Assembly (NCBI RefSeq): GCF_011758805.1
Contig: NZ_JAANOW010000001.1
Coordinates: 3,472,001-3,536,000 of the forward strand
Source of the DNA: Mycolicibacterium fluoranthenivorans
Lineage (GTDB): Bacteria > Actinomycetota > Actinomycetes > Mycobacteriales > Mycobacteriaceae
DNA length: 64,000 nt
Direction: 5' to 3'
Below the pieces are notes generated by a model. The model made no database searches. It was not told the origin of the DNA and was given only the letters and a program-made list of their open reading frames with translations. How positions within the stretch are numbered: position 1 is the stretch's first letter; every line of letters starts with the position of its first letter. This document shows, piece after piece, positions 1 through 64,000 of this stretch. A program made the position numbers and the translations under genes.

Positions 1-1
1 T

Positions 2-274
2 ACGGACATCATCGGGACCCACATCTGGCAACTGCCAGAACAATTCGCCGATCGCGTACACGCCGTTTGGCCGCGCCACGACCTCGGCTATGCGCTCGCC
101 GCAGTCGTCGCCGAACAGGCGCAGCGCAATCCCGTCAAAGCGCCACCGCTGAGCTTTCCTGCACACCTCCACCAGCTGGCGCATGCCACCCAACCGGCCG
201 CGACCTGGTTCGACCTGGTCGACGCCGCCGGCTGGAACGACCGCCCCGTCGCAGTGCGCGACAGTCTGTCATGA
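2..274 (+). CDS. C-terminal end of an HD-domain-type protein (partial)
   Basis: An open frame runs from the window edge to a TGA at 272-274 and gives about 90 residues; the start lies outside the window. The visible part reads THIWQLPEQFADRVHAVWPR, then a helix with GYALAAVVAEQA, and ends RPVAVRDSLS. It resembles the C-terminal half of HD-superfamily proteins of the cyanamide-hydratase-like group, but the metal-binding His-Asp motif is not in view, so this is inference. The stop overlaps the ATG of the next gene (ATGA), which suggests translational coupling with the hydrolase and metallo-hydrolase that follow. Confidence 0.5.
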   Translation, partial: TDIIGTHIWQLPEQFADRVHAVWPRHDLGYALAAVVAEQAQRNPVKAPPLSFPAHLHQLAHATQPAATWFDLVDAAGWNDRPVAVRDSLS

Positions 275-1074
275 CATCCGCGTTCCGCGAACTACACGTC
301 CCGGTGGCAGGCGGCTCGCTGACCGTGCAACGGCGGTCCGGGCGGGGACCGACACTGCTTCTTCTGCACTACTGGGGCGGCAGCAGACGCACCTGGGATC
401 CGATGCTCGCCCATCTCGACCCTCAGACCCCAGTGGCCTCCTACGATCACCGGGGCTGGGGCCGATCCAACACCCTGACCGGACCCTTCGACCTGGAGCA
501 ACTCGCCGCCGACGCCACGGCGGTCATCACGGCGCTGCAGACCGACGTCATTCTTGTCGGGCATTCGATGGGCGGCAAGGTCGCGCAACTCGTAGCGGCC
601 GGAAGTCCCTCTGCGCTTACAGGTTTGATCCTCATTGCACCTGCACCCCCGGACCCGCCGACCACAGTCACGCGGGAGTTCCAACACGAACTCGCGCACG
701 CCTACGACAGCCGAGAGACCGTGGCCGCCGCGCTCGATCACGTCCTTACGGCCACTGCACTGCCGACCTCCGTGCGCTCGGCGGTCATCGAGGACAGTCT
801 TTCGGCCGCTGCGGCGGCCCGCACGGAGTGGCCACTTCGCGGCATCGCCGAGAACATCACACAGGCGGCAGAACGCATTTCGGCCGCGACCACGGTCATC
901 GCCGGCGGTCGTGACCTGGTCGAACCGGTCGAGGTCTTGCGCCGGCATCTGTTGCCGTTCATCCCTCATGCGCATCTGCGCGTACTCGACGCCGTCGGCC
1001 ACCTGATCCCGCTCGAGGCACCGATGGCACTCGCCCAACAGCTCACCCGCAACGAAAACCGAGGGAACCCATGA
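271..1074 (+). CDS. alpha/beta hydrolase
   Basis: A 267-residue alpha/beta-hydrolase-fold enzyme. The oxyanion-hole strand LLHYWGG is near residues 31-37. The nucleophile elbow GHSMGG puts Ser99 as nucleophile, with Asp215 (AGGRDLVEP) and His244 (AVGHLIP) completing the triad. The frame is open further upstream, but the start at 271 overlaps the previous stop as ATGA and gives the usual length for the family, so I chose it. The stop overlaps the ATG of the metallo-beta-lactamase-fold gene. Three coupled hydrolase genes suggest one small catabolic or detoxification cassette; the substrate is unknown. Confidence 0.85.
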   Translation: MTSAFRELHVPVAGGSLTVQRRSGRGPTLLLLHYWGGSRRTWDPMLAHLDPQTPVASYDHRGWGRSNTLTGPFDLEQLAADATAVITALQTDVILVGHSMGGKVAQLVAAGSPSALTGLILIAPAPPDPPTTVTREFQHELAHAYDSRETVAAALDHVLTATALPTSVRSAVIEDSLSAAAAARTEWPLRGIAENITQAAERISAATTVIAGGRDLVEPVEVLRRHLLPFIPHAHLRVLDAVGHLIPLEAPMALAQQLTRNENRGNP

Positions 1075-1778
1075 AGACCAAGATCGTCAAGATTCCGGTT
1101 CTCGGTGACCACCTGGTGAACACGTACCTGTTGATCGGACGGCGACCCGTTCTAGTCGATTGCGGCATGCCCTCCAGCGGCGATCGCATCTGGAACGGAA
1201 TCACTGCCGCGGGCATCGATCCCACCGATCTGGAGATGATCATCGTCACGCACGGGCATGTCGACCACTTCGGTGCCGCCACCGAACTCCAAGCCCGCAC
1301 CGGTGCTCCCGTCGCGGCACATGAGGGCGACCTTCCGACTTACCTGGCAGGACATTCCGATCGTGCCCGGCGCCAACCCATCGGCGTTTTCGGGCACCTC
1401 TTTACCCGAACCCCACCGCCGAACGAAGTCACCCGGCCGCTGCACCCCGACCGTGTCCTCACCGGGGAGTACCGTCTCCACGAACATGGCATCGACGGCC
1501 GCATCATCCATACCCCCGGCCACACCGCTGGTTCGGTATCGATCCTGCTCGATCAGGGCGACTTGATCGCTGGAGACATGCTCACCGGCGGTTTCCTGGG
1601 TCTGATGCAGTACCGCCCGTCGAACCCGCCGTTCCACGACGACCCTCAACAGGCCCTCCGCAGTCTGCAGGCCGCGCTGAGCCTGGGACCCCACACCCTG
1701 CACATCGGACATGGTGGCCCCATGGCCGCCGCCAAGGTGCAGCAGTGGCTGGATCGGCAGCTGACCAAGCGATCGTGA
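1071..1778 (+). CDS. MBL-fold metallo-hydrolase
   Basis: A 235-residue metallo-beta-lactamase-fold protein. The metal-binding signature HGHVDH is at residues 61-66, the next metal His is His151 in HTPGHTAGS, the bridging Asp is Asp169 in LIAGDM, and a C-terminal His214 sits in HIGHGGP, so both zinc sites look intact. The spacing fits the glyoxalase II/lactonase-like branch rather than a true beta-lactamase, and there is no signal peptide, so it should be cytoplasmic. It is coupled by a 4-bp overlap to the alpha/beta hydrolase. The substrate (thioester, lactone or other) cannot be read from sequence. Confidence 0.88.
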   Translation: MKTKIVKIPVLGDHLVNTYLLIGRRPVLVDCGMPSSGDRIWNGITAAGIDPTDLEMIIVTHGHVDHFGAATELQARTGAPVAAHEGDLPTYLAGHSDRARRQPIGVFGHLFTRTPPPNEVTRPLHPDRVLTGEYRLHEHGIDGRIIHTPGHTAGSVSILLDQGDLIAGDMLTGGFLGLMQYRPSNPPFHDDPQQALRSLQAALSLGPHTLHIGHGGPMAAAKVQQWLDRQLTKRS

Positions 1779-1841
1779 GTGCAGTTCACCGCACAAACGT
1801 CTCGTCGACGACGACGCCCCGCGGCCTTACACTCGGCTTCC

Positions 1842-2228
1842 ATGGTGGCCAACACGCTCAAACGCCGCATCGTGCACACCGCCCAGCGCTACCTCGTGAA
1901 CCCGGTCGGGCGAAAACTCCCGGTCACCATGCTGGAGACCACGGGCCGCAAGTCCGGCCAGCCTCGACATACCGCCGTGGGTGGGCGCCTCGTCGGCAAT
2001 GCCTTCTGGCTGGTCTCCGAACACGGCGCTCAGTCCGACTACGTGAAGAACATCAAGGCCGATCCGTCGGTGCGGGTCCGGATCCATGGCCATTGGCGCA
2101 CCGGCACCGCGCATCTGCTGCCCGACGACGACGCCGCCGCCCGGCTGGCCCAGTTGCCTCAGCTCAACAGTGCGGTGGTCCGCGTGATGGGCAGTGATCT
2201 GCTCACCATCCGAGTCGACCTGGACTGA
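1842..2228 (+). CDS. deazaflavin (F420)-dependent nitroreductase-family protein
   Basis: A 128-residue protein of the Ddn/Rv3547 split-barrel family, which is expanded in mycobacteria. It contains the family hallmark LETTGRKSGQPRHTAVGGRL near residues 29-48 and the ending pattern of a GNAFWLVSEHG strand followed by YVKNIKADPSVRVRI. Family members bind F420 or related deazaflavins and reduce quinones or nitro compounds at the membrane. The frame opens at 1779, but the ATG at 1842 begins the conserved part (MVANTLKRRIV) and gives the usual size. The reaction of this copy is unknown. Confidence 0.85.
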   Translation: MVANTLKRRIVHTAQRYLVNPVGRKLPVTMLETTGRKSGQPRHTAVGGRLVGNAFWLVSEHGAQSDYVKNIKADPSVRVRIHGHWRTGTAHLLPDDDAAARLAQLPQLNSAVVRVMGSDLLTIRVDLD

Positions 2229-2229
2229 G

Positions 2230-2571
2230 ATGTCCTACGACGAGGACCTGGCCAACCGGATCCGCGAGATCCTGGCCACCACCGCGAATGTCGACGAGAA
2301 ACGGATGTTCGGCGGACTGGCCTTCCTGGTGAACGGCAACATGGCGGTGGCCGCCAGCGGCGGGGGCGGGTTGATGGTGCGCGTGCCGCCGGAGGAGACG
2401 GCCGCACTGCTCGACCGCGACCATGTCGAGCCCATGGTGATGGCCGGCCGCGAAACCCGCGGCTGGCTACGCGTGCGCACCGACGGTATCCGCACCACCC
2501 GCCAGCTCCAGCCGTGGGTGAGTCGCGGGGTGGACTACGCGTCGGGACTCCCCGCCAAACAGCGCCGTTAG
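2230..2571 (+). CDS. TfoX/Sxy N-terminal-domain protein
   Basis: A 113-residue protein with the TfoX N-terminal fold: MSYDEDLANRIREIL followed by KRMFGGLAFLVNGNMAVA and a C-terminal RGWLRVRTDGI. It lacks the C-terminal TfoX domain found in gamma-proteobacterial competence regulators, so a competence role should not be assumed. The start at 2230 lies one base after the TGA of the upstream gene, with no room for a separate promoter, so it is probably co-transcribed. Small single-domain members are common and uncharacterised in actinobacteria. Confidence 0.75.
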   Translation: MSYDEDLANRIREILATTANVDEKRMFGGLAFLVNGNMAVAASGGGGLMVRVPPEETAALLDRDHVEPMVMAGRETRGWLRVRTDGIRTTRQLQPWVSRGVDYASGLPAKQRR

Positions 2572-2590
2572 GCGGCAACAAGGAGCGGGT

Positions 2591-3238
2591 ATGCCTGATC
2601 TCATGCCTGGTGCACACACCCTGGCTGCGCGGCTGCTCCGGCAAGCCGGAACCACGTTCGCCGACGAAGCCGGCATCACGTTGCGCGACGAACCCAAGCC
2701 GTTGTTCCAGCTCCTGGCGCTGGCCATGCTGGCTAGCAAACCGATCAGCGCGGAGGTCGCCGTGGCGGCCGCAAGCGAGGTGTTTTGCAGCGGCATCCGG
2801 ACCCCTGCCTCGGTACTGCACGCCGATCGCGCGACGCTGATCGAGGCGTTCGGCCGGGCGGGTTACGCGCGCTACGACGAAAGCTCGGCAACTCGGCTGA
2901 CCGGGCTCGCCACCCGGGTGCAGCAGCGGTATCGCGGTGATCTGCGCAGACTGGCCGACGAAGCCGCCGGCGATGTCCGGGCTGCCGCGCATGCCCTACA
3001 GGAATTCGACGGCATCGGCCCGGTGGGCGCCGACATCTTCCTGCGCGAGGTTCAGAACGTCTGGCCTTGGGTGCGGCCCTATTTCGATGATCGCGCCCTG
3101 GCCGGCGCACACGAACTGGGCCTGCCCGAAGACCCCGAAACACTGCTCGACCTGTCCGGCGGCCACCCCGCCCAGCTGGCTGCCGCGCTGGTCCGCGCCT
3201 CACTCGACCACCACCTGCGCGAACACGTCACGGCGTAG
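2591..3238 (+). CDS. HhH-GPD-like DNA glycosylase/endonuclease III-type protein
   Basis: A 215-residue all-helical protein with a helix-hairpin-helix-like segment FDGIGPVGADIFLREV near residues 140-155, the place where endonuclease III-type glycosylases carry LPGVGxKTA. The usual hairpin Lys is absent, so a lyase activity is doubtful, and there is no C-terminal four-Cys iron-sulfur cluster. A probable role is base-excision DNA repair or an uncharacterised relative. It follows the TfoX-like gene by 19 bp and precedes the flavoprotein by 23 bp, so all may share a transcript. Confidence 0.6.
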   Translation: MPDLMPGAHTLAARLLRQAGTTFADEAGITLRDEPKPLFQLLALAMLASKPISAEVAVAAASEVFCSGIRTPASVLHADRATLIEAFGRAGYARYDESSATRLTGLATRVQQRYRGDLRRLADEAAGDVRAAAHALQEFDGIGPVGADIFLREVQNVWPWVRPYFDDRALAGAHELGLPEDPETLLDLSGGHPAQLAAALVRASLDHHLREHVTA

Positions 3239-3261
3239 CCGCTCATCGAAGGAGAACTGCC

Positions 3262-4488
3262 ATGACCACACCGACCTATGTCATCATCGGCGCCGGCCTT
3301 GCCGGAGCCAAGGCCGCAGAAGCCCTGCGGGACCGGAACTTCGGCGGTCAGATCATCCTGTTCGGCACCGAGGACCATCTGCCCTACGAACGTCCGCCCC
3401 TGTCGAAGGACTACCTGGCAGGCAAGAAGGAACCCGACGAGTTCACCGTGCAGCCCGCGAGTTGGTACCGCGAGCACGATATCGACCTGCGGCTGAACAC
3501 CACCGTCAAGACCATCGATCGCGCGGCCCACGCCGTCGGCTACCAGGACGGCAAACACGAGCACTACGACAAACTGCTGCTGGCCACCGGGTCGGCATCG
3601 CGGCGCCCACCCCTTCCCGGATCCGACTCCGACGGGGTGCACTACCTGCGGACCGTCGAGGACGCGGCGGCCCTGCGCGCGCTCCTGCGAGGGGGTGCAC
3701 GGCTGGCAGTGGTCGGCGCGGGCTGGATCGGTCTTGAGGTTGCCGCCGCCGCCCGCGAGTTGGGCGCCGAGGTCACCGTCGTCGAATCGGCGGATCTGCC
3801 GTTGGCCGCACTCGGCCGTGACGTCGCGCGGGTGTTCACCGACCTGCACCGCAACCACGGTGTCGACCTCCGATTAAGCACCTCGGTCGAAGAGATCACC
3901 ACGGCCGGGGGCCACGCGACCGGCCTGCGCCTCGGTGACGGTTCCACCGTGTCCGCGGACGTGGTGCTGGTCGCGGCGGGCGCCCGACCTCGTATCGAAC
4001 TCGCCGAGAAGGCGGGGCTGACGCTGGCCGACGGCGGCGTCGCCGTCGATGCGGCACTGCGCACCAGTGATCCCGACATCTTCGCCGTCGGCGATATCGC
4101 CGCGGCCCAGCATCCCCTGCTGGACACCAGGATTCGTACCGAGCACTGGGCCAACGCACTCAAACAACCCGCCGTGGCCGCGGCCGGGATGCTCGGCGCA
4201 CCCGGCAGCTACGACGAGTTGCCGTACTTCTTCACCGATCAGTACGACCTCGGCATGGAGTATGTCGGACACGCCCCGCCGGACGCGCGGGTGGTATTCC
4301 GTGGCGATGTGCCCGGCCGCGAGTTCACCGCGTTCTGGCTGGACGACGACGCCCGGGTGCTGGCGGGGATGAACGTCAACATCTGGGAGGGCCTGGACGA
4401 TATCAAGGCCCTGGTCCGCGGCGGGCAACCGGTGGACGCCGCGCGGTTGGCCGACGTCGACACACCGCTCGGTGAGGTCGGTAACTAG
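3262..4488 (+). CDS. FAD/NAD(P)-dependent ferredoxin/rubredoxin reductase-type oxidoreductase
   Basis: A 408-residue two-dinucleotide-domain flavoprotein. The N-terminal FAD motif is IIGAGLAGAKAAEALR (residues 8-23). The NAD(P) motif [19 protein letters not shown] lies near residues 150-168, and the second FAD contact is TSDPDIFAVGDIAA near 270-283. A C-terminal reductase domain follows, with the typical PYFFTDQYD and RVLAGMNVN segments. Such enzymes pass electrons from NAD(P)H to ferredoxins or rubredoxins that feed P450s or dioxygenases; no partner gene is next to it. A clear ribosome site (AAGGAG) precedes the ATG at 3262. Confidence 0.88.
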   Translation: MTTPTYVIIGAGLAGAKAAEALRDRNFGGQIILFGTEDHLPYERPPLSKDYLAGKKEPDEFTVQPASWYREHDIDLRLNTTVKTIDRAAHAVGYQDGKHEHYDKLLLATGSASRRPPLPGSDSDGVHYLRTVEDAAALRALLRGGARLAVVGAGWIGLEVAAAARELGAEVTVVESADLPLAALGRDVARVFTDLHRNHGVDLRLSTSVEEITTAGGHATGLRLGDGSTVSADVVLVAAGARPRIELAEKAGLTLADGGVAVDAALRTSDPDIFAVGDIAAAQHPLLDTRIRTEHWANALKQPAVAAAGMLGAPGSYDELPYFFTDQYDLGMEYVGHAPPDARVVFRGDVPGREFTAFWLDDDARVLAGMNVNIWEGLDDIKALVRGGQPVDAARLADVDTPLGEVGN

Positions 4489-4501
4489 GTCGTCGACATC
4501 G

Positions 4502-5977
4502 TCACTCCAGGGTGGCGATGCCTTCGGCGGTGACGGTGACCTTCACCCCGGCGATGTCCTCGGTGACGGTGGCCGCAGCCTGCGAAGGGTCGGTGATCAC
4601 GGCCAGGGCTCGACTGCCCGTCGGGGTCCGCACCGCCAGGAACGCCTTCTCCGCGGTGTCCTCGCGGGTGTGGGGCGTGGTCCAGGTCTCCACGGTGCCG
4701 ACCCCGGCCCACACGTCCTCGGCCACCACGGTGGGCTCCGCATCCACGGCCGATTGCACGTCCTCCCAGCGGAATTCGCCGGTGGGCGGCTCGGTGCCGT
4801 AGATGCCGAAGCTGTGCTTGGTGAGGTAGCCGCCGTTGGCGGTGATGAGCCCGACGGTGCCGGGTTGCGCGGTGAGGCGTTCGGCCATGGTCGCGATGGA
4901 GTGTGAGACGTAGTTGTTCCACGGTCCGCCCGCGAAGGTCAGACCGCCGGTGACGGTCAGCGGCCGCTGCGGGTCGTCGGTGGGCAGACCGAGTTCGTTG
5001 GCCGCGACCTGGACCGCGCACGGGAAGCACGAGTAGATGTCGACGAGGTCGATCTCGTCGATGCCACGACCGGCGAGTTCCAGCGCGCGGTGACCGCCGA
5101 TGCGGATCGCCGGTGACCCGTCAAAGCGGGCCCGCTCCCCGATCAGGTAGGTGTCGTGGGCATCGGTGCCCGCGTAGGGGAAGACCCAGCGGTCCCGCGG
5201 AATCTGCAGGGACTGCGCCTTCTCCACCGAGGTGAGGATCAGTGCCGCGCCCTGGTCGACCATATTGTTCGAGTTCATCAGCTTCGTGTAGGGCCAGCTG
5301 ATCATGCGGTTGGTCGGACCCGGCTGCCAGATCTCCTCGGCCGGCACCGCCTTCTGGTTCCAGGCATGCGGATTGTCCTGTGCCACTTGGCTGAACCGCG
5401 ACCACAGCGCACCGATCCGGCGCCGGTGCTCCTCGGGCGACTCCCCCGAGGCGATACGCAGCGCCTGCTCGAACATCGGGTACACGTAGGCCGGCCGGTC
5501 CAGTCCGATCCGGATCTCGGCGGGGCCGGACATCTGGAACTCGTCGTCGGCGCCGGCGGGTAGCGGCACCGAATCATCCTGGACGGTGCCGGTGAGCTTG
5601 TGCCCCTGCGCCCGTATCCGGGTTCGGCTGCGCCAGGTTTCACCGCCGGCGATGAGGACCACGTCATTGCGGCCCTGCTGGATGTCCAGGCAGGCCTGGT
5701 TCACCAGCGACTGCGGGATGTTGCCACCGATGCTGGTATACCGGGTGGCCGCGGTGGACGCGCCGATCCGTTGGGCCAGAAGCAGACCCGGATCCCGGTA
5801 GCGCCAGGACAGCAGGTTGACGATGCGCACGGCGTCCACCGCTTCGAGCACGCGTGGGTCGGCGGCGGCGCGCGCCGCACGCTCCATCAGGTCGACGGGT
5901 TCGGTGGTGGCGCTCTCCTCGCGCTGGTTGACCTGGCCGTAGCCGACGAGGACCGGGGTGCGTGGGTCGAGAGACAT
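4502..5977 (-). CDS. thiolase-like acetyl-CoA acetyltransferase family protein
   Basis: A 491-residue protein of the SCP2-thiolase/lipid-transfer thiolase-like family. It begins MSLDPRTPVLVGYGQVNQRE, has IDLVDIYSCFPCAVQVAANELG in the middle (active-site region), and TGGLTFAGGPWNNYVSHSIATM, which carries the GGP-type C-terminal thiolase motif. It is the third gene of a minus-strand operon after the CoA-transferase and aldehyde dehydrogenase, with a 30-bp gap. It probably cleaves or modifies an acyl-CoA made by the upstream enzymes. The C-terminal 90 residues form an extra beta-rich domain seen in this subfamily. Confidence 0.85.
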   Translation of the reverse strand: MSLDPRTPVLVGYGQVNQREESATTEPVDLMERAARAAADPRVLEAVDAVRIVNLLSWRYRDPGLLLAQRIGASTAATRYTSIGGNIPQSLVNQACLDIQQGRNDVVLIAGGETWRSRTRIRAQGHKLTGTVQDDSVPLPAGADDEFQMSGPAEIRIGLDRPAYVYPMFEQALRIASGESPEEHRRRIGALWSRFSQVAQDNPHAWNQKAVPAEEIWQPGPTNRMISWPYTKLMNSNNMVDQGAALILTSVEKAQSLQIPRDRWVFPYAGTDAHDTYLIGERARFDGSPAIRIGGHRALELAGRGIDEIDLVDIYSCFPCAVQVAANELGLPTDDPQRPLTVTGGLTFAGGPWNNYVSHSIATMAERLTAQPGTVGLITANGGYLTKHSFGIYGTEPPTGEFRWEDVQSAVDAEPTVVAEDVWAGVGTVETWTTPHTREDTAEKAFLAVRTPTGSRALAVITDPSQAAATVTEDIAGVKVTVTAEGIATLE

Positions 5978-6007
5978 CTGGTGAATCTTCCTGTCTTGTA
6001 GAGGCGT

Positions 6008-7432
6008 TCAGGCCGGGCCGACGCGGTAGATGGACTTGAGCTGTTGGTAGGCGGCCAGCCCTTCCGGGCCGAGCTCACGACCGAGGCCGCTGGACTTGAC
6101 CCCGCCGAACGGCGCCGCGACGTCCAGTTGGTAGTCGTTGACGCCGATGGAGCCGGTGTGCACCCGGCGGGCGATCTCGGTCCCGCGATCGGCGTCGGTG
6201 GTCCATACGGTGCCGCCGAGGCCGAACTCGCTGTCGTTGGCGATCGCGACGGCCTGCTCCTCGGTGTCGTAGGGAATCACCGCCAGCACCGGGCCGAAGA
6301 CCTCTTCCTGCGCGATCCGCGACGAGTTGTCGACATCGGCGAAGACCGTCGGCGAGACGAACCAGCCGTGCGGCTGATCGGCCGGAACAGCGCCGCCGGC
6401 AACGAGTTTCGCCTCCGCTTTACCGATGTCGATATAGTCGAGGACCCGCCGGCGCTGACGATCACTGACCAGCGGACCGACGTCGGTGGCCTTGTCCAGC
6501 GGATCACCCACCGTGAGCCCGTCGGCCAGGGCCGCCACCGCGTCGACCACCTCGGCATACCGTGAGCGCGGCGCCAGGATCCGCGAACTGAGGTGGCAGG
6601 TCTGGCCGTTGTTGACGAAGGATGCGTTCTTCAGTCCTTTGACCGTGGCGGCCAGGTCCGCATCGTCGAGGATGATCGCGGCGGACTTTCCGCCCAGCTC
6701 GAGTGTGACCGGCCGCAGCAACCGGCCGCACATCTCGGCGATGGAACGGCCCGCCCCGGTGGATCCGGTGAACGCGACCTTGTCCACGCCCGGGTGCGTC
6801 ACCAGGTGTGCACCGGCGGCCGGGCCGCCCGCCACCACGTTGAGCACACCGGCGGGAAACCCGGCCTCGGCGGCGGCTTCGGCGAAAACGAGTGCATCCA
6901 AAGCGGTTTCGGGCGCGGCTTTGAGCACCATGGTGCAGCCTGCGGCGAGCCCGGGGGCCAGCTTCATCGCCGCCAGGGCTTGGGGATAGTTCCACGGCGT
7001 GATCGCCGCCACCACCCCGACGGCTTCCCGGCGCACGATGGTGTGCCCGATCAGCGCGGGCCGGATCTCCTCGTCACCGCCGGCGGTGATCAGGTCGGCG
7101 TAGTAGCGCAGCAGGACCGCCGGGAACATGCCGTTGGCGCCCTTGGACAGCCGGATCGGCATGCCGTTCTCGCGGGTACACAGTTCGTTGGTGGTCGCCG
7201 AGCGGGCCAGCAGGGCATCGGCGAAGCGCAGCAGCAGCGCCGCCCGCTCGCCGGCGGCCGTGGCACTCCAGGCCGGCAGCGCGGCACGGGCCGCTGCCAC
7301 CGCATCGTCGACCTCGGATTCGGTCGCCGAAGAGCCGTGCCCCAGCAGCTCACCGGTGGCGGCCTCGATCACCGGTTCGGTGCGTTCGGCGGTGCGGAAC
7401 TGGCCGGCGATGAAGACAGAAGCGGTGCTCAC
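6008..7432 (-). CDS. aldehyde dehydrogenase family protein
   Basis: A 474-residue NAD(P)-dependent aldehyde dehydrogenase. The cofactor motif is FTGSTGAGR (221-229), the general base is Glu245 in LELGGKS, and the nucleophile is Cys279 in NNGQTC. The PWNYP segment (146-150) is also intact, so it should be active. The GTG start overlaps the stop of the CoA-transferase by GTGA, which shows coupling. In context it probably oxidises an aldehyde intermediate of a carboxylic acid or terpenoid catabolic route. Confidence 0.92.
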   Translation of the reverse strand: MSTASVFIAGQFRTAERTEPVIEAATGELLGHGSSATESEVDDAVAAARAALPAWSATAAGERAALLLRFADALLARSATTNELCTRENGMPIRLSKGANGMFPAVLLRYYADLITAGGDEEIRPALIGHTIVRREAVGVVAAITPWNYPQALAAMKLAPGLAAGCTMVLKAAPETALDALVFAEAAAEAGFPAGVLNVVAGGPAAGAHLVTHPGVDKVAFTGSTGAGRSIAEMCGRLLRPVTLELGGKSAAIILDDADLAATVKGLKNASFVNNGQTCHLSSRILAPRSRYAEVVDAVAALADGLTVGDPLDKATDVGPLVSDRQRRRVLDYIDIGKAEAKLVAGGAVPADQPHGWFVSPTVFADVDNSSRIAQEEVFGPVLAVIPYDTEEQAVAIANDSEFGLGGTVWTTDADRGTEIARRVHTGSIGVNDYQLDVAAPFGGVKSSGLGRELGPEGLAAYQQLKSIYRVGPA

Positions 7433-9813
7433 AGCGAACTCCTCGGGTCGTTCGGGTCGGTTGCGGCGAACAGCACGCCGTCGGTGATCAAGCGGTCGAT
7501 GGCGGTGTCGTCCAGCGCGAGCACCCGCTGGCAGATATCGCGGGTGTGCTCGCCGGGCAACGGGGCCGGGCGTAACGGGGCGGGCGGGATGTGGTGGTAG
7601 CGAGCAGGTCCGGTTTCGGTGGGCATCGGTTCCTCGAACAGAGGATGCGCCAGGTCGGTGTAGAGCCCGCGATGACGGACCTGCGGATCGATGAGGATGT
7701 CGGCGGCCCGGTTCATCGGGCCCGCCGGGATACCGGCGCGCTGGAGCGCCTCGGCGACGTCCTGCTTGTCTCGTTGCGAGGTGTACGCGCTGAGCGCGGC
7801 GATCAGTTCTGGTGCAGCCGTCGGCATTTCGACGCCGATGACGCCGGTCAGGGCTGCCCGGTCGGCATCATGGCGTACCGAGATGACGCACCATTCGTCC
7901 GCACCGGAGCACGGACATACCGCGTGCACGGAAGCGTCGGGTACGACGGGCAGGCCGGCCACCCGGGCGGCCTCGATGACGTAGGCGGCGGCCAGTTGGT
8001 TCACCGCCACCTCGGCCTGCGAGATGTGCACGTGGGCGCCCTGTCCGGTGCGCTCCCGGCGGATCAGGGCGGCCAGCGTCGCGAGCGCGGTGATACGGGC
8101 GACGACGTGGTCGGGGAAAATGGTGGTGGCATCGAAAAACTGCGGGAATTCGTCGTCGGCACTGTCGGGTGTCCGCCACAGTCGCGTCACCCCGGTGGTG
8201 GCACGCACCAGCGGCCCGTATCCCATCCGCTGACTCCACGGTCCGCGGTCACCGAACGCACTGCTCTCGGCCAGGACGATCCGTGCGTTGATGTCCGTCA
8301 ACTGCCGATACGAAAAACCCAGGGCCGCCAGCGTTCCCGGCTTGAAATTGGCGAACACGGCATCGGATCGGGCCACCAGCGCGGCGAAGATCTCCGCGCC
8401 GCGCGGGTGGCGCAGGTCCAAGCCGAGACTGGACTCGTTGCGGTGGGTCAGCGCCCAGGACCGGCTCATCGGCCGTCCCGGCGGGGCCTGGCGCAAGCCG
8501 TCGGGATAGGCGGCGCTCTCCACCTTGATCACCTCGGCGCCCAAGTCGGCGAAGAGCCGGCCGAGTTCGCCGCCGGCGACGATGACACCGAGATCGAGGA
8601 TGCGCAGGCCCTCGAAGGGCCGGTCGGCGGCCGGGAGATTCACCGCAGAGCGGGCGGACACCCAGTCGGCCCGGTCGGCGCCCGGCGACGGCGCGGTCCG
8701 CGCGAATCCGTGGTGCACGTCGCCGATCACGAACGCGCCCACCGGGACGACAGTGTCGGTGCCCGGCGCGAGCTGCACATCGACCAGGGCGCCGACAGCA
8801 CGGAAGTGATCGGAGGCCAGCGCTTCGGCGGGGCCCTGCACCGCTGCGATCGGTACCCCGCGGGCCTGCCCTTCGGCAACGAGGTCGGCCATCGTGCCGC
8901 GGGAGAACAGGTCCGCGATGACAGCATTGAGCTCCCTCGTCGCCGCATAGCGTGCGCCGATGGAGTCGAATTTCGGGTCGGAGAACTCCTCGGGTTCGCC
9001 CAGCCAAGCCCGCATCCCCCGCCATTGCCGGGGGGACAGCAGGCAGATCCGGACGAAACCGTCGCGGCAACGGAATGTCGGATAGATCTGTTGATTGCGT
9101 GGTCGACCACGCCAGGTGGAGCGCTTCTGCCCGGACGCGGCCTGGCCCTCGGAGCCGAAAGGCGGGTCGAGCGCCTGCAGGACCGCTTCGAACCGGGAGA
9201 AGTCGATCAACCCACCGCGGCCGGTACGCAGCCGGTGGTAATACGCCACCAGGATCGCCCAGGCCGCCTGGACTGCCGCCGTGGCCGACGCGATACCCAC
9301 CGGCGGCAGCACCGGGGTTCCGGTCGGCGGGCCACTGCGAGACAGCGCCGTCGACATCGCGTAGAGGACGGGATCGGTGGCCGTCCACCATGCGTGCGGT
9401 CCGTCGGTGCCGAAGTCGGTCATCATGGCGGCCACCAGCTCGGGGTGTCCTGACGCCAGTTCGGCGACGGTGGTGCCGAACGCCGCGACGAACTGATCCC
9501 CGATGAGGATGTCGGCACCGGAGGCGAGTTCGTCGACCCGGCGCCGGTCGTCGGGGTCCAGCGGATCCAGGATCGCGCTGCGTTTGTTGGCATTGTCGAG
9601 GGCGAAGGACACCGATGCGCCGGCGAGTGTGGGGGCGCCCACGCGGGCCGCCCCGCCGCCCGGGTGTTCGATCTTGAGGACGTCGGCACCGAGGTCGGCG
9701 AACAGCCGGGCGATACCGTCGGCCGGCCCGTCGGTGAGTTCGAGGACCCGCACCCCGGCGAGTGGATGGCTCACTGCGTCATACCCCGGCACGACGGACA
9801 CCTTAGTGCCCAC
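7429..9813 (-). CDS. double-length CaiB/BaiF family CoA-transferase
   Basis: A 794-residue protein made of two class III CoA-transferase halves. The first half runs from HPLAGVRVLEL (about 17) to about 375 and has LFADLGADVLKIEHPGG. The second half runs from PFEGLRILDLGVIVAGGELG (about 400) to the end and has LFADLGAEVIKVES. Class III enzymes move CoA between acids through an aspartyl thioester and are usually dimers of about 400-residue chains, so a fusion is a known but less common form. It is the first gene of the operon with the aldehyde dehydrogenase and thiolase-like gene. The start is a GTG at 9813; downstream starts are possible. Confidence 0.88.
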   Translation of the reverse strand: MGTKVSVVPGYDAVSHPLAGVRVLELTDGPADGIARLFADLGADVLKIEHPGGGAARVGAPTLAGASVSFALDNANKRSAILDPLDPDDRRRVDELASGADILIGDQFVAAFGTTVAELASGHPELVAAMMTDFGTDGPHAWWTATDPVLYAMSTALSRSGPPTGTPVLPPVGIASATAAVQAAWAILVAYYHRLRTGRGGLIDFSRFEAVLQALDPPFGSEGQAASGQKRSTWRGRPRNQQIYPTFRCRDGFVRICLLSPRQWRGMRAWLGEPEEFSDPKFDSIGARYAATRELNAVIADLFSRGTMADLVAEGQARGVPIAAVQGPAEALASDHFRAVGALVDVQLAPGTDTVVPVGAFVIGDVHHGFARTAPSPGADRADWVSARSAVNLPAADRPFEGLRILDLGVIVAGGELGRLFADLGAEVIKVESAAYPDGLRQAPPGRPMSRSWALTHRNESSLGLDLRHPRGAEIFAALVARSDAVFANFKPGTLAALGFSYRQLTDINARIVLAESSAFGDRGPWSQRMGYGPLVRATTGVTRLWRTPDSADDEFPQFFDATTIFPDHVVARITALATLAALIRRERTGQGAHVHISQAEVAVNQLAAAYVIEAARVAGLPVVPDASVHAVCPCSGADEWCVISVRHDADRAALTGVIGVEMPTAAPELIAALSAYTSQRDKQDVAEALQRAGIPAGPMNRAADILIDPQVRHRGLYTDLAHPLFEEPMPTETGPARYHHIPPAPLRPAPLPGEHTRDICQRVLALDDTAIDRLITDGVLFAATDPNDPRSSL

Positions 9814-9858
9814 TTCTATAACTTAGGTAGACAACCCATGCCGGTACACTGGAGAACG

Positions 9859-10635
9859 ATGTCTGACCTCGGCGTGGTGGCCTCACCGATCTCCCCTCCA
9901 GCCCATCCACTGGTGGGAACTCTGTCGGCGCTGCACCACGCCCGCGTCTACATCGACCTGGCGGTCGTGGTGATCGTCCTGGTCGCCACCAATCTCATCG
10001 CCCACTTCACGACCCCCTGGGCCAATATCGCGACGGTGCCCGCCGCGGCGATCGCCCTGGTGGCGCTGGTGCGCGCCCGCGGGCTGGGCTGGGCCGAACT
10101 GGGCCTGGGGCGCGAACACTGGCGCTCCGGCGCCCGCTACGCCGCGGCCGCGATCGGCATCGTGCTGGCGGTCATCGCCATCGGTGTCGCGCTGCCGTGG
10201 ACCCGGCCGATGTTCATGAACAACCACTACGCGACCGTCTCCGGCGCCCTGATCGCCTCGATGATCATCATCCCGCTGCAGACCGTCATCCCCGAGGAAC
10301 TGGCCTTCCGCGGTGTGCTGCACGGTGCGCTGGACCGGGCCTGGGGTTTTCGCGGGGTCGCCGCCGCCGGATCGCTGCTCTTCGGCCTGTGGCATATCGC
10401 CAGTTCGCTCGGCCTGACCAGCGGTAATGCCGGATTCAGCCACCTCCTCGGCGGCGGCGTGTTCGGTATGGTCGCGGGTGTGGTCGGCGCCGTGGTGGCC
10501 ACCACTGCCGCCGGATTCGTGTTCACCTGGCTGCGCCGGCGAAGCGGTAGCCTGCTCGCGCCGATCGCCTTGCACTGGTCCCTGAACGGGATGGGAGCGC
10601 TGGCCGCGGCGCTGGTCTGGCACGCGTCGTTCTAG
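9859..10635 (+). CDS. CPBP-family intramembrane glutamic protease
   Basis: A 258-residue multi-pass membrane protein. It carries the CPBP (Abi/CAAX protease) signature VIPEELAFRG with Glu146, Glu147 and Arg151, and a second motif LFGLWHIASS with the conserved His. At least six hydrophobic stretches are visible. The family includes CAAX-processing-like and bacteriocin-immunity-like proteases; the substrate is unknown. The ATG at 9859 has GGAG four bases upstream; an ATG at 9838 in the same frame is the alternative. It is divergent from the CoA-transferase operon. The 3' end overlaps the convergent CGNR gene by 4 bp. Confidence 0.87.
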   Translation: MSDLGVVASPISPPAHPLVGTLSALHHARVYIDLAVVVIVLVATNLIAHFTTPWANIATVPAAAIALVALVRARGLGWAELGLGREHWRSGARYAAAAIGIVLAVIAIGVALPWTRPMFMNNHYATVSGALIASMIIIPLQTVIPEELAFRGVLHGALDRAWGFRGVAAAGSLLFGLWHIASSLGLTSGNAGFSHLLGGGVFGMVAGVVGAVVATTAAGFVFTWLRRRSGSLLAPIALHWSLNGMGALAAALVWHASF

Positions 10636-11201
10636 CGGCTCCGCCGGCGCGCCCGGAACTCGCGGTTCTTGAGCTTGTTACCGCAGCTGGCCATATCGCA
10701 CCACGTGCCGCCGTGGTTGCGCGAGCGGTCGTAGAACGCCCACCGGCAGTCTTCGTTGGCGCAGCTCTTCAGATGCACCCAGCTGCCGTCCCGCTGCGCG
10801 TCCGCCACGATCAGTAGCAGGCCCAGTAGCCGGTCCGGTACCGAGCTGCCCACCGGCGCCACCTCCACCGCGCCGGCATCCCCGACGACGAGCCGGGCAG
10901 GCGCACCCGCCGCCAACCGGCGCAGCGGATCCAGCTGCGCTGCGGTCGGCGCCGGTCCACCGGTGTTGTGAATCACCAACGCCCGCAAGCTTTCCCGTAC
11001 CTCCGCCAGGACCGCGAGATCAGCCCTGCCCGGTACGGCACCGTCGTCGAGTAGACCCGCAGCGATCAGCCACTCCGCCGCATCGGCCGGATCCGCCAGG
11101 CGGTCCTGCCCGCTCTCCCGGTCCAGTGTGTTGATGAACGCCTGCACCCGGCGCAACGGACCCGGGGCGGGCTTCGCCTCGACATCGCCATACCACTGCA
11201 C
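10632..11201 (-). CDS. CGNR zinc-finger transcriptional regulator-like protein
   Basis: About 189 residues with an N-terminal ABATE-type helical domain (VQAFINTLD near the start) and a C-terminal treble-clef zinc finger. The finger has CANEDCRWAFYDRSRNHGGTWC, then CGNKLKNREFRARRR, so the last Arg of the CGNR name is a Lys. Members are predicted stress- or antibiotic-linked regulators. I chose the GTG at 11201 because homology to the family begins there; ATGs at 11255 and 11333 would extend it into the divergent promoter. It is divergent from the gene at 11303. Confidence 0.75.
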   Translation of the reverse strand: MQWYGDVEAKPAPGPLRRVQAFINTLDRESGQDRLADPADAAEWLIAAGLLDDGAVPGRADLAVLAEVRESLRALVIHNTGGPAPTAAQLDPLRRLAAGAPARLVVGDAGAVEVAPVGSSVPDRLLGLLLIVADAQRDGSWVHLKSCANEDCRWAFYDRSRNHGGTWCDMASCGNKLKNREFRARRRSR

Positions 11202-11239
11202 GCTCGGCAGCCTACTCCCAAAGTGACCGGCAAAACATG

Positions 11240-11267
11240 TTGACTGGTCATCCATGACCGGTATAGC
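11240..11267 (+). promoter_or_regulatory. sigma-70-type promoter with overlapping dyad operator
   Basis: TTGACT (11240-11245) and TATAGC (11262-11267) are separated by 16 bp, which fits a vegetative promoter reading into the gene at 11303. The spacer region holds a dyad ACTGGTCAT-CC-ATGACCGGT (11243-11262) with one mismatch. A further TGACCGG copy lies at 11224-11230. The layout suggests repression by a DNA-binding protein, plausibly the divergent CGNR protein. Confidence 0.55.
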
Positions 11268-11302
11268 GTCTTTGTAGGTCACGTTCGCGGGAAGGGATAC
11301 CG

Positions 11303-11755
11303 ATGATGACGACCTCGGTTGAGCCGCGGACAAGCAGGCGCGTCCACATCGGAGTCGGGACGCGTATCCGCGCCCGGATGTTCGCCGCCCGGTGGGATCA
11401 GCAGATCGAACGCGCCACCCCCGGCGCCGTGGTGATCGCCGACAGCCCGCTGGCGGCGCACATGCGGCGGATCACGTCGCGCAGCGAGCGCGAGCAGTTG
11501 GCCGACGCACTGACCCCGACCCGGCGATCCAGTGCAGGAGGCGTCAGTTTCCGGGTCCCGGTGCACGCGGCAGCGTTGTACGCCGCTGCGGACCTGATCG
11601 ACGAGCTGACATGCCGGCTGCGTGGGCCGCAACCGGTACGCGTTCGCGGCATGGCCCGCTTGCGCATCCTGCTGGCCGACGGCCGCGGGCCGTTCTACCG
11701 ACCCGGGCCGGCGAGTCTCAACGCCGCCCTGCGCGGCGTGCTGGCCGCCCTGTGA
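11303..11755 (+). CDS. conserved mycobacterial protein of unknown function
   Basis: A 150-residue soluble, Arg-rich protein with no domain I recognise. Visible features are a basic N-terminus, a helical middle (SREREQLADALTP), a helix HAAALYAAADLIDELTCRL, and a C-terminal ARLRILLADGRGPFYRPG that could be a short beta-hairpin. There is no signal peptide or membrane segment. A good ribosome site (GGAAGGGA, from about 11289) precedes two adjacent ATGs at 11303 and 11306, either of which could be used. Its promoter carries a dyad shared with the divergent CGNR gene. Confidence 0.7.
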   Translation: MMTTSVEPRTSRRVHIGVGTRIRARMFAARWDQQIERATPGAVVIADSPLAAHMRRITSRSEREQLADALTPTRRSSAGGVSFRVPVHAAALYAAADLIDELTCRLRGPQPVRVRGMARLRILLADGRGPFYRPGPASLNAALRGVLAAL

Positions 11756-11759
11756 GCAG

Positions 11760-12065
11760 TCAGTTTTTCTTTCTGACCAGCCCGACTATCCACAACAGGA
11801 TGACTGCACCGATCAGCGCAGTAAAGAACGTGAACCACCGGCGGCCAGCGATCACATCCACGCCCAGCGTCTCGAGCAAGAAGCCGCCGAGGAATCCACC
11901 GACGACACCGACCAGGATGTTGAGCAGGATTCCCTGCCCACTGCCCTTGACGATCTTGCCTGCCAGCCATCCGGCAATCCCGCCGATGATGACGTAACTG
12001 ATCCAGCCGACCGCCGTCGGCGGCGCGAACGCAAGGTACTGAGTCGCCGCAACCATCGTCACCAT
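11760..12065 (-). CDS. GlsB/YeaQ/YmgE family small membrane protein
   Basis: A 101-residue protein with three hydrophobic helices and the family pattern ISYVIIGGIAGWLAGKIVKGSGQGILLNILVGVVGGFLGG, ending RKKN. It belongs to the transglycosylase-associated (YeaQ/GlsB) family, often stress-induced and of unknown mechanism. Length and position next to apa match M. tuberculosis Rv1861. A strong ribosome site GGAGGAG lies five bases before the ATG at 12065. It is convergent with the upstream unknown gene. Confidence 0.9.
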   Translation of the reverse strand: MVTMVAATQYLAFAPPTAVGWISYVIIGGIAGWLAGKIVKGSGQGILLNILVGVVGGFLGGFLLETLGVDVIAGRRWFTFFTALIGAVILLWIVGLVRKKN

Positions 12066-12167
12066 GTCACTCCTCCAAGCTGGCCACCCCTGCGGTTCGG
12101 CCCGTCTTCTTGGAGTACCAGTCGCCGGTAACGATTAGACCTGCGAAACGGGCACGTTAGGCAAATA

Positions 12168-13139
12168 TCAGCCCTGCGGCATCATCTCCGGCGGTGCGTC
12201 CGTGACGGGCACCGGCACGCCGACACCCGGCCTGGCCGGCGGTGCGTTGGGATCGACCGGCGGTGGCGGCGCATTCGGGTCCGGCGCCGGCGGCGGCGGC
12301 GGCGGACTCCAGGGGCGGATGGACTGTGCCAGCGCGGTGGCGGCGGCTTTGTCCACGGGGTGGTTGGCGGTGCCCAGCCACACGACGAACCAGCGCGAGG
12401 GTGCACGCTGGCCGCGCGGCACGCCGGCCGGGTTGGGCGCACCGACGACGCCGGCCCAGATCTGACCGGTCGGCTTGGTCGTGTCGGTGAACTTCACCTC
12501 GTAGTAGGACGCGGAGCCCGTCATATCGCCCGCGGCCAGCGGTGTCGTCTCCTGGCCGATCCGGGTGCCGGGGAACGGCATGAAGAACTCGCCCATATCG
12601 GAAGCCAGCCGCGCGGCCGCCTTCGAGTTGTCGGATTCGGCGCCGGCGAACAGCTTCAGGTCCAGACGGCCGAGCAGCACGCTGGTGTCGTTGGCCGGCT
12701 GCGCTGCGGTGCCCTGGGCGGGCGCGGGCTCGGTGCCGGCGGGCGGAATCTTGGTCAGCAGCGCCTGGCCGTAGGACAGCTGGGTGGCGTCGGCCACCTT
12801 CCAGCCGGGCGGCACGATGTAGCTGAAACCACCGGCCGCATTGTCGACCCGGCCCGGCTCCGGCGCAGGGGGCGGCGGTGGGGCCGGCGCGTTCGGATCG
12901 ACCGGGGGTGCGTTGGGATCCACGGGCGCGGGTGCCGGTGTGGCGTTCGGGTCGGCGGGCACAGGCGGGGGCGCCGGTGTCGCATTCGGGTCCGCAGGTG
13001 CCGGCGCGGGCGTCGGGGCCGGGGGTACCGGGTCGGCATGGGACACCGCGATGGGGAGCGTCAGTGCGGCCGCAGCCGCAATCGCCAGTGCGGTCGATAA
13101 GCGCTTGCGGTGTGACGAGCGCGCGTCCGGCTGATCCAT
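12168..13139 (-). CDS. apa: alanine/proline-rich secreted glycoprotein Apa
   Basis: A 323-residue secreted protein. Signal peptide at about 1-36 ([22 protein letters not shown]), then a Pro/Ala region with [14 protein letters not shown] repeats (about 37-95). A folded core follows from [14 protein letters not shown] to LAQSIRPW, and the tail is again Pro-rich. The core resembles the fibronectin-attachment protein family. In M. tuberculosis Apa is O-mannosylated and surface-exposed, and the Thr-Pro repeat parts here could be similarly modified. It follows modC on the same strand but is separated from it by about 200 bp holding a strong hairpin, so it probably has its own promoter. Confidence 0.93.
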
Positions 13140-13338
13140 GGGGACGAAAATACCGTGTTACAGCCGTGACGCAAGTGTGAGTTGCTCTTATAGTGCCCAT
13201 CTGGGAAGTAGCTGACCGCAAGGAAACTCGTGACAAAGTGCATTACCACATGTAGCTGTCCGGATGCGGCCATGGCTACGCCACCCCGTGCCGACGGGGT
13301 GGGTTTCATCCGGTATTTCGCCGCCATCGAGCGGGCTG
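13140..13338. other. apa upstream region
   Basis: This 199-bp gap lies between modC and apa. On the minus strand a TATAAG hexamer at about 13187-13192 could be the apa -10 element. A 9-bp stem hairpin occupies the modC-proximal end. No convincing gene is seen. Confidence 0.4.
13281..13302 (-). terminator. hairpin downstream of modC
   Basis: A perfect 9-bp stem, CCACCCCGT and ACGGGGTGG, with the 4-base loop GCCG. It lies 37 bp after the modC stop. The T-run (GTTT) follows it on the plus strand, not the minus strand, so its action as a terminator for modC would be of the U-tract-free type. Confidence 0.5.
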
Positions 13339-14421
13339 TTACGACGCCGGCTGGATTCTCAGTTCCTGTGCCTTCACCGTGAAGAACACCCGCTCCCCCG
13401 GCGCCAGTCGCAATTCGGCGGCCGCCTCTGCGGTGATATCGGCCGCCAGACCCGGCGCGCCGTCGGGCTGCGGCGTGGCCCGCACCCGGATCGACGGTCC
13501 ACGGCTGTCCAGCTCGGCCACCGTCACCTCCACCGCATTGCGCGGGCTACCGTGCGGCACCTCGCGGTAGACCGCCACCGCCGCCGGCGCGAACACCGCC
13601 ACCGCCGGATCACCGGCCGCCATCCCGGACTCCGGGCAGCCGTGCCAGTGCGTATCCCAGTCGGTACGCAGCGCCCCGTCCGCCTGCCAGCGCCCGCGGA
13701 CCAGATTCACCCCGGCGAACCGGGCACCGAACACGCTGCGCGGAGCGGCGAGGATCTGCGCGACGGGACCGAACTCCACCAGCCGGCCCGCCTCCACGAC
13801 CGCCACCTGATCGGCGAGCGCCACCACATCCAGAAGGTCGTGGGTGACCAGGATCGCCGTCCGTCCGTCTCGGGTGAGCACCCGGCGAAGGACGGCACGT
13901 ATCGCCGTCGCCACCGATACGTCCAGACCGGCCATCGGCTCGTCGAGCAACAGCAGGTCGGGTTCGGCGGCCAGTGCCCGCGCCAGCGCGACCCGCTGCG
14001 CCTGTCCCCCGGACAGCTGACGCGGCATCCGCCCGGCCAGCTCACCGACCCCCACCTCGGTCAGCCACGATTCGGCTACATCCCGAGAATCCCTGAGGGG
14101 CAACCGTTTTCCACTGCGCGGGCCGAACGCAACGTTGTCTCGTACGTTCAGGTGTGGGAACAGCAACGCCTCCTGCATCAGCAACCCGACCCGCCGGTCA
14201 TGGGTCGCCACGTGGACACCGCCGACGCAGTCGGTCAGCGTCCGGCCACCGACGCGCACCGTCCCGTGGTCGGGCCGCACCACACCGGCCAACACATGCA
14301 GCAGCGTCGATTTACCCGCCCCGTTGGGGCCGAGAACGGCGAGCACCTGACCCGCGGCGACGGTGAGGTCGAGCCGAACATCCCGGCCGGTGACCTGCAC
14401 GCTGACCTCGAGCCCGCTCAT
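13339..14421 (-). CDS. modC: molybdate ABC transporter ATP-binding protein ModC
   Basis: A 360-residue ATPase: Walker [10 protein letters not shown] near the N-terminus, [15 protein letters not shown] signature and [12 protein letters not shown]alker B in the middle. A C-terminal MOP/TOBE-like domain ([18 protein letters not shown]) of the kind that binds oxyanions in ModC follows. The frame starts at 14433, but the ATG at 14421 overlaps the modB stop as ATGA and begins MSGLEVSVQ, the conserved start, so I chose it. It pairs with modB; the binding protein ModA is missing from the operon. Confidence 0.9.
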
Positions 14422-15206
14422 GTGGCCTGCCATGAGGTGGGCCGCAACCGCCGCGCGCCGAGTCCGACCACCACCAGTGCCGCCACCAGCACCAGCAGCA
14501 CCGACAGCGCCACCGCTGCGTCGGCGTCACTCTCCCGCTGCAGGTAGATCTCCAGCGGCAGGGTTCGGGTGACACCCTCCCGCGATCCGGCGAAGGTCAG
14601 CGTCGCACCGAATTCACCCAGGGACCGCGCGAAGGCCAGCACCGAGCCGGACAGCAGACCGGGCGCGAGCAAGGGCAGCGTGACCCGCCGCCACACCGTG
14701 GTCGGGCGGGCTCCGAGCGTCGCCGCGACCGCCTCGTAGTCGGCGCCCGTGGTGCGCACCGCCCCCTCCAGGGCGATCACCAGGAACGGCAGCGAGACGA
14801 AGGTCTGCGCCAGCACCACCGCCACTGTGGTGAACGCGATCTGGACACCGGCTGCCTCCAGATAGCGACCGAGCAGACCCAGCCGGCCGAACGCGTACAG
14901 CAGCGCGATTCCGCCCACGACGGGTGGCAACACCAGCGGAAGCAAGATCACCGGCCGGAGCGCCCCGATCAGTCGAGACCGGCTCCGGGCCAGGACGAGC
15001 GCCATGGGGACGCCCAACACCACACATATCGCCGTGCTCGCGGCGGAGGTCCGCAGGCTCAGTTCCAGCGCGGTCAACGAGGCGCGGCTGGTGATCAGCG
15101 ACCAGAAGTGCAGCCAATCGACCTTCGCCGCCATCGCCACCAGCGGCAGCAGCACGAACAGGGTGCCCACCGCGGCCGGCAGGTAGATCCAGCGCGGCAG
15201 CCCCAT
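14418..15206 (-). CDS. modB: molybdate ABC transporter permease ModB
   Basis: A 262-residue permease with about five to six membrane helices. It carries the EAA-type coupling loop [30 protein letters not shown], followed by [18 protein letters not shown], which is typical for molybdate/tungstate permeases. The long open frame extends to 15806, but that part is antisense to the neighbouring SDR. The ATG at 15206 ([11 protein letters not shown]) or one at 15248 is the likely start. It overlaps modC by 4 bp. No solute-binding gene precedes it, unlike the usual modABC order. Confidence 0.88.
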
Positions 15207-15275
15207 GGGCCAAACCCTAGGCGACCGACCAGCAGCCGGCGGGCTCATGTGGCGCGTCAGATTTCGCGGCCTAGC

Positions 15276-15322
15276 TACTGTCCAGTAACATCGTTTCGAC
15301 TCGCTGTGTTCAGCGCTGAACA
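15276..15322 (+). promoter_or_regulatory. two dyads upstream of the SDR gene
   Basis: TACTG-TC-CAGTA lies at 15276-15287 and a perfect 16-bp palindrome TGTTCAGCGCTGAACA at 15307-15322. The second touches the ribosome site (AAGGAGGT, 15322-15329), so a protein bound there would block expression. The cognate regulator is unknown. Confidence 0.5.
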
Positions 15323-15335
15323 AGGAGGTAACCAC

Positions 15336-16007
15336 ATGGAGGTGCTGCTCACCGGCGGCGATACCGAGCTCGGCCGCGTGGTCGCCACCGGCTTCCGGGA
15401 TGAGGGCCACAACGTGGTGCTCGCGGGTGTTCGCCGCGACGATCTCGAAGTCCTCGCCAAAGAGCTCGATGCGAGTTTCGTGGTCGTCGACAACACCGAT
15501 CCGGCCAGCCTCGAAGCAGCGCGCGAAGCGTTTCCCCTGCACCTGGACTGCATCGTCAACGTGCCCGCGCCGGCACAGGTGGCCAAAGACCCGCGCACCT
15601 TCACCCTTGCCGACCGCGCCGCGGCCTGGCGCCAGACGCTCGACGCGACGCTGCTGTCCGCGGTGTTGACCGTCCAGGTGCTCGGCGATCAGCTGAGCTC
15701 GGGCGGATCGATCATCAACGTCGTTCCCGGCAGTCCGGGCGAGGGCAGCGCCGACGCCGCGATCAAGGCCGCGCTGTCGAACTGGACCGCCGGCCAGGCG
15801 GCCCATTACGGAATCCGTGGGATCACCGTGAACGCGGTGGCCACGGGCAAGAGCGCCGAGCCCGGGTACGACGGTGCGGCCGAGACGACACCGTCGGTCG
15901 CCGACGAGATCACGCGGTTGGCGCTGTTCCTCACCACCCAGTCAGCCCGGCACATCACCGGACAGACACTGCACGTGAGCCAGGGCGCGCTCGCCAATTT
16001 CGGCTGA
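15336..16007 (+). CDS. atypical short-chain dehydrogenase/reductase family protein
   Basis: A 223-residue Rossmann protein, apparently the Rv1856c orthologue. The nucleotide motif TGGDTELG is at residues 6-13. The region that normally holds YxxxK reads [14 protein letters not shown], so the catalytic Tyr appears replaced by Asp while the Lys is kept. A C-terminal [27 protein letters not shown] is typical of SDRs. Oxidoreductase activity is therefore uncertain; a binding or redox-sensing role is possible. The ATG at 15336 is fixed by AAGGAGGT seven bases upstream. The promoter region holds two dyads. Confidence 0.82.
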
Positions 16008-16075
16008 GATATTCCCGCGTTCGCCCGCAGCTAAACGGGGTGCCCTCTCCGCTTCGGTGTGGTTACGTAAGTCCC

Positions 16076-17002
16076 ATGGCGATTCGACTCGGACTTCAGA
16101 TCCCCAATTTCTCCTACGGCACAGGCGTTTCCGAACTTTTCCCCACCGTCATCGCGCAGGCGCGTGAGGCCGAACAGGCCGGGTTCGACTCCGTCTTCGT
16201 GATGGACCACCTCTACCAACTACCCGGCCTCGGTGCCCCCGAGGAGCCGATGCTCGAGGCGTACACCACCCTCGGCGCCCTGGCCACTGCCACCGAGAAG
16301 GTGCAGCTGGGCACCTTGGTGACCGGTAACACCTACCGCAACCCCACGCTGCTGGCCAAAGCCATCACCACCCTGGACGTGATCAGCCAGGGCCGCGCCA
16401 TCCTGGGCATCGGGACCGGCTGGTTCGAGTTGGAACACGACAGCCTCGGCTACGAGTTCGGTACGTTCACCGAGCGGTTCAAGAAGCTCGACGAGGCGCT
16501 CGAGATCATCCTGCCGATGCTCAAAGGCGACCGCGTCACATTCGACGGCACCTATTACAAGACTCAGGAAGCCTTCGCGAATCCCCGCTTCCGCGACCAC
16601 ATTCCGCTGATGATCGGCGGCAGCGGCGAGAAGAAGACGATCCCGCTGGCGGCCCGGCACTTCGACCACCTCAACATCATCGCCGGCTTCGACGAGTTGC
16701 CCCGCAAGGTGGCTGTGGTCAAGGAGAACTGCGAGAAGATCGACCGCGACCCGGCGACGCTGGAGACCAGCGTGCTGGCGATCGCCCTCATCGGCGAGCA
16801 GTACACCGCGGACATCATCCCGGACGAGTTCAAGCAGCAGGCGGTGTACGGCGCACCCGAGCAGGTGGCCGAGCAGCTCAAGGAGAAGGTGTACGACGCG
16901 GGCGTCGACGGCGTCATCCTGAGCGCCTTCACCATCGGTGGTTACACCCCCGGTGGCGTGGCGGCGGTGGGCGAGGCGCTGCGGCCACTGATCGCGGGGT
17001 GA
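16076..17002 (+). CDS. LLM-class F420-dependent oxidoreductase
   Basis: A 308-residue luciferase-like TIM-barrel enzyme, probably the Rv1855c orthologue. Visible family blocks are MAIRLGLQIPNFSYG at the start, FDSVFVMDHLYQLPG (about 43-57), KVQLGTLVTGNTYRNPTLLAK and RAILGIGTGWFELEH. Family members in mycobacteria use F420 as hydride carrier; the substrate is unknown. The ATG at 16076 gives the conserved N-terminus. The TGA is inside the first unit of a 38/39-bp tandem repeat. Confidence 0.9.
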   Translation: MAIRLGLQIPNFSYGTGVSELFPTVIAQAREAEQAGFDSVFVMDHLYQLPGLGAPEEPMLEAYTTLGALATATEKVQLGTLVTGNTYRNPTLLAKAITTLDVISQGRAILGIGTGWFELEHDSLGYEFGTFTERFKKLDEALEIILPMLKGDRVTFDGTYYKTQEAFANPRFRDHIPLMIGGSGEKKTIPLAARHFDHLNIIAGFDELPRKVAVVKENCEKIDRDPATLETSVLAIALIGEQYTADIIPDEFKQQAVYGAPEQVAEQLKEKVYDAGVDGVILSAFTIGGYTPGGVAAVGEALRPLIAG

Positions 17003-17122
17003 ACAGGCCCAAGGGGCAGGAGCGAAGCGACCCGGGGGTGAACAGGCCCAAGGGGCAGGAGCGAAGCGACTCGGGGTGAACAGGCCCAAGGGGCAGGAGC
17101 GAAGCGACCCGGGGGTGAACAG
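16996..17122 (+). repeat. 38/39-bp tandem repeat, three units plus part of a fourth
   Basis: Units start at 16996, 17035 and 17073, and a partial copy (GGGGTGAACAG) at 17112. Each unit holds GGGGTGAACAGGCCCAAGGG followed by the dispersed motif GCAGGAGCGAAGCGAC. Units differ by one indel and one substitution. The stop codon of the LLM gene (GGGGTGA) is part of unit 1, so each unit repeats the end of the gene. Recent slippage or recombination is likely. Confidence 0.9.
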
Positions 17123-17155
17123 TCAGTGCAGTGCGCCATCTCACCGCACTGACTG
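17120..17155. terminator. inverted repeat between the LLM gene and ndh
   Basis: Arms CAGTCAGTGC (17120-17129) and GCACTGACTG (17146-17155) form a 10-bp stem with a 16-base loop. A second, overlapping dyad CAGTGCG/CGCACTG uses part of the loop. It may end the upstream transcript or serve as an operator for ndh; there is no U-tract. Confidence 0.4.
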
Positions 17156-17213
17156 AATCGGTACCGACTACCCTAGAGGTTGTATTGACAAAGTACGTCC
17201 GCTAGGAGCAGCA

Positions 17214-18593
17214 ATGAGCCACCCCGGAGCTACGGCATCGGATCGGCATAAGGTCGTCATCGTCGGCTCGGGGTTCGGTGGATTGAACGCCGCGCAGGCG
17301 CTCAAGGGCGCCGACGTCGACATCAAGTTGATCGCGCGCACCACGCATCACCTGTTTCAGCCGCTGCTCTACCAAGTCGCCACCGGCATCATCTCCGAAG
17401 GTGAGATCGCGCCGCCGACGCGCCTCATCCTGCGCAAGCAGGACAATGCGCAGGTGCTGCTCGGTGATGTCACGCATGTCGATCTCGAGCGCAAGACGGT
17501 CGAGTCGGTTCTGCTGGGCCACACCTACAGCACCCCCTACGACACGCTGATCCTGGCGGCCGGCGCGGGACAGTCCTACTTCGGTAACGACCACTTCGCG
17601 GAGTGGGCGCCCGGTATGAAGACCATCGACGATGCGCTGGAATTGCGCGGCCGCATCCTCGGCGCCTTCGAGCAGGCCGAGCGGTCCAGCGACCCCGAAC
17701 GCCGCAAGAAGTTGCTGACGTTCGTCGTCGTCGGCGCCGGCCCGACCGGCGTGGAGATGGCCGGCCAGATCCAGGAGCTGGCCGACCAGACACTCAAGGG
17801 CAGCTTCCGGCACATCGACCCGACCGAGGCGCACGTCATCCTGCTCGACGCCGCACCGGCCGTGCTCCCGCCGATGGGCGAGAAGCTGGGCCTGCGGGCC
17901 AAGGAGCGCCTGGAGAAGATGGGCGTCGAGATCCAGCTCAACGCGATGGTCACCGACGTCGACCGCAATGGCATCACCGTTAAGGACAAGGACGGGTCGA
18001 TCCGGCGTATCGAATCGGCGTGCAAGGTGTGGTCGGCCGGTGTGCAGGCCAGCCCGCTGGGCAAGGAGCTGGCGGCGCAGTCCGATACCGAGATCGACCG
18101 GGCCGGGCGCGTCAAGGTCAACCCCGACCTGTCGATCCCGGGCCACCCCAATGTCTTCGTCATCGGCGATATGGCCTTCGTCGAGGGCGTCCCGGGGATG
18201 GCGCAGGGCGCCATCCAGGGCGGCAAGTACGTCGCGGCCATCCTGAAGAACGAGTCCAAGGCCCGACAGCACGGCACCATCCCCAAGCCGCGCGTGCCGT
18301 TCAAGTACTTCGACAAGGGCTCGATGGCCACGGTGTCGAAGTGGAATGCGGTGGCCAAGGTCGGCAAGCTGGAGTTCAGTGGTTTCATCGCCTGGCTGGC
18401 CTGGCTGGGGCTGCACCTGATCTACCTGGTCGGCTTCAAGACCAAGGTCGCCACGCTGTTGTCGTGGGCGGTGACATTCCTGAGCCGGCAGCGCGGTCAG
18501 CTGACCATCACCGAGCAGCAGGCCTACGCCCGCACCAGAATCGACCAGCTCGAGGAGATCGCCGCGGCGGTCGAACAGGAGCGGGCGAGCTAA
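17214..18593 (+). CDS. ndh: type II NADH:quinone oxidoreductase
   Basis: A 459-residue non-proton-pumping NADH dehydrogenase that passes electrons from NADH to menaquinone at the inner membrane face. The FAD motif VVIVGSGFGGLNAAQAL is at about 13-29, the NADH motif VVVGAGPTGVEMAGQIQEL at about 173-191, and the quinone-site region reads AQGAIQGGKYVA. The C-terminal part FSGFIAWLAWLGLHLIYLVGF is an amphipathic membrane anchor. AGGAG at 17204-17208 supports the ATG at 17214. It is the Rv1854c orthologue and converges with ureD. Confidence 0.95.
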   Translation: MSHPGATASDRHKVVIVGSGFGGLNAAQALKGADVDIKLIARTTHHLFQPLLYQVATGIISEGEIAPPTRLILRKQDNAQVLLGDVTHVDLERKTVESVLLGHTYSTPYDTLILAAGAGQSYFGNDHFAEWAPGMKTIDDALELRGRILGAFEQAERSSDPERRKKLLTFVVVGAGPTGVEMAGQIQELADQTLKGSFRHIDPTEAHVILLDAAPAVLPPMGEKLGLRAKERLEKMGVEIQLNAMVTDVDRNGITVKDKDGSIRRIESACKVWSAGVQASPLGKELAAQSDTEIDRAGRVKVNPDLSIPGHPNVFVIGDMAFVEGVPGMAQGAIQGGKYVAAILKNESKARQHGTIPKPRVPFKYFDKGSMATVSKWNAVAKVGKLEFSGFIAWLAWLGLHLIYLVGFKTKVATLLSWAVTFLSRQRGQLTITEQQAYARTRIDQLEEIAAAVEQERAS

Positions 18594-18618
18594 CCGGTCC
18601 GGCGGCGGGGGGAATCGG

Positions 18619-19245
18619 TCAGAGCCGCGCGCCCTGCCACGTCGCCAGGCAGCCACCCGCGGCCAGTTCGAGGACCGTGCCCGGGCTCTCGAAACTGGTT
18701 TGCGGGTACCGCAATTCGCTGACGCATGCGCGGGGACTGCCGAGTTCGTCATCGGCCACCGTCGCCGCACCCAACTCGACGCGGTGCCGCAGCAGCGGCA
18801 CACCGTCCACATCGGCGTGCAGCGCTCCCGTCCAATACCCGTCGGACTCCCCCGATCTGCCGATCTGGACGCTTTCGCGCACCCTGACCCGGCCCGTCGT
18901 TCCCAATCGGAGCCGGGTCCCCGCCGCATGGCGGGAGCCGCCCGCGATGACGGTGGGTTGCAGGTCCAGATCGAGTTCGCCGTCCACCTGCAAGTCCCAT
19001 GCACTGTGCGACTCGACGGTGGTCGCACTGGGGAGCACCATCGTGGCCGCCGCCGACCGCACCCGAAGCCGGGCCCCGGCCTCCACCACGATCCGCACGG
19101 AAATGGTGTCACCCCCGAGCGGGGTGGCCGCCGCGGACAGCAGATGCACGGTGTCGGCGGCGGTTCGACGAGCCGCCAGTGCGCCACTGCATTCGATGCG
19201 CGGACCGCGGTCGGGCCGTGCCACCAGCAGGATGTCGGAATGCAC
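18619..19245 (-). CDS. ureD: urease accessory protein UreD
   Basis: A 208-residue protein, last gene of the urease operon. It helps load nickel into apo-urease together with UreF and UreG. Family blocks include LGGDTISVRIVVEAGARLRVRSAAATMV and GRVRVRESVQIGRSGESDGYW. Actinobacterial UreD is shorter than enterobacterial UreD, as here. It starts three bases after the ureG stop. Confidence 0.9.
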   Translation of the reverse strand: MHSDILLVARPDRGPRIECSGALAARRTAADTVHLLSAAATPLGGDTISVRIVVEAGARLRVRSAAATMVLPSATTVESHSAWDLQVDGELDLDLQPTVIAGGSRHAAGTRLRLGTTGRVRVRESVQIGRSGESDGYWTGALHADVDGVPLLRHRVELGAATVADDELGSPRACVSELRYPQTSFESPGTVLELAAGGCLATWQGARL

Positions 19246-19248
19246 GGG

Positions 19249-19929
19249 CTAGCCCGAGACCGGAACCTGCAGTTGTTCGTGCACCCAGCGCAGCACCGGG
19301 CCTGCGGTGGGATCCTCGGTGAGCGAGATGAGGACGAACGGCCGGTCTCCCCGCACCGTGGTGGAGTCCCGGCGCATCACCTCCAGATCCGCCCCGACCA
19401 TCGGAGCGAGATCGGTCTTGTTGATCACCAACAGATCTGAGAACGTCACCCCTGGGCCGCCCTTACGCGGCACCTTGTCCCCACCGGCGACGTCGATGAC
19501 GAAGATCTGCACGTCGATCAGACCTGAGGAGAAGGTGGCCGTGAGGTTGTCGCCACCGGATTCGACGAGGATGAGATCCAGACCCGGATTCGTCTCGATC
19601 AGATCGTCGATCGCGTCGAGATTGGCGGTGATGTCGTCGCGGATGGCGGTGTGCGGGCAGCCGCCGGTCTGCACGGCCGCGATGCGTTCGTCGGGCAGCA
19701 CGGCGTGGCGGCGCAGGAAGTCGGCGTCCTCGGTGGTGTAGATGTCGTTGGTCAGCACCGCCAGCGACAGCTCGTCGCGCAGCTGCCGGCACAGGGCGGC
19801 GGTCAGCGCGGTCTTACCGGAGCCGACCGGCCCCCCGATGCCGATGCGCAGCGGCTCCCCCGCGTGCCGTACCCGCTTGGGCCGGTCGGAGTGACTGTGC
19901 GGTTGTCCGTCGATGAAATGCGGTGGCAT
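19249..19929 (-). CDS. ureG: urease accessory GTPase UreG
   Basis: A 226-residue SIMIBI-class GTPase that drives nickel insertion into urease. The N-terminus is His-rich ([15 protein letters not shown]), likely metal-binding, followed by the P-loop [27 protein letters not shown], the invariant [12 protein letters not shown] and the base-recognition motif NKTDL are all present. I chose the ATG at 19929 because GAGG lies six bases upstream; the in-frame ATG at 19941 is weaker. ureF ends 25 bp upstream. Confidence 0.95.
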
Positions 19930-19954
19930 ATCGGTCCTCATCAGCTCTCGAACT

Positions 19955-20617
19955 TCAGGAAACAAACAGGGGTCGCTCGCGTGCGGCGTGCTGTTGGGCG
20001 AGCACGTCGAGCAGGGGGTCGGACAAGTCGGCGAGCTCCTTGACCGCCGCAGCAGCGGTCTGCTCACACAATGGCGACAGTTCGAAGGTCAGTGCCGCGA
20101 CATCGGCCGGGTCCAGGGCCAGCAGTCGCTGCGCCGCAGTCGCCGAGCCGGTCATCGTCGTGTAGACCAGCGACAGCGCCGTGTGCTCGGGGGCCACCGA
20201 AGCTGCCACGCCGACGACGCCGGCGGCCACCGCAAGATGTGGTTTGGCGCCCACCGGCCGCCAATCATGGTCGGGCCACACGCGCTTGGCCAACCTGGTC
20301 AATCCGCGTCCTTGCGCCCGGGAGGCCGCCCGCGCGGCGGGTGCCGGGGTGCGGGCGTCGGTTTCGGCATCGGCGACCGCGACGGTCAGTGTGCCCGTCT
20401 GCACCGCCACCGCCAGCGACGCGGTCACCAGACCCTGACTGCGGATCCGGCGCCGCAGGTAGGCGCGCAACGTCGCCAGGTCGATCACCAGCCCGGCGGT
20501 GATCGCCTCTTCCATACCACCGGAATGCACGTGCCCGCCGGTCGGCAACCGTGAATCCGCCAGTGCCAGAAGGGTTGCCAACCCGGGCGAACCAAGCGAC
20601 GGGAAATCGAAACTCAT
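19955..20617 (-). CDS. ureF: urease accessory protein UreF
   Basis: A 220-residue all-helical UreF, which acts as the activating platform for UreG and UreD. Visible blocks are [24 protein letters not shown] near the N-terminus and [15 protein letters not shown] at the end. The ATG at 20617 shares one base with the ureC stop (TGATG), which shows translational coupling; the frame extends further upstream inside ureC but that part is not conserved. Confidence 0.93.
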
Positions 20618-22350
20618 CAGAACAGGAAGTAGCGCTGCGCCATGGGAAGTTCGGCCGCGGGCTGTTCGGCCCACACGTCACCGTCGATACGCACCGTGAA
20701 GGTGTCCGGATCGACCTCGATGCGCGGCAGCGCATCGTTGAGCGGCATATCCGCCTTGCCGATCTTGCGGACATTCTTGACCGCCACCAGTTTTCGTCGG
20801 ATGTCCAGGCGGTCGGCCAGTCCGTCCTCGATGGCCTGCGGGGCCACGAAATGCACCGAGGTGGCGGCGGCCGCGACCGGAGTCGCGCCGAACATCGGCC
20901 GGGGCAGCACGGGCTGCGGCGTCGGGATCGACGCATTGGCATCCCCCATGGCCGCCCAGGCGATCATCCCGCCCTTGAGCACCGCGTGCGGGCGGACACC
21001 GAAGAACGCGGGTTCCCACAGCACCAGGTCGGCGAGCTTGCCGACCTCGACGGAGCCGATCTCGTCATCCAGGCCGTGCGCGACGGCCGGGCAGATCGTG
21101 TACTTGGCGACATAACGCCGGGCACGGTGGTTGTCATTTCCCTTGGCGCCGGCGATGTCTCCGCTGAGCGCGCCGCGGCGCTTCTTCATCACATGGGCGG
21201 TCTGCCAGGTACGCAGCACCACCTCGCCGATGCGGCCCATCGCCTGGGCGTCACTGCCGATCATCGAGATGGCGCCGATATCGTGCAGCAGATCTTCGGC
21301 GGCGATCGTCGACGGCCGGATCCGGCTCTCCGCGAAGGCCAGATCCTCCGGGATGCTGGGGTTCAGGTGGTGGCACACCATCAGCATGTCCAGATGCTCG
21401 TCGAGGGTGTTGACCGTGTGCGGCCGGGTGGGATTCGTCGAACTCGGCAGCACATTCGGGTGCGAGGCGACGGTGACGATGTCCGGTGCGTGGCCACCGC
21501 CGGCGCCTTCGGTGTGATACGCGTGGATGCCGCGGCCCTTGATGGCGGCCAGGGTGTCCTCGACGAAACCGGCCTCGTTGAGGGTGTCGGTGTGGATGTT
21601 GGCCTGCACGCCGGCGGCCTCGGACACCGTCAGGCACGCATCGATGGCGGCCGGCGTGGTGCCCCAATCCTCATGCAGTTTGAATCCGGCTGCGCCACCA
21701 CGTAATTGCTCCCACATGGCCTCGGCGCTGACGGTGTTGCCCTTACCCAGCAGTGCCACGTTCAGTGGCCAGGAATCCAGCGATTCCAGCATCCGGGCCA
21801 GGTGCCAGGACCCGGGGGTGACGGTGGTCGCCTTGCTGCCCTCGGCAGGTCCGGTACCCCCGGCGATGATGGTGGTGATCCCCCCGCCGAGAGCTTCCTC
21901 CATGATCTGCGGGCAGATCAGGTGGACGTGGCAGTCGATGGCCCCGGCGGTGAGGATGCGGCCGTTGCCCGCGATGATCTCGGTGGACGGACCGACGACG
22001 AGGTCCGGGTGCACCCCGGACATGATGTCGGGGTTACCCGCCTTACCGATCGCCACGATCCGGCCGTCGCGAATGCCGACATCGGCCTTGACGATTCCCC
22101 AGTGGTCCAGGATGACCACGCCGGTGATGACGGTGTCGGGTGCCCCTTCGGCCCTGGTCGCCCTGGACTGCCCCATCGATTCGCGCAGCACCTTGCCGCC
22201 CCCGAACACCGCCTCGTCACCGGCCAGGCCGGGCCCACCGCTACGATCCTCGGTGATCTCGATGAGCAGGTCGGTATCGGCCAGCCGGATCCGGTCGCCG
22301 GTGGTGGGACCGAACAGTGCGGCGTAGCGCTCGCGGGACAGTGAGCTCAC
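20617..22350 (-). CDS. ureC: urease alpha (catalytic) subunit UreC
   Basis: The 577-residue catalytic subunit, which hydrolyses urea to ammonia and carbamate with a di-nickel centre. Nickel ligands are visible in [10 protein letters not shown], in GFKLHEDWG (the Lys is carbamylated), in [10 protein letters not shown], in [12 protein letters not shown] and in GSDAQAMGR. The mobile-flap region with [22 protein letters not shown] is intact. It overlaps ureB by 4 bp (ATGA). All parts needed for activity are present. Confidence 0.97.
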
Positions 22351-22664
22351 TGGTGCGGGTCCAATCTGCCGGGCGGGGTCAGGGACAGCCCGTACACCTC
22401 GCGGGTGCCGCTCAGCGGGACCAACGAAACCCGTTGGGCGATGCCGGGTTCGAATCGGACGGCAGTACCGGCCGGGATGTCGAGTCGGTGCCCGTGCGCG
22501 GCGGCACGATCGAAGTCGAGCGCGGCGTTGGCCTGGGGCAGGTGCACGTGGCTGCCCACCTGGACCGGACGGTCACCGGTGTTGACGACGTCGATGGTCA
22601 ACCGCGGCGCGTCGGCGTTGAGCGCGATCTCGCCGTCGCCGTAGAGGAATTCGCCGGGAATCAT
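22347..22664 (-). CDS. ureB: urease beta subunit UreB
   Basis: A 105-residue beta subunit, separate from gamma as in most actinobacteria. It begins [20 protein letters not shown] and contains [17 protein letters not shown] and [24 protein letters not shown]. The start codon and its ribosome site lie inside the 38-bp tandem repeat that fills the ureA-ureB gap. The first three codons (ATG ATT CCC) are therefore repeated upstream. Confidence 0.95.
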
Positions 22665-22779
22665 GCGTGATCCGCCTCCGGCTTCTCACTTGCGGGAATC
22701 ATGCGTGATCCGCCTCCGGCTTCTCACTTGCGGGAATCATGCGTGATCCGCCTCCGGCTTCTCACTTGCGGGAATCATG
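22656..22779 (-). repeat. 38-bp tandem repeat carrying the ureB initiation site
   Basis: Perfect 38-bp units begin at 22656, 22694 and 22732, with a 10-bp partial copy at 22770. On the minus strand each unit carries GGAGGCGG, then ATG ATT CCC, that is, a ribosome site and the ureB start. Each upstream copy opens a 13-codon frame, [13 protein letters not shown], whose TGA overlaps the next ATG as ATGA. The frames run 22778-22737, 22740-22699 and 22702-22661, the last one overlapping the ureB ATG at 22664. Confidence 0.93.
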
Positions 22780-22787
22780 GGACCGCC

Positions 22788-23090
<303 letters not shown>

Positions 23091-23100
23091 AGTGCGCGAT

Positions 23101-23140
23101 ATTGCCATGGCGCGCGGCAATCAGCAGCGCTCATGGCAAT
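23101..23140 (-). promoter_or_regulatory. inverted repeat upstream of ureA
   Basis: ATTGCCATG (23101-23109) and CATGGCAAT (23132-23140) form perfect 9-bp arms with a 22-bp spacer, located 11-50 bp before the ureA start. It lies where an operator for the urease operon is expected. It does not look like a GlnR box. The binding protein is unknown. Confidence 0.45.
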
Positions 23141-23162
23141 CGATCGGGTTTGTCGCCCGCGT

Positions 23163-23564
23163 CTACCCTTCGACGTTCTGCAGCCGGACCTGCCCGCGGG
23201 CGACCAGCTTGTCGTTCTCGTCGGTGATGGTGATGAGCCACAGTTGCTGGCGTCGCCCCCGGTGGATCGGCGTGGAGACCGCGGTGACCGTGCCGGAGCT
23301 GATGGCGCGCAGGAAGTCGGTGTTGTTGTTGACCCCGACCACGGTGCCGCCGCCGTGCTCGGCGAGCCAGACGTGGCCGGAGACACTGGCCAGGCTCTCC
23401 ACGATCGCGCAGTACACACCGCCGTGCACGATGCCCCATGGCTGGAGCACCTTGTCGGTGATCGTCAGCTGGGCGCGTCCGCCGTCGGGCGTGACCTCCA
23501 GATACTTCAGTCCGAGTTCGTTGTCGAAGCCCTTGCCGAGGGTGTCGAGTCCAGGTGCCGTCAC
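23163..23564 (-). CDS. PaaI-family hotdog thioesterase
   Basis: A 133-residue single-hotdog protein, the apparent Rv1847 orthologue. The family core reads VLQPWGIVHGGVYCAIVESLASVSGHVW, with HGG at the usual substrate-binding turn, then GVNNNTDFLRAISSGTVTAV. Members hydrolyse acyl- or aryl-CoA thioesters as tetramers. It sits between the urease operon and the probable iron-regulated sRNA, on the same strand as both. There is a hairpin terminator upstream of it, so it probably has its own promoter. Confidence 0.9.
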   Translation of the reverse strand: MTAPGLDTLGKGFDNELGLKYLEVTPDGGRAQLTITDKVLQPWGIVHGGVYCAIVESLASVSGHVWLAEHGGGTVVGVNNNTDFLRAISSGTVTAVSTPIHRGRRQQLWLITITDENDKLVARGQVRLQNVEG

Positions 23565-23600
23565 AGCACTCTTGTCTACACGGACCGCAGACCGAAATGC

Positions 23601-23637
23601 GGATGGGCCCCGCGCACGGTGTGCGCGGGGCCCATCC
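23601..23637 (-). terminator. 17-bp perfect hairpin ending the small RNA
   Basis: Arms GGATGGGCCCCGCGCAC (23601-23617) and GTGCGCGGGGCCCATCC (23621-23637) pair perfectly around a 3-base loop. No strong U-tract follows on the minus strand (GCATTT). It is the strongest stem seen in the window. Confidence 0.8.
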
Positions 23638-23697
23638 TTCGAGTGGACCGGGGGTCTCTGCAGCCCTCAGGACTCCGGCTCGGTCCGTTAGCCTCGC
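23601..23697 (-). ncRNA. mrsI: probable MrsI-type iron-regulated small RNA
   Basis: Seen on the minus strand: TTGCAA (23728-23733), an 18-bp spacer holding an iron-box palindrome, then TACTAT (23704-23709), a start expected near 23697, and about 100 bases later a perfect 17-bp hairpin (23601-23637). No coding frame fits. In M. tuberculosis the iron-sparing sRNA MrsI (ncRv11846) lies between Rv1846c (blaI) and Rv1847 (thioesterase) and is IdeR-controlled. Here the neighbours are the thioesterase and, beyond one inserted gene, blaI. Position, promoter, operator and terminator all fit; the exact ends are inferred. Confidence 0.75.
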
Positions 23698-23707
23698 ACA
23701 GACATAG

Positions 23708-23724
23708 TAGGCAAGGCTTGCCTA
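23708..23724 (-). promoter_or_regulatory. IdeR-type iron box of the small RNA promoter
   Basis: TAGGCAAG-G-CTTGCCTA is an 8-1-8 perfect palindrome and resembles the IdeR consensus TTAGGTTAGGCTAACCTAA. It lies between the -35 and -10 elements of the minus-strand promoter, so bound IdeR-Fe would block transcription. It also contains the TAG stop of the FhuF-like gene. Confidence 0.75.
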
Positions 23725-24501
23725 ATTTTGCAAGGCCTTCCCCATCGGCATCCGGCTCGTGCCGCGGACCGGCAGACCGAATCCGACGAGCGCGTCCAGG
23801 ATGGCCTGACTGCGGCGCATGCTCGTCAGCTCACTGGAGCCGGCCAGCAACGGCACCTGAGTGGCGGCACTGACCACGGCCGTGCCGACCACGTTCCACA
23901 TGGCGGCGACGGGCATCGCCCCCTCGGTCACCTCGACGAGCTTGGCGAACAGCGGGCTCAAGGCGCGGTGACTGCGATGGGCCACCCATGTCGTGAGCGC
24001 CCCCTCACTGGGCAGCATCACGATCCCGTCCCGGGTGGTGCGCACCGCGCCCACACTCGAGCGGGTGGCCAGGTGCGGGTCATCGGGCAGCGCGCGCAGC
24101 GTCGGATCGACCACACCCACCCAGTCGATGGCGCCCTCGGAATCGACGTGCACCCACAGGTTCTCCAGTCCCGTGTCCCAGGCCCGGCCCTCCAGCACGA
24201 TCAGCGGGACCACCCGGCCGACCACGACGTGGGCCAGGGTGGCGGCCAACTGCTGGGCCACCGCCGCACGGCTGTCGGTCTCGGCCACCGCCGCGTCGAA
24301 CATGTGCTGCAGACGGTCGGTCGTGAGCACTTCCGCCAGCGGCCACCAACGTCGCCGGGACAGATCGCCCATCACGGCGACGCCGTAGACACGCGGACAC
24401 TCCGGATACAACTCGCGAAGCCGCCGGCTCGATTCATGCAGCGGCAGGGCCCGCCGAATCGACATCCGGGCAATCAGCGGGTCGTCGACCACGACCGTCA
24501 T
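23722..24501 (-). CDS. FhuF-like iron-regulated protein without the 2Fe-2S cysteines
   Basis: A 259-residue protein resembling the FhuF ferric-siderophore reductase family. The best-matching part is LSPLFAKLVEVTEGAMPVAAMWNVVGTAVVSAA (about 190-222). FhuF proteins reduce ferric siderophores with a C-terminal CC-C-C iron-sulfur motif. Here the C-terminus (LPVRGTSRMPMGKALQN) has no Cys, and the only Cys in the protein is in YPECPR, so the cluster cannot form. An IdeR-type box overlaps its promoter and supports an iron role. The ATG at 24501 has AGGAGG five bases upstream. It appears inserted between the small RNA locus and blaI. Confidence 0.65.
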   Translation of the reverse strand: MTVVVDDPLIARMSIRRALPLHESSRRLRELYPECPRVYGVAVMGDLSRRRWWPLAEVLTTDRLQHMFDAAVAETDSRAAVAQQLAATLAHVVVGRVVPLIVLEGRAWDTGLENLWVHVDSEGAIDWVGVVDPTLRALPDDPHLATRSSVGAVRTTRDGIVMLPSEGALTTWVAHRSHRALSPLFAKLVEVTEGAMPVAAMWNVVGTAVVSAATQVPLLAGSSELTSMRRSQAILDALVGFGLPVRGTSRMPMGKALQN

Positions 24502-24519
24502 CCGCACCTCCTCGTTCGG

Positions 24520-24538
24520 TTAGGTTAGCCTTACTATA
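24520..24538 (-). promoter_or_regulatory. IdeR-type iron box upstream of the FhuF-like gene
   Basis: TTAGGTTAGCCTTACTATA matches about two thirds of the IdeR consensus and all of its left half. On the minus strand TTGGCC and TATAGT, 16 bp apart, lie at its upstream side (-10 at about 24534-24539), so the box overlaps the transcription start. Iron-dependent repression is expected. Confidence 0.75.
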
Positions 24539-24631
24539 GTCACACAAACGGGGAGGCCAAGACCTGTGACTCGACTCACAGACCACACGGAAACGCCGCG
24601 CGACCGGGAACGGAGGGCGCAGTCCCACACG

Positions 24632-24682
24632 TTGGACCAGGCACGGAAATCGGATACGACGCTCGGTAGTAAACGCGTAGTA
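24632..24682 (+). promoter_or_regulatory. blaI promoter with repeated GTAGTA motif
   Basis: TTGGAC (24632-24637) and TACGAC (24655-24660) are 17 bp apart. Just downstream, GTAGTA occurs twice (24666-24671 and 24677-24682) with a 5-bp spacer. The place fits autorepression by BlaI, although the copies are direct and not palindromic. Confidence 0.4.
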
Positions 24683-24715
24683 GGCTTGTTTGATTGCTCA
24701 GGAGTGGAACGGAAT

Positions 24716-25132
24716 ATGGCCAAGTTGACGCGGCTCGGTGAACTCGAGCGTGAGGTGATGGACCACCTATGGACCTCGCGCGAGCCGCAGACGGTCCGGC
24801 AGGTGCACGAGGCGCTCGCGGCACGCCGCGATCTCGCCTATACGACGATCATGACCGTGCTACAGCGGCTGGCGAAGAAGAATCTGGTCATCCAGCATCG
24901 CGATGACCGGGCGCACCGCTACGCCCCCACCCACGGTCGCGACGAGCTGGTCGCGGGCCTCATGGTCGATGCGCTGGACCAGGCCGCCGACTCCGGCAGC
25001 CGCGAGGCCGCCCTGGTGCATTTCGTCGAACGAGTGGGCGCCGGTGAAGCCGCCGCGCTGCGCCGTGCACTGGCCGAGTTGGAGGCCAAGCACGATATTG
25101 CGCCGCCCGCTGGTAATTCGACCACCGGCTGA
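24716..25132 (+). CDS. blaI: BlaI/MecI/CopY-family transcriptional repressor
   Basis: A 138-residue winged-helix repressor, the Rv1846c orthologue. The DNA-binding domain runs from LGELEREVMDHLWTS to LQRLAKKNLVIQHRDDRAHRYAPT, and the C-terminal helices form the dimer part. In M. tuberculosis BlaI represses the beta-lactamase gene and its own operon, and is removed after beta-lactam exposure. The frame is open from 24566, but the ATG at 24716 gives the conserved length. It is followed at 14 bp by the membrane protease gene. Confidence 0.93.
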   Translation: MAKLTRLGELEREVMDHLWTSREPQTVRQVHEALAARRDLAYTTIMTVLQRLAKKNLVIQHRDDRAHRYAPTHGRDELVAGLMVDALDQAADSGSREAALVHFVERVGAGEAAALRRALAELEAKHDIAPPAGNSTTG

Positions 25133-25146
25133 GAGACACTAGCGGC

Positions 25147-26094
25147 GTGTCCGCGCTGGCCTTCTCCATCGTCGCGTTGTTGCTCGTCGGTCCCGTGCCG
25201 GCGCTGCTCGCGCGTGCGTCCTGGCCACAACGCGCTCCCCGCGCCGCCATCGTGCTCTGGCAGGCCATCGCACTGGCCGCCGTCCTGTCGGCCTTCTCCG
25301 CCGGTATCGCGATCGCCAGCAGGCTGTTGGTGCCCGGACCGGACGGTAAGCCGACCGCCACCCTGACCAGCGAGATCGTCGCCCTGGGTTGGCCCCTGTG
25401 GCTGCTCTACGTCGCCGTGTTCGCCGTGACCCTGATGATCGGCGCCCGGCTCATCGTGTCGGTGCTCGCCGTCGCCGTCGCCACCCGGCGGCGCCGCGCG
25501 CACCACCGCATGCTGGTCGACCTGGTGGGCCTTACCCGCGACGCCATCCCGGCACCGGCGCGGCGCCCCAGTGGCCTGCGCGTGCTCGGTGTGGCCCAAC
25601 CGATGGCCTACTGCCTGCCCGGGGTGCGCAGCCGGGTCGTCGTCAGCGAGGGCGCCCTGACCTCCCTGTCCGAAGCCGAGATCGACGCCATCCTCAGCCA
25701 CGAGAGTGCCCACCTGCGAGCCCGCCACGACCTGGTGCTGGAGATGTTCACCGCGGTGCACGCGGCGTTTCCGCGGTTCGTCCGTAGCGCCAACGCCCTC
25801 GACGCCGTCCGGCTGCTCATCGAACTGCTCGCCGACGACGCCGCCGTCCGAGTCACCGGGCCGACTCCCCTGGCCCGCGCGCTGGTCGCCTGCGCCGCCG
25901 GCCGGACCCCCTCGGGTGCGCTGGCCGCCGGCGGACCGACGACGGTACTGCGCGTCCGGCGGCTCGGTGGCGAGGGCAATAGTCTGGTGCTGGCGGTGGC
26001 GGCCTACCTGAGCGCGGCGGCCATCCTGGTACTGCCCACGCTCGCGCTGGCCATCCCGTGGCTGACCGAGTTGCACCGGTTGTTCGCCAACTAG
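25147..26094 (+). CDS. BlaR1-like M56-family membrane metalloprotease
   Basis: A 315-residue membrane protein with helices near 1-22, 33-60, 82-112 and 285-305. Between them a cytoplasmic M56 metalloprotease domain carries HESAH at 185-189, and a downstream ELLADDAAVR likely supplies the third zinc ligand. It lacks the C-terminal penicillin-binding sensor domain of staphylococcal BlaR1, as does Rv1845c. It probably cleaves BlaI upon a cell-wall signal; how the signal is sensed without the sensor domain is unclear. The start is a GTG. Confidence 0.9.
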   Translation: MSALAFSIVALLLVGPVPALLARASWPQRAPRAAIVLWQAIALAAVLSAFSAGIAIASRLLVPGPDGKPTATLTSEIVALGWPLWLLYVAVFAVTLMIGARLIVSVLAVAVATRRRRAHHRMLVDLVGLTRDAIPAPARRPSGLRVLGVAQPMAYCLPGVRSRVVVSEGALTSLSEAEIDAILSHESAHLRARHDLVLEMFTAVHAAFPRFVRSANALDAVRLLIELLADDAAVRVTGPTPLARALVACAAGRTPSGALAAGGPTTVLRVRRLGGEGNSLVLAVAAYLSAAAILVLPTLALAIPWLTELHRLFAN

Positions 26095-26167
26095 GCAGGA
26101 ATTTCCGCGCAGCACCGCCCCTGTTCCATCGAGCGCGTCGCACAACAAAACAACGAAAGGCGTCTGC

Positions 26168-27643
26168 ATGACCCAAACCGGCACCGCCCAAATTGGAGTC
26201 ACCGGCCTGGCCGTGATGGGCTCCAATCTCGCCCGCAACTTCGCCCACCACGGCTACACCGTGGCGCTGCACAACCGGTCGATCGCCAAGACCGACGCGC
26301 TGCTGGCCGAGCACGGCTCCGAGGGCACGTTCGTGCGCAGCGAGACGATTGCCGAATTCCTTGACGCCCTGGAGAAACCACGCCGGGTGATCATCATGGT
26401 CAAGGCCGGCGACCCGACCGATGCCGTCATCAACGAGCTGGCCGACGCCATGGAGCCGGGCGACATCATCATCGACGGCGGCAACGCGCTCTACACCGAC
26501 ACCATCCGCCGCGAGAAGGCGATCCGCGAACGCGGCCTGCACTTCGTGGGTGCCGGGATCTCCGGCGGCGAAGAAGGCGCCCTCAACGGACCGTCGATCA
26601 TGCCCGGCGGACCGGCCGAGTCCTACAAGTCGCTGGGCCCCCTGCTGGAGGAGATCTCCGCCCACGTCGACGGCGTGCCGTGCTGCACCCACATCGGTCC
26701 CGACGGAGCCGGCCACTTCGTCAAGATGGTGCACAACGGTATCGAGTACTCCGATATGCAGTTGATCGGCGAGGCCTACCAACTGCTGCGCGACGGGCTG
26801 GGCCTGGAGGCCGGCCAGATCGCCGATGTGTTCAGTGAGTGGAACAAGGGCGATCTGGACAGCTACCTGGTGGAAATCACCGCCGAGGTCCTGCGCCAAG
26901 TGGACGCCAAGACCGGCAAGCCGCTGGTCGACGTCATCGTGGACGAGGCCGAGCAGAAGGGCACCGGCCGCTGGACGGTCAAATCCGCGCTCGATCTCGG
27001 TGTGCCGGTGACCGGTATCGCCGAGGCCGTGTTCGCCCGCGCGCTGTCGGGTTCGGTCGCCCAGCGCAAGGCCGCCTTCCGGGGCGAGCGAAGCGACGGG
27101 AAAGGGCAGGGCCTGGCGTCCGGCGAACTCGGGGCCGCACCCACCGATGCACCGCAGTTCATCGAGGACGTGCGCAAGGCGCTGTACGCCTCGAAGATCA
27201 TCGCGTACGCCCAGGGGTTCAACCAGATTCAGGCCGGCAGCGCCGAATACAACTGGGGCATCACCCTGGGCGATATGGCCACCATCTGGCGCGGCGGCTG
27301 CATCATCCGGGCCAAGTTCCTCAATCGGATCAAGGAGGCCTACGACGACGATCCCGACCTGGCCACCCTGATCGCGGCGCCGTACTTCCGCGACGCGGTC
27401 GAAGCCGGGATCGACAGCTGGCGGCGGGTGGTGGTCAAGGCCACCGAACTGGGCATCCCGGTTCCCGGCTTCGCCTCGGCCCTGTCCTACTACGACGCGC
27501 TGCGCACCGAGCGGCTGCCCGCGGCCCTGACCCAGGGGCTGCGGGACTTCTTCGGCGCGCACACCTACGGCCGCACCGATGCGCCCGAGGGCCAGAAGTT
27601 CCACACCCTGTGGAGCGGGGACCGCAGCGAGGTCGAGGCCTGA
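26168..27643 (+). CDS. gnd: 6-phosphogluconate dehydrogenase, decarboxylating
   Basis: A 491-residue enzyme of the oxidative pentose phosphate pathway that makes ribulose-5-phosphate, CO2 and NADPH. The N-terminal cofactor motif is GVTGLAVMGSNLARNFAHHGY, and IMPGGP, GAGHFVKMVHNGIEYSDMQ and a C-terminal SALSYYDALRTERLPAAL are intact. Residues 305-311 (FRGERSDGK region) are encoded by the dispersed 20-mer repeat and look like an in-frame insertion in a surface loop. It is the Rv1844c orthologue. Confidence 0.95.
   Translation: MTQTGTAQIGVTGLAVMGSNLARNFAHHGYTVALHNRSIAKTDALLAEHGSEGTFVRSETIAEFLDALEKPRRVIIMVKAGDPTDAVINELADAMEPGDIIIDGGNALYTDTIRREKAIRERGLHFVGAGISGGEEGALNGPSIMPGGPAESYKSLGPLLEEISAHVDGVPCCTHIGPDGAGHFVKMVHNGIEYSDMQLIGEAYQLLRDGLGLEAGQIADVFSEWNKGDLDSYLVEITAEVLRQVDAKTGKPLVDVIVDEAEQKGTGRWTVKSALDLGVPVTGIAEAVFARALSGSVAQRKAAFRGERSDGKGQGLASGELGAAPTDAPQFIEDVRKALYASKIIAYAQGFNQIQAGSAEYNWGITLGDMATIWRGGCIIRAKFLNRIKEAYDDDPDLATLIAAPYFRDAVEAGIDSWRRVVVKATELGIPVPGFASALSYYDALRTERLPAALTQGLRDFFGAHTYGRTDAPEGQKFHTLWSGDRSEVEA
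27081..27100 (+). repeat. dispersed 20-mer inside gnd
   Basis: Exact copy of GGGGCGAGCGAAGCGACGGG. It is translated within gnd as part of GERSDGK and keeps the frame. Confidence 0.9.
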
Positions 27644-29116
<1,473 letters not shown>

Positions 29117-29346
29117 GCCCGGGCCGCGGGCAGGGCACGCTACCATTGAGTCTTCCCGGCGCAATGCACAGTGCTGCGCCGATTTAGCGAAAGGGATCCC
29201 GTGCCACAGGCACCCGTGGAAGCCCACGGTTTCGACATGGGCTCGGGGGTTCCCGGGGCTCCAGACCCCGCCGGTGAATCCGGTGACGCCGACCCCTCCA
29301 CTAGTCGGCCGGGCGCGTGGCCCGGCCTCAGTGCGGTGAGATCGCG
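29117..29346 (+). other. structured leader region with possible 49-codon upstream frame
   Basis: The 230-bp gap before the CNNM pair contains several hairpins: GTGCC-ACA-GGCAC (29201-29213), CCGTGG-AAGC-CCACGG and GGCCGGGC-5-GCCCGGCC. A frame from GTG 29201, preceded by AAGGGA, runs 49 codons to a TGA that overlaps the ATG of the next gene. Its third-position GC is only about 70%, lower than neighbours, so a structured RNA is as likely as a peptide. A stretch GCCGGTGAATCCGG followed by CCACTAG faintly recalls the core of a cobalamin riboswitch. Confidence 0.4.
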
Positions 29347-30717
29347 ATGAGTCCCACCATCACGTTGTTGTCCCTACTGGCGTTCGTCGCGTTGACGGCC
29401 GGTACCGCGCTGTTCGTGGCGGCCGAGTTCTCCCTCACCGCGCTGGAGCGCAGCACCGTCGAGGAGAACGCCCGCACCGGGGGCCGGCGCGACGAGTTCA
29501 TCCGCAAGGCCCATCGCACCCTGTCGTTCCAGCTGTCCGGCGCTCAGCTCGGTATCTCGATCACCACGCTGGCCACCGGCTACCTGGCCGAACCGGTCGT
29601 CGCCCGGCTGCTGCACGCCCCGCTGGCGGCGATCCGGATTCCCGCCGGAATGATCGACGGCATCGCGCTGGCGCTGGCGCTGCTGATCGCCACCTCCGTG
29701 TCGATGATCTTCGGCGAGCTGGTGCCCAAGAACCTCGCCGTCGCCAAGCCGTTGCCGACCGCACGCTTCGCCGCCGCCCCGCAGTGGTACTTCGCCAAAG
29801 CCCTGACCCCGGTGATCAACGCGACCAACGGCACCGCCAACTGGATCCTGCGCCGGCTCGGTATCGAACCGGCCGAGGAACTGCGCTCGGCGCGCTCGCC
29901 GCAGGAACTCGTGTCGCTGGTGCGCAACTCGGCGCGCAGCGGCTCACTGGACCAGGACACCGCCTTGCTGGTCGACCGTTCCCTGCAGTTCGGTGAGCGG
30001 TCGGCCGAAGAGTTGATGACCCCGCGTCAGCTGATCGAGACCCTGGAAGCCGATGACACGGTGGCCGATCTCGTCGAGGCCGCGATGCGCACCGGGCACT
30101 CCAGATTCCCGATCGTCGAGGGTGACCTCGACCAGACCATCGGCATGGTGCACGTGAAGCAGATCTTCGAGGTGCCGCCGGGCGAACGAGCCGGTACCCG
30201 GCTCGCCACCCTGGCGCTCCCGGTGCCGACCGTCCCGTCCACCCTCGACGGTGACGCGGTGATGACCCAGATCCGCGCCAACGGCCTGCAGACCGCGATG
30301 GTGGTCGACGAATACGGTGGCACCGCGGGCATGGTCACCGTCGAAGACCTCATCGAGGAGATCGTCGGCGACGTCCGCGACGAACACGATGACGCCACCC
30401 CGGACGTCGTGCACGTGCGCACCGGATGGCAGGTGTCCGGCCTGCTGCGCATCGACGAGGTCGACTCGGAAACACCGTTTCGGGCCGCCGACGGCGACTA
30501 CGAAACCATCGGCGGACTCGTACTGCAGGAACTCGGCCGCATCCCCGAGGTCGGCGACACCGTCGAGTTGCGCGCCTTCGATCCCGACAGCGTGGACGAA
30601 CCGGTGCTCTGGCAGGCCACGGTGCTGCGGATGGACGGTCGACGGATCGACCTGCTCGAACTGACCGAACTGGGCCCCGAGGACGACGCCGGAAACCGGG
30701 AGCCGCGCCATGGGTGA
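29347..30717 (+). CDS. CNNM/HlyC-CorC family membrane protein with CBS pair (first of two)
   Basis: A 456-residue protein, apparent Rv1842c orthologue. Residues about 1-180 form the DUF21 membrane domain with three to four helices and the [12 protein letters not shown] and [12 protein letters not shown] motifs. A CBS pair lies at about 205-335 ([14 protein letters not shown], then [24 protein letters not shown]), and a CorC/HlyC C-terminal domain ends the protein. Family members are linked to Mg2+ or Co2+ transport and to cell-envelope functions. The ATG overlaps the possible leader frame. It overlaps the second gene by 8 bp. Confidence 0.9.
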
Positions 30718-31759
30718 TCTGCTTGCCGTCGTCCTCACCGTGCTGTTGCTGGGCGCCAACGCCTTCTTCGTGGGCGCCGAGTTCGCACTGATCTCAGCCC
30801 GCCGTGACCGCCTCGAGGCGCTCGCCGAACAGGGCAAGAAACGTGCGGTCACCGTGATGCACGCCGCAGAGAACCTGTCGCTGATGCTGGCCGGTGCGCA
30901 GCTGGGCATCACCATCTGCTCGATCCTGCTGGGCCGGGTGGGCGAGCCCGCCGTCGCGCACCTGCTGGAGAAACCGTTCGCGCTGTTGGGCGTCGATGAG
31001 GCGGTGCTGCACACGGTTTCGTTCGTGGTGGCGCTGGCCGTGGTGGTGACCCTGCACGTGCTGCTCGGTGAGATGGTGCCGAAGAACATCGCGATCGCCG
31101 GGCCGGAGACGGCGGCGATGCTGCTCGTGCCGCCGTACCTGGCCTACATCCGGCTGGCCAAACCGTTCATCGCGTTCTACAACTGGGCGGCCAACACCAC
31201 GCTGCGCACGCTCGGGGTGGAACCCAAGGACGAACTCGACGTCGCGGTGTCGACCGTCGAACTGTCGGCGATGATCGCGGAATCCCGCTCCGAGGGCCTG
31301 CTCGACCACGAGGAGCACACGCGGCTCACCCGCGCCCTGCAGATCAGCAACCGCGTTATCGCCGATATCGCCATCCCGCTCAGCCGGATCCGCGCGATAC
31401 CGGTGGCCGCCCCGGAATCCGGACCCACCGTGGGAGCGGTGCAAAGCGCGCTCGCAGAGACAGGTTATTCACGCTTCCCGGTGACCGACCCCAGCGGGAC
31501 CGTGCTGGGCTATCTGCACATCAAGGACGTGCTGGCGTTGATCGACGATCCGGATGCGGTGCTCAACGCGTCGATGGTGCGCCCGCTGATCAAGATGCCG
31601 GCCTCGCTGTCGGTGCCCGAAGCGCTGTCCCGGATGCGCCGCAACAAGAGCCATCTGGCCCTGGTAACGGTGGAGGACAAGATCACCGCGGTGGTGGCGC
31701 TGGAGGACCTCGTCGAGGACCTGGTCGGGACCGTGCGCGACGGAACCCACCGTGTGTGA
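30710..31759 (+). CDS. CNNM/HlyC-CorC family membrane protein with CBS pair (second of two)
   Basis: A 349-residue paralogue of the preceding gene, apparent Rv1841c orthologue. DUF21 membrane domain at about 1-170 ([26 protein letters not shown]) and CBS pair at about 200-345 ending [13 protein letters not shown]. It lacks the C-terminal CorC/HlyC domain, so the two chains may form a hetero-oligomer. It starts inside the end of the first gene (8-bp overlap) and its own end overlaps the next gene by 8 bp. Confidence 0.9.
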
Positions 31760-32636
31760 TGTGCTCGACGAGGCCGAGTGGACTGCGCGGGAACGCCGGC
31801 ACATCGACCGGGTCGACCGGCTGCTGGGCCCGCACCGCACCAGGGCACAGACCGGCCAGAGCCATCCGGTGTGGGATTTCCTGTTCACCTACTACAGCTT
31901 CCGGCCACGTCAGCTGGCCCGCTGGCATCCGGGATACGGGACGGCACTCGACGGTTCGGCCGCCGGGAAATTCCTCCGGCGCACCGGGTACCAGCAGGCC
32001 GGGTCCGCGGTCACGCTGAGCGCAGACGTCCTCGCGTCGCGGCTGGACACCGTCACCTTCATCGCCGATCTGTTGACCGCCACCGCGGACCGGCCGGCCC
32101 GGCTGAACTGTTTCGGGATGCACGAGTGGGCCATGGTGTATCGCAGCCGGGAGGTCCGCCACCACGGCGTCCCGCTTCGCTTGGACCCCCACCACACCGA
32201 TCAGGTGCTGGAGTCGATGCCGTTGCGCTGCAGCCATTTCGACGCCTACCGGTTCTTCACCGACGCGGCCGTGGGACGCAACGCCGAACGGCTCAGCCGG
32301 GACGCGCAGCTGCGGCACGAGCAGCCGGGTTGTGTGCACGCCAACATGGATTTGTACAAATGGTGTTACAAGCTCGGCCCGCTGGTCCCGTCGGAGACGC
32401 TGATGGACTGTTTCGAGCTCGCGTGTACGGCCCGGCTGCTGGACATGCGGGCCAGTCCGTATGACCTGACCGGGTACGGGATTACGCCGATCCGCGTCGA
32501 GACCGCGTCCGGCAGGACCGATTACGTCCGGCGCCAGCAGGAGGTGGCCCGCCGCGCCGCCGAACTGCGGACGGCCTTGCGCGACCACTGCCGCGGCATG
32601 ATCGCCGGCGACCGGGCGGAAAAGGTGCCCGGGTGA
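31752..32636 (+). CDS. uncharacterised protein annotated in relatives as 3-methyladenine DNA glycosylase-like
   Basis: A 294-residue protein with a distinctive Trp/His-rich composition: PVWDFLFTYYSFRPRQLARWHPG near 35-58, GMHEWAMVYRSREVRHHGVPLRLDP at about 121-145, and CVHANMDLYKWCYKLGP near 197-213. I recall the 3-methyladenine glycosylase name from mycobacterial annotations but see no glycosylase motif, so the function is open. The His, Cys and Tyr clusters could bind a metal. The GTG at 31752 overlaps the upstream stop; GTG 31761 is the alternative. It is not part of the syntenic Rv block I know. Confidence 0.6.
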   Translation: MCDVLDEAEWTARERRHIDRVDRLLGPHRTRAQTGQSHPVWDFLFTYYSFRPRQLARWHPGYGTALDGSAAGKFLRRTGYQQAGSAVTLSADVLASRLDTVTFIADLLTATADRPARLNCFGMHEWAMVYRSREVRHHGVPLRLDPHHTDQVLESMPLRCSHFDAYRFFTDAAVGRNAERLSRDAQLRHEQPGCVHANMDLYKWCYKLGPLVPSETLMDCFELACTARLLDMRASPYDLTGYGITPIRVETASGRTDYVRRQQEVARRAAELRTALRDHCRGMIAGDRAEKVPG

Positions 32637-33820
32637 GGCGTGCCCGCGCGGCCGTGGCCGTGCTGATATCGATGACCTTGCTGCTCGCCGGCTGCGGGCA
32701 TCCGGCGCCCGCATCCAAGCCGACACCGACGTTCGGCCCGGCACTGCCGGGCGATTTCGGCGGTTCCGGCCCGGGCACCCTGGTGTCGGCCGACGCGCTG
32801 CCGAACCTCGATCCGGTGTTGCGCGTGAAGACCGCGCTCGCGGCCCGCATCGTGTACACCTCGACATCCGGTGTCGGCGACACCGCGGTGAACGTGTCCG
32901 GCGTCGTCCTGGTTCCCAAAGGCGCTGCGCCTCAGGGTGGCTGGCCGATCCTGGTGGTGGGCCACCCCAACACCGGCAGCGAGACCGAATGCGCGCCTTC
33001 GTGGTCCCCGACGCTGCGCGGTCTGGCGCCGACAGCCGAGACCTTCCTCGATGCCGGATACATCGTCGCGGTGCCGGACTACCAGGGTCTAGGCCTGGCC
33101 GGCTCTCCGCATCCGTTCCTGGATTCGACCACCGCCGGCTACAACGTGATGGATGCGGTGCGCGCCACCGAGAAACTCGTGCCGGGTACCTCCGGACGCT
33201 GGGCCGGCTACGGGACGGGGCAAGGCGGCCAGGCGGTATGGGCGGCCGACGAACTCGCGGCCGACTACGGCCTCGGCGGGCAACTGGTGGGTGTGGTGGC
33301 CGTGGCGCCCACCGCCGCCATCGAGGGCCTGGCCGACAGCGCTGCGGCGGGCAGCCTCAGCAAAGACCAGATGCTGACCCTGCACCAATACCTGTCCGCG
33401 CTGGCCAACCAGTACAACAATTTCCACATCGACGACTACCGCCACGGCGTGGTCAAGGCCAACTGGGACGCGCTCAGCGGCTGCACCGGCGGGTCGTCAG
33501 CGGAACGCGCCAGGGTCATCTCGGAGATGACCCCGGACGATCTGCGCCCGGCCACCACCGACGCCGCAGACGCCTTGCGCGCCTATCTGAAGAAGACCTC
33601 GCTGCCGCAGGGACCCACCGCGGCACCGATGCTGGTGGTACCCGACGGGCCCGACGCGCTGATTCCGCAGGCGTGGACCGATCGCGCCCTGGCCCGCGCA
33701 TGTGGGATTGGCGACACCGTGATGTTCGGCACACGCGCCCAGGCCGACCCCACCCAGGTACTCGGCTGGCTGGCCGATCGATTCAATTCGGTTGCCGCCC
33801 AAAATGAATGCCCACAGTAA
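32633..33820 (+). CDS. secreted lipase-family lipoprotein lacking the nucleophile serine
   Basis: A 395-residue protein of the secretory lipase (LIP) alpha/beta-hydrolase group. The N-terminus has a lipoprotein signal ending LLLAGCGHPAP, so it is probably lipid-anchored outside the membrane. Downstream blocks are PILVVGHPNTGSETECAPSW and AGYIVAVPDYQGLGLAGSPHPFLD. The nucleophile elbow, normally GxSxG, reads G194-T-G-Q-G198, so the catalytic Ser is replaced by Gly196. Unless another Ser serves, it would be an inactive relative or a binding protein. The GTG start overlaps the upstream stop by 4 bp. Confidence 0.78.
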   Translation: MRRARAAVAVLISMTLLLAGCGHPAPASKPTPTFGPALPGDFGGSGPGTLVSADALPNLDPVLRVKTALAARIVYTSTSGVGDTAVNVSGVVLVPKGAAPQGGWPILVVGHPNTGSETECAPSWSPTLRGLAPTAETFLDAGYIVAVPDYQGLGLAGSPHPFLDSTTAGYNVMDAVRATEKLVPGTSGRWAGYGTGQGGQAVWAADELAADYGLGGQLVGVVAVAPTAAIEGLADSAAAGSLSKDQMLTLHQYLSALANQYNNFHIDDYRHGVVKANWDALSGCTGGSSAERARVISEMTPDDLRPATTDAADALRAYLKKTSLPQGPTAAPMLVVPDGPDALIPQAWTDRALARACGIGDTVMFGTRAQADPTQVLGWLADRFNSVAAQNECPQ

Positions 33821-33906
33821 CCACCGAGCGACATCACAGCAGACCCGATGCCGATGCACCCGCTGCTGCGCAAACCCTGTCGCTTTGCCGGGCTACCTTG
33901 GGCTAG

Positions 33907-35271
33907 GTGAATGACCTGCCTTTGACCCACGGATGGCTGCCGATCGTGATCCAGGCCGTCGCCGTGTTGGTCATCGTCGTCGTCATCTGGCGAACGCCGA
34001 GCAGGTTCTGGCTGCACTGGATCCTGCTCGGAATCACCTCCGGCGCCGCGCTGGCGGGCGTGGCGTACTGGTTCATCCACTCACAGGCCCTGGCCGACGG
34101 GCCCGCCGTTCCGGCGCTGTGGGTGTGGGTGGCCGCGACCGGCCTGGTGGTGGTGCTGGCGATCACCAACTGGCGCACCACCCGATGGGGCCGTCGTAGC
34201 GCCGCACTGGCCGCCATCCCACTGTGCGCGCTGTGCGTCGCGATGACCGTCAACGCATGGACGGGCTACCTTCCGACGGTCGGCGCCGTGGCCGATCGGG
34301 TGACTGGAGCGCACCTACCCAACGAGGTCGACGAGGCGACGGTGCAGGACATGCTCCGCCGCGGGGAACGGCCGACGGCGGGAACCATGGTCTCGGTCAA
34401 GATTCCCGACGACGCCTCCGGTTTCCGGCACCGCGACGAACTGGTCTATCTGCCACCCGCCTGGTTCGCCAGCAATCCTCCCCCGGCGCTGCCGGCCATC
34501 ATGATGGCCGGCGGCGAATTCGGGACACCACGCGACTGGCCGACCACCGGCGAGGCCAGGGCCACCGCCGACGCCTTTGCCGACAAGCACGGCGGCAACG
34601 CGCCGATCCTCGTGTTCGTCGACACCAGCGGCGAATTCACCAACGACACCGAATGCGTCAACGGACCGCGCGGCAACGCGGCCGACCACCTGATCAAGGG
34701 TGTCGTGCCCTACGTCGTCGCCCATTTCGGCGCCAGACCACAAGCGGCGCACTGGGGCTTCGCCGGCTGGTCCGCCGGGGGCACCTGCGCGCTGACCACG
34801 ACGCTGATGCACCCGGACATGTTCTCCACGTTCCTGGACATCGACGGCCAGCTGGGACCCAACGCCGGCTCCAAGACGCAGACCGTCGCGCGGCTGTTCG
34901 GCAGTGACCTCGACGCCTACCTGGCTTTCGATCCGCAGACGGTGATGGCCCGGCACGGCCCGTACGACGGTGTCGCGGCCTGGTTCGCGGTATCCGGGCC
35001 GGGGCAGCCGACGTACCGCCCGGCTGCGGCGACGGACACGCCGACCGCTCCCGTCGACCCGGACTCGCTCGACACCGAGCACGACGCCGTGGCGCAGCAC
35101 CTGTGCTCGATGGCCGGCGGCTACGGCATCGAGTGCGCCGTGGTGCCCGGAAACGGCGGTCACAGCTTCACGACCGCGGCCCGGGTGTTCGCCGACGCAC
35201 TGCCCTGGCTGGCCGGCCGGCTGGGAACGCCGGACGTTCCTGCGGTCGCCCTCCCCGGTGCACCGCGATGA
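33907..35271 (+). CDS. membrane-anchored esterase (Ag85/esterase D-like alpha/beta hydrolase)
   Basis: A 454-residue protein with four hydrophobic helices in residues 1-120 (about 10-28, 36-55, 66-84, 94-112), followed by an extracellular esterase domain. The domain has LPAIMMAGGEFGTPRDW, APILVFVDTSGEFTND and the nucleophile motif GFAGWSAGGT with Ser289. A likely His is in GNGGHSFTTA. The arrangement resembles mycobacterial membrane-bound relatives of the antigen-85/esterase D fold acting on envelope lipids; the substrate is unknown. The start is a GTG. Confidence 0.78.
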   Translation: MNDLPLTHGWLPIVIQAVAVLVIVVVIWRTPSRFWLHWILLGITSGAALAGVAYWFIHSQALADGPAVPALWVWVAATGLVVVLAITNWRTTRWGRRSAALAAIPLCALCVAMTVNAWTGYLPTVGAVADRVTGAHLPNEVDEATVQDMLRRGERPTAGTMVSVKIPDDASGFRHRDELVYLPPAWFASNPPPALPAIMMAGGEFGTPRDWPTTGEARATADAFADKHGGNAPILVFVDTSGEFTNDTECVNGPRGNAADHLIKGVVPYVVAHFGARPQAAHWGFAGWSAGGTCALTTTLMHPDMFSTFLDIDGQLGPNAGSKTQTVARLFGSDLDAYLAFDPQTVMARHGPYDGVAAWFAVSGPGQPTYRPAAATDTPTAPVDPDSLDTEHDAVAQHLCSMAGGYGIECAVVPGNGGHSFTTAARVFADALPWLAGRLGTPDVPAVALPGAPR

Positions 35272-35364
35272 CGCCGGCGGTGTGACCGCGGACTCAACGC
35301 AGGTCCTGCTTCTTTGGGTGCGGTTACTCACGGGTAAACTCGATCGACGTTTAAGGGAGGAAAT

Positions 35365-37575
35365 ATGACCGAGCGCGTGACCGTCGGGAATCTTCGGGTT
35401 GCCAAGGTGCTGCACGATTTCATCACCAACGAGGCGCTGCCCGGCACCGGAGTAGATCCCGACAGCTTCTGGGCCGGTGTCGACAAGGTCGTCACCGATC
35501 TGGCGCCCAAGAACCAGGATCTGCTGGCCCGTCGCGACGACCTGCAGGCGCAGATCGACAAGTGGCACCGCGCCCGGCTGATCGGCGAGTTCGACGCCGC
35601 CGGCTACAAGGCTTTCCTCGCCGAAATCGGTTATCTGCAGCCCGAACCCGCGGACTTCACCATCACCACCTCCGGGGTGGACACCGAGATCACCAGCACC
35701 GCCGGCCCGCAGCTGGTGGTGCCGATCCTCAACGCCCGGTTCGCGCTGAACGCCGCCAATGCCCGCTGGGGCTCGCTGTACGACGCGCTGTACGGCACCG
35801 ATGTGATCAGTGAGGACGACGGCGCCGAGAAGGGCACCGGTTACAACCGCGTTCGCGGTGACAAGGTCATCGCCTACGCCCGCAACTTCCTCGATCAGGC
35901 CGTGCCGCTGGCGTCGGGCTCGTGGTCGGAGATCACGGGACTCAAGATCGACGACGAGCACCAGCTCGAGGCGACCCTCGGCGACGGCCTCTCGGTCGGC
36001 CTGGCCAACGCCGACCAGTTCGTCGGCTACACCGGTGACCTGGGTTCGCCGTCCTGGTCGGTGCTGCTGGTCAACCACGGCCTGCACATCGAGATCCTGG
36101 TGGACCCCGAATCGCCCGTCGGCTCCACCGATGCGGCCGGCATCAAGGATGTCGTGCTGGAGTCGGCGATCACCACGATCATGGACTTCGAGGACTCGGT
36201 GGCCGCCGTCGACGCCGACGACAAGGTGCTCGGGTACCGCAACTGGCTGGGGCTCAATCGCGGCGACCTGGCCGAAGAGGTGAGCAAGGGCGGCAAGTCC
36301 TTCACCCGCGTGCTGAACCCGGACCGCACCTTCACCCGCCCCGACGGTGCCGGCGAGTTGTCGCTGCCCGGGCGCAGCCTGCTGTTCGTTCGCAACGTGG
36401 GCCACCTGATGACCAATGACGCGATCGTGGATGCCGAGGGCAACGAGATCCCCGAAGGCATCCAGGACGCGTTGTTCACCGGTCTGATCGCCATCCACGG
36501 CCTGAAGGACGGCTCGGAGAACGACGGCGCCAACGGTCCCCACAAGAACAGCCGCACCGGCTCGGTGTACATCGTCAAGCCCAAGATGCACGGGCCGGAC
36601 GAGGTCGCGTTCACCTGTGAGCTGTTCAGCCGCGTCGAGGACGTGCTGGGCCTGCCGCAGGCCACCCTCAAAGTGGGCATCATGGACGAGGAACGCCGCA
36701 CGACGCTCAACCTCAAGGCGTGTATCCAGGCGGCCGCCAACCGGGTGGTGTTCATCAACACCGGTTTCCTGGACCGCACCGGCGACGAGATCCACACCTC
36801 GATGGAGGCCGGCCCGATGATCCGCAAGGGCGCCATGAAGTCCCAGCCGTGGATCAAGGCCTACGAGGACGCCAACGTCGACACCGGCCTGGCCACCGGG
36901 CTGTCCGGCCGGGCCCAGATCGGCAAGGGTATGTGGGCGATGACCGACCTGATGGCCGATATGGTCGAGCAGAAGATCGGCCAGCCCAAGGCGGGCGCGA
37001 CCACGGCGTGGGTGCCCTCCCCGACCGCGGCCACCCTGCACGCCATGCACTACCACGAGGTGGACGTCTACGCGGTACAGGCCGAGCTCAAGGGCAAGAC
37101 CCGCGCCACCATCGATGAGCTGCTGACCATCCCGCTGTCCGGCGAGCTGGCCTGGGCCCCGGAGGAGATCCGCGAGGAGGTCGACAACAACTGCCAGTCC
37201 ATCCTCGGCTACGTGGTGCGCTGGATCGACGCCGGCGTCGGCTGCTCCAAGGTGCCCGATATCCACAACGTCGCGCTGATGGAGGACCGCGCCACGCTGC
37301 GCATCTCCAGCCAGTTGCTGGCCAACTGGTTGCGCCACGGTGTCATCACCGAAGAGGATGTCAAGGCCAGCCTGCGCCGGATGGCCGCCATCGTCGACGA
37401 GCAGAACTCCGGTGACGCCGACTACCTGCCGATGGCTCCGGACCCGGATGCCAGTATTGCTTTCCAGGCCGCTCAGGAGCTCGTGCTGTCCGGCTGCCAG
37501 CAGCCCAACGGCTACACCGAACCGATCCTGCACCGGCGCCGCCGGGAGTTCAAAGCCCGCGCCGCCACTTCGTAA
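35365..37575 (+). CDS. glcB: malate synthase G
   Basis: A 736-residue monomeric malate synthase that condenses glyoxylate with acetyl-CoA to malate in the glyoxylate shunt, acting in the cytoplasm. Conserved stretches include [41 protein letters not shown] (active-site loop), [17 protein letters not shown] and the C-terminal helical plug [21 protein letters not shown]. It begins [15 protein letters not shown] like the M. tuberculosis enzyme Rv1837c (741 residues). AGGGAGGA precedes the ATG, and a TAAACT hexamer at 35335-35340 may be its -10 element. Confidence 0.96.
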
Positions 37576-37589
37576 CTCGAAAGCGGCTG

Positions 37590-37608
37590 CCCCGGAAGAT
37601 CTTCGGGG
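37590..37608 (+). terminator. weak hairpin after glcB
   Basis: CCCCGGAAGATCTTCGGGG forms about seven pairs including one wobble and lies 15 bp past the glcB stop. It runs into a copy of the dispersed repeat (37605-37624). A larger alternative pairing CGGCT (37584-37588) with AGCCG (37626-37630) encloses the repeat. Confidence 0.4.
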
Positions 37609-37624
37609 CGAGCGAAGCGACGGG
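37605..37624 (+). repeat. dispersed 20-mer between glcB and the VWA gene
   Basis: Exact intergenic copy of GGGGCGAGCGAAGCGACGGG, partly overlapping the hairpin after glcB. Confidence 0.9.
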
Positions 37625-37658
37625 TAGCCGATCGACACGACGAGTACAAAGGTGAGGG

Positions 37659-39629
37659 ATGGGCAGGCACAGCATTCCCGGACCGGACGATTCCGCCGAC
37701 GACTACCAGGACCCCGGCCGGCGGGACTCCGGACCCGTCGAGCCTGACGCGTCACCACTGCGCGGGTACCAGGACGAGGCCGGCGGTGCTGCCCCGGGTG
37801 ACGGCTTCTTCGCCGGGAGCCAGGGCGAGCCCGACGAGCCACCCACCCGGGCGCTGACGACGACGGGCTCACAGCGCACCTGGGACTCCGGCGAATGGAC
37901 CGGTAGCCACCGGGCCATCACCCCCGGCCGGCGCAAGGTGAGCCCGGCCGTGATCGCCGCCCTGGTCGCCGTCGTCGTGGTGGTCGGTGCCTTCATCCTG
38001 TGGCGCTTCTTCGGCGACGCGCTGTCCAGCCGCAGCCAGCAGGCCGCGGCCCGGTGCGTGGAGGGTGAGGTCACCGTCGCGGTACTGGCCGATCCCACGA
38101 TCGCCGATCAGGTGCGCACGCTGGCCGACACCTACAGCAAGACCGCCGACCCGGTGGGCGACAAATGCGTGAAGGTCGCGGTGCAGCCGGCCGATTCCGA
38201 CGCCGTGATCAACGGCTTCGTCGGGCAGTGGCCCGGCGACCTCGGCGAGCGCCCGGCCTTGTGGATCCCGGCCAGCTCGGTATCGGAGGCCCGGCTGGAG
38301 AGTGCGGCCGGGGCCAAGACGGTGAGCAACAGCCGCCCGCTGGTCAGCTCCCCCGTCCTGCTGGCGATCCGGCCGGAACTCAAAGCGGCCCTGTCCCAGC
38401 AGAACTGGTCGACGCTTCCGGCACTGCAGAACAACCCGTCCGGGCTGGACGATCTGAACCTGCCCGGGTGGGGGGCACTCAAGTTGGCGCTTCCGCTGAC
38501 GGGCGACGCCGATGCGACCTATCTGGCCGCGGAAGCCGTCGCGGCCGCCTCGGCACCGCAGGGTGCGCCGGCCACCGCGGGGGTGGGTGCGGTGCACACC
38601 CTGCTCGCCGGTCAGCCCAAGCTCGCCGACACGAATGCCACCACCGCGTTGGATGCGCTCGTGAACGCCGCCGACCCGGCCGCTGCCCCCGTGCACGCCG
38701 TGGTCACCACCGAACAGCAGTTGTTCAAGCGCGGCGCCGACCTGCCCGACGCGGCCCAGAAGCTCGGCTCCTGGACACCCCCGGGACCGGCGGCAGTCGC
38801 GGATTATCCGGCGGTGCTGCTCGGCGGTGACTGGTTGTCGCAGGAGCAGATCAGCGCGGCCAGCGAATTCGACCGGTTCATGCGCAAACCGGACCAACTG
38901 GCCGAGTTCGCCAAGGCCGGTTTCCGCGCCGAGGGCGCAGCGGCCCCGCAGAGCCCGGTGACCGATTTCGCGCCGATGGCCCAGCCGCTGTCGGTCGGCG
39001 ACAACGAAACCCGGGCCACCATGGCTGCCGGCATCAGCGCACCTGCCCAGGGCCAGACCGTGACGATCATGCTGGACCAGTCGATGAACACCGACGAGGG
39101 CGGCAAGAGCAGGCTGGCCAATGTGACCACCGCACTCGATGCGCGACTGCAGGCGCTGCCCGCCGGCTCGGCCGTCGGCTTGTGGACCTTCGACGGCGTG
39201 GCGGGCCGGTCGGAAGTCAGTACCGGACCTCTCGCTGACCCCGTCGGCGGCCAGCCCCGCTCGGCCGTCCTCAAATCCAGCCTGGACGGGCAGACGGCAT
39301 CCGGTGGCGGCGCGGTGTCGTTCACCACGCTGCGCCTGGTCTACGGGGAGGCGCTGTCCGCGTTCCGGGACGGCCAGCCCAATTCGGTCCTGGTGATCAC
39401 CGCCGGACCGCACACCGACCAGAGTCTGGACGGCTCTGGTTTGGTGGACTACATCAAGGGCGCCGCCAACCCGGCTCGGCCGGTCGCGGTAAACGTCATC
39501 GATTTCGGCTCCGACTCCGATCGCGCCACCTGGGAGGCCGTCGCCCAGGCCAGCGGTGGCCAGTATCAGAACGTGCCCAACTCCGTCGGCCCCGAGCTGG
39601 CGGCCGCGGTCGCCTCGGCCCTGGGCTAG
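37659..39629 (+). CDS. single-pass membrane protein with substrate-binding-like and VWA-like domains
   Basis: A 656-residue protein, apparent Rv1836c orthologue (677 residues). Order: acidic cytoplasmic N-terminus (1-85), one membrane helix VSPAVIAALVAVVVVVGAFILWRFF (about 88-112), then an extracytoplasmic substrate-binding-protein-like region from about 125 to 430. A von Willebrand A domain follows from about 465 to the end. The MIDAS-type motif reads MLDQSMNTDEGG, so the canonical DxSxS is degenerate (DQSMN). A role in the cell envelope is likely but its ligand is unknown. Confidence 0.85.
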   Translation: MGRHSIPGPDDSADDYQDPGRRDSGPVEPDASPLRGYQDEAGGAAPGDGFFAGSQGEPDEPPTRALTTTGSQRTWDSGEWTGSHRAITPGRRKVSPAVIAALVAVVVVVGAFILWRFFGDALSSRSQQAAARCVEGEVTVAVLADPTIADQVRTLADTYSKTADPVGDKCVKVAVQPADSDAVINGFVGQWPGDLGERPALWIPASSVSEARLESAAGAKTVSNSRPLVSSPVLLAIRPELKAALSQQNWSTLPALQNNPSGLDDLNLPGWGALKLALPLTGDADATYLAAEAVAAASAPQGAPATAGVGAVHTLLAGQPKLADTNATTALDALVNAADPAAAPVHAVVTTEQQLFKRGADLPDAAQKLGSWTPPGPAAVADYPAVLLGGDWLSQEQISAASEFDRFMRKPDQLAEFAKAGFRAEGAAAPQSPVTDFAPMAQPLSVGDNETRATMAAGISAPAQGQTVTIMLDQSMNTDEGGKSRLANVTTALDARLQALPAGSAVGLWTFDGVAGRSEVSTGPLADPVGGQPRSAVLKSSLDGQTASGGGAVSFTTLRLVYGEALSAFRDGQPNSVLVITAGPHTDQSLDGSGLVDYIKGAANPARPVAVNVIDFGSDSDRATWEAVAQASGGQYQNVPNSVGPELAAAVASALG

Positions 39630-40492
39630 GGAGCCAGCAGGTCGAGTGCGCTGCGGGCGAACAACTCCGGCACCTCGACCTGTGGGTAATGCCCCACACC
39701 GGGCAGTTCGGTGACCCGCGCGGCGGGCCGCAGCTCGCGCAGGCCGTCGAGCACATTGACGGTGGCCACCGGGTCCTGCAGACCCCAGAGGAAACTCAGC
39801 GGTTTCGGCCAGTCGGCCACTGCGCCGTGCCAGCGCCGGGCGTATCGCACCCGCTCGTCGAGGTAGGCGCAGAGCAGATGTGCGATGCGGTGACCGTCCT
39901 TGTAGGACAACAGTTCCCATTGCGCCCGGGCCTCATCGGGGCTCAGCGGATGGGCCGCGCTGAACAGCCGGGCGAAACCACGGGTGAAACCGGACCGGTT
40001 GGTCAGCCGGGACACCAACGGCCCCAATGGACCACGCAACAGTTTCTGGGCCGGACGCAGGCTGGCGCGGTCGAGGATGACGCTGCCGTTGGTGAGCACC
40101 GCGCGCTGCAGATCGAACGGCAGCGCCCCCTCCAGGTCGCGGGCCAGCAGTTCGGTGGCCACCGAGGTGCCCATATCGTGGGCGATCAGCACCACCGGAC
40201 CGGTCGTGGTCGCCGCGACGACCCGCTCGACCAGGTCGGCCTGCTCGAACAACGAGTAGCGATGCGGGTGCGGCTTGTCCGACAGACCGAACCCGAGAAA
40301 GTCCAGCGTCACCCAAGCCCGGTCGCCGAGGTGCCCGACGACCTCCCGGTAGTCGAACGAGCTGGACGGAAAACCGTGCAGCAGCAGGACGGTCGGGCCG
40401 GCACCGGGAGCCGATCGGACGAAGATCCGGCCGGCCGGGGTGTCCAGCGACCGGCCCCCATCGCGCCACGCGGCGACGGTCGGCGACAACAT
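39626..40492 (-). CDS. lipZ: alpha/beta hydrolase, LipZ/haloalkane dehalogenase-like
   Basis: A 288-residue hydrolase with HGFPSSSFDYRE (39-50, oxyanion hole) and an Asp nucleophile in LIAHDMGTSVATEL (Asp106). A C-terminal His is in GVGHYPQVEVPE. The Asp nucleophile places it with epoxide hydrolases and haloalkane dehalogenases rather than Ser esterases. Length, strand relative to gcvP and position match Rv1834 (lipZ) of M. tuberculosis. The stop overlaps the VWA-gene stop (4 bp, convergent). Confidence 0.82.
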   Translation of the reverse strand: MLSPTVAAWRDGGRSLDTPAGRIFVRSAPGAGPTVLLLHGFPSSSFDYREVVGHLGDRAWVTLDFLGFGLSDKPHPHRYSLFEQADLVERVVAATTTGPVVLIAHDMGTSVATELLARDLEGALPFDLQRAVLTNGSVILDRASLRPAQKLLRGPLGPLVSRLTNRSGFTRGFARLFSAAHPLSPDEARAQWELLSYKDGHRIAHLLCAYLDERVRYARRWHGAVADWPKPLSFLWGLQDPVATVNVLDGLRELRPAARVTELPGVGHYPQVEVPELFARSALDLLAP

Positions 40493-40506
40493 GCGGTATC
40501 CGTCCT

Positions 40507-40524
40507 CCCGTCGCTACGCTCGCC
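40507..40524 (-). repeat. degenerate copy of the dispersed repeat
   Basis: On the minus strand GGCGAGCGTAGCGACGGG, one mismatch from the 18-base core of the 20-mer. It lies in the 40-bp gap between gcvP and lipZ. Confidence 0.7.
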
Positions 40525-40532
40525 GCCTCAGG

Positions 40533-43361
40533 TTAGGCGAACGCCTCGACGGGCGGGCAGGAACACACCAGGTTGCGGTCACCGTAGGCGGCATCGATGC
40601 GCCGCACCGGCGGCCACACCTTGGGCCGGAAGCCCTTACCGAGCGGGTAGGCCGCCTGTTCCCTGGTGTACGGGTGCGACCACTGCTCGGTGAGCAGGCA
40701 TTCCGCGGTGTGCGGGGCGCCGCGCAGCGGGTTGTCGTCCGCGGGCCACACCCCCGAACCGACCTTGTCGATCTCGGCGCGGATGGCGATCATGGCGTCG
40801 CAGAAGGCGTCCACCTCGGCCAGGTTCTCGCTCTCGGTGGGCTCCACCATCAGCGTCCCGGCGACCGGGAAGCTCATGGTCGGCGCGTGGAAACCGAAGT
40901 CCGCCAACCGCTTCGCCACATCGTCGACGGTGACGCCGGTGGTCTTGGTGATCGTGGTGAGATCCAGGATGCACTCGTGGGCCACCATGCCGTTCTCCCC
41001 GGTGTAGAGCACCGGGTAGTACTCGTCGAGCCGGCGGGCGATGTAGTTGGCCGAGGCGATCGCGGTCAGCGAGGCCTTGCGCAGGCCCACACCACCCATC
41101 ATTCGGATGTAGGCCCAGGTGATCGGCAGGATCGAGGCCGACCCGTACGGTGCCGCCGACACCGTCAGCTCGTCACCGAGCTCGGCAGCCAAGGGGTGCC
41201 CGGGCAGGTACGGCGCCAGGTGCGCGCGCACCGCCACCGGCCCCACTCCGGGGCCCCCGCCGCCGTGCGGGATGCAGAACGTCTTGTGCAGGTTGAGATG
41301 ACTGACATCGCCGCCGAACCTGCCCGGCCGGGCCAACCCGACCAGGGCGTTGAGGTTCGCGCCGTCGATGTACACCTGGCCGCCGGCGTCATGGGTGGCC
41401 GCGCAGATCTCGGCCACATCGTGCTCGTACACGCCGTGCGTCGAGGGGTACGTGATCATCAGGGCGGCAAGGTTTTCCGCGTGTTGGGCGATCTTGGCGC
41501 GCAGATCGTCGAGGTCCACGTCACCGTTGCCGCGGCAGGCCACCACCACCACCCGCATACCCGCGAGCGCCGCCGAGGCCGCGTTCGTACCGTGCGCACT
41601 GGACGGGATGAGGCACACGTCGCGCTGGCCCTGGCCCCGCTCGGCGTGATAGGCCTGGATGGCCAACAGGCCGGCGTACTCCCCCTGCGACCCGGCATTG
41701 GGCTGCAACGAGATCTCGTCGTAGCCGGTGACCGCCGTGAGCCAGTCCTGCAGATCGGCGATCAGCCGACGCAGACCGGGGGTGTCCGACGCCGGCGAAA
41801 AGGGATGCTGGCGTGCGAATTCCGGCCAGGTGATGGGTTCCATCTCCGCGGTCGCGTTGAGCTTCATGGTGCACGAGCCGAGCGGGATCATGGTGCGATC
41901 CAGGGCCAGGTCCTTGTCGGCGAGGCTGCGCAGGTAGCGCATCATCGCCGTCTCGGTGCGGTATGTCGTGAAGGCCGGGTGGGTCAGGAATTCCGTCGTG
42001 CGGGTGGCGATATCGGCTGCGCCGGGCTCGGCGGCCGGCACGCCGAATGATTCCAGCACCGCGGCGACGTGCGCCTCGGTGGTGACCTCGTCGCAGGCGA
42101 CCGACACGTGGTCGGCGTCCACCCGCCACAGATTGATCCCTCTGCCCTTGGCCGCGGCCACGATCTCGTCGGCGCGGCCCGGCACCCGGGCCAGCACGGT
42201 GTCGAAGAAGTCCGGGTGCACCAGCGCCTCGCCCAGGCCGGCGGCGATCGCGGCGGCCCGGCTGTGCACGCGGCGCGCGATGGCGGTGAGCCCGTCGGCG
42301 CCGTGGTAGCTGGCATACATGGCGGCCATCACCGCCAGCAACACCTGAGCGGTACAGATGTTGCTGGTGGCCTTGTCCCGGCGGATGTGCTGCTCGCGGG
42401 TCTGCAGGGACAGCCGATATGCCGCGTTCCCGTCCGCGTCCTGCGAGACCCCGACGAGGCGCCCGGGCAGCTGGCGGGCGTGCTTGGTGTGCACCGCGAG
42501 ATAACCGGCGTGCGGGCCGCCGAAGCCCATCGGCACCCCGAATCGCTGGGTGGTGCCGAAGGCGACGTCAGCGCCGATCTCGCCGGGCGGGGCGATCAGG
42601 GTGAGCGCCAGCAGATCGGCTCCGACCGCGACCAGGGCGCCACGGTCGTGGGCCTCGGTCACCAGTGCGGTCCAGTCCCGGAGCACGCCGCTGGCCCCCG
42701 GCTGCTGCACGATGACACCGAAGAAATCGCCGTCGGGCAGACCGTGCTGCAGGTCGGCGGTGACGATCTCGATGCCGAGCGGCCGGGCGCGGGTGGCCAG
42801 CACCGCCGCGGTCTGCGGGTAGACGTCGGCATCGACCAGAAGTCGGGTGGCCGAGCCTTTCACCGCGCGGTGCATCAGCGTCATGGCCTCGGCGGCGGCG
42901 GTGCCCTCGTCGAGCATCGACGCGTTCGCCACGTCCAGCCCGGTCAGATCGCTGACCATGGTCTGGAAGTTGAGCAGTGCTTCGAGGCGGCCCTGACTGA
43001 TCTCCGGCTGATACGGCGTGTACGCGGTGTACCAGGCGGGGTTCTCAAGAATGTTGCGGCGCAACACCGGTGGGGTGAAGGTGTCGAAGTAGCCCTGCCC
43101 GATCATCGACACGGCCACGGTATTGGAGTCGGCCAGCGCGCGCAGTTCGGCCAGCGACTCCTCCTCGCTGGCGGGTGCGGGTAGCTGATCCAGCCCCGGC
43201 GCCAGCCCGTCTGCGGTCACCGCGTCGAGAATGCCCGCCGGCAGCGCCAAGGCGGCGAGTTCGTCCAGGGAGTCGACACCGATGACCTGCAGCATCGTGG
43301 CGATGGCGGCGGCGTCGGGTCCGATATGGCGATCGGCGAAGCCGAAGTGGTCGATAGACAC
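40533..43361 (-). CDS. gcvP: glycine dehydrogenase (decarboxylating), P-protein
   Basis: A 942-residue single-chain P-protein of the glycine cleavage system; it decarboxylates glycine and passes aminomethyl to lipoyl-GcvH. The PLP Lys is in [16 protein letters not shown]. The N-terminal half begins [15 protein letters not shown], and [20 protein letters not shown] is conserved. The frame extends to 43490 through the riboswitch, but the GTG at 43361 has GGGGAG five bases upstream and gives the family length (941 in M. tuberculosis). It is controlled by the glycine riboswitch upstream. GcvT is not in the window; GcvH is 5 kb away. Confidence 0.95.
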
Positions 43362-43406
43362 GAGATCTCCCCTGGGTCGAGGGCGCGGGCGGGCGCGTAA
43401 AACCGC

Positions 43407-43600
43407 GTCCTCTCCCTCTGTCGGGGCGCCTGAGAGATTCGGCGGCGGCTCGCTGCCTTTCCCCATGGGCGGATGCGCAGGACGCACCACTTTCCAGAGG
43501 CATCGGGGCCATGCGCGGTCCGGGGTGCCTGAGAGGTTGACGGAGAGGTATTGCTCCTTCGGCGTCCGTGACTGGCCGTCACGGAACTCTCCCGCACAAG
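43407..43600 (-). ncRNA. tandem glycine riboswitch (gcvT type)
   Basis: On the minus strand two successive glycine aptamers are visible. The first has GCGGGAGAG, CGCCGAAGGAGCAA and CCTCTCAGGCACC. The second has CTCTGGAAAGTG, CCATGGGGAAAGG, ATCTCTCAGGCGCC and GACAGAGGGAGAGG. The GAAGGAGCAA and CTCTCAGGC elements are hallmarks of the class. It lies 46 bp upstream of gcvP and should switch expression on with glycine. Ends are approximate. Confidence 0.93.
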
Positions 43601-43617
43601 GGCGATGCCCCGACAGC

Positions 43618-44250
43618 TTAGCCGATCTTGCGGTCGCGGCTCTTTCGCCGGGAAGCGAGTTCGTCCTCGGGGGCGGCGATCGACTCGCCGCCGTCGGCGC
43701 GTTCGCCCGGGAAGTCGGCGATGGCGCCGGTCAGTTCCCGCATGGCACCCGAGACCGCGATACCGAACACACCCTGACCGCCTTGGAGGAGGTCGACGAC
43801 CTCTTCGGCGGAGGTGCACTCGTAGACGGTGGTGCCGTCGGAGAACAGCGTGATGTTGGCCAGGTCCTGCACACCGCGCTGACGCAGATGATCGACCGCG
43901 ACGCGGATGTTGTGCAGGGAGATGCCGGTGTCGAGCAGGCGCTTGACGATCTTCAGGACCAAGATGTCCTTGAAGGAGTACAGCCGCTGGCTGCCGGAAC
44001 CGGCCGCACCGCGGATGGAGGGCACCACCAGCGAGGTGCGGGCCCAGTAGTCGAGCTGGCGGTAGGTGATACCCGCGATCTGGCAGGCGCTCGGACCGCG
44101 GTAGCCGACCAGCTCATCCGGTACCGAATCGTCCGGGAACAAGCCACCCTGCACGGGCTCGCTGACGCTGCCGCTCACCGCCGGCACGGGGTCGCCACTG
44201 GTGGACAGATCCAACTCCCCCTGATGTGGCGTGCGTGGCGTGTCGCCCAC
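43618..44250 (-). CDS. MerR-family transcriptional regulator (Rv1830-like)
   Basis: A 210-residue regulator with a disordered N-terminus (1-45) and a MerR winged helix at about 48-120: [27 protein letters not shown], then [36 protein letters not shown]. The C-terminal part [26 protein letters not shown] is a small effector or dimer domain. The Rv1830 orthologue (McdR) has been linked to cell division and growth. A dyad upstream (44321-44342) may be its own operator. Confidence 0.9.
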
Positions 44251-44320
44251 AATCCATCCTCTCCGCCGATCGATTCCGGCCCCATGACCTGCACAGCGTC
44301 ACGTTTGCCCAGTTTCGAAT

Positions 44321-44342
44321 GTGTCGAGCATACGCTCAACAC
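44321..44342 (-). promoter_or_regulatory. dyad upstream of the MerR gene
   Basis: GTGTCGAGC-ATAC-GCTCAACAC: 9-bp arms with one mismatch and a 4-bp spacer, 71 bp before the MerR start. Size and place fit a MerR-type operator, suggesting autoregulation. Confidence 0.45.
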
Positions 44343-44504
44343 GCTCCTGTCACTGCTCGTCGTGTCAAAGTATGGCTGCCCGTTTCACAGTCGGCCCACA
44401 CACGCCCCGCGTGTCGACGTCACGAGACGTATCCGTGATCTGGGCGACTCGCATGTGCCTCACCGACTTAGCGGGCGACGGCCCGGGGCTACGTCACAGT
44501 GACA

Positions 44505-44530
44505 CCGTGATACCCGGCGGGGTATCACGG
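44505..44530 (+). promoter_or_regulatory. perfect 26-bp palindrome, CsoR/CstR-like operator
   Basis: Arms CCGTGATACCC (44505-44515) and GGGTATCACGG (44520-44530) pair perfectly around GGCG. The ATACCC-4-GGGTAT core is what CsoR/CstR/FrmR-family repressors bind (CstR is a persulfide sensor). It lies 55 bp before the YeeE/YedE gene, so control by sulfur status is plausible. Confidence 0.65.
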
Positions 44531-44584
44531 AGATATGGCCGTTTTCCTGCACCACGCACCGTCGGCGGCGTTCGGCGTCCGGCC

Positions 44585-45871
44585 ATGAGCGGGGTCACTG
44601 CGCCTCTCGGGGTTGCTCTACCGATCGGAGCCGCCTTCGGCATGGTCGCCGGGCTCTGGGGAATCGGTAACCCTGAGACCGTCATTCGCGCTGCCCGCTT
44701 GGTCGACCGGTTGTTACTGGGCTGCTTCTTGTTCGTCACGGCGGTGGGCGCGGTAGTGCTCTACGGCCTGCACGCATTGGGAGTGCCCATGCACTTCGCG
44801 CCGAAGCCGCTCTACGTCTTCGGTGTCATCGCAGGTGGCGTGCTGTTCGGCACCGGAGCGGCGATCAGCGGATACTTCCCGGGCACCGCGCTGATCGCCT
44901 TGGGTGAAGGCCGTCGAGACGCGCTGGCCGCGATCCCCGGCGGCTTGCTCGGAGCGGCGGCGTGGACGGGGCTGTTCGGAACACCGGTCGGCCAGTGGCT
45001 GACGACGACCGCGAACTACGGCGGCCTGGTCGCGGGCGGATACCTGAACGCGCAGACTCCGGGGCGAATGCTGGCGATCGCGATCGGCTACGCGGCGCTG
45101 GCCTTCATCCTGCTGAAGTATTTGCCGCGGTTTCGCGGGGGCGAGCGGTGTTGCCTTCGTGAGCTCGGCGGGGCGACGCCCTCCGAATTCGAACGCCGCA
45201 TGATGCGCGACACCATCGCCTATCTCTACGAGGGCACGAAAGAACGGCCGGGCCGTCGTAGGCCGTGGTTCGAGCGGATCTACCGCGCTCAGGTCGCACA
45301 CCCCGCGTTCTTCACCCGCACGATCGCCGTGGTCGCCACGGGCGTGGCCGCACTTGTGGTGTTGTCGATATTTCTGCGCCAGCCGTTCGGCCAGTCCACC
45401 ACCTACTCGTGGGTGGTCGGCGAGCTGTTCATGCCCCACTTCGCGTACTCACACCAGGTGATCCGCAGTATCGGCTGGGAACCGCTCAGCGACCTCGGAG
45501 TTCTGATCGGAGCCTTCCTCACGGCCAGGTTCCTCAGCGGCCGGTTCACCGCGTTCCGTCCGGTCGTTCCGCCGTCCTGGCGACACCGTTTCGGGCCGGG
45601 GCGTACCAAGCGAGCGGTCGCGGTGTTCATCGGCTCGTTCCTGACGCTGTTCGGCGCCAGGATGGCCGGGGGATGCACGAGCGGACACACCCTCAGCGGC
45701 GGTATCCAACTGTCGGTGAGCGCCTGGCTGTTCACCGCCTCGATGCTCGCGGCGATGGTCATCACCGCCCGACTTGTCTACCGGAATGCAGACTGGTCCA
45801 TCACCCCGGAGACAGACGACCACGCCGTGGGCAGCACGACCGGGTCTCAGGTGACTCCTAGGTGGCCTTGA
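44585..45871 (+). CDS. YeeE/YedE-family sulfur (thiosulfate-type) transporter
   Basis: A 428-residue membrane protein with about ten helices and two repeated halves. The first half has FGTGAAISGYFPGTALIALGEGRRDALAAIPGG and the second has GARMAGGCTSGHTLSGGIQLSVSAW. Relatives such as TsuA move thiosulfate through conserved Cys residues. Here the second-half Cys is kept (GGCTSGH) but the first-half position lacks one (ISGYFPGT); a CC pair is in the central cytoplasmic loop (GERCCLREL). It interrupts the Rv1829-Rv1830 order, so it is an insertion. It overlaps the DUF151 gene by 14 bp, convergently. Confidence 0.82.
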   Translation: MSGVTAPLGVALPIGAAFGMVAGLWGIGNPETVIRAARLVDRLLLGCFLFVTAVGAVVLYGLHALGVPMHFAPKPLYVFGVIAGGVLFGTGAAISGYFPGTALIALGEGRRDALAAIPGGLLGAAAWTGLFGTPVGQWLTTTANYGGLVAGGYLNAQTPGRMLAIAIGYAALAFILLKYLPRFRGGERCCLRELGGATPSEFERRMMRDTIAYLYEGTKERPGRRRPWFERIYRAQVAHPAFFTRTIAVVATGVAALVVLSIFLRQPFGQSTTYSWVVGELFMPHFAYSHQVIRSIGWEPLSDLGVLIGAFLTARFLSGRFTAFRPVVPPSWRHRFGPGRTKRAVAVFIGSFLTLFGARMAGGCTSGHTLSGGIQLSVSAWLFTASMLAAMVITARLVYRNADWSITPETDDHAVGSTTGSQVTPRWP

Positions 45872-46352
45872 AGTCGTCGGGCGACACGCTGTCGAGGAAC
45901 TCCTTGAACTTCTCGACCTCGTCCTCGCGCACCGCGCCGGTGGGCTCTTCGTCACTCTCGTCCGGGATCAGCAGTCCGGCCTCGGCCAGCACGGCTTCCT
46001 CGACGTAGATCGGGACGCCCACCCGCAGCGCGATGGCCACCGAGTCCGACGGACGCGCCGACACCTTGATATCCCGATCGAAGATCAGGTCGGCGTAGAA
46101 GGTGCCCTCCTGCAGATCGACGATGCGCACCTCTTTGAGCGAATGCCCAAGCGCAGCAATCAGATCCCGGATCAAATCATGGGTGAGCGGCCGCGTCGGC
46201 TCCACACCCTGCTGTTCGAGGGCGATGGCGGCCGCCTCGGACTGCCCGATCCAGATCGGCAGGTAACGGTCGCCGTTGGACTCACGCAGCAGCAGCACAG
46301 GCTGATTCTGAGGTTGCTCAACGCGAATACCGACTACCCGAACCTCACCCAT
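45858..46352 (-). CDS. DUF151 bifunctional nuclease domain protein
   Basis: A 164-residue protein, the Rv1829 orthologue with the same length. It begins VRVVGIRVEQPQNQPVLLLRE and has LPIWIGQSEAAAIALEQQGVEPTRPLTHDL, typical of DUF151. Plant and bacterial relatives have dual RNase/DNase activity in vitro; the cellular role in mycobacteria is unclear. It follows the MerR (Rv1828-like) gene on the same strand at 46 bp. Confidence 0.9.
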   Translation of the reverse strand: MGEVRVVGIRVEQPQNQPVLLLRESNGDRYLPIWIGQSEAAAIALEQQGVEPTRPLTHDLIRDLIAALGHSLKEVRIVDLQEGTFYADLIFDRDIKVSARPSDSVAIALRVGVPIYVEEAVLAEAGLLIPDESDEEPTGAVREDEVEKFKEFLDSVSPDDFKAT

Positions 46353-46398
46353 CTGCGTCTGCCCTCCATGACGATGTCGCCACCGAAAAGTCTAGTCC

Positions 46399-47142
46399 TC
46401 AGCGGTCGAGAACGTCGCGTACAGCCGACTTGATCAGCGACGTGTGCAACGTGATCGCGAGTGCGGCCACCTCGCGGGCCAGGTCATCGGCCCGGTCCCG
46501 GGCGCCCGCGTTACCCGCGGCCGCCACCGGACCCGCGATCTGCGCGATCAGATCGGACTGCCGGTCGGCGGCCGACCGGAAGGCCCTCAGATGCCGGGGC
46601 TCCACCCCGTAGTCGGCCAACGCCCGCGCGCACTGGGCGATCAGCACGGAGTGCTCGTCGAAGAACCCCGCCGGGCCGGGCCGGATGATGCCGGCCGTCA
46701 CCAGCGCCGCCAGCAGTGCGCCGTCCACTCCGGAGCGGGCCAGCAGATCCTCACGGCTGAGCCGGACCTGTGCCGGGGCAACCGCGGCGGCCACCTGTTC
46801 GGAATCGGCGGCGGTCGCCGCCTGCACTGCCACCGCCAAACGCGGTACCGCGTAAGCGGTTCCGCCGGACGGCAGCTCACCGTCGGGAAGCGCGTCGAGC
46901 TGCGCCTTGATCACCTTCAGCGGCAGATACTGATCCCGCTGCGCAGTCAGGATGAAGCGCAGGCGGGCGCAGTCGTATGCGGTGAACCGCCGGTACCCGG
47001 CCGCCGAACGGTCCGGCGTGACCAGACCCTCGGCCTCAAGGAACCTGATCTTCGAGATGGTCACATCGGGGAAGTCGGGACGCAGCAGGTCGAGGACCGC
47101 TCCGATCGACATCCCGGTGAATCCCGGGTCCGGCTGGCTCAT
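46399..47142 (-). CDS. MerR-family transcriptional regulator (Rv1828-like)
   Basis: A 247-residue regulator whose N-terminal winged helix reads [47 protein letters not shown] (about 10-56), followed by a long C-terminal domain with [25 protein letters not shown]. Same length as Rv1828. It lies 20 bp after garA on the same strand, so both are probably co-transcribed. Confidence 0.92.
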
Positions 47143-47162
47143 CTGCTCGTCGGGTGAGTGTC

Positions 47163-47627
47163 TCAGGCGTCGTCGGACTTGGGTCCGGTCAGGAACACCA
47201 GCCTGAACTTGCCGATCTGCACCTCGTCACCGTTGGCCAGCACCGCCGAGTCGACGGGCTCGCGATTGACGTAGGTGCCGTTGAGGCTGCCGACGTCAAC
47301 GACCTGGAACTCGCCGGTTTCCAGGCGGAACTCGGCATGGCGGCGGCTGACCGTCACGTCATCGAGGAAGATGTCGCTGTCGGGGTGGCGGCCCGCCGAG
47401 GTGGTGGGCTGGTCGAGCAGGAAGCGCGAGCCCGCGTTGGGGCCGCGCTTGACGACCAGGAGCGCCGACCCGGCGGGCAGTCCCTCGACCCCCGACACCG
47501 AGCTGTCGCTGCTCGTCGCCGCCGGGGCGTCCAGTTCGTTGAGGAAATCAGCGCGGAAAACCGAGGTCGTCTCCACGGTCACTTCGTCGGACGTCTGGTC
47601 GGCCCCGGTGTTGCTGTTCTCCGTCAC
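47163..47627 (-). CDS. garA: FHA-domain metabolic regulator GarA
   Basis: A 154-residue protein. The N-terminal phospho-motif VETTSVFR carries Thr20 and Thr21, the counterparts of the PknB/PknG sites. The FHA domain spans about 70-140 with [25 protein letters not shown] and SLNGTYVNR. Unphosphorylated GarA binds and inhibits 2-oxoglutarate dehydrogenase and glutamate dehydrogenase and activates glutamate synthase. It is the Rv1827 orthologue, with gcvH upstream as in M. tuberculosis. Confidence 0.96.
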
Positions 47628-47804
47628 CCGCTGCTCCTCTGCTGGCTGCTGTGGCGTGTTGCACGGTGGCCGGGCATTGCTTCCCAGCCGTATCGCGTCG
47701 CGTCAAACTTCATTGTCGACCGTACCGCGCCGTGCGACCTGTTGGGTCCACCACGGCCGGATCCGGTCACCCGGACCTGGCCACGCCGATGTGTGCCTGT
47801 TGAT

Positions 47805-47831
47805 GCCCGTCGGTCGTCTGGACCGACGGGC
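47805..47831 (-). terminator. hairpin downstream of gcvH
   Basis: Arms GCCCGTCGGTC (47805-47815) and GACCGACGGGC (47821-47831), 11 perfect pairs, 5-base loop, 18 bp past the gcvH stop. No U-tract. It separates gcvH from the garA unit; the remaining 220-bp gap shows no gene. Confidence 0.6.
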
Positions 47832-47848
47832 GAAACCCTAACAACTCG

Positions 47849-48244
47849 CTACTCGGACACGTTGCTTCGGTAGGCATCCGCGTCGAGCAACTCGGCCAAA
47901 CCGCTGGCCAGAGCGGCGGCGTCGACCTCGAGTTCGACCAGCCAGCCGGCGCCGTAGGGATCGGAGTTGACCAGCTCGGGGCTGCCCTCCAGGTCGCCGT
48001 TCACCGCAACGACTTTCGCGGTCAGCGGGGCGTAGAGATCCGACAGCGATTTGGTCGACTCGACCTCACCGAAAGACTCGCCCGCGGTCACGTCGGCGCC
48101 GACGTCGGGCAGCTGCACGAAGACGACGTCACCGAGCGCCGACTGGGCGTAGTCGGTGATCCCGACCCGGACGGTGGTGTCACCGGTGCGCTGCACCCAC
48201 TCGTGCTCGGTCGTGTACTGCAGGTCGGCTGGGATGTCGCTCAC
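47849..48244 (-). CDS. gcvH: glycine cleavage system H protein
   Basis: A 131-residue lipoyl carrier that shuttles the aminomethyl group between P- and T-proteins. The lipoylation site is Lys65 in FGEVESTKSLSDLYAP. The N-terminus has YTTEHEWVQ and a C-terminal GWLVELEV, all standard. It is the Rv1826 orthologue. Confidence 0.96.
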   Translation of the reverse strand: MSDIPADLQYTTEHEWVQRTGDTTVRVGITDYAQSALGDVVFVQLPDVGADVTAGESFGEVESTKSLSDLYAPLTAKVVAVNGDLEGSPELVNSDPYGAGWLVELEVDAAALASGLAELLDADAYRSNVSE

Positions 48245-48280
48245 GGCGCTCCTTCGGTGCGGGCTGGTGGCGGGTACTGC

Positions 48281-49057
48281 TCATTTGACTGGCTGAGCGT
48301 ATTGGCGTGGTTTCGGTTGTCGCAAGGCGGTCACGTCGACGCGGTCGGATTGGCTGACCGTCATGGTGCCACCGACCCGCTCCACGCTGTCGATCGCGCC
48401 ACCCGGAATGTTCAGCGCGGCCGCCAGGGTCGGTGGATCACCAATGGCCAGAATCGAATACGGCGGGCTCAGGGTGGTGCTGTCGATGATCAACGCCCCG
48501 GGCGACCCCACCACCCAGGTGTCCACGCCCACCCGCACCGATCCGTTTCCCGCCTGGCCGCCGCCGACCTGCATGGCCTCGGCCCCCGCGGCCCGTAGTT
48601 CGTTGATCACGTCGAGCATGGTTTCCGGTGACACGCCGCGCGCCGCGTCGTCGATGGTGATGCTGACACCGGGCCCGGTCGCGGCGACCGTGCCGATGAG
48701 GATGGACAGCGCCGCCAGCCGCGCCTGCGCGTTCTCGATGGCGGCCTGATCGCTGCTGCCGGAGGCCTGCAACGACGACAGCGTCCGCTGCAGATCGCCG
48801 ACCTCGGTGTTCAGGGCAGCCTCGCGCTGCTGCAGAGAATCGAGCAGCACCAGCAGGTCCGCGGGCCGTGCCGTTTCCAACGAGTCACCCGACTCGGTCT
48901 GGCGCACCTGGGTGACAATCGCCACACCGAGGAGCAGCACCAGCAGCGCGGCCAGCGCGCCGAACATCCGTTGCGAGCGGGTGCGGCGTCTGGGCGGCTC
49001 GGCACCGGGGGCCCGCTCGTGGCGTCCGTGTTCGGGTTGCTCGGCCGGCACGGTCAT
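48281..49057 (-). CDS. DUF881 family membrane-anchored protein (Rv1825-like)
   Basis: A 258-residue protein with an N-terminal membrane helix (MFGALAALLVLLLGVAIVTQV, about 30-50), a coiled-coil (LLVLLDSLQQREAALNTEVGDLQRTLSSL) and a DUF881 domain from about 120. The domain has GPGVSITIDDAARG, ELRAAGAEAMQVGG and PPYSILAIGDPPTLAAAL. Genes of this family flank a small basic protein gene in many Gram-positives, near cell-division loci. It overlaps sbp by 4 bp. Confidence 0.9.
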   Translation of the reverse strand: MTVPAEQPEHGRHERAPGAEPPRRRTRSQRMFGALAALLVLLLGVAIVTQVRQTESGDSLETARPADLLVLLDSLQQREAALNTEVGDLQRTLSSLQASGSSDQAAIENAQARLAALSILIGTVAATGPGVSITIDDAARGVSPETMLDVINELRAAGAEAMQVGGGQAGNGSVRVGVDTWVVGSPGALIIDSTTLSPPYSILAIGDPPTLAAALNIPGGAIDSVERVGGTMTVSQSDRVDVTALRQPKPRQYAQPVK

Positions 49058-49386
49058 GCCCCGAACAGCCGGCGCCGCAGCGCGGCCGCATTGCCGAAGA
49101 TGCGGATACCGAGCACCACGATGATCGCGGTGGACAGCTGGGTACCGACGCCGAGTTGATCACCGACGAAGACGATGAGTGCGGCCACCAACACGTTGAA
49201 CACGAACGACACGACGAACACCTTCGCGTCGAAGATCCGCTCCAGATAGGCGCGCATACCACCGAACACCGCGTCCAGCGCCGCCACCACCGCGATGGGC
49301 AGATACGGCTGGATCGCTTCCGGAACACTGGGGTGGAACACCAGGCCCAGCACGATGCCGACGGCGAGTGCGGCGATTCCGATCAT
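49054..49386 (-). CDS. sbp: small basic protein (Sbp) family membrane protein
   Basis: A 110-residue protein with three membrane helices: MIGIAALAVGIVLGLVFHPSV, LPIAVVAALDAVFGGMRAYLE and FVFNVLVAALIVFVGDQLGV, then IIVVLGIRIFGNAAALRRRLFGA. It matches the Sbp family (Rv1824). The frame extends to 49755, but that part is Pro/Arg-rich noise; the ATG at 49386 begins the conserved sequence. It lies between two DUF881 genes. Confidence 0.9.
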   Translation of the reverse strand: MIGIAALAVGIVLGLVFHPSVPEAIQPYLPIAVVAALDAVFGGMRAYLERIFDAKVFVVSFVFNVLVAALIVFVGDQLGVGTQLSTAIIVVLGIRIFGNAAALRRRLFGA

Positions 49387-49462
49387 GGCTGTCCCTGTTT
49401 CGATCTCACGGCTGGCTGCTGCCCATTCTGTCCAACGCCCCATCTGCTCGGGCCCAATCTGC

Positions 49463-50368
49463 TCAGGGCCCAATCTGCTTGGCGAAGCGGAGCTCTCGGA
49501 CCGAGCTGGCTGCGACGGTGAGCGCTTCTCCGGTACTGACCGTAACGCCGACACCGTAGGACTTCTCCAGCAGCGCGAGCCGCTGCCGGCCCGCGCTGTG
49601 ACCGAACGCCTCTTGCATGGCATGCGGTGGGCCGATCGCGATGACGGTGTACGGGCTGCCGATGGGCTGGTTGTCGACCAGGATGCCGCCGCCGGCCTGC
49701 CGAATGGTGACGTTCGGCCCGATCCGCACACCGCCCACCGCGATCGCTTCGGCACCGCTGACCCACAACGAATTCACCACCAGTTGCAGATCGCGGTCCA
49801 GGATGACCTGCCGGCTGCCCGCCACCCGCTGCTTGGACACATCGGTGAGGTCACGGGATACACCCGGATCGGTGACGACCACCGTCACACCCGGACCGAT
49901 GACCGGGGTGGCCGCCGCCGCGAACGAATCCCGGTCCAGGTCGGCAAGCAGCGCGCGGCCACGCTCGTCGCCGGCCAGCCGGCTGCGACGCTCACCCTCG
50001 ACCCGCGAGGTGAGCGCGTCACGGCCGGCGGCCAGTGCGTCGGTACGGGATTCGGCGGCCCGGACGCTGCCGGAGAGAACCTGCTGGGCGGCCCGATTGG
50101 CCGGGGCCGCCGTCTGCGCCTGCGCCACCGCCACGGCGAACACCGTTGCCACGCCCAGACCGGCCAGCACCTGCCACGCCCAGCTCATTCGGCGGGTGCC
50201 GCCCTCGGCGCGCCGGCGGGCGGCCGCCGCGTAGCCGGGATCGAGATGATCCGACAGCAGCGACCGCAGCAGCGAGGGAACCGGGATGCGTTGCGGCGCA
50301 CCCGCTTCGTGGGTGTTGAGCCCTACCTGCGGCTCATACCCGCCGAGTGAGCGCGACGCCTCAGCCAC
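49463..50368 (-). CDS. DUF881 family membrane-anchored protein (Rv1823-like)
   Basis: A 301-residue paralogue of the Rv1825-like protein. N-terminal cytoplasmic part with [27 protein letters not shown], one membrane helix ([22 protein letters not shown], about 60-80), and a DUF881 domain with [32 protein letters not shown] and [19 protein letters not shown]. It overlaps pgsA2 by 8 bp and precedes sbp by 76 bp. Confidence 0.9.
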
Positions 50369-50999
50369 GCCGGACCACCAGGACGACCTGGAACAGGTAG
50401 AGCACGGCCGACCACAGGTACAGGGCCATTCCCCAGATCAGGAAGGCCCATCCGATGGCCAGGATCACCCGGCTCCACAAGGCGTCGAACTGGCCGAGCA
50501 GCACCAGCGGGAAGCCCGACATGAGGGCGAAGGTGGCCGCCTTGCCGATATAGGTGACCGGCAGGGCGGTGAGACCGTGCCGGCGCAGCACCGGCAAGGT
50601 CGCGGCCAGCATCAGGTCGCGGCCGATGAGCGTGACGACGAACCACCAGGGCACCACGCCGGCAGCGGCCAACGCCAGTGGGGTCACCAGCATGTAGATG
50701 CGGTCCACCGCGGGGTCGAGCAACTCCCCCAGCCGCGACGACTGGTTGTCGAACAGGCGGGCGATCTTGCCGTCGGCCCAGTCGGAGAAACCGCTGAACA
50801 TCAGGACCGCCACCGCGAATCCGTTGGCGTGCACCACCAACAGCAGGTACAGGAACACCGGCACGAGAGCCAACCGCAGCACGCTCAGGGCGTTCGGGAT
50901 GGTCAGCACCCGGTCCGAGCCCTCAGGCCGAGTGCTTTCCCGGGTCGCTTCGCTCTCCCCCGCACGCGGGAGGTGCCCCTTGCCCTCCGGTGCCCCCAT
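50361..50999 (-). CDS. pgsA2: CDP-alcohol phosphatidyltransferase PgsA2
   Basis: A 212-residue membrane enzyme with the CDP-alcohol signature [19 protein letters not shown] followed by ELLDPAVD, so D-x2-DG-x2-AR-x8-G-x3-D-x3-D is complete. Five to six helices follow. It is the Rv1822 orthologue; the phospholipid made (phosphatidylglycerophosphate-type or cardiolipin) is not settled. The conserved part begins at [13 protein letters not shown]. The preceding 30 residues ([14 protein letters not shown]) derive partly from the dispersed repeat, so a start at GTG 50909 (182 residues) is possible. Confidence 0.9.
50939..50960 (-). repeat. dispersed repeat copy at the 5' end of pgsA2
   Basis: The minus strand reads GGGGAGAGCGAAGCGACCCG at this place, the same type as the units after the LLM gene (GAGCGAAGCGACCCGGG). 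Just upstream is CAAGGGGCA, also found in those units. Confidence 0.8.
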
Positions 51000-51008
51000 G
51001 CGCCAAAC

Positions 51009-53357
51009 CTAGCGGAACACGCCAGGCAGGCTGAGCGCCGACATCGCGTTATCCGCCAGCGGATCGTCGTGAATCATGTACGTCCACGTCGAGGTCGGCC
51101 GGGCCAGCTTGGACAGGTCGAGACCGACATCACCGCCGACGATGTCGGCGGTGTCGAACGTCTGCTGGGCGGCCTCGATGGCGTCGGCGGCCAGCGACGC
51201 GAACGCGTCGACCGCCATGCGGTGGAACTCGTCGAGCGGACTCTGGTTGCCCAGCGCACGCAGGCTGATGCTCTCCCGGATATCGGCCAGATACGCCAGG
51301 TGGTCGGCCCAGCCGCGGTCCAGGTGGTACAGCATGATCAGCCGGGCGATCTCCTCCAACCGCTCCTCCGACACTTGCTCGGCGATCTCCTGATAGCGCT
51401 TGGGTGAGCGCTCGGCGAGCTCCTCGCGGGCGGCCGCGGTACGCAGCAGCGTGTCGCGCCGGTCCACCAGGATGGCCCGCTGCTGCGCGGTCAGCTGGTT
51501 GTAGCGCCACGTATTGGCATGCAGGTCAAGCAGTTTGCCCTCGGCGATGCGCTGCGCGTGGTCGAGCAGCGCGGCGGCCTTGGGGCTGGTGATCCGGCCG
51601 CTCTCATCGATCTGCAGCGGCAGCTTGTTCGGTTCCAGATGGGCGACCACCACATCGTCCTCCCAGCTGGCGAAGAACACCGACGACCCCGGGTCGCCCT
51701 GGCGCCCGGCGCGGCCGCGCAGTTGGTTGTCCAGCCGCTCGGTGTAGTGCCTGCCGGTGCCGATCACGTGCAGCCCGCCCAGTTCGGCGACCGGATCGTG
51801 CTCGGACTCGTCGGAACCACCGAGGCGGATATCGGTACCGCGGCCGGCCATCTGAGTCGACACGGTCACCGTGTTCAAGGTGCCGGCCTCGGCGATGACG
51901 GCCGCCTCCTCGGCGTCGTTCTTGGCGTTCAGGACGACGGCGGGCACCCCGGCCTTCACCAGCCGCTCGTGCAACTCCTCGGATTCGGCGACGTCGCGGG
52001 TACCCACCAGGATGGGCTGGCCCGTCGCGTGCACCTCGGTGATGTGCTCCACCACGGCGTCGTTCTTGGCCGCGGCGGTGATGTACACCCGATCCGACTC
52101 GTCCTCACGGATGTTGGGGGTGTTCGGCGGAATCGGTGACACACCCAGCTTGTAGAACTGGCGCAGCTGCTCACCGGCCGCCAGGGCGGTACCGGTCATC
52201 CCGCACACTGTCGGGTACCGGTTGATCAGCGCCTGCACCGTGATGGTGTCCAGCACCTCACCCGTCTCGGTGATCTCGATGCCCTCCTTGGCCTCGACCG
52301 CGGCCTGCAAGCCGTCGGGCCAGCGCTGCAACGAGGCGATCCGCCCGCGCGACGCGTTGATCAGGTGCACGGCCTTGTCCCGCACGATGTAGTGCACATC
52401 GCGCTCGAGCAGCACGTGCGCGTGCAGGGCGACGTTCACTTCGGTGAGCGTGCTGCCGACATGGTGCTCGGAGTACAGGTCGATACCGCCGAGGGAGGCC
52501 TCCAGCTTGCGGGCGCCGGTATCGGTGAGCTGGACGTTGCGCCGTTCGGCGTCGGTCTCGTAGTCGACACCGGACGTCAGCTCGCCGACCAGCCGGATGA
52601 TCTCCAGGCGCGGGGTCTCGCGGTGCGAGGTGCCGGCCAGCACCAGCGGCACCAGCGCCTCGTCGACCAGCACCGAGTCGGCCTCGTCGATCAGTGCCAC
52701 GTCCGGACTGGGCGACACCAGATCGTCGACGGAGGTGACCAGCTGGTCGCGCAGCACGTCGAACCCGATCTCGTTGACCGAGCCGTAGGTGACATCGCAG
52801 GCGTAGGCCTCGCGGCGCTGCGCGGGTGTGGAGTCGGCGGTGAGCCAACCGACCGTCAGGCCCATCGCCTCCAGCAGGGGGCCCATCCATTCGGCGTCGC
52901 GACGGGCCAGGTAGTCGTTGACGGAGATGACGTGCACCTTGCGGCCTGCGATGGCGTAGCCGGCCGCGGCGATGGCACCGGCCAGCGTCTTGCCCTCGCC
53001 GGTGGCCATCTCCACCACATCGCCGGCCAGCATGCGCAACGCCCCGAGCAGCTGCACGTCGAACGGACGCAGCGCGATCGCCCGTTCGCTGGCCTCCCTG
53101 GCGATGGCCAGGAACTGCGGGATGTCGGAGGATTCCGCGAGCTCGTCCAGGTTCAGCAGGCCAGCAGCCTTGCGCAGCTGTTCGTCGTCGAGGCCTGCGG
53201 CCTTCTCCTCGAAGCTCTCCGACGCGCGGACCAGCGTCATCGACTTGGCCTGGTCCTTGTCGGTGCTGGCGCCCAACAGCTTCCAGAACCGGTTACTCAG
53301 TCGTCCCGACTTCGGAAGGGCGGTCTTCGGGGTCTTAGCACTCACACGCACAGTCAT
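51009..53357 (-). CDS. secA2: accessory Sec translocase ATPase SecA2
   Basis: A 782-residue SecA-type motor that exports a subset of proteins in mycobacteria. Walker A is [11 protein letters not shown] (117-127). The DEAD-box equivalent is [32 protein letters not shown] and the motif VI region [14 protein letters not shown] are present. It lacks the C-terminal zinc-binding tail of housekeeping SecA, as expected for SecA2 (Rv1821). It is divergent from the first ABC transporter gene; ilvG, which separates the two in M. tuberculosis, is absent. Confidence 0.95.
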
Positions 53358-53436
53358 ACGGTACGCGGGCCTGCTGTCGGTGCGGACACGGCGCCACCTG
53401 CGGCGCTAAGGCCGCCGCGCGCGGTAATTTCACCCG

Positions 53437-55359
53437 ATGGACGGGGTATTGCTCGGCCCGGCGATCGACTGGAGCACCGAATTCCTCCGTTCGTCGCTGT
53501 GGATCTGCAACGCCGCGGTGATCTCCGCGGTGAGCCTGCTGGTGGTCGCGGTGCTCATCGGCCGGACCTGTGAATGGGGCCGGCAGTTCTGGCGCATCAC
53601 CGGCGCCTACTTCACCGGGCCCGGCCGCCTGCGGGTGTGGCTGGTGCTGGCCGCCCTGCTGGTCTCGACGGTCACCGCGGTGCGGATCAACATCCTGCTG
53701 AGCTACTACACCAACGACCTGTTCAGCTCGCTACAGCAGGCGTTCCGGGCCGACGGATCGGCCGAGACCGGGGTGCACGGTTTCTGGGCGGCGATGCTGA
53801 TCTTCGCGATCCTGGCGTCGTTGTACGTGGCGCGGTTCTTCCTCGACCTGTACCTCACCCAGCGTTTCCTCATCGGCTGGCGGGTGTGGCTCACCCGGCG
53901 CACCCTCGGCGACTGGCTCGACGGGCATGCCTACTATCGGTGCCGGTTCAACCGGGATCCCGACGGACGCGCCGACAATCCGGATCAGCGCATCCAGGCC
54001 GATGTCGACATCGTGACGACCGGCTCCCGGGAACCGAACAACCCGACCTTCGGATCCGGGCACATGCTCATCTTCGGTGCGGTCGAGGCGCTGCTGACGG
54101 TGGTGTCGTTCGGGGTGATCCTGTGGGGCCTGTCCGGCCCGCTGACCGTGCTGGGCGTGACGGTGCCGCGGGCGTTGTTCTGGGTGGTGATCGGCTACGT
54201 GGCGGTGGCGACACTGGTGGCCTTCGTCATCGGCCGGCCACTGATCCGGCTGAGCTTCCTCAACGAGGTCCGCAACGCGGGTTTCCGGTACACGATGATC
54301 CGGATGCGCGAGGCCGGCGCGGCCGTGAGCCTGTACCGCGGCGAGGACGCCGAACGCGAGGCCCTGGTCGGTCGGCTGGGCTCGGTGATCGACAACTACC
54401 GCCACTGGCTGCACCGCAGCATGCTGTTCCTCGGCTGGAACGTGTCGGTGAGCCAGGCCATCAACCCGCTGCCCTATATCGTGCAGGCGCAACGCCTGTT
54501 CGCCGGTGAGATCTCGTTCGGCGATGTCATGCAGTCGGCGACCGCGTTTCACGCCGTGCACGACGCGCTGTCGTTCTTCCGCAACGCCTACGACGAGTTC
54601 GCCGGGTTCCGGGCGGCGCTGATGCGGCTGGACGGGTTGCACGACGCCAACGCCCGGGCGCGCGCGCTGCCGGTGCTGCCCCGCACGGGCGCACCCACCG
54701 GGGCGAGCGAAGCGACGGGGAATCGATGCGCCGGGCTGCGGCTGCATCAGGTCGAGGTGCGCACCCCGGCGGGTGAACCGCTGATCGGCGGGATCGATCT
54801 CAGCCTCGACCCCGGCGACTGGCTGGTGATCACCGGCCCGTCCGGCTGCGGGAAGACTGCCCTGTTGCAGAGCCTGGCGGGGCTGTGGCCCTACACGTCG
54901 GGCCGGGTGGATTTCCCGGCCGGCGAGACGATGTTCGTCCCGCAGATGCCCTACCTTCCGCTGGGATCGCTGCGCACCGTGCTGTGTTATCCCCGGCTTG
55001 CCGGCACCAGCCCCGACGACGAGATCCAGCGGGTGCTGCTCAAGGTGGCGCTGCCGCAGCTGGTCATCAGGCTCGGCGAGGTGGCCGACTGGGCGCGCAC
55101 GCTCTCACCCGGCGAGCAGCAGCGCATCGCCTTCGCCCGGATACTGCTGACCCGCCCGGATGTGGTGTTCCTCGACGAGGCCAGCTCGGCGCTCGACGAG
55201 GGTCTGGAGCTCACGCTCTATCAATTGCTGCGCACCGAGCTGCCGGGTGCCACGGTGGTGAGCGTGAGTCACCGCCGCAGCGTCGAACGATTCCACGGCC
55301 ACCGGCTGGAGCTGCTCGGCGGCGGGCGGTGGAGAACCGGTCGGCTCGTGGCGAGCTGA
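53437..55359 (+). CDS. bacA: SbmA/BacA-like ABC transporter, copy 1 (Rv1819c-like)
   Basis: A 640-residue fused permease-ATPase. Six helices in the first 400 residues form the SbmA/BacA-like fold, with YLTQRFLIGWRVWLTRRTLGDWL, DNPDQRIQADVDI and FRYTMIRMREAGAAVSLYRGEDAE. The ATPase has ITGPSGCGKTALL, LSPGEQQRIAFARILL and VVFLDEASSALDEG. M. tuberculosis Rv1819c (639 residues) takes up cobalamin, bleomycin and other hydrophilic molecules. Residues about 422-428 (TGASEATG) are encoded by the dispersed 20-mer in the linker between the domains. Confidence 0.92.
   Translation: MDGVLLGPAIDWSTEFLRSSLWICNAAVISAVSLLVVAVLIGRTCEWGRQFWRITGAYFTGPGRLRVWLVLAALLVSTVTAVRINILLSYYTNDLFSSLQQAFRADGSAETGVHGFWAAMLIFAILASLYVARFFLDLYLTQRFLIGWRVWLTRRTLGDWLDGHAYYRCRFNRDPDGRADNPDQRIQADVDIVTTGSREPNNPTFGSGHMLIFGAVEALLTVVSFGVILWGLSGPLTVLGVTVPRALFWVVIGYVAVATLVAFVIGRPLIRLSFLNEVRNAGFRYTMIRMREAGAAVSLYRGEDAEREALVGRLGSVIDNYRHWLHRSMLFLGWNVSVSQAINPLPYIVQAQRLFAGEISFGDVMQSATAFHAVHDALSFFRNAYDEFAGFRAALMRLDGLHDANARARALPVLPRTGAPTGASEATGNRCAGLRLHQVEVRTPAGEPLIGGIDLSLDPGDWLVITGPSGCGKTALLQSLAGLWPYTSGRVDFPAGETMFVPQMPYLPLGSLRTVLCYPRLAGTSPDDEIQRVLLKVALPQLVIRLGEVADWARTLSPGEQQRIAFARILLTRPDVVFLDEASSALDEGLELTLYQLLRTELPGATVVSVSHRRSVERFHGHRLELLGGGRWRTGRLVAS
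54700..54719 (+). repeat. dispersed 20-mer inside ABC transporter copy 1
   Basis: Exact copy of GGGGCGAGCGAAGCGACGGG, translated in frame in the permease-ATPase linker as GASEATG. Confidence 0.9.
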
Positions 55360-55405
55360 CCACCTATAAGCAGCCCAGCGAGGGTTGTGCGGGTACCTTG
55401 CCGGG

Positions 55406-57331
55406 ATGGAGATGTTCACCCCATCGCTGGATTGGGGCGCCGAGCTACCGAAGTCACTGTGGTGGATCGCCACCGTCTGGGTGTACACCGCGATACCGAC
55501 GCTGATCGTCCTCACGCTGATCGGCCGGTTCACCACCTGGGGCCAACAGTTCTGGCGGATCACCGGCGGATACTTCACCGGCCGCGCGAGCGTCGTGGTG
55601 TGGGTGTGGTTGTCGGGAATTCTGCTCTCGGTGATCATCGGCGTGCGCCTGGACGTGCTGCTCAGCTATCAGGGCAACGACATGATGAGCGCCGCCCAGA
55701 CCGCCTTCGAAGGCATCGGCGGGGGCGACCAGACCGTCAAGGACTCGGGCGTGAGCGGTTTCTGGTGGGCCTGGGCGCATTTCGCCGTACTGGCAACGGT
55801 GCACGTGGCGCGCATGATGCTCGACCTGTTCGTGACACAGCGTTTCCTGATTCGGTGGCGCGCCTGGCTCACCGATCACCTCACCGGTGACTGGCTCGAC
55901 GGCAAGGCGTACTACCGCAGCAGGTTCATCGACGACACCATCGACAACCCGGATCAGCGTATCCAGTCCGATATCGACGTCTTCACCAACGGAGCGGGTC
56001 CCCTGCCGGCCAATCCGAACACCCTGAGCGCGAACATGTTGCTGTTCGGTGCCATCGAGGCCATCGTGAGCGTCGCGTCGTTCGCAGTCATCCTGTGGAA
56101 TCTGTCCGGCGAGCTCACACTGTTCGACGTCACCCTGCCCAGGGCGATGTTCTGGATCGCCATCGTCTACGTCGTGGTCGCCACGATCATCGCGTTCTGG
56201 ATCGGTCGCCCCCTCATCCAGTTGACCTTCAACAACGAGAAGTTCAACGCCGCCTTCCGGTACGCCCTGGTGCGACTGCGCGACGCCGCCGAATCGGTGG
56301 CCTTCTACCGCGGTGAGAACGCCGAACGGGTGCAGCTGCGGCAGCGCTTCGCCCCGATCGTGGCGAACTACAAACGCTTCATCAACCGCTCGGTGAAGTT
56401 CTACGGCTGGAACGTCTCCATCAGCCAGATCATCGTGCCGCTGCCGTGGATCGTCCAGGCCCCGCGGATGTTCGCCGGCCAGATCAGACTGGGTGACATC
56501 TCGCAGACCTCTTCAGCCTTCAGTCAGATCCAGGGCGGGCTGTCGTACTTCCGCAACACCTATGACCAGTTCGCCGGGTGGCGGGCGTCGATCATCCGTC
56601 TGCACGGACTGGTGATCGCCAACGAGGAGGGTCGGGCGCTGCCCGAACTGACGGTCGAGCCGAGCCGGGACTGCCTGGTCGAACTCGACAACGTCGAGGT
56701 GCGCACCCCCCTGGGTGATCCCCTGGTCCAGGATCTGAACCTGCGCCTGGAAAGCGGTGACACGCTCATCGTCACCGGTCGGTCCGGGTCCGGTAAGACG
56801 ACGCTGCTGCGCAGCCTGGCGCAGCTGTGGCCGTTCACCACGGGCACGTTCCGGTACCCACAGGCCGACCACCAGACCATGTTCCTGTCCCAGATGCCGT
56901 ATGTGCCGCTGGGCGATCTGCGCGCGGTGGTGTCCTACCCGCAGGAGCCCGGCAGCATCCCCGACGAGCGACTGCACTGGGCCTTGAACAAGGTGTCGCT
57001 GCCGCAGTGCTCCAAGCGACTGGGTGAGGTCGCCGACTGGGTGAAGGTGCTCTCCCCCGGTGAGCAGCAGCGGATCGCGTTCGCGCGGGTGCTGCTGACC
57101 CGGCCACGCGCGGTGTTCCTCGACGAGGCCACCTCCGCGCTCGACGAGGGCTTGGAGTACACGATGTACGACCTGGTGCGCACGGAGCTGCCGGAGACCA
57201 TTCTGGTGAGCGTCACGCACCGCAGCACCGTGGGCCAGCACCACGAGAAGTACCTGCACCTGCACGGTGGCGGGCGCTGGTCCCTCGGCGATGTGGACGA
57301 CGCGGTCGAAGACGAAGTCAGCCCCGTCTGA
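55406..57331 (+). CDS. SbmA/BacA-like ABC transporter, copy 2
   Basis: A 641-residue paralogue, 46 bp after copy 1 on the same strand. Starts MEMFTPSLDWGAELPKSLWW. Motifs: VTQRFLIRWRAWLTDHLTGDWLDGKAYYRSRF, DNPDQRIQSDIDVF, Walker A VTGRSGSGKTTLL, signature LSPGEQQRIAFARVLL and Walker B RAVFLDEATSALDEG. All catalytic elements are intact, so it should be active. It carries no repeat insertion. Substrate is unknown; divergence from copy 1 suggests a different one. Confidence 0.9.
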   Translation: MEMFTPSLDWGAELPKSLWWIATVWVYTAIPTLIVLTLIGRFTTWGQQFWRITGGYFTGRASVVVWVWLSGILLSVIIGVRLDVLLSYQGNDMMSAAQTAFEGIGGGDQTVKDSGVSGFWWAWAHFAVLATVHVARMMLDLFVTQRFLIRWRAWLTDHLTGDWLDGKAYYRSRFIDDTIDNPDQRIQSDIDVFTNGAGPLPANPNTLSANMLLFGAIEAIVSVASFAVILWNLSGELTLFDVTLPRAMFWIAIVYVVVATIIAFWIGRPLIQLTFNNEKFNAAFRYALVRLRDAAESVAFYRGENAERVQLRQRFAPIVANYKRFINRSVKFYGWNVSISQIIVPLPWIVQAPRMFAGQIRLGDISQTSSAFSQIQGGLSYFRNTYDQFAGWRASIIRLHGLVIANEEGRALPELTVEPSRDCLVELDNVEVRTPLGDPLVQDLNLRLESGDTLIVTGRSGSGKTTLLRSLAQLWPFTTGTFRYPQADHQTMFLSQMPYVPLGDLRAVVSYPQEPGSIPDERLHWALNKVSLPQCSKRLGEVADWVKVLSPGEQQRIAFARVLLTRPRAVFLDEATSALDEGLEYTMYDLVRTELPETILVSVTHRSTVGQHHEKYLHLHGGGRWSLGDVDDAVEDEVSPV

Positions 57332-57357
57332 GGACTGCGGTCGGGTAGCTTCCCGGC

Positions 57358-59265
57358 ATGGAGATGTTCAGCCAGTCCCTGGACTGGGGAAACGAGATCC
57401 TGGCGTCGCTGTGGTGGATCACCAAGGCGTGGGTGCTCAGCGCGGTGATCGCGGTCGCGGTACTGGCGTTTCTCGCCCGGTTCACCACCTGGGGGCGGCA
57501 GTTCTGGCATGTCACCCGCGGGTATTTCGTTGGGCGTCAGAGCATTCCGGTGTGGGGCCTGCTGGGTGTGCTGCTGTTGTCGGTCATGGTGTCGGTACGG
57601 ATGGACGTGCTGTTCAGCTACTACGCCAACGACCAGTACACCGCGCTGCAAGTCGCGTTCGAGGGGGCCGGGGCCGGGAACGAGGCCGTCCGCAACTCCG
57701 GTGTCGACGGATTCTGGAAGTCGATCCTGATCTTCGTAGGGCTGCTCGTCGCCGATATCTCGCGCACCGTGGCCGACCTGTATCTGATGCAGCACTTCAT
57801 CATTCGCTGGCGGGTATGGCTGACCGATCACCTGACCGGTGATTGGCTCGGCGATCGTGCCTATTACCGCAACCGGTTCGTGGCGGCGTTCGGCGGCGTC
57901 CCGATCGACAATCCGGACCAGCGCATCCAGCAGGACATCGACGTCTTCACCACCGGGACCGGACCGGAGACCAACACCTTCACCGTCGGCACCGCGCAGA
58001 CGCTGTTCTTCGGCACGGTGAACTCGGTTCTGTCGGTGGTCGCCTTCACCCCGATCCTGTGGAATCTGGCCGGCCCGTTGTCCTTGTTCGGGGTGACGAT
58101 CCCCAAAGCCCTGTTCTGGCTGGCCCTGCTGTGGGTCGCGATGACCACCGTGGTGGCGTTCTGGATCGGCAAGCCGATCATCCGGCTGACGTTCCGCAAC
58201 GAGCTCACCAACGCGGCGTTTCGGTATGCGCTGGTGCGTATCCGCGACGCCGCCGAGGCGGTCAGCCTCTACCGCGGCGAGGACACCGAGCGCCGCTCGC
58301 TGTCGGAACGCTTCGGCCGGATCATCGCGAACTACCGCAGACTCGTGCTGCGGGGTGTCGCGTTCATGGGCTGGAACCGCTCGGTGAGCCAGCTCGTCTC
58401 CCCGCTGCCGCTGATCGTGCAGGCGCCGCGGCTGTTCGCCGGCGAGCTCAACCTCGGGGATGTCACACAGTCGGCGGGTGCCTTCGGCTCGGTGCAGAGC
58501 TCGCTCAGTTTCTTCCGCGCCGTGTACGACTCGTTCGCCGGCTATCGCGCCGCCATCATCCGGCTGGACGGGTTGGTGACGGCGAACGAACAGGCCAGGG
58601 AGCTACCGCGGTTGGCCGCGACGGTGAGTGCCGATGGCGCCGTCGTGATCAGCGATGTCGAGGTGCGCTCGCCGCACGGGGTGCCGCTCGTCGACGACCT
58701 GCAGGTCCGACTGCGCCCCGGCGACTCGCTGGTCATCACCGGACCGTCGGGCACCGGCAAGACGACGCTGCTCCGCAGCGTGGCGCAACTCTGGCCGTAC
58801 GCCTCGGGTGCTGTCGCTCACCCGGCGGAGACGATGTTCCTGTCCCAGCTCCCCTACGCCCCGCTCGGAGATCTGCGCGCCGTGCTCAGTTACCCCGCCG
58901 CCGCGGGCGCCTTCCCCGACGATGCGATCCGCGACACGCTGGCGGCCGTCACGCTGGGGCATCTGGCGACGCGACTCGACGAGGACTCCGACTGGGGTAA
59001 GGAACTCTCCCCCGGTGAACAGCAACGCATCGCCTTTGCCCGGGTGCTGCTGGCGCGCCCCCGAGCGGTGTTCCTCGATGAGGCCACCTCGGCACTGGAC
59101 GCCGGGCAGGAGTTCGCGATGTACACCACCTTGCGAGACCGGCTGCCCGACACCATCGTCGTGAGCGTCAGCCATCGAGACAGTGTCGACCGCCATCACG
59201 AGCAACGGCTGGAATTGCTCGGCGAGGGCCGTTGGAGTTTGACACCGCTGGCCGCCGCCCTCTGA
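57358..59265 (+). CDS. SbmA/BacA-like ABC transporter, copy 3
   Basis: A 635-residue paralogue, 26 bp after copy 2. Starts MEMFSQSLDWGNEILASLWW, nearly the same as copy 2, so copies 2 and 3 are the closer pair. Motifs: MQHFIIRWRVWLTDHLTGDWLGDRAYYRNRF, DNPDQRIQQDIDVF, Walker A ITGPSGTGKTTLL, signature LSPGEQQRIAFARVLL and Walker B RAVFLDEATSALDAG. Probably co-transcribed with copy 2. It converges with the flavoprotein gene, leaving only one base between the two stops. Confidence 0.9.
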   Translation: MEMFSQSLDWGNEILASLWWITKAWVLSAVIAVAVLAFLARFTTWGRQFWHVTRGYFVGRQSIPVWGLLGVLLLSVMVSVRMDVLFSYYANDQYTALQVAFEGAGAGNEAVRNSGVDGFWKSILIFVGLLVADISRTVADLYLMQHFIIRWRVWLTDHLTGDWLGDRAYYRNRFVAAFGGVPIDNPDQRIQQDIDVFTTGTGPETNTFTVGTAQTLFFGTVNSVLSVVAFTPILWNLAGPLSLFGVTIPKALFWLALLWVAMTTVVAFWIGKPIIRLTFRNELTNAAFRYALVRIRDAAEAVSLYRGEDTERRSLSERFGRIIANYRRLVLRGVAFMGWNRSVSQLVSPLPLIVQAPRLFAGELNLGDVTQSAGAFGSVQSSLSFFRAVYDSFAGYRAAIIRLDGLVTANEQARELPRLAATVSADGAVVISDVEVRSPHGVPLVDDLQVRLRPGDSLVITGPSGTGKTTLLRSVAQLWPYASGAVAHPAETMFLSQLPYAPLGDLRAVLSYPAAAGAFPDDAIRDTLAAVTLGHLATRLDEDSDWGKELSPGEQQRIAFARVLLARPRAVFLDEATSALDAGQEFAMYTTLRDRLPDTIVVSVSHRDSVDRHHEQRLELLGEGRWSLTPLAAAL

Positions 59266-59266
59266 C

Positions 59267-60766
59267 TCAGCGCGCCACGGCGTGCGCCGCGGCCCGGCGC
59301 GCCGCGTGCCCGCCCGCCCGCCGCCCGAAGAACGAACCCTCGCCCAACTGCGTGCCGCTGGCGTAGCCCTCACCGTCCTGGGCGATGTTGGACGCGCACG
59401 CCCCGGCGGCGTACAGACCGGGCACGGCGCCACCGTCCTCGCGCAGTACCTCGCCGTCCAGCGACACGACCAACCCGCCCATGGTGAAACCGGAGTACAT
59501 GGCGACGCCCAGGGACAGGTCGAAGGCGGCGAACGGCCCGGTGTCCTGTGCGGCGATGTAGTCGGGCTGCTTGTGGAAGTCGGGATCCTCGTGGTTCGCG
59601 GCGTTGGCGTTGTAGCGCTCCAGCGTCGCGGCCAGGTTGCCGGCCGGGATGCCCAGGGCCGCTTCGACTTCGGCGATGGTCTCGTAGCCGTCGATGAACT
59701 TGATCAGTGGCATCTCGGGCATCTGCATATGCGCCTCGTCCACGATCAGGTAGGCCTGCTGGTCGGGTTGCCTCAGCACGAAGGCCGAGGTGCGCGAATG
59801 GTAGGAGTCCTCGGCGACGAACCGCCGGCCCTGGTTGTTCACGATGACGCCGGTCAGCAGGATCTCCGGCGGGTAGGCGGCCGCGGTGATGAACAGGCCG
59901 TCGAGGTTCTTGGCGACACCACCGGCGGAGACACCCAGCCGGATGCCGAGACCGTCGTCGTGCGGGTTGCCCAGGATGTAGGGCTCGACCTCACCGTGGT
60001 GCTTGGTCTTGCGCTTCTTGCCCAGCGCCGGGGTGTACTCGGCGACCATCTCGGGGTTCATCGCGAAACCGCCGGCCGCGATGATGACGGCCTTCGTCTT
60101 GACCGCGCCGGTGTTGCCGAAGTTCTTCCAGCGCACACCGACGACCGCGCCGTCGTCGACGATCAGGTTGGTCGCCCCGGTCTCGTAGCGGATCTCGACG
60201 CCGAGTTCGGCGGCCCGCTTGAGCAGCAGCTGGATCACCATGTCGGCGCCGCCGAGTTCGCCGGGCACGGGCACCGAATGCCCGCGCGGAGCCGGCTTGG
60301 CCTGTTCGTTGAACGGCCAGACCTTCTCGTTGCCGGTGTAGGACAGACCCTCGGTGCCCGGGGGCACCACCACCTTGCCCGGGTAGTAGCTGCGCTCGAA
60401 CTGGAAGCCGAGGGCCTCGAGCCAGTTGAAGTGCTCGACACTGCCCTCACAGTAGGCGCGGATCTTGTCCAGTTCGGGGTCCTTCGACACCGCGACGAGG
60501 TACTTGTACATCTCCTCGGCGGAGTCCTCGTGCCCGGTGGCCTGCTGCACCGCGGTGCCCCCACCGAGGTAGAAGTGGCCGCCGGCCATCGAGGTGGTGC
60601 CACCGGCCGCGGCGGCGCGTTCCAGCACCAGGACCCGGGCGCCGGCGGCGGCCGCGCTGACGGCCGCGCTCCCGCCCGCGATACCGAATCCGACGACCAC
60701 GACGTCGAATTCGTCGGACCAGTCGGTGACGTCGCCGGCGTCGGCGGTGTTCGGGATGTCAGTCAT
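59267..60766 (-). CDS. FAD-dependent dehydrogenase (Rv1817-like, ketosteroid dehydrogenase/fumarate reductase type)
   Basis: A 499-residue flavoprotein with VVVVGFGIAGGSAAVSAAAAGARVLVLERA (about 22-51) for FAD, the family TTSMAGGHFYLGGGT and the C-terminal FAD contact GLYAAGACASNIAQDGEGYASGTQLGEGSFFGRRAG. It resembles the 3-ketosteroid 1-dehydrogenase/fumarate reductase flavoprotein group and the M. tuberculosis Rv1817 protein. The substrate is unknown. Its start overlaps the VOC gene by 8 bp, so the two are an operon. Confidence 0.88.
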   Translation of the reverse strand: MTDIPNTADAGDVTDWSDEFDVVVVGFGIAGGSAAVSAAAAGARVLVLERAAAAGGTTSMAGGHFYLGGGTAVQQATGHEDSAEEMYKYLVAVSKDPELDKIRAYCEGSVEHFNWLEALGFQFERSYYPGKVVVPPGTEGLSYTGNEKVWPFNEQAKPAPRGHSVPVPGELGGADMVIQLLLKRAAELGVEIRYETGATNLIVDDGAVVGVRWKNFGNTGAVKTKAVIIAAGGFAMNPEMVAEYTPALGKKRKTKHHGEVEPYILGNPHDDGLGIRLGVSAGGVAKNLDGLFITAAAYPPEILLTGVIVNNQGRRFVAEDSYHSRTSAFVLRQPDQQAYLIVDEAHMQMPEMPLIKFIDGYETIAEVEAALGIPAGNLAATLERYNANAANHEDPDFHKQPDYIAAQDTGPFAAFDLSLGVAMYSGFTMGGLVVSLDGEVLREDGGAVPGLYAAGACASNIAQDGEGYASGTQLGEGSFFGRRAGGHAARRAAAHAVAR

Positions 60767-61298
60767 GTGTGCTCTCCTGCTGCTGGCGTTTCACGTGGTC
60801 GAAGAATGCCTGGATCTCGGGTGGGATGAGGGCGATCTCGATGTACGGGCCCCCCGAAGCGGCCGGGGCGAGCGAAGCGACGGGGAGAGGTTCCGCGCTG
60901 ACGTAGGCGAACTTCATACCGCCGGGCATCACCCCCTGCTGCACGACGGGCGCGCCCGCGGCGGTGGCGTCGCGCAGGGCCGCCTCGTAGCCGTCCGCAT
61001 CGGGCGCTGCCACACAGATGTGGTGCAGGCCAGGGCCGACGGTGTCGAGGAATTCGGTGTAGATGCTGTCGCCGCGGACCGGGGCGATCAGTTCGAGCTG
61101 GGTGTCCCCGGCGTAGCTCAGCGAGATGTCGGCGACGAAGTCGGCCGGCGCGCCACGGTACTCACAGCTGTCCGGTCCGAAGTGCACGCCGGGCATCCGG
61201 ACCCAGCTGCGGGCACCGAGCAGCGCGGTGAGCGTGCGTTCGGTGGTGTCGAGGTCACGCGTCACCCACGCAATCTGGACAGGTGTCTGATTGAGCAT
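60759..61298 (-). CDS. VOC (glyoxalase/dioxygenase-fold) superfamily protein
   Basis: A 179-residue protein with the paired beta-alpha-beta-beta-beta fold: PVQIAWVTRDLDTTERTLTALLGA, GDTQLELIAPVRGDSIYTEFL, GPGLHHICVAAPDADGYEAALRDATAAGAPVVQQG and GGPYIEIALIP. The His and Glu metal ligands are visible in GLHHIC and YIEI. Residues about 138-147 (PVASLAPAASG) come from the dispersed repeat read on the minus strand, inserted in the last loop. It probably works with the adjacent flavoprotein. Confidence 0.85.
   Translation of the reverse strand: MLNQTPVQIAWVTRDLDTTERTLTALLGARSWVRMPGVHFGPDSCEYRGAPADFVADISLSYAGDTQLELIAPVRGDSIYTEFLDTVGPGLHHICVAAPDADGYEAALRDATAAGAPVVQQGVMPGGMKFAYVSAEPLPVASLAPAASGGPYIEIALIPPEIQAFFDHVKRQQQESTHD
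60865..60884 (+). repeat. dispersed 20-mer inside the VOC gene
   Basis: Exact copy of GGGGCGAGCGAAGCGACGGG on the plus strand, while the gene is on the minus strand, so it encodes a different peptide (PVASLAP) from that in gnd. Confidence 0.9.
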
Positions 61299-61343
61299 CG
61301 ATGTGAGGATATCCCCACCGCGCCATCGTGGCTAGAACGTGTT

Positions 61344-62030
61344 CTAGTTCTGCCGCAGCGTGTCGATCATCAGCCGGATCTGGCCGTCGAACACGAGGGC
61401 GGCATCCGACAGCGTGCCGGGCCCGTACTGCCCGAAGACCTCCATGCTGATCGCACCCACCAGGGTCGCCCACAGCAGGAAGCACTTGAGCAGGACGCGG
61501 TCACCGCCGGGAAAGCCGTACTCCGTCCGCAGCGCCGCGAAATCCCCGGATAACGGTTGCGGCAGAGCCTCTTTCGGGTCCGGAACATCCCCGGCCAGAA
61601 TCCCCTCGGCCACCACCGCGAGCACCGACACGATCATCCGGGTGCCGGGGCCGACCGTGATGTCGGCCGGGGCGCTGTACCCCGGCACCGGACTGCCGTA
61701 AAGCAAGGCCCACCGCGCAGGCTGATCGACGGCCCAGACCCGGGCGGCATGCGCCATCGCGACCATCCGGTCCGGCCAGTCGGCGCCGGGATCCGCGGCG
61801 GCCGCGGCCTCCACGGCATCGGCGAGTTCGTCGTACGCGTCCACCAACAGCAGGGTCAGCAGATCATCCCGACTGGCGACGTAGCGATAGATCGCCGAGG
61901 ACACCATGCCCAGGTCGCGAGCGACGGCGCGCAGCGACAGTCCCGCCGCCCCCTCGGTGATCAGGTGACCCCTGCCGATCTCGATGATCTCGGCCTCGAT
62001 CCGGTCCCGCGCGTCCCGTCGCTTGCCCAT
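61344..62030 (-). CDS. TetR/AcrR-family transcriptional regulator (Rv1816-like)
   Basis: A 228-residue repressor. The helix-turn-helix is in RDRIEAEIIEIGRGHLITEGAAGLSLRAVARDLGMVSSAIYRYVASRDDLLTLLL (about 7-61), and the ligand domain follows. The ATG at 62030 (MGKRRDARDR) begins the conserved part, although the frame is open to 62132. Two similar 17-bp sites lie in the divergent promoter region toward the deazaflavin oxidoreductase gene and may be its operators. Confidence 0.9.
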   Translation of the reverse strand: MGKRRDARDRIEAEIIEIGRGHLITEGAAGLSLRAVARDLGMVSSAIYRYVASRDDLLTLLLVDAYDELADAVEAAAAADPGADWPDRMVAMAHAARVWAVDQPARWALLYGSPVPGYSAPADITVGPGTRMIVSVLAVVAEGILAGDVPDPKEALPQPLSGDFAALRTEYGFPGGDRVLLKCFLLWATLVGAISMEVFGQYGPGTLSDAALVFDGQIRLMIDTLRQN

Positions 62031-62050
62031 GCCGCCAGTCTGACACGAAA

Positions 62051-62115
62051 CGAGATCACTGCTCTTGATTTGTCCGGCGCGCCATGGCATGGTGAAAACA
62101 AGAGCACCGCTCTCG
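62051..62115. promoter_or_regulatory. two related operator-like sites in the TetR/oxidoreductase divergon
   Basis: Site A (62051-62067, minus strand) reads CAAGAGCAGTGATCTCG and site B (62099-62115, plus strand) reads CAAGAGCACCGCTCTCG. They match at 14 of 17 positions and each is a near-palindrome. They face opposite directions, one toward each gene, as expected for a TetR repressor controlling both. Confidence 0.6.
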
Positions 62116-62135
62116 AAACTTCGAAGGGACATCCC

Positions 62136-62576
62136 ATGACGACTCGTTACGACGAACCGACCCGCATCGCCAAGGCGGCCAACACCGTGATTCGGCGCTT
62201 GGCCGAAGCAGGTATCAGCATTGCGGGCACCCGCGCCCTGCGGGTCCGCGGCAGAAGCACCGGTCGCTGGCAGGACGTGGTGGTCAACGTCCTGACCGTC
62301 GACGGCCGCGACTACCTCATCTCACCCCGGGGCAACACCCAGTGGGCGCGTAATGCCCGGGCCGCCGGTTCGGTGCAGATGGGACCGTGGTGGCGCCGGC
62401 GGCAGGTGCAGGCGGTGGAGGTCGCCGACAGCGCCAAACCCGAGCTGGTGCGGCGCTACCTCGACCGCTGGTTCTGGGAGGTCAAGAATCACATCGGCGG
62501 TTTGACGCCGGACTCCACCGATGCCGAACTGCGGGTGAAGACCGTCGCGATCCCGGTGTTCGAATTGGTCGGCTGA
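62136..62576 (+). CDS. deazaflavin (F420)-dependent nitroreductase-family protein
   Basis: A 146-residue Ddn-like split-barrel protein: LRVRGRSTGRWQDVVVNVLTVDGRDYLISPRGNTQWARNARAAG, the family core with the RGxxTG-type turn. It differs from the copy at 1842, which has ETTGRKSGQ. It likely binds F420 and reduces or detoxifies small molecules. It is divergent from the TetR gene and its 3' end overlaps the antisense serine protease gene by 88 bp. Upstream GAAGGGA is the ribosome site. Confidence 0.87.
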   Translation: MTTRYDEPTRIAKAANTVIRRLAEAGISIAGTRALRVRGRSTGRWQDVVVNVLTVDGRDYLISPRGNTQWARNARAAGSVQMGPWWRRRQVQAVEVADSAKPELVRRYLDRWFWEVKNHIGGLTPDSTDAELRVKTVAIPVFELVG

Positions 62577-63247
62577 ACCGCCACCGCCTCGATGATCTGC
62601 TGACCGGTCGACTGGAACGAGACGGCGGCGGGCAGCTGGCCCCAGGTGCTGTTGAACAGGCCGATGATCGCGGCCCGGCCGTCGGCGGTCGGCACATACA
62701 CCGGCCCGCCGGAATCGCCCTTCTGACTCATCACACCGTTGGTCATGGTGAACCAGCCGTTGTTCACCGAATCGATGGTGCCGCAGGTCTCCCCGGTGAT
62801 GATGCCGAAGTGGCAGACCGTCTGGCCGGCCTTCTGGACGGCCAGTGCCGGATCCGAGATCAACGGGCGGCCGCCCGGCAGCACGTTGAGCATCTGGACA
62901 TCGGGGGCCAGCGCGATGGCCTCCCAGTCGGTGATCTGGTAGTCGGTGGTGACGGTCGTGCCGTCGGGGGTGTTGTCCCTGGACATGGTCACCACGCCGA
63001 TGACGTTGCCGTCCCGGTCGGTCACCGGGCCATCGGCGCGGCAGTGACCGGCGGTCAGGGCGGACCGGGACGCCATGTCGACGTAGCCCAACGTGCACAT
63101 TGTCGAGCCCTGCCGGATCTCCATCCCCGGATAGACCGTGGGACCGGGGGCCGGAGCCACCGGGCTCGCGCCGGCCGACCCGGCGGCCAGCAAGGCCGGC
63201 CCGGCCATCAGCACACCCACAAGGACGCTGAACAGACGTGCGCGCAT
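62489..63247 (-). CDS. secreted trypsin-like (S1 family) serine protease
   Basis: A 252-residue exported protease. The signal peptide is at about 1-27 (LFSVLVGVLMAGPALLAAGSAGA). The triad is His68 in LTAGHC, Asp102 or Asp107, and Ser179 in KGDSGGP. Cys51/Cys69 and Cys145/Cys155 are placed for disulfides. Rv1815 is a similar secreted protein. The C-terminal 35 residues (QPTNSNTGIATVFTRSS and on) are encoded opposite the end of the neighbouring oxidoreductase. Confidence 0.88.
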   Translation of the reverse strand: MRARLFSVLVGVLMAGPALLAAGSAGASPVAPAPGPTVYPGMEIRQGSTMCTLGYVDMASRSALTAGHCRADGPVTDRDGNVIGVVTMSRDNTPDGTTVTTDYQITDWEAIALAPDVQMLNVLPGGRPLISDPALAVQKAGQTVCHFGIITGETCGTIDSVNNGWFTMTNGVMSQKGDSGGPVYVPTADGRAAIIGLFNSTWGQLPAAVSFQSTGQQIIEAVAVQPTNSNTGIATVFTRSSASVESGVKPPM

Positions 63248-63338
63248 GACTTCCTCCCGATCCCTCCACCCTCGGTAAGTCTGACGCTACCGGGATGCTG
63301 AGGTGTAGATCGGGTAACGGTCCGATCCCGTTACAACA

Positions 63339-63373
63339 ACGCCGGCCCGGATTTCAAGAATCCGGGCCGGCGT
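63339..63373 (-). terminator. hairpin after the lectin-LysM gene
   Basis: Arms ACGCCGGCCCGGATT (63339-63353) and AATCCGGGCCGGCGT (63359-63373), 15 perfect pairs around a 5-base loop. On the minus strand TGTTGTTG follows, so a weak U-rich tail exists. It ends transcription of the gene above it. Confidence 0.8.
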
Positions 63374-63386
63374 GTCGCGAAGAGAA

Positions 63387-64000
63387 TTACGGGATGGTCA
63401 GGACCTGGCCCGGGTGGATCAGATCGGGGTTCGCCACCCCGCTCGCGTCGGCGATCCGCTGATACTGGTTGCCGTCGCCGTAGAACCGCTCCGAGATCGC
63501 CCACAGGGTGTCACCGGAGACCACAGTGTAGGTGCGCGGGGCCGGCGGAGCGGGCGGCGGTTCCGGCGCGGGAGCCTCGGGTGCCGGAGCCTCCGGGGCG
63601 GGCTCTGCCGCCGCGGCCAGTTCCACCTCGGGTTCGGGGGCCGGAGCCTCCTCGGCCGGCGGGGCCGGCGGTGCCTCGTCGGTATCGGTGCCCGACGCCC
63701 ACGCCACACCGTCGAAGCCGTACAGCACCAGATTGCGATCGTCCTGCAGGATGAGCCGGACGTCCCTGGCACCCTTGGTGTCGGTGTGCCACACCGGCTT
63801 GTCCGGGGTGTACAGCACGAAGTTGCCGTCCTCCTGCACCTCGGCACGGACCACGTCCTGCCCGTTGGTCTCGGTGGACCACACGGCGGTGTCCCCGCTG
63901 TAGAGCACGAAGTTGCCGTCGTCTTGCAGCGTCACCCGGTAGGCACCGTTGTCGGATGTCAGCGACTGGCCTCGCTCCAGCTTTTCACCCTTGTGAAGTC
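63387..64000 (-). CDS. mannose-binding (bulb-type) lectin repeats with C-terminal LysM domain (partial)
   Basis: The start is beyond the window edge; about 204 residues are visible. Three bulb-lectin repeats of the QxDxNxVLY type are seen: LQDDGNFVLY, VQEDGNFVLY and LQDDRNLVLY. Then comes a Pro/Ala/Glu linker of about 60 residues, and a LysM domain TYTVVSGDTLWAISERFYGDGNQYQRIADASG ending HPGQVLTIP. B-lectin domains bind mannose and LysM binds peptidoglycan, so a surface or cytoplasmic carbohydrate-binding role is likely. The frame stays open to 63998 (LHKGEKLERGQSL), which also reads as lectin. Confidence 0.9.
   Translation of the reverse strand, partial: LHKGEKLERGQSLTSDNGAYRVTLQDDGNFVLYSGDTAVWSTETNGQDVVRAEVQEDGNFVLYTPDKPVWHTDTKGARDVRLILQDDRNLVLYGFDGVAWASGTDTDEAPPAPPAEEAPAPEPEVELAAAAEPAPEAPAPEAPAPEPPPAPPAPRTYTVVSGDTLWAISERFYGDGNQYQRIADASGVANPDLIHPGQVLTIP

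Follow-up and report, generated by a model that had tools for sequence, protein, structure and literature searches.

A perfect tandem array between ureA and ureB of Mycolicibacterium fluoranthenivorans very probably consists of copies of a short MIRU-like element

Introduction

The mycobacterial interspersed repetitive units, or MIRUs, are said to have been described by Supply et al. in 1997, with a target of the DTGA type. In a 2025 review they are presented as apparently mobile elements that insert at start codons and carry an internal ORF coupled at −4 nt (PMC12548453). Two further papers give a unit length of 40–100 bp (PMC2734929) and confine the MIRUs of the senX3-regX3 region to the M. 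tuberculosis complex and M. leprae (PMC4213456). The available sections of PMC9094748 do not mention MIRUs.

A second related system is formed by small ORFs coupled through RTGA. According to PMC4633059, these are enriched in mycobacteria, the enrichment referring to small ORFs on leaderless transcripts; re-initiation at coupled RTGA sites is discussed there, with Shine-Dalgarno-like wobble positions upstream, and for one coupled small ORF the linkage is conserved but the sequence is not.

Here we describe a tandem array between the urease genes ureA and ureB of Mycolicibacterium fluoranthenivorans (GCF_011758805.1; 6.4 Mb in 6 contigs), labelled G000 among 396 genomes of the genus. The array is located in the window, i.e. 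the whole stretch of 64,000 nucleotides that was analysed (NZ_JAANOW010000001.1, positions 3,472,001 to 3,536,000), to which the coordinates below refer. Judged from sequence comparison, the three units very probably represent a short MIRU-like element which was inserted at the ureB start codon and then amplified in tandem, and the array would be translationally transparent.

Results

Anatomy of the ureA–ureB array

Tandem Repeats Finder delimited a repeat tract at 22655–22779 with a period of 38, 3.3 copies and 100% matches. Read on the minus strand, exact 38-bp units begin at 22665, 22703 and 22741 and span 22665–22778, in agreement with the three perfect units that a sequence-only reading of the window had placed between the two genes. 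The translated sequence likewise confirmed its claim that every unit opens an identical 13-residue mini-frame (SEEPEADRA-type), the stop of which shares 4 bp (ATGA) with the next ATG; the stop of the third mini-frame overlaps the ureB ATG (22664) in the same way. The arithmetic of the frame step was also correct, as a mini-frame of 42 nt including the stop, minus the overlap of 4 nt, yields 38, the unit length. Each unit contains GGAGG, 10 nt ahead of the following ATG.

The chain of ATGA overlaps that had been drawn from ureA to ureB holds for the mini-frames among each other and for the last of them with ureB, but the link to ureA is a 9-nt gap, the first mini-frame starting with the ATG at 22778 (Table 1). 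An ATGA that overlaps the ureA stop opens another frame of 9 codons (MRRSHDSRK, then a stop), which does not lead into the chain. Both genes exceed the cut-offs of the respective models, urease gamma and urease beta, in the profile search, and proteins of Mycolicibacterium sp. are among the relatives of UreA.

The exact 38-mer occurs three times in the source genome with 0 control matches, and at ≤3 mismatches it is absent from the other 395 genus genomes searched (control 0); the array is therefore not a product of chance.

Tandem repeats of period 39 are present elsewhere in the window. The one at 16996–17122 on the plus strand has 3.3 copies; it starts where the ORF 16040–17002 terminates (GGGGTGA) and repeats GTGA in each unit, and it is possibly another DTGA-associated repeat family. 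The one at 12921–13016 has 2.5 copies with 78% matches.

Table 1. Features of the ureA–ureB junction, further core copies in the source genome and element-derived UreB extensions. Positions are those of the window unless another location is given.
Feature	Position	Strand	Basis or remark
ureA (urease gamma)	22788..23120	-	ORF; NCBIfam NF009712, TIGR00193; PF00547; stop TGA 22790-22788
Gap of 9 nt, ureA stop to first mini-frame	22779..22787	-	Sequence; reads GGCGGTCCC
Mini-frame 1 (unit 1 = 22741-22778)	22737..22778	-	Sequence; ATGA into unit 2
Mini-frame 2 (unit 2 = 22703-22740)	22699..22740	-	Peptide as mini-frame 1; ATGA into unit 3
Mini-frame 3 (unit 3 = 22665-22702)	22661..22702	-	Peptide as mini-frame 1; ATGA onto ureB start
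25-bp core, copy 3	22666..22690	-	Variant AGTGAG..ATCACG of AGCGAGNAGCCGRAGGCGGATCGCG
25-bp core, other two array copies	22704-22728, 22742-22766	-	
First ten bases of ureB, gene-side target copy	22655..22664	-	ATGATTCCCG; same as first ten bases of every unit
ureB (urease beta), N-terminus MIPGE	22347..22664	-	ORF; urease beta models match from residue 1
Core copy L085	G000:C2:29488-29517	minus	Ahead of nicotinate phosphoribosyltransferase
Core copy L136	source genome		Ahead of pafC
Core copy L128	source genome		Ahead of open frame without Pfam match
Core copy L086	source genome		N-terminus of bPH_6 protein
Core copy L126	source genome		Start of further open frame
UreB extensions from the element	L245, L203, L211, L243, L261, L280, L319, L321, L322		Nine other species

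Distribution of the core

A 25-bp core of the unit, AGYGAGNAGCCGGAGGCGGATCNCG, was found 8 times in the source genome at ≤3 mismatches and 0 times when reversed; the junction search of this genome gave weaker matches elsewhere. All five of its copies beyond the array stand at gene starts (Table 1). The single copy L085 constitutes an upstream mini-ORF (GTG start, 12 codons, ATGA), and no long frame ends at its start. In the genus as a whole, the core was recovered in 380 copies from 132 of the 396 genomes at ≤3 mismatches, with 10 matches for the reversed-pattern control. Beyond the genus, 178 genomes of the order were searched for core plus CATGA, and one of them matched, at a distance of 13 bases from the end of a contig. 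Like a MIRU, the element is dispersed over many loci and restricted to mycobacteria, and it stands before many unrelated genes. On the basis of this core, the unit is a member of a dispersed MIRU-type family, a membership that the earlier reading had missed. Among the papers listed by literature searches, none describes the short family, as judged by titles and the beginnings of abstracts and with most subscription papers, including Supply 1997, beyond reach; the core and peptide strings gave no match in a literature text search.

These copies bear on the possibility that the array arose by purely local tandem duplication of the ureA–ureB junction, with no mobile element involved. Such an origin fits the identity of the first ten bases of the unit with the ureB start and the occurrence of the exact 38-mer at the window junction only. 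However, the core recurs in the source genome (with 0 mismatches at four other sites, 2 at one and 3 at one) and in 131 other genomes, and no element-like sequence was present in the 26 element-free ureA–ureB junctions that were read. Local duplication as the sole origin of the unit is ruled out by the core copies elsewhere in genome and genus. Duplication can account for the increase from one copy to three but not for the first copy, and we regard the purely local reading as very improbable.

Site form and insertion signature

Among the matches listed, 183 copies at 146 sites with flanks were analysed, some of which are chance matches. The usual site form is DTGA-NNNCC-[AGCGAGNAGCCGRAGGCGGATCGCG]-C-ATGA, the core being set in brackets, and the units in the window are 3 nt longer than the usual 35. 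DTGA is located 9 nt ahead of the core at 79 of the 146 sites and 10 nt ahead at 21; at the other end, the core and one base are followed by ATGA at 91 sites and by GTGA at 5. A start codon (ATG/GTG) was found at the usual offsets in 126 sites, in 116 of these as DTGA, while 20 sites have none at these offsets and some of them resemble ordinary coding sequence. When the 126 starts were translated, the first frame ended in a stop overlapping a new start in 86 cases, remained open for at least 60 codons in 38 and did neither in 2. There are therefore two forms of insertion, a coupled mini-frame and an in-frame N-terminal extension, and the location at start codons with an own ORF coupled at −4 nt, as in MIRUs, is thus present here. 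The frame walk led to a long open frame at 122 of 124 decided sites (20 more are without a start and 2 are undecided), but control starts taken from these flanks did so too in 4034 of 5136 cases, and a downstream long open frame is therefore by itself weak evidence in this GC-rich DNA.

DTGA is present on both sides in the usual spacing at 74 sites, which were grouped into 41 clusters by a simple identity cut that mixed some unlike sites (L085 and L149 in one cluster; L273 among the pafC sites). Both sides carry an identical base after DTGA in 33 of the 41 clusters, with 17.0 expected (permutation p 5e-5 on run lengths). The four positions that follow agree in 10, 14, 18 and 9 clusters (10.5, 10.8, 17.7 and 11.1 expected), which is about chance. 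It is because of this agreement at a single base beyond DTGA that insertion appears to duplicate the 4 bp TGAN. The upstream D is A at 50, G at 23 and T at 1 of the 74 sites, the downstream D is A at 71 and G at 3. The simplest reading, which we infer from the alignment of the two ends, would be a 4-bp TGAN duplication by an element that ends in A, and a GTG start would therefore be turned into ATG.

Mini-frame peptide and RNA structure

The conserved entity might instead be the small peptide (SEEPEADRA-type), acting as a functional leader or micro-protein. The frame is indeed kept in most copies, and T at the variable base, which makes TAG in the relay frame, occurs in 0 of 137 frame-0 copies vs 2 of 25 frame+1 copies (Fisher p 0.023). 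On the other hand, the freely varying core bases N and R are first codon positions (E/K and similar). Core changes number 49, 33 and 39 at codon positions 1, 2 and 3 (7, 8 and 8 columns), and since an excess at the third position is absent there is no sign of selection on the peptide. Moreover, 28 of the 183 copies lie in another frame and 18 in none, and PMC4633059 provides a precedent for a coupled small ORF in which the linkage and not the sequence is conserved. The mini-frame peptide is probably without function, and we consider it highly unlikely that a leader or micro-protein is what is being maintained.

Folding of the array mRNA was no better than that of shuffles (z 0.44), and for single units a small hairpin is possible (z −0.8 to −2.0). 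In the window variant both partners of one stem pair are altered, and the best-associated pair of core columns is the stem pair 3/21 (p 0.0008 among ~250 pairs). We nevertheless claim no conserved hairpin, as half of the double changes at 3/21 fail to pair and the stem is disrupted by many changes on one side.

Tandem arrays and copy number

The earlier suggestion that ribosomes could pass through the units gains support from comparison, since the reading path is broken in none of 23 tandem arrays. All 27 internal junctions of the 18 arrays with a period of 35 or 38 bp have ATGA. In the four arrays of period 36 and the one of period 37, each unit continues in frame into the next. Followed from the first start by read-through and 4-nt overlaps, the path leads into a long open frame in 21 of the 23 arrays and is unbroken to the contig end in L149 and L275. 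The frame shift of −1 per step, which had been noted for the urease array, is a general property of element plus target and not a urease device, because the unit is a dispersed MIRU-type element and the periods 35, 38 and 53 are all 2 mod 3.

In genome G032, the arrays L274, L275, L277 and L149 sit at the ends of contigs or close to them, as would be expected if the true arrays were longer and had interrupted the assembly. The window array and a three-unit array at another site in G200 (L223) have the rare core variant AGTGAG..ATCACG in common, as if the variant had moved between sites.

At the start of pafC, eleven species carry 1, 1, 1, 1, 1, 2, 2, 2, 3, 3 and 5 units, respectively. The identity of pafC was confirmed by HMM in L130 and L136, and the N-terminal sequence is common to all eleven. 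As these unit counts differ, copy number changes in evolution, the comparison being one between species with one genome for each.

The urease junction in related genomes

The element is present at the ureA–ureB junction of at least eleven genomes (8 of the 146 sites and three from a dedicated search). The coupled form was found in G000, with three units, and in G200, with one. In nine genomes the element is fused as an in-frame N-terminal extension of UreB (Table 1), six of these being identified by the frame walk and three by sequence reading; in L322 the old ureB ATG is also retained beside the fusion. Empty junctions show either a direct DTGA overlap (e.g. G029, G017, G023) or a short spacer (e.g. 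G034, G014), and the empty relative G034 has a spacer of 10 nt where the window has its 9-nt gap.

A UreA+UreB tree was calculated with 34 rows, without L319, L321 and L322; 21 of its 31 inner branches are open and the bootstrap is unsettled. In this tree the filled G200 pairs with the empty G034 (99/90), and G000 groups with these two and the fused G377 (97/97). The well supported branches force at least two state changes at the junction. With relatives both filled and empty, insertion into this junction, or loss from it, must therefore have occurred repeatedly.

These data can be set against the proposal of the sequence-only reading that the array is a selected urease regulator, the copy number of which tunes UreB vs UreA or gives phase-type variation. 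In its favour, three perfect copies suggest a recent change, species differ in the number of units ahead of pafC (1, 2, 3, 5), and a GGAGG box lies beside the following start in each unit. Yet the same element stands before many unrelated genes, 9 of the 11 ureA–ureB insertions found have become part of UreB and retain no relay, and copy-number change leaves the reading path open in 23 arrays, whereas an on/off switch would require the contrary. Neither a tuned UreA:UreB ratio nor phase variation finds support here or is needed to account for the array, and a selected regulatory role is very unlikely.

Comparison with the classical MIRU

A string taken for the classical MIRU matches 182 of the 396 genus genomes and, at ≤3 mismatches, is absent from the source genome. 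The short element and the classical MIRU tend to avoid each other, both being present in 30 of the 396 genomes where 60.7 are expected (Fisher p 4e-11, phylogeny not corrected).

Twenty loci were read from the 182 matching genomes, 17 of them with DTGA on both sides (L308 and 16 other loci). In 15 of these 17 the two sides agree in the base that follows DTGA (5.6 expected); the upstream DTGA was taken at an unusual offset in L293, L299 and the shortened first unit of L308, and leaving out L293 and L299 gives 14 of 15. A change from G to A at the start was seen in 6 of 7 sites with GTGA upstream. At L308 (in G161), five classical units of period 53 lie between a histidine-kinase-like frame ending in REEELSR and a stop, presumably SenX3, and a response regulator. 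The best solved-structure match of the latter is RegX3 (2oqr, E 3.4e-142). Among the senX3-regX3 oligos of PMC2639699, one matches at L308 with 1/24 mismatches and three do not (5/19, 9/23, 9/25); an M. tuberculosis complex senX3-regX3 primer from the same source gave no match in 14 candidate genomes.

The DTGA insertion of MIRUs is thus also found in the short family (33/41 vs 17), the periods of which, 35, 36, 37 and 38 bp, fall below the classical length of 40–100 bp. Alignment of a 26-bp core to the 3′ end of the 53-bp classical unit gave p 0.011 with base shuffles and 0.35 with codon shuffles.

Discussion

If the three units are copies of a MIRU-like element, as we propose, an element of ~31 bp, accompanied by a 4-bp copy of its TGAN target and, in the window, by another 3 nt, would have been inserted at the ureB start codon, and by comparison with other sites the 3′ end of the element appears to supply the A of the new ATG. 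The element is mostly found at DTGA start/stop sites, oriented with the gene and with TGAN matching on both sides. With every copy come a start codon, a box (GGAGG or GAAGG) and a frame that terminates in ATGA, and the path of 4-nt stop/start overlaps is therefore continuous after insertion as well as after amplification. Ribosomes finishing ureA would cross the 9-nt gap, start at the first mini-frame and then re-initiate stepwise, from mini-frame to mini-frame, into ureB, which would make the element nearly neutral for ureB. Copy number could change by slippage or by recombination between the identical units. Read as anatomy from the sequence, the relay is well founded and is supported by comparison.

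A wider interpretation is put forward more tentatively, and we would give it somewhat less than an even chance. The copies may represent a distinct ~31-bp family of mycobacterial mobile elements that enters coupled stop/start sites with a 4-bp TGAN duplication, converts GTG to ATG, makes any copy number transparent to, or even improving for, translation by means of its Shine-Dalgarno box and a frame of the right length, and has repeatedly been recruited as an N-terminal extension, e.g. of UreB. Mobile elements of ~31 bp would be among the smallest known.

The findings link what seemed a curiosity of one operon to a class of elements spread through the genus. The TGAN duplication provides a measurable insertion signature that is common to two unlike sequence families, and the UreB extensions show repeats becoming parts of proteins. 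The natural arrays, with 1 to 5 near-identical re-initiation steps, offer material for measuring stepwise re-initiation in mycobacteria, and the copies are possible typing markers for species without classical MIRUs.

Among known systems, the MIRU-VNTR loci of the M. tuberculosis complex are similarly tandem minisatellites, many of them in operon junctions and variable in copy number; they belong to another sequence family, and copy number was compared between species here. The RTGA-coupled small ORFs share the overlap of a small-ORF TGA with the next RTG, and linkage that is kept more than the peptide. Unlike the units described here, which are identical and arranged in tandem inside an operon, they are not dispersed repeats; the L085 copy ahead of nicotinate phosphoribosyltransferase resembles this class. 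The MIRUs come closest. Both they and the short family are dispersed mycobacterial repeats at start codons that form tandem copies with a −4 relay, have a DTGA target with TGAN matching on both sides, and show GTGA upstream changed to ATGA downstream. Classical arrays differ in core and in period, which is mostly 53 bp (50 in one) vs 35–38 bp here. Since the length is 35–38 bp and kinship by sequence is putative, we file the short family as a MIRU-like variant outside the classical sequence family. In its target, its duplication and its relay anatomy, as far as these can be read from the sites compared, it thus works like a MIRU.
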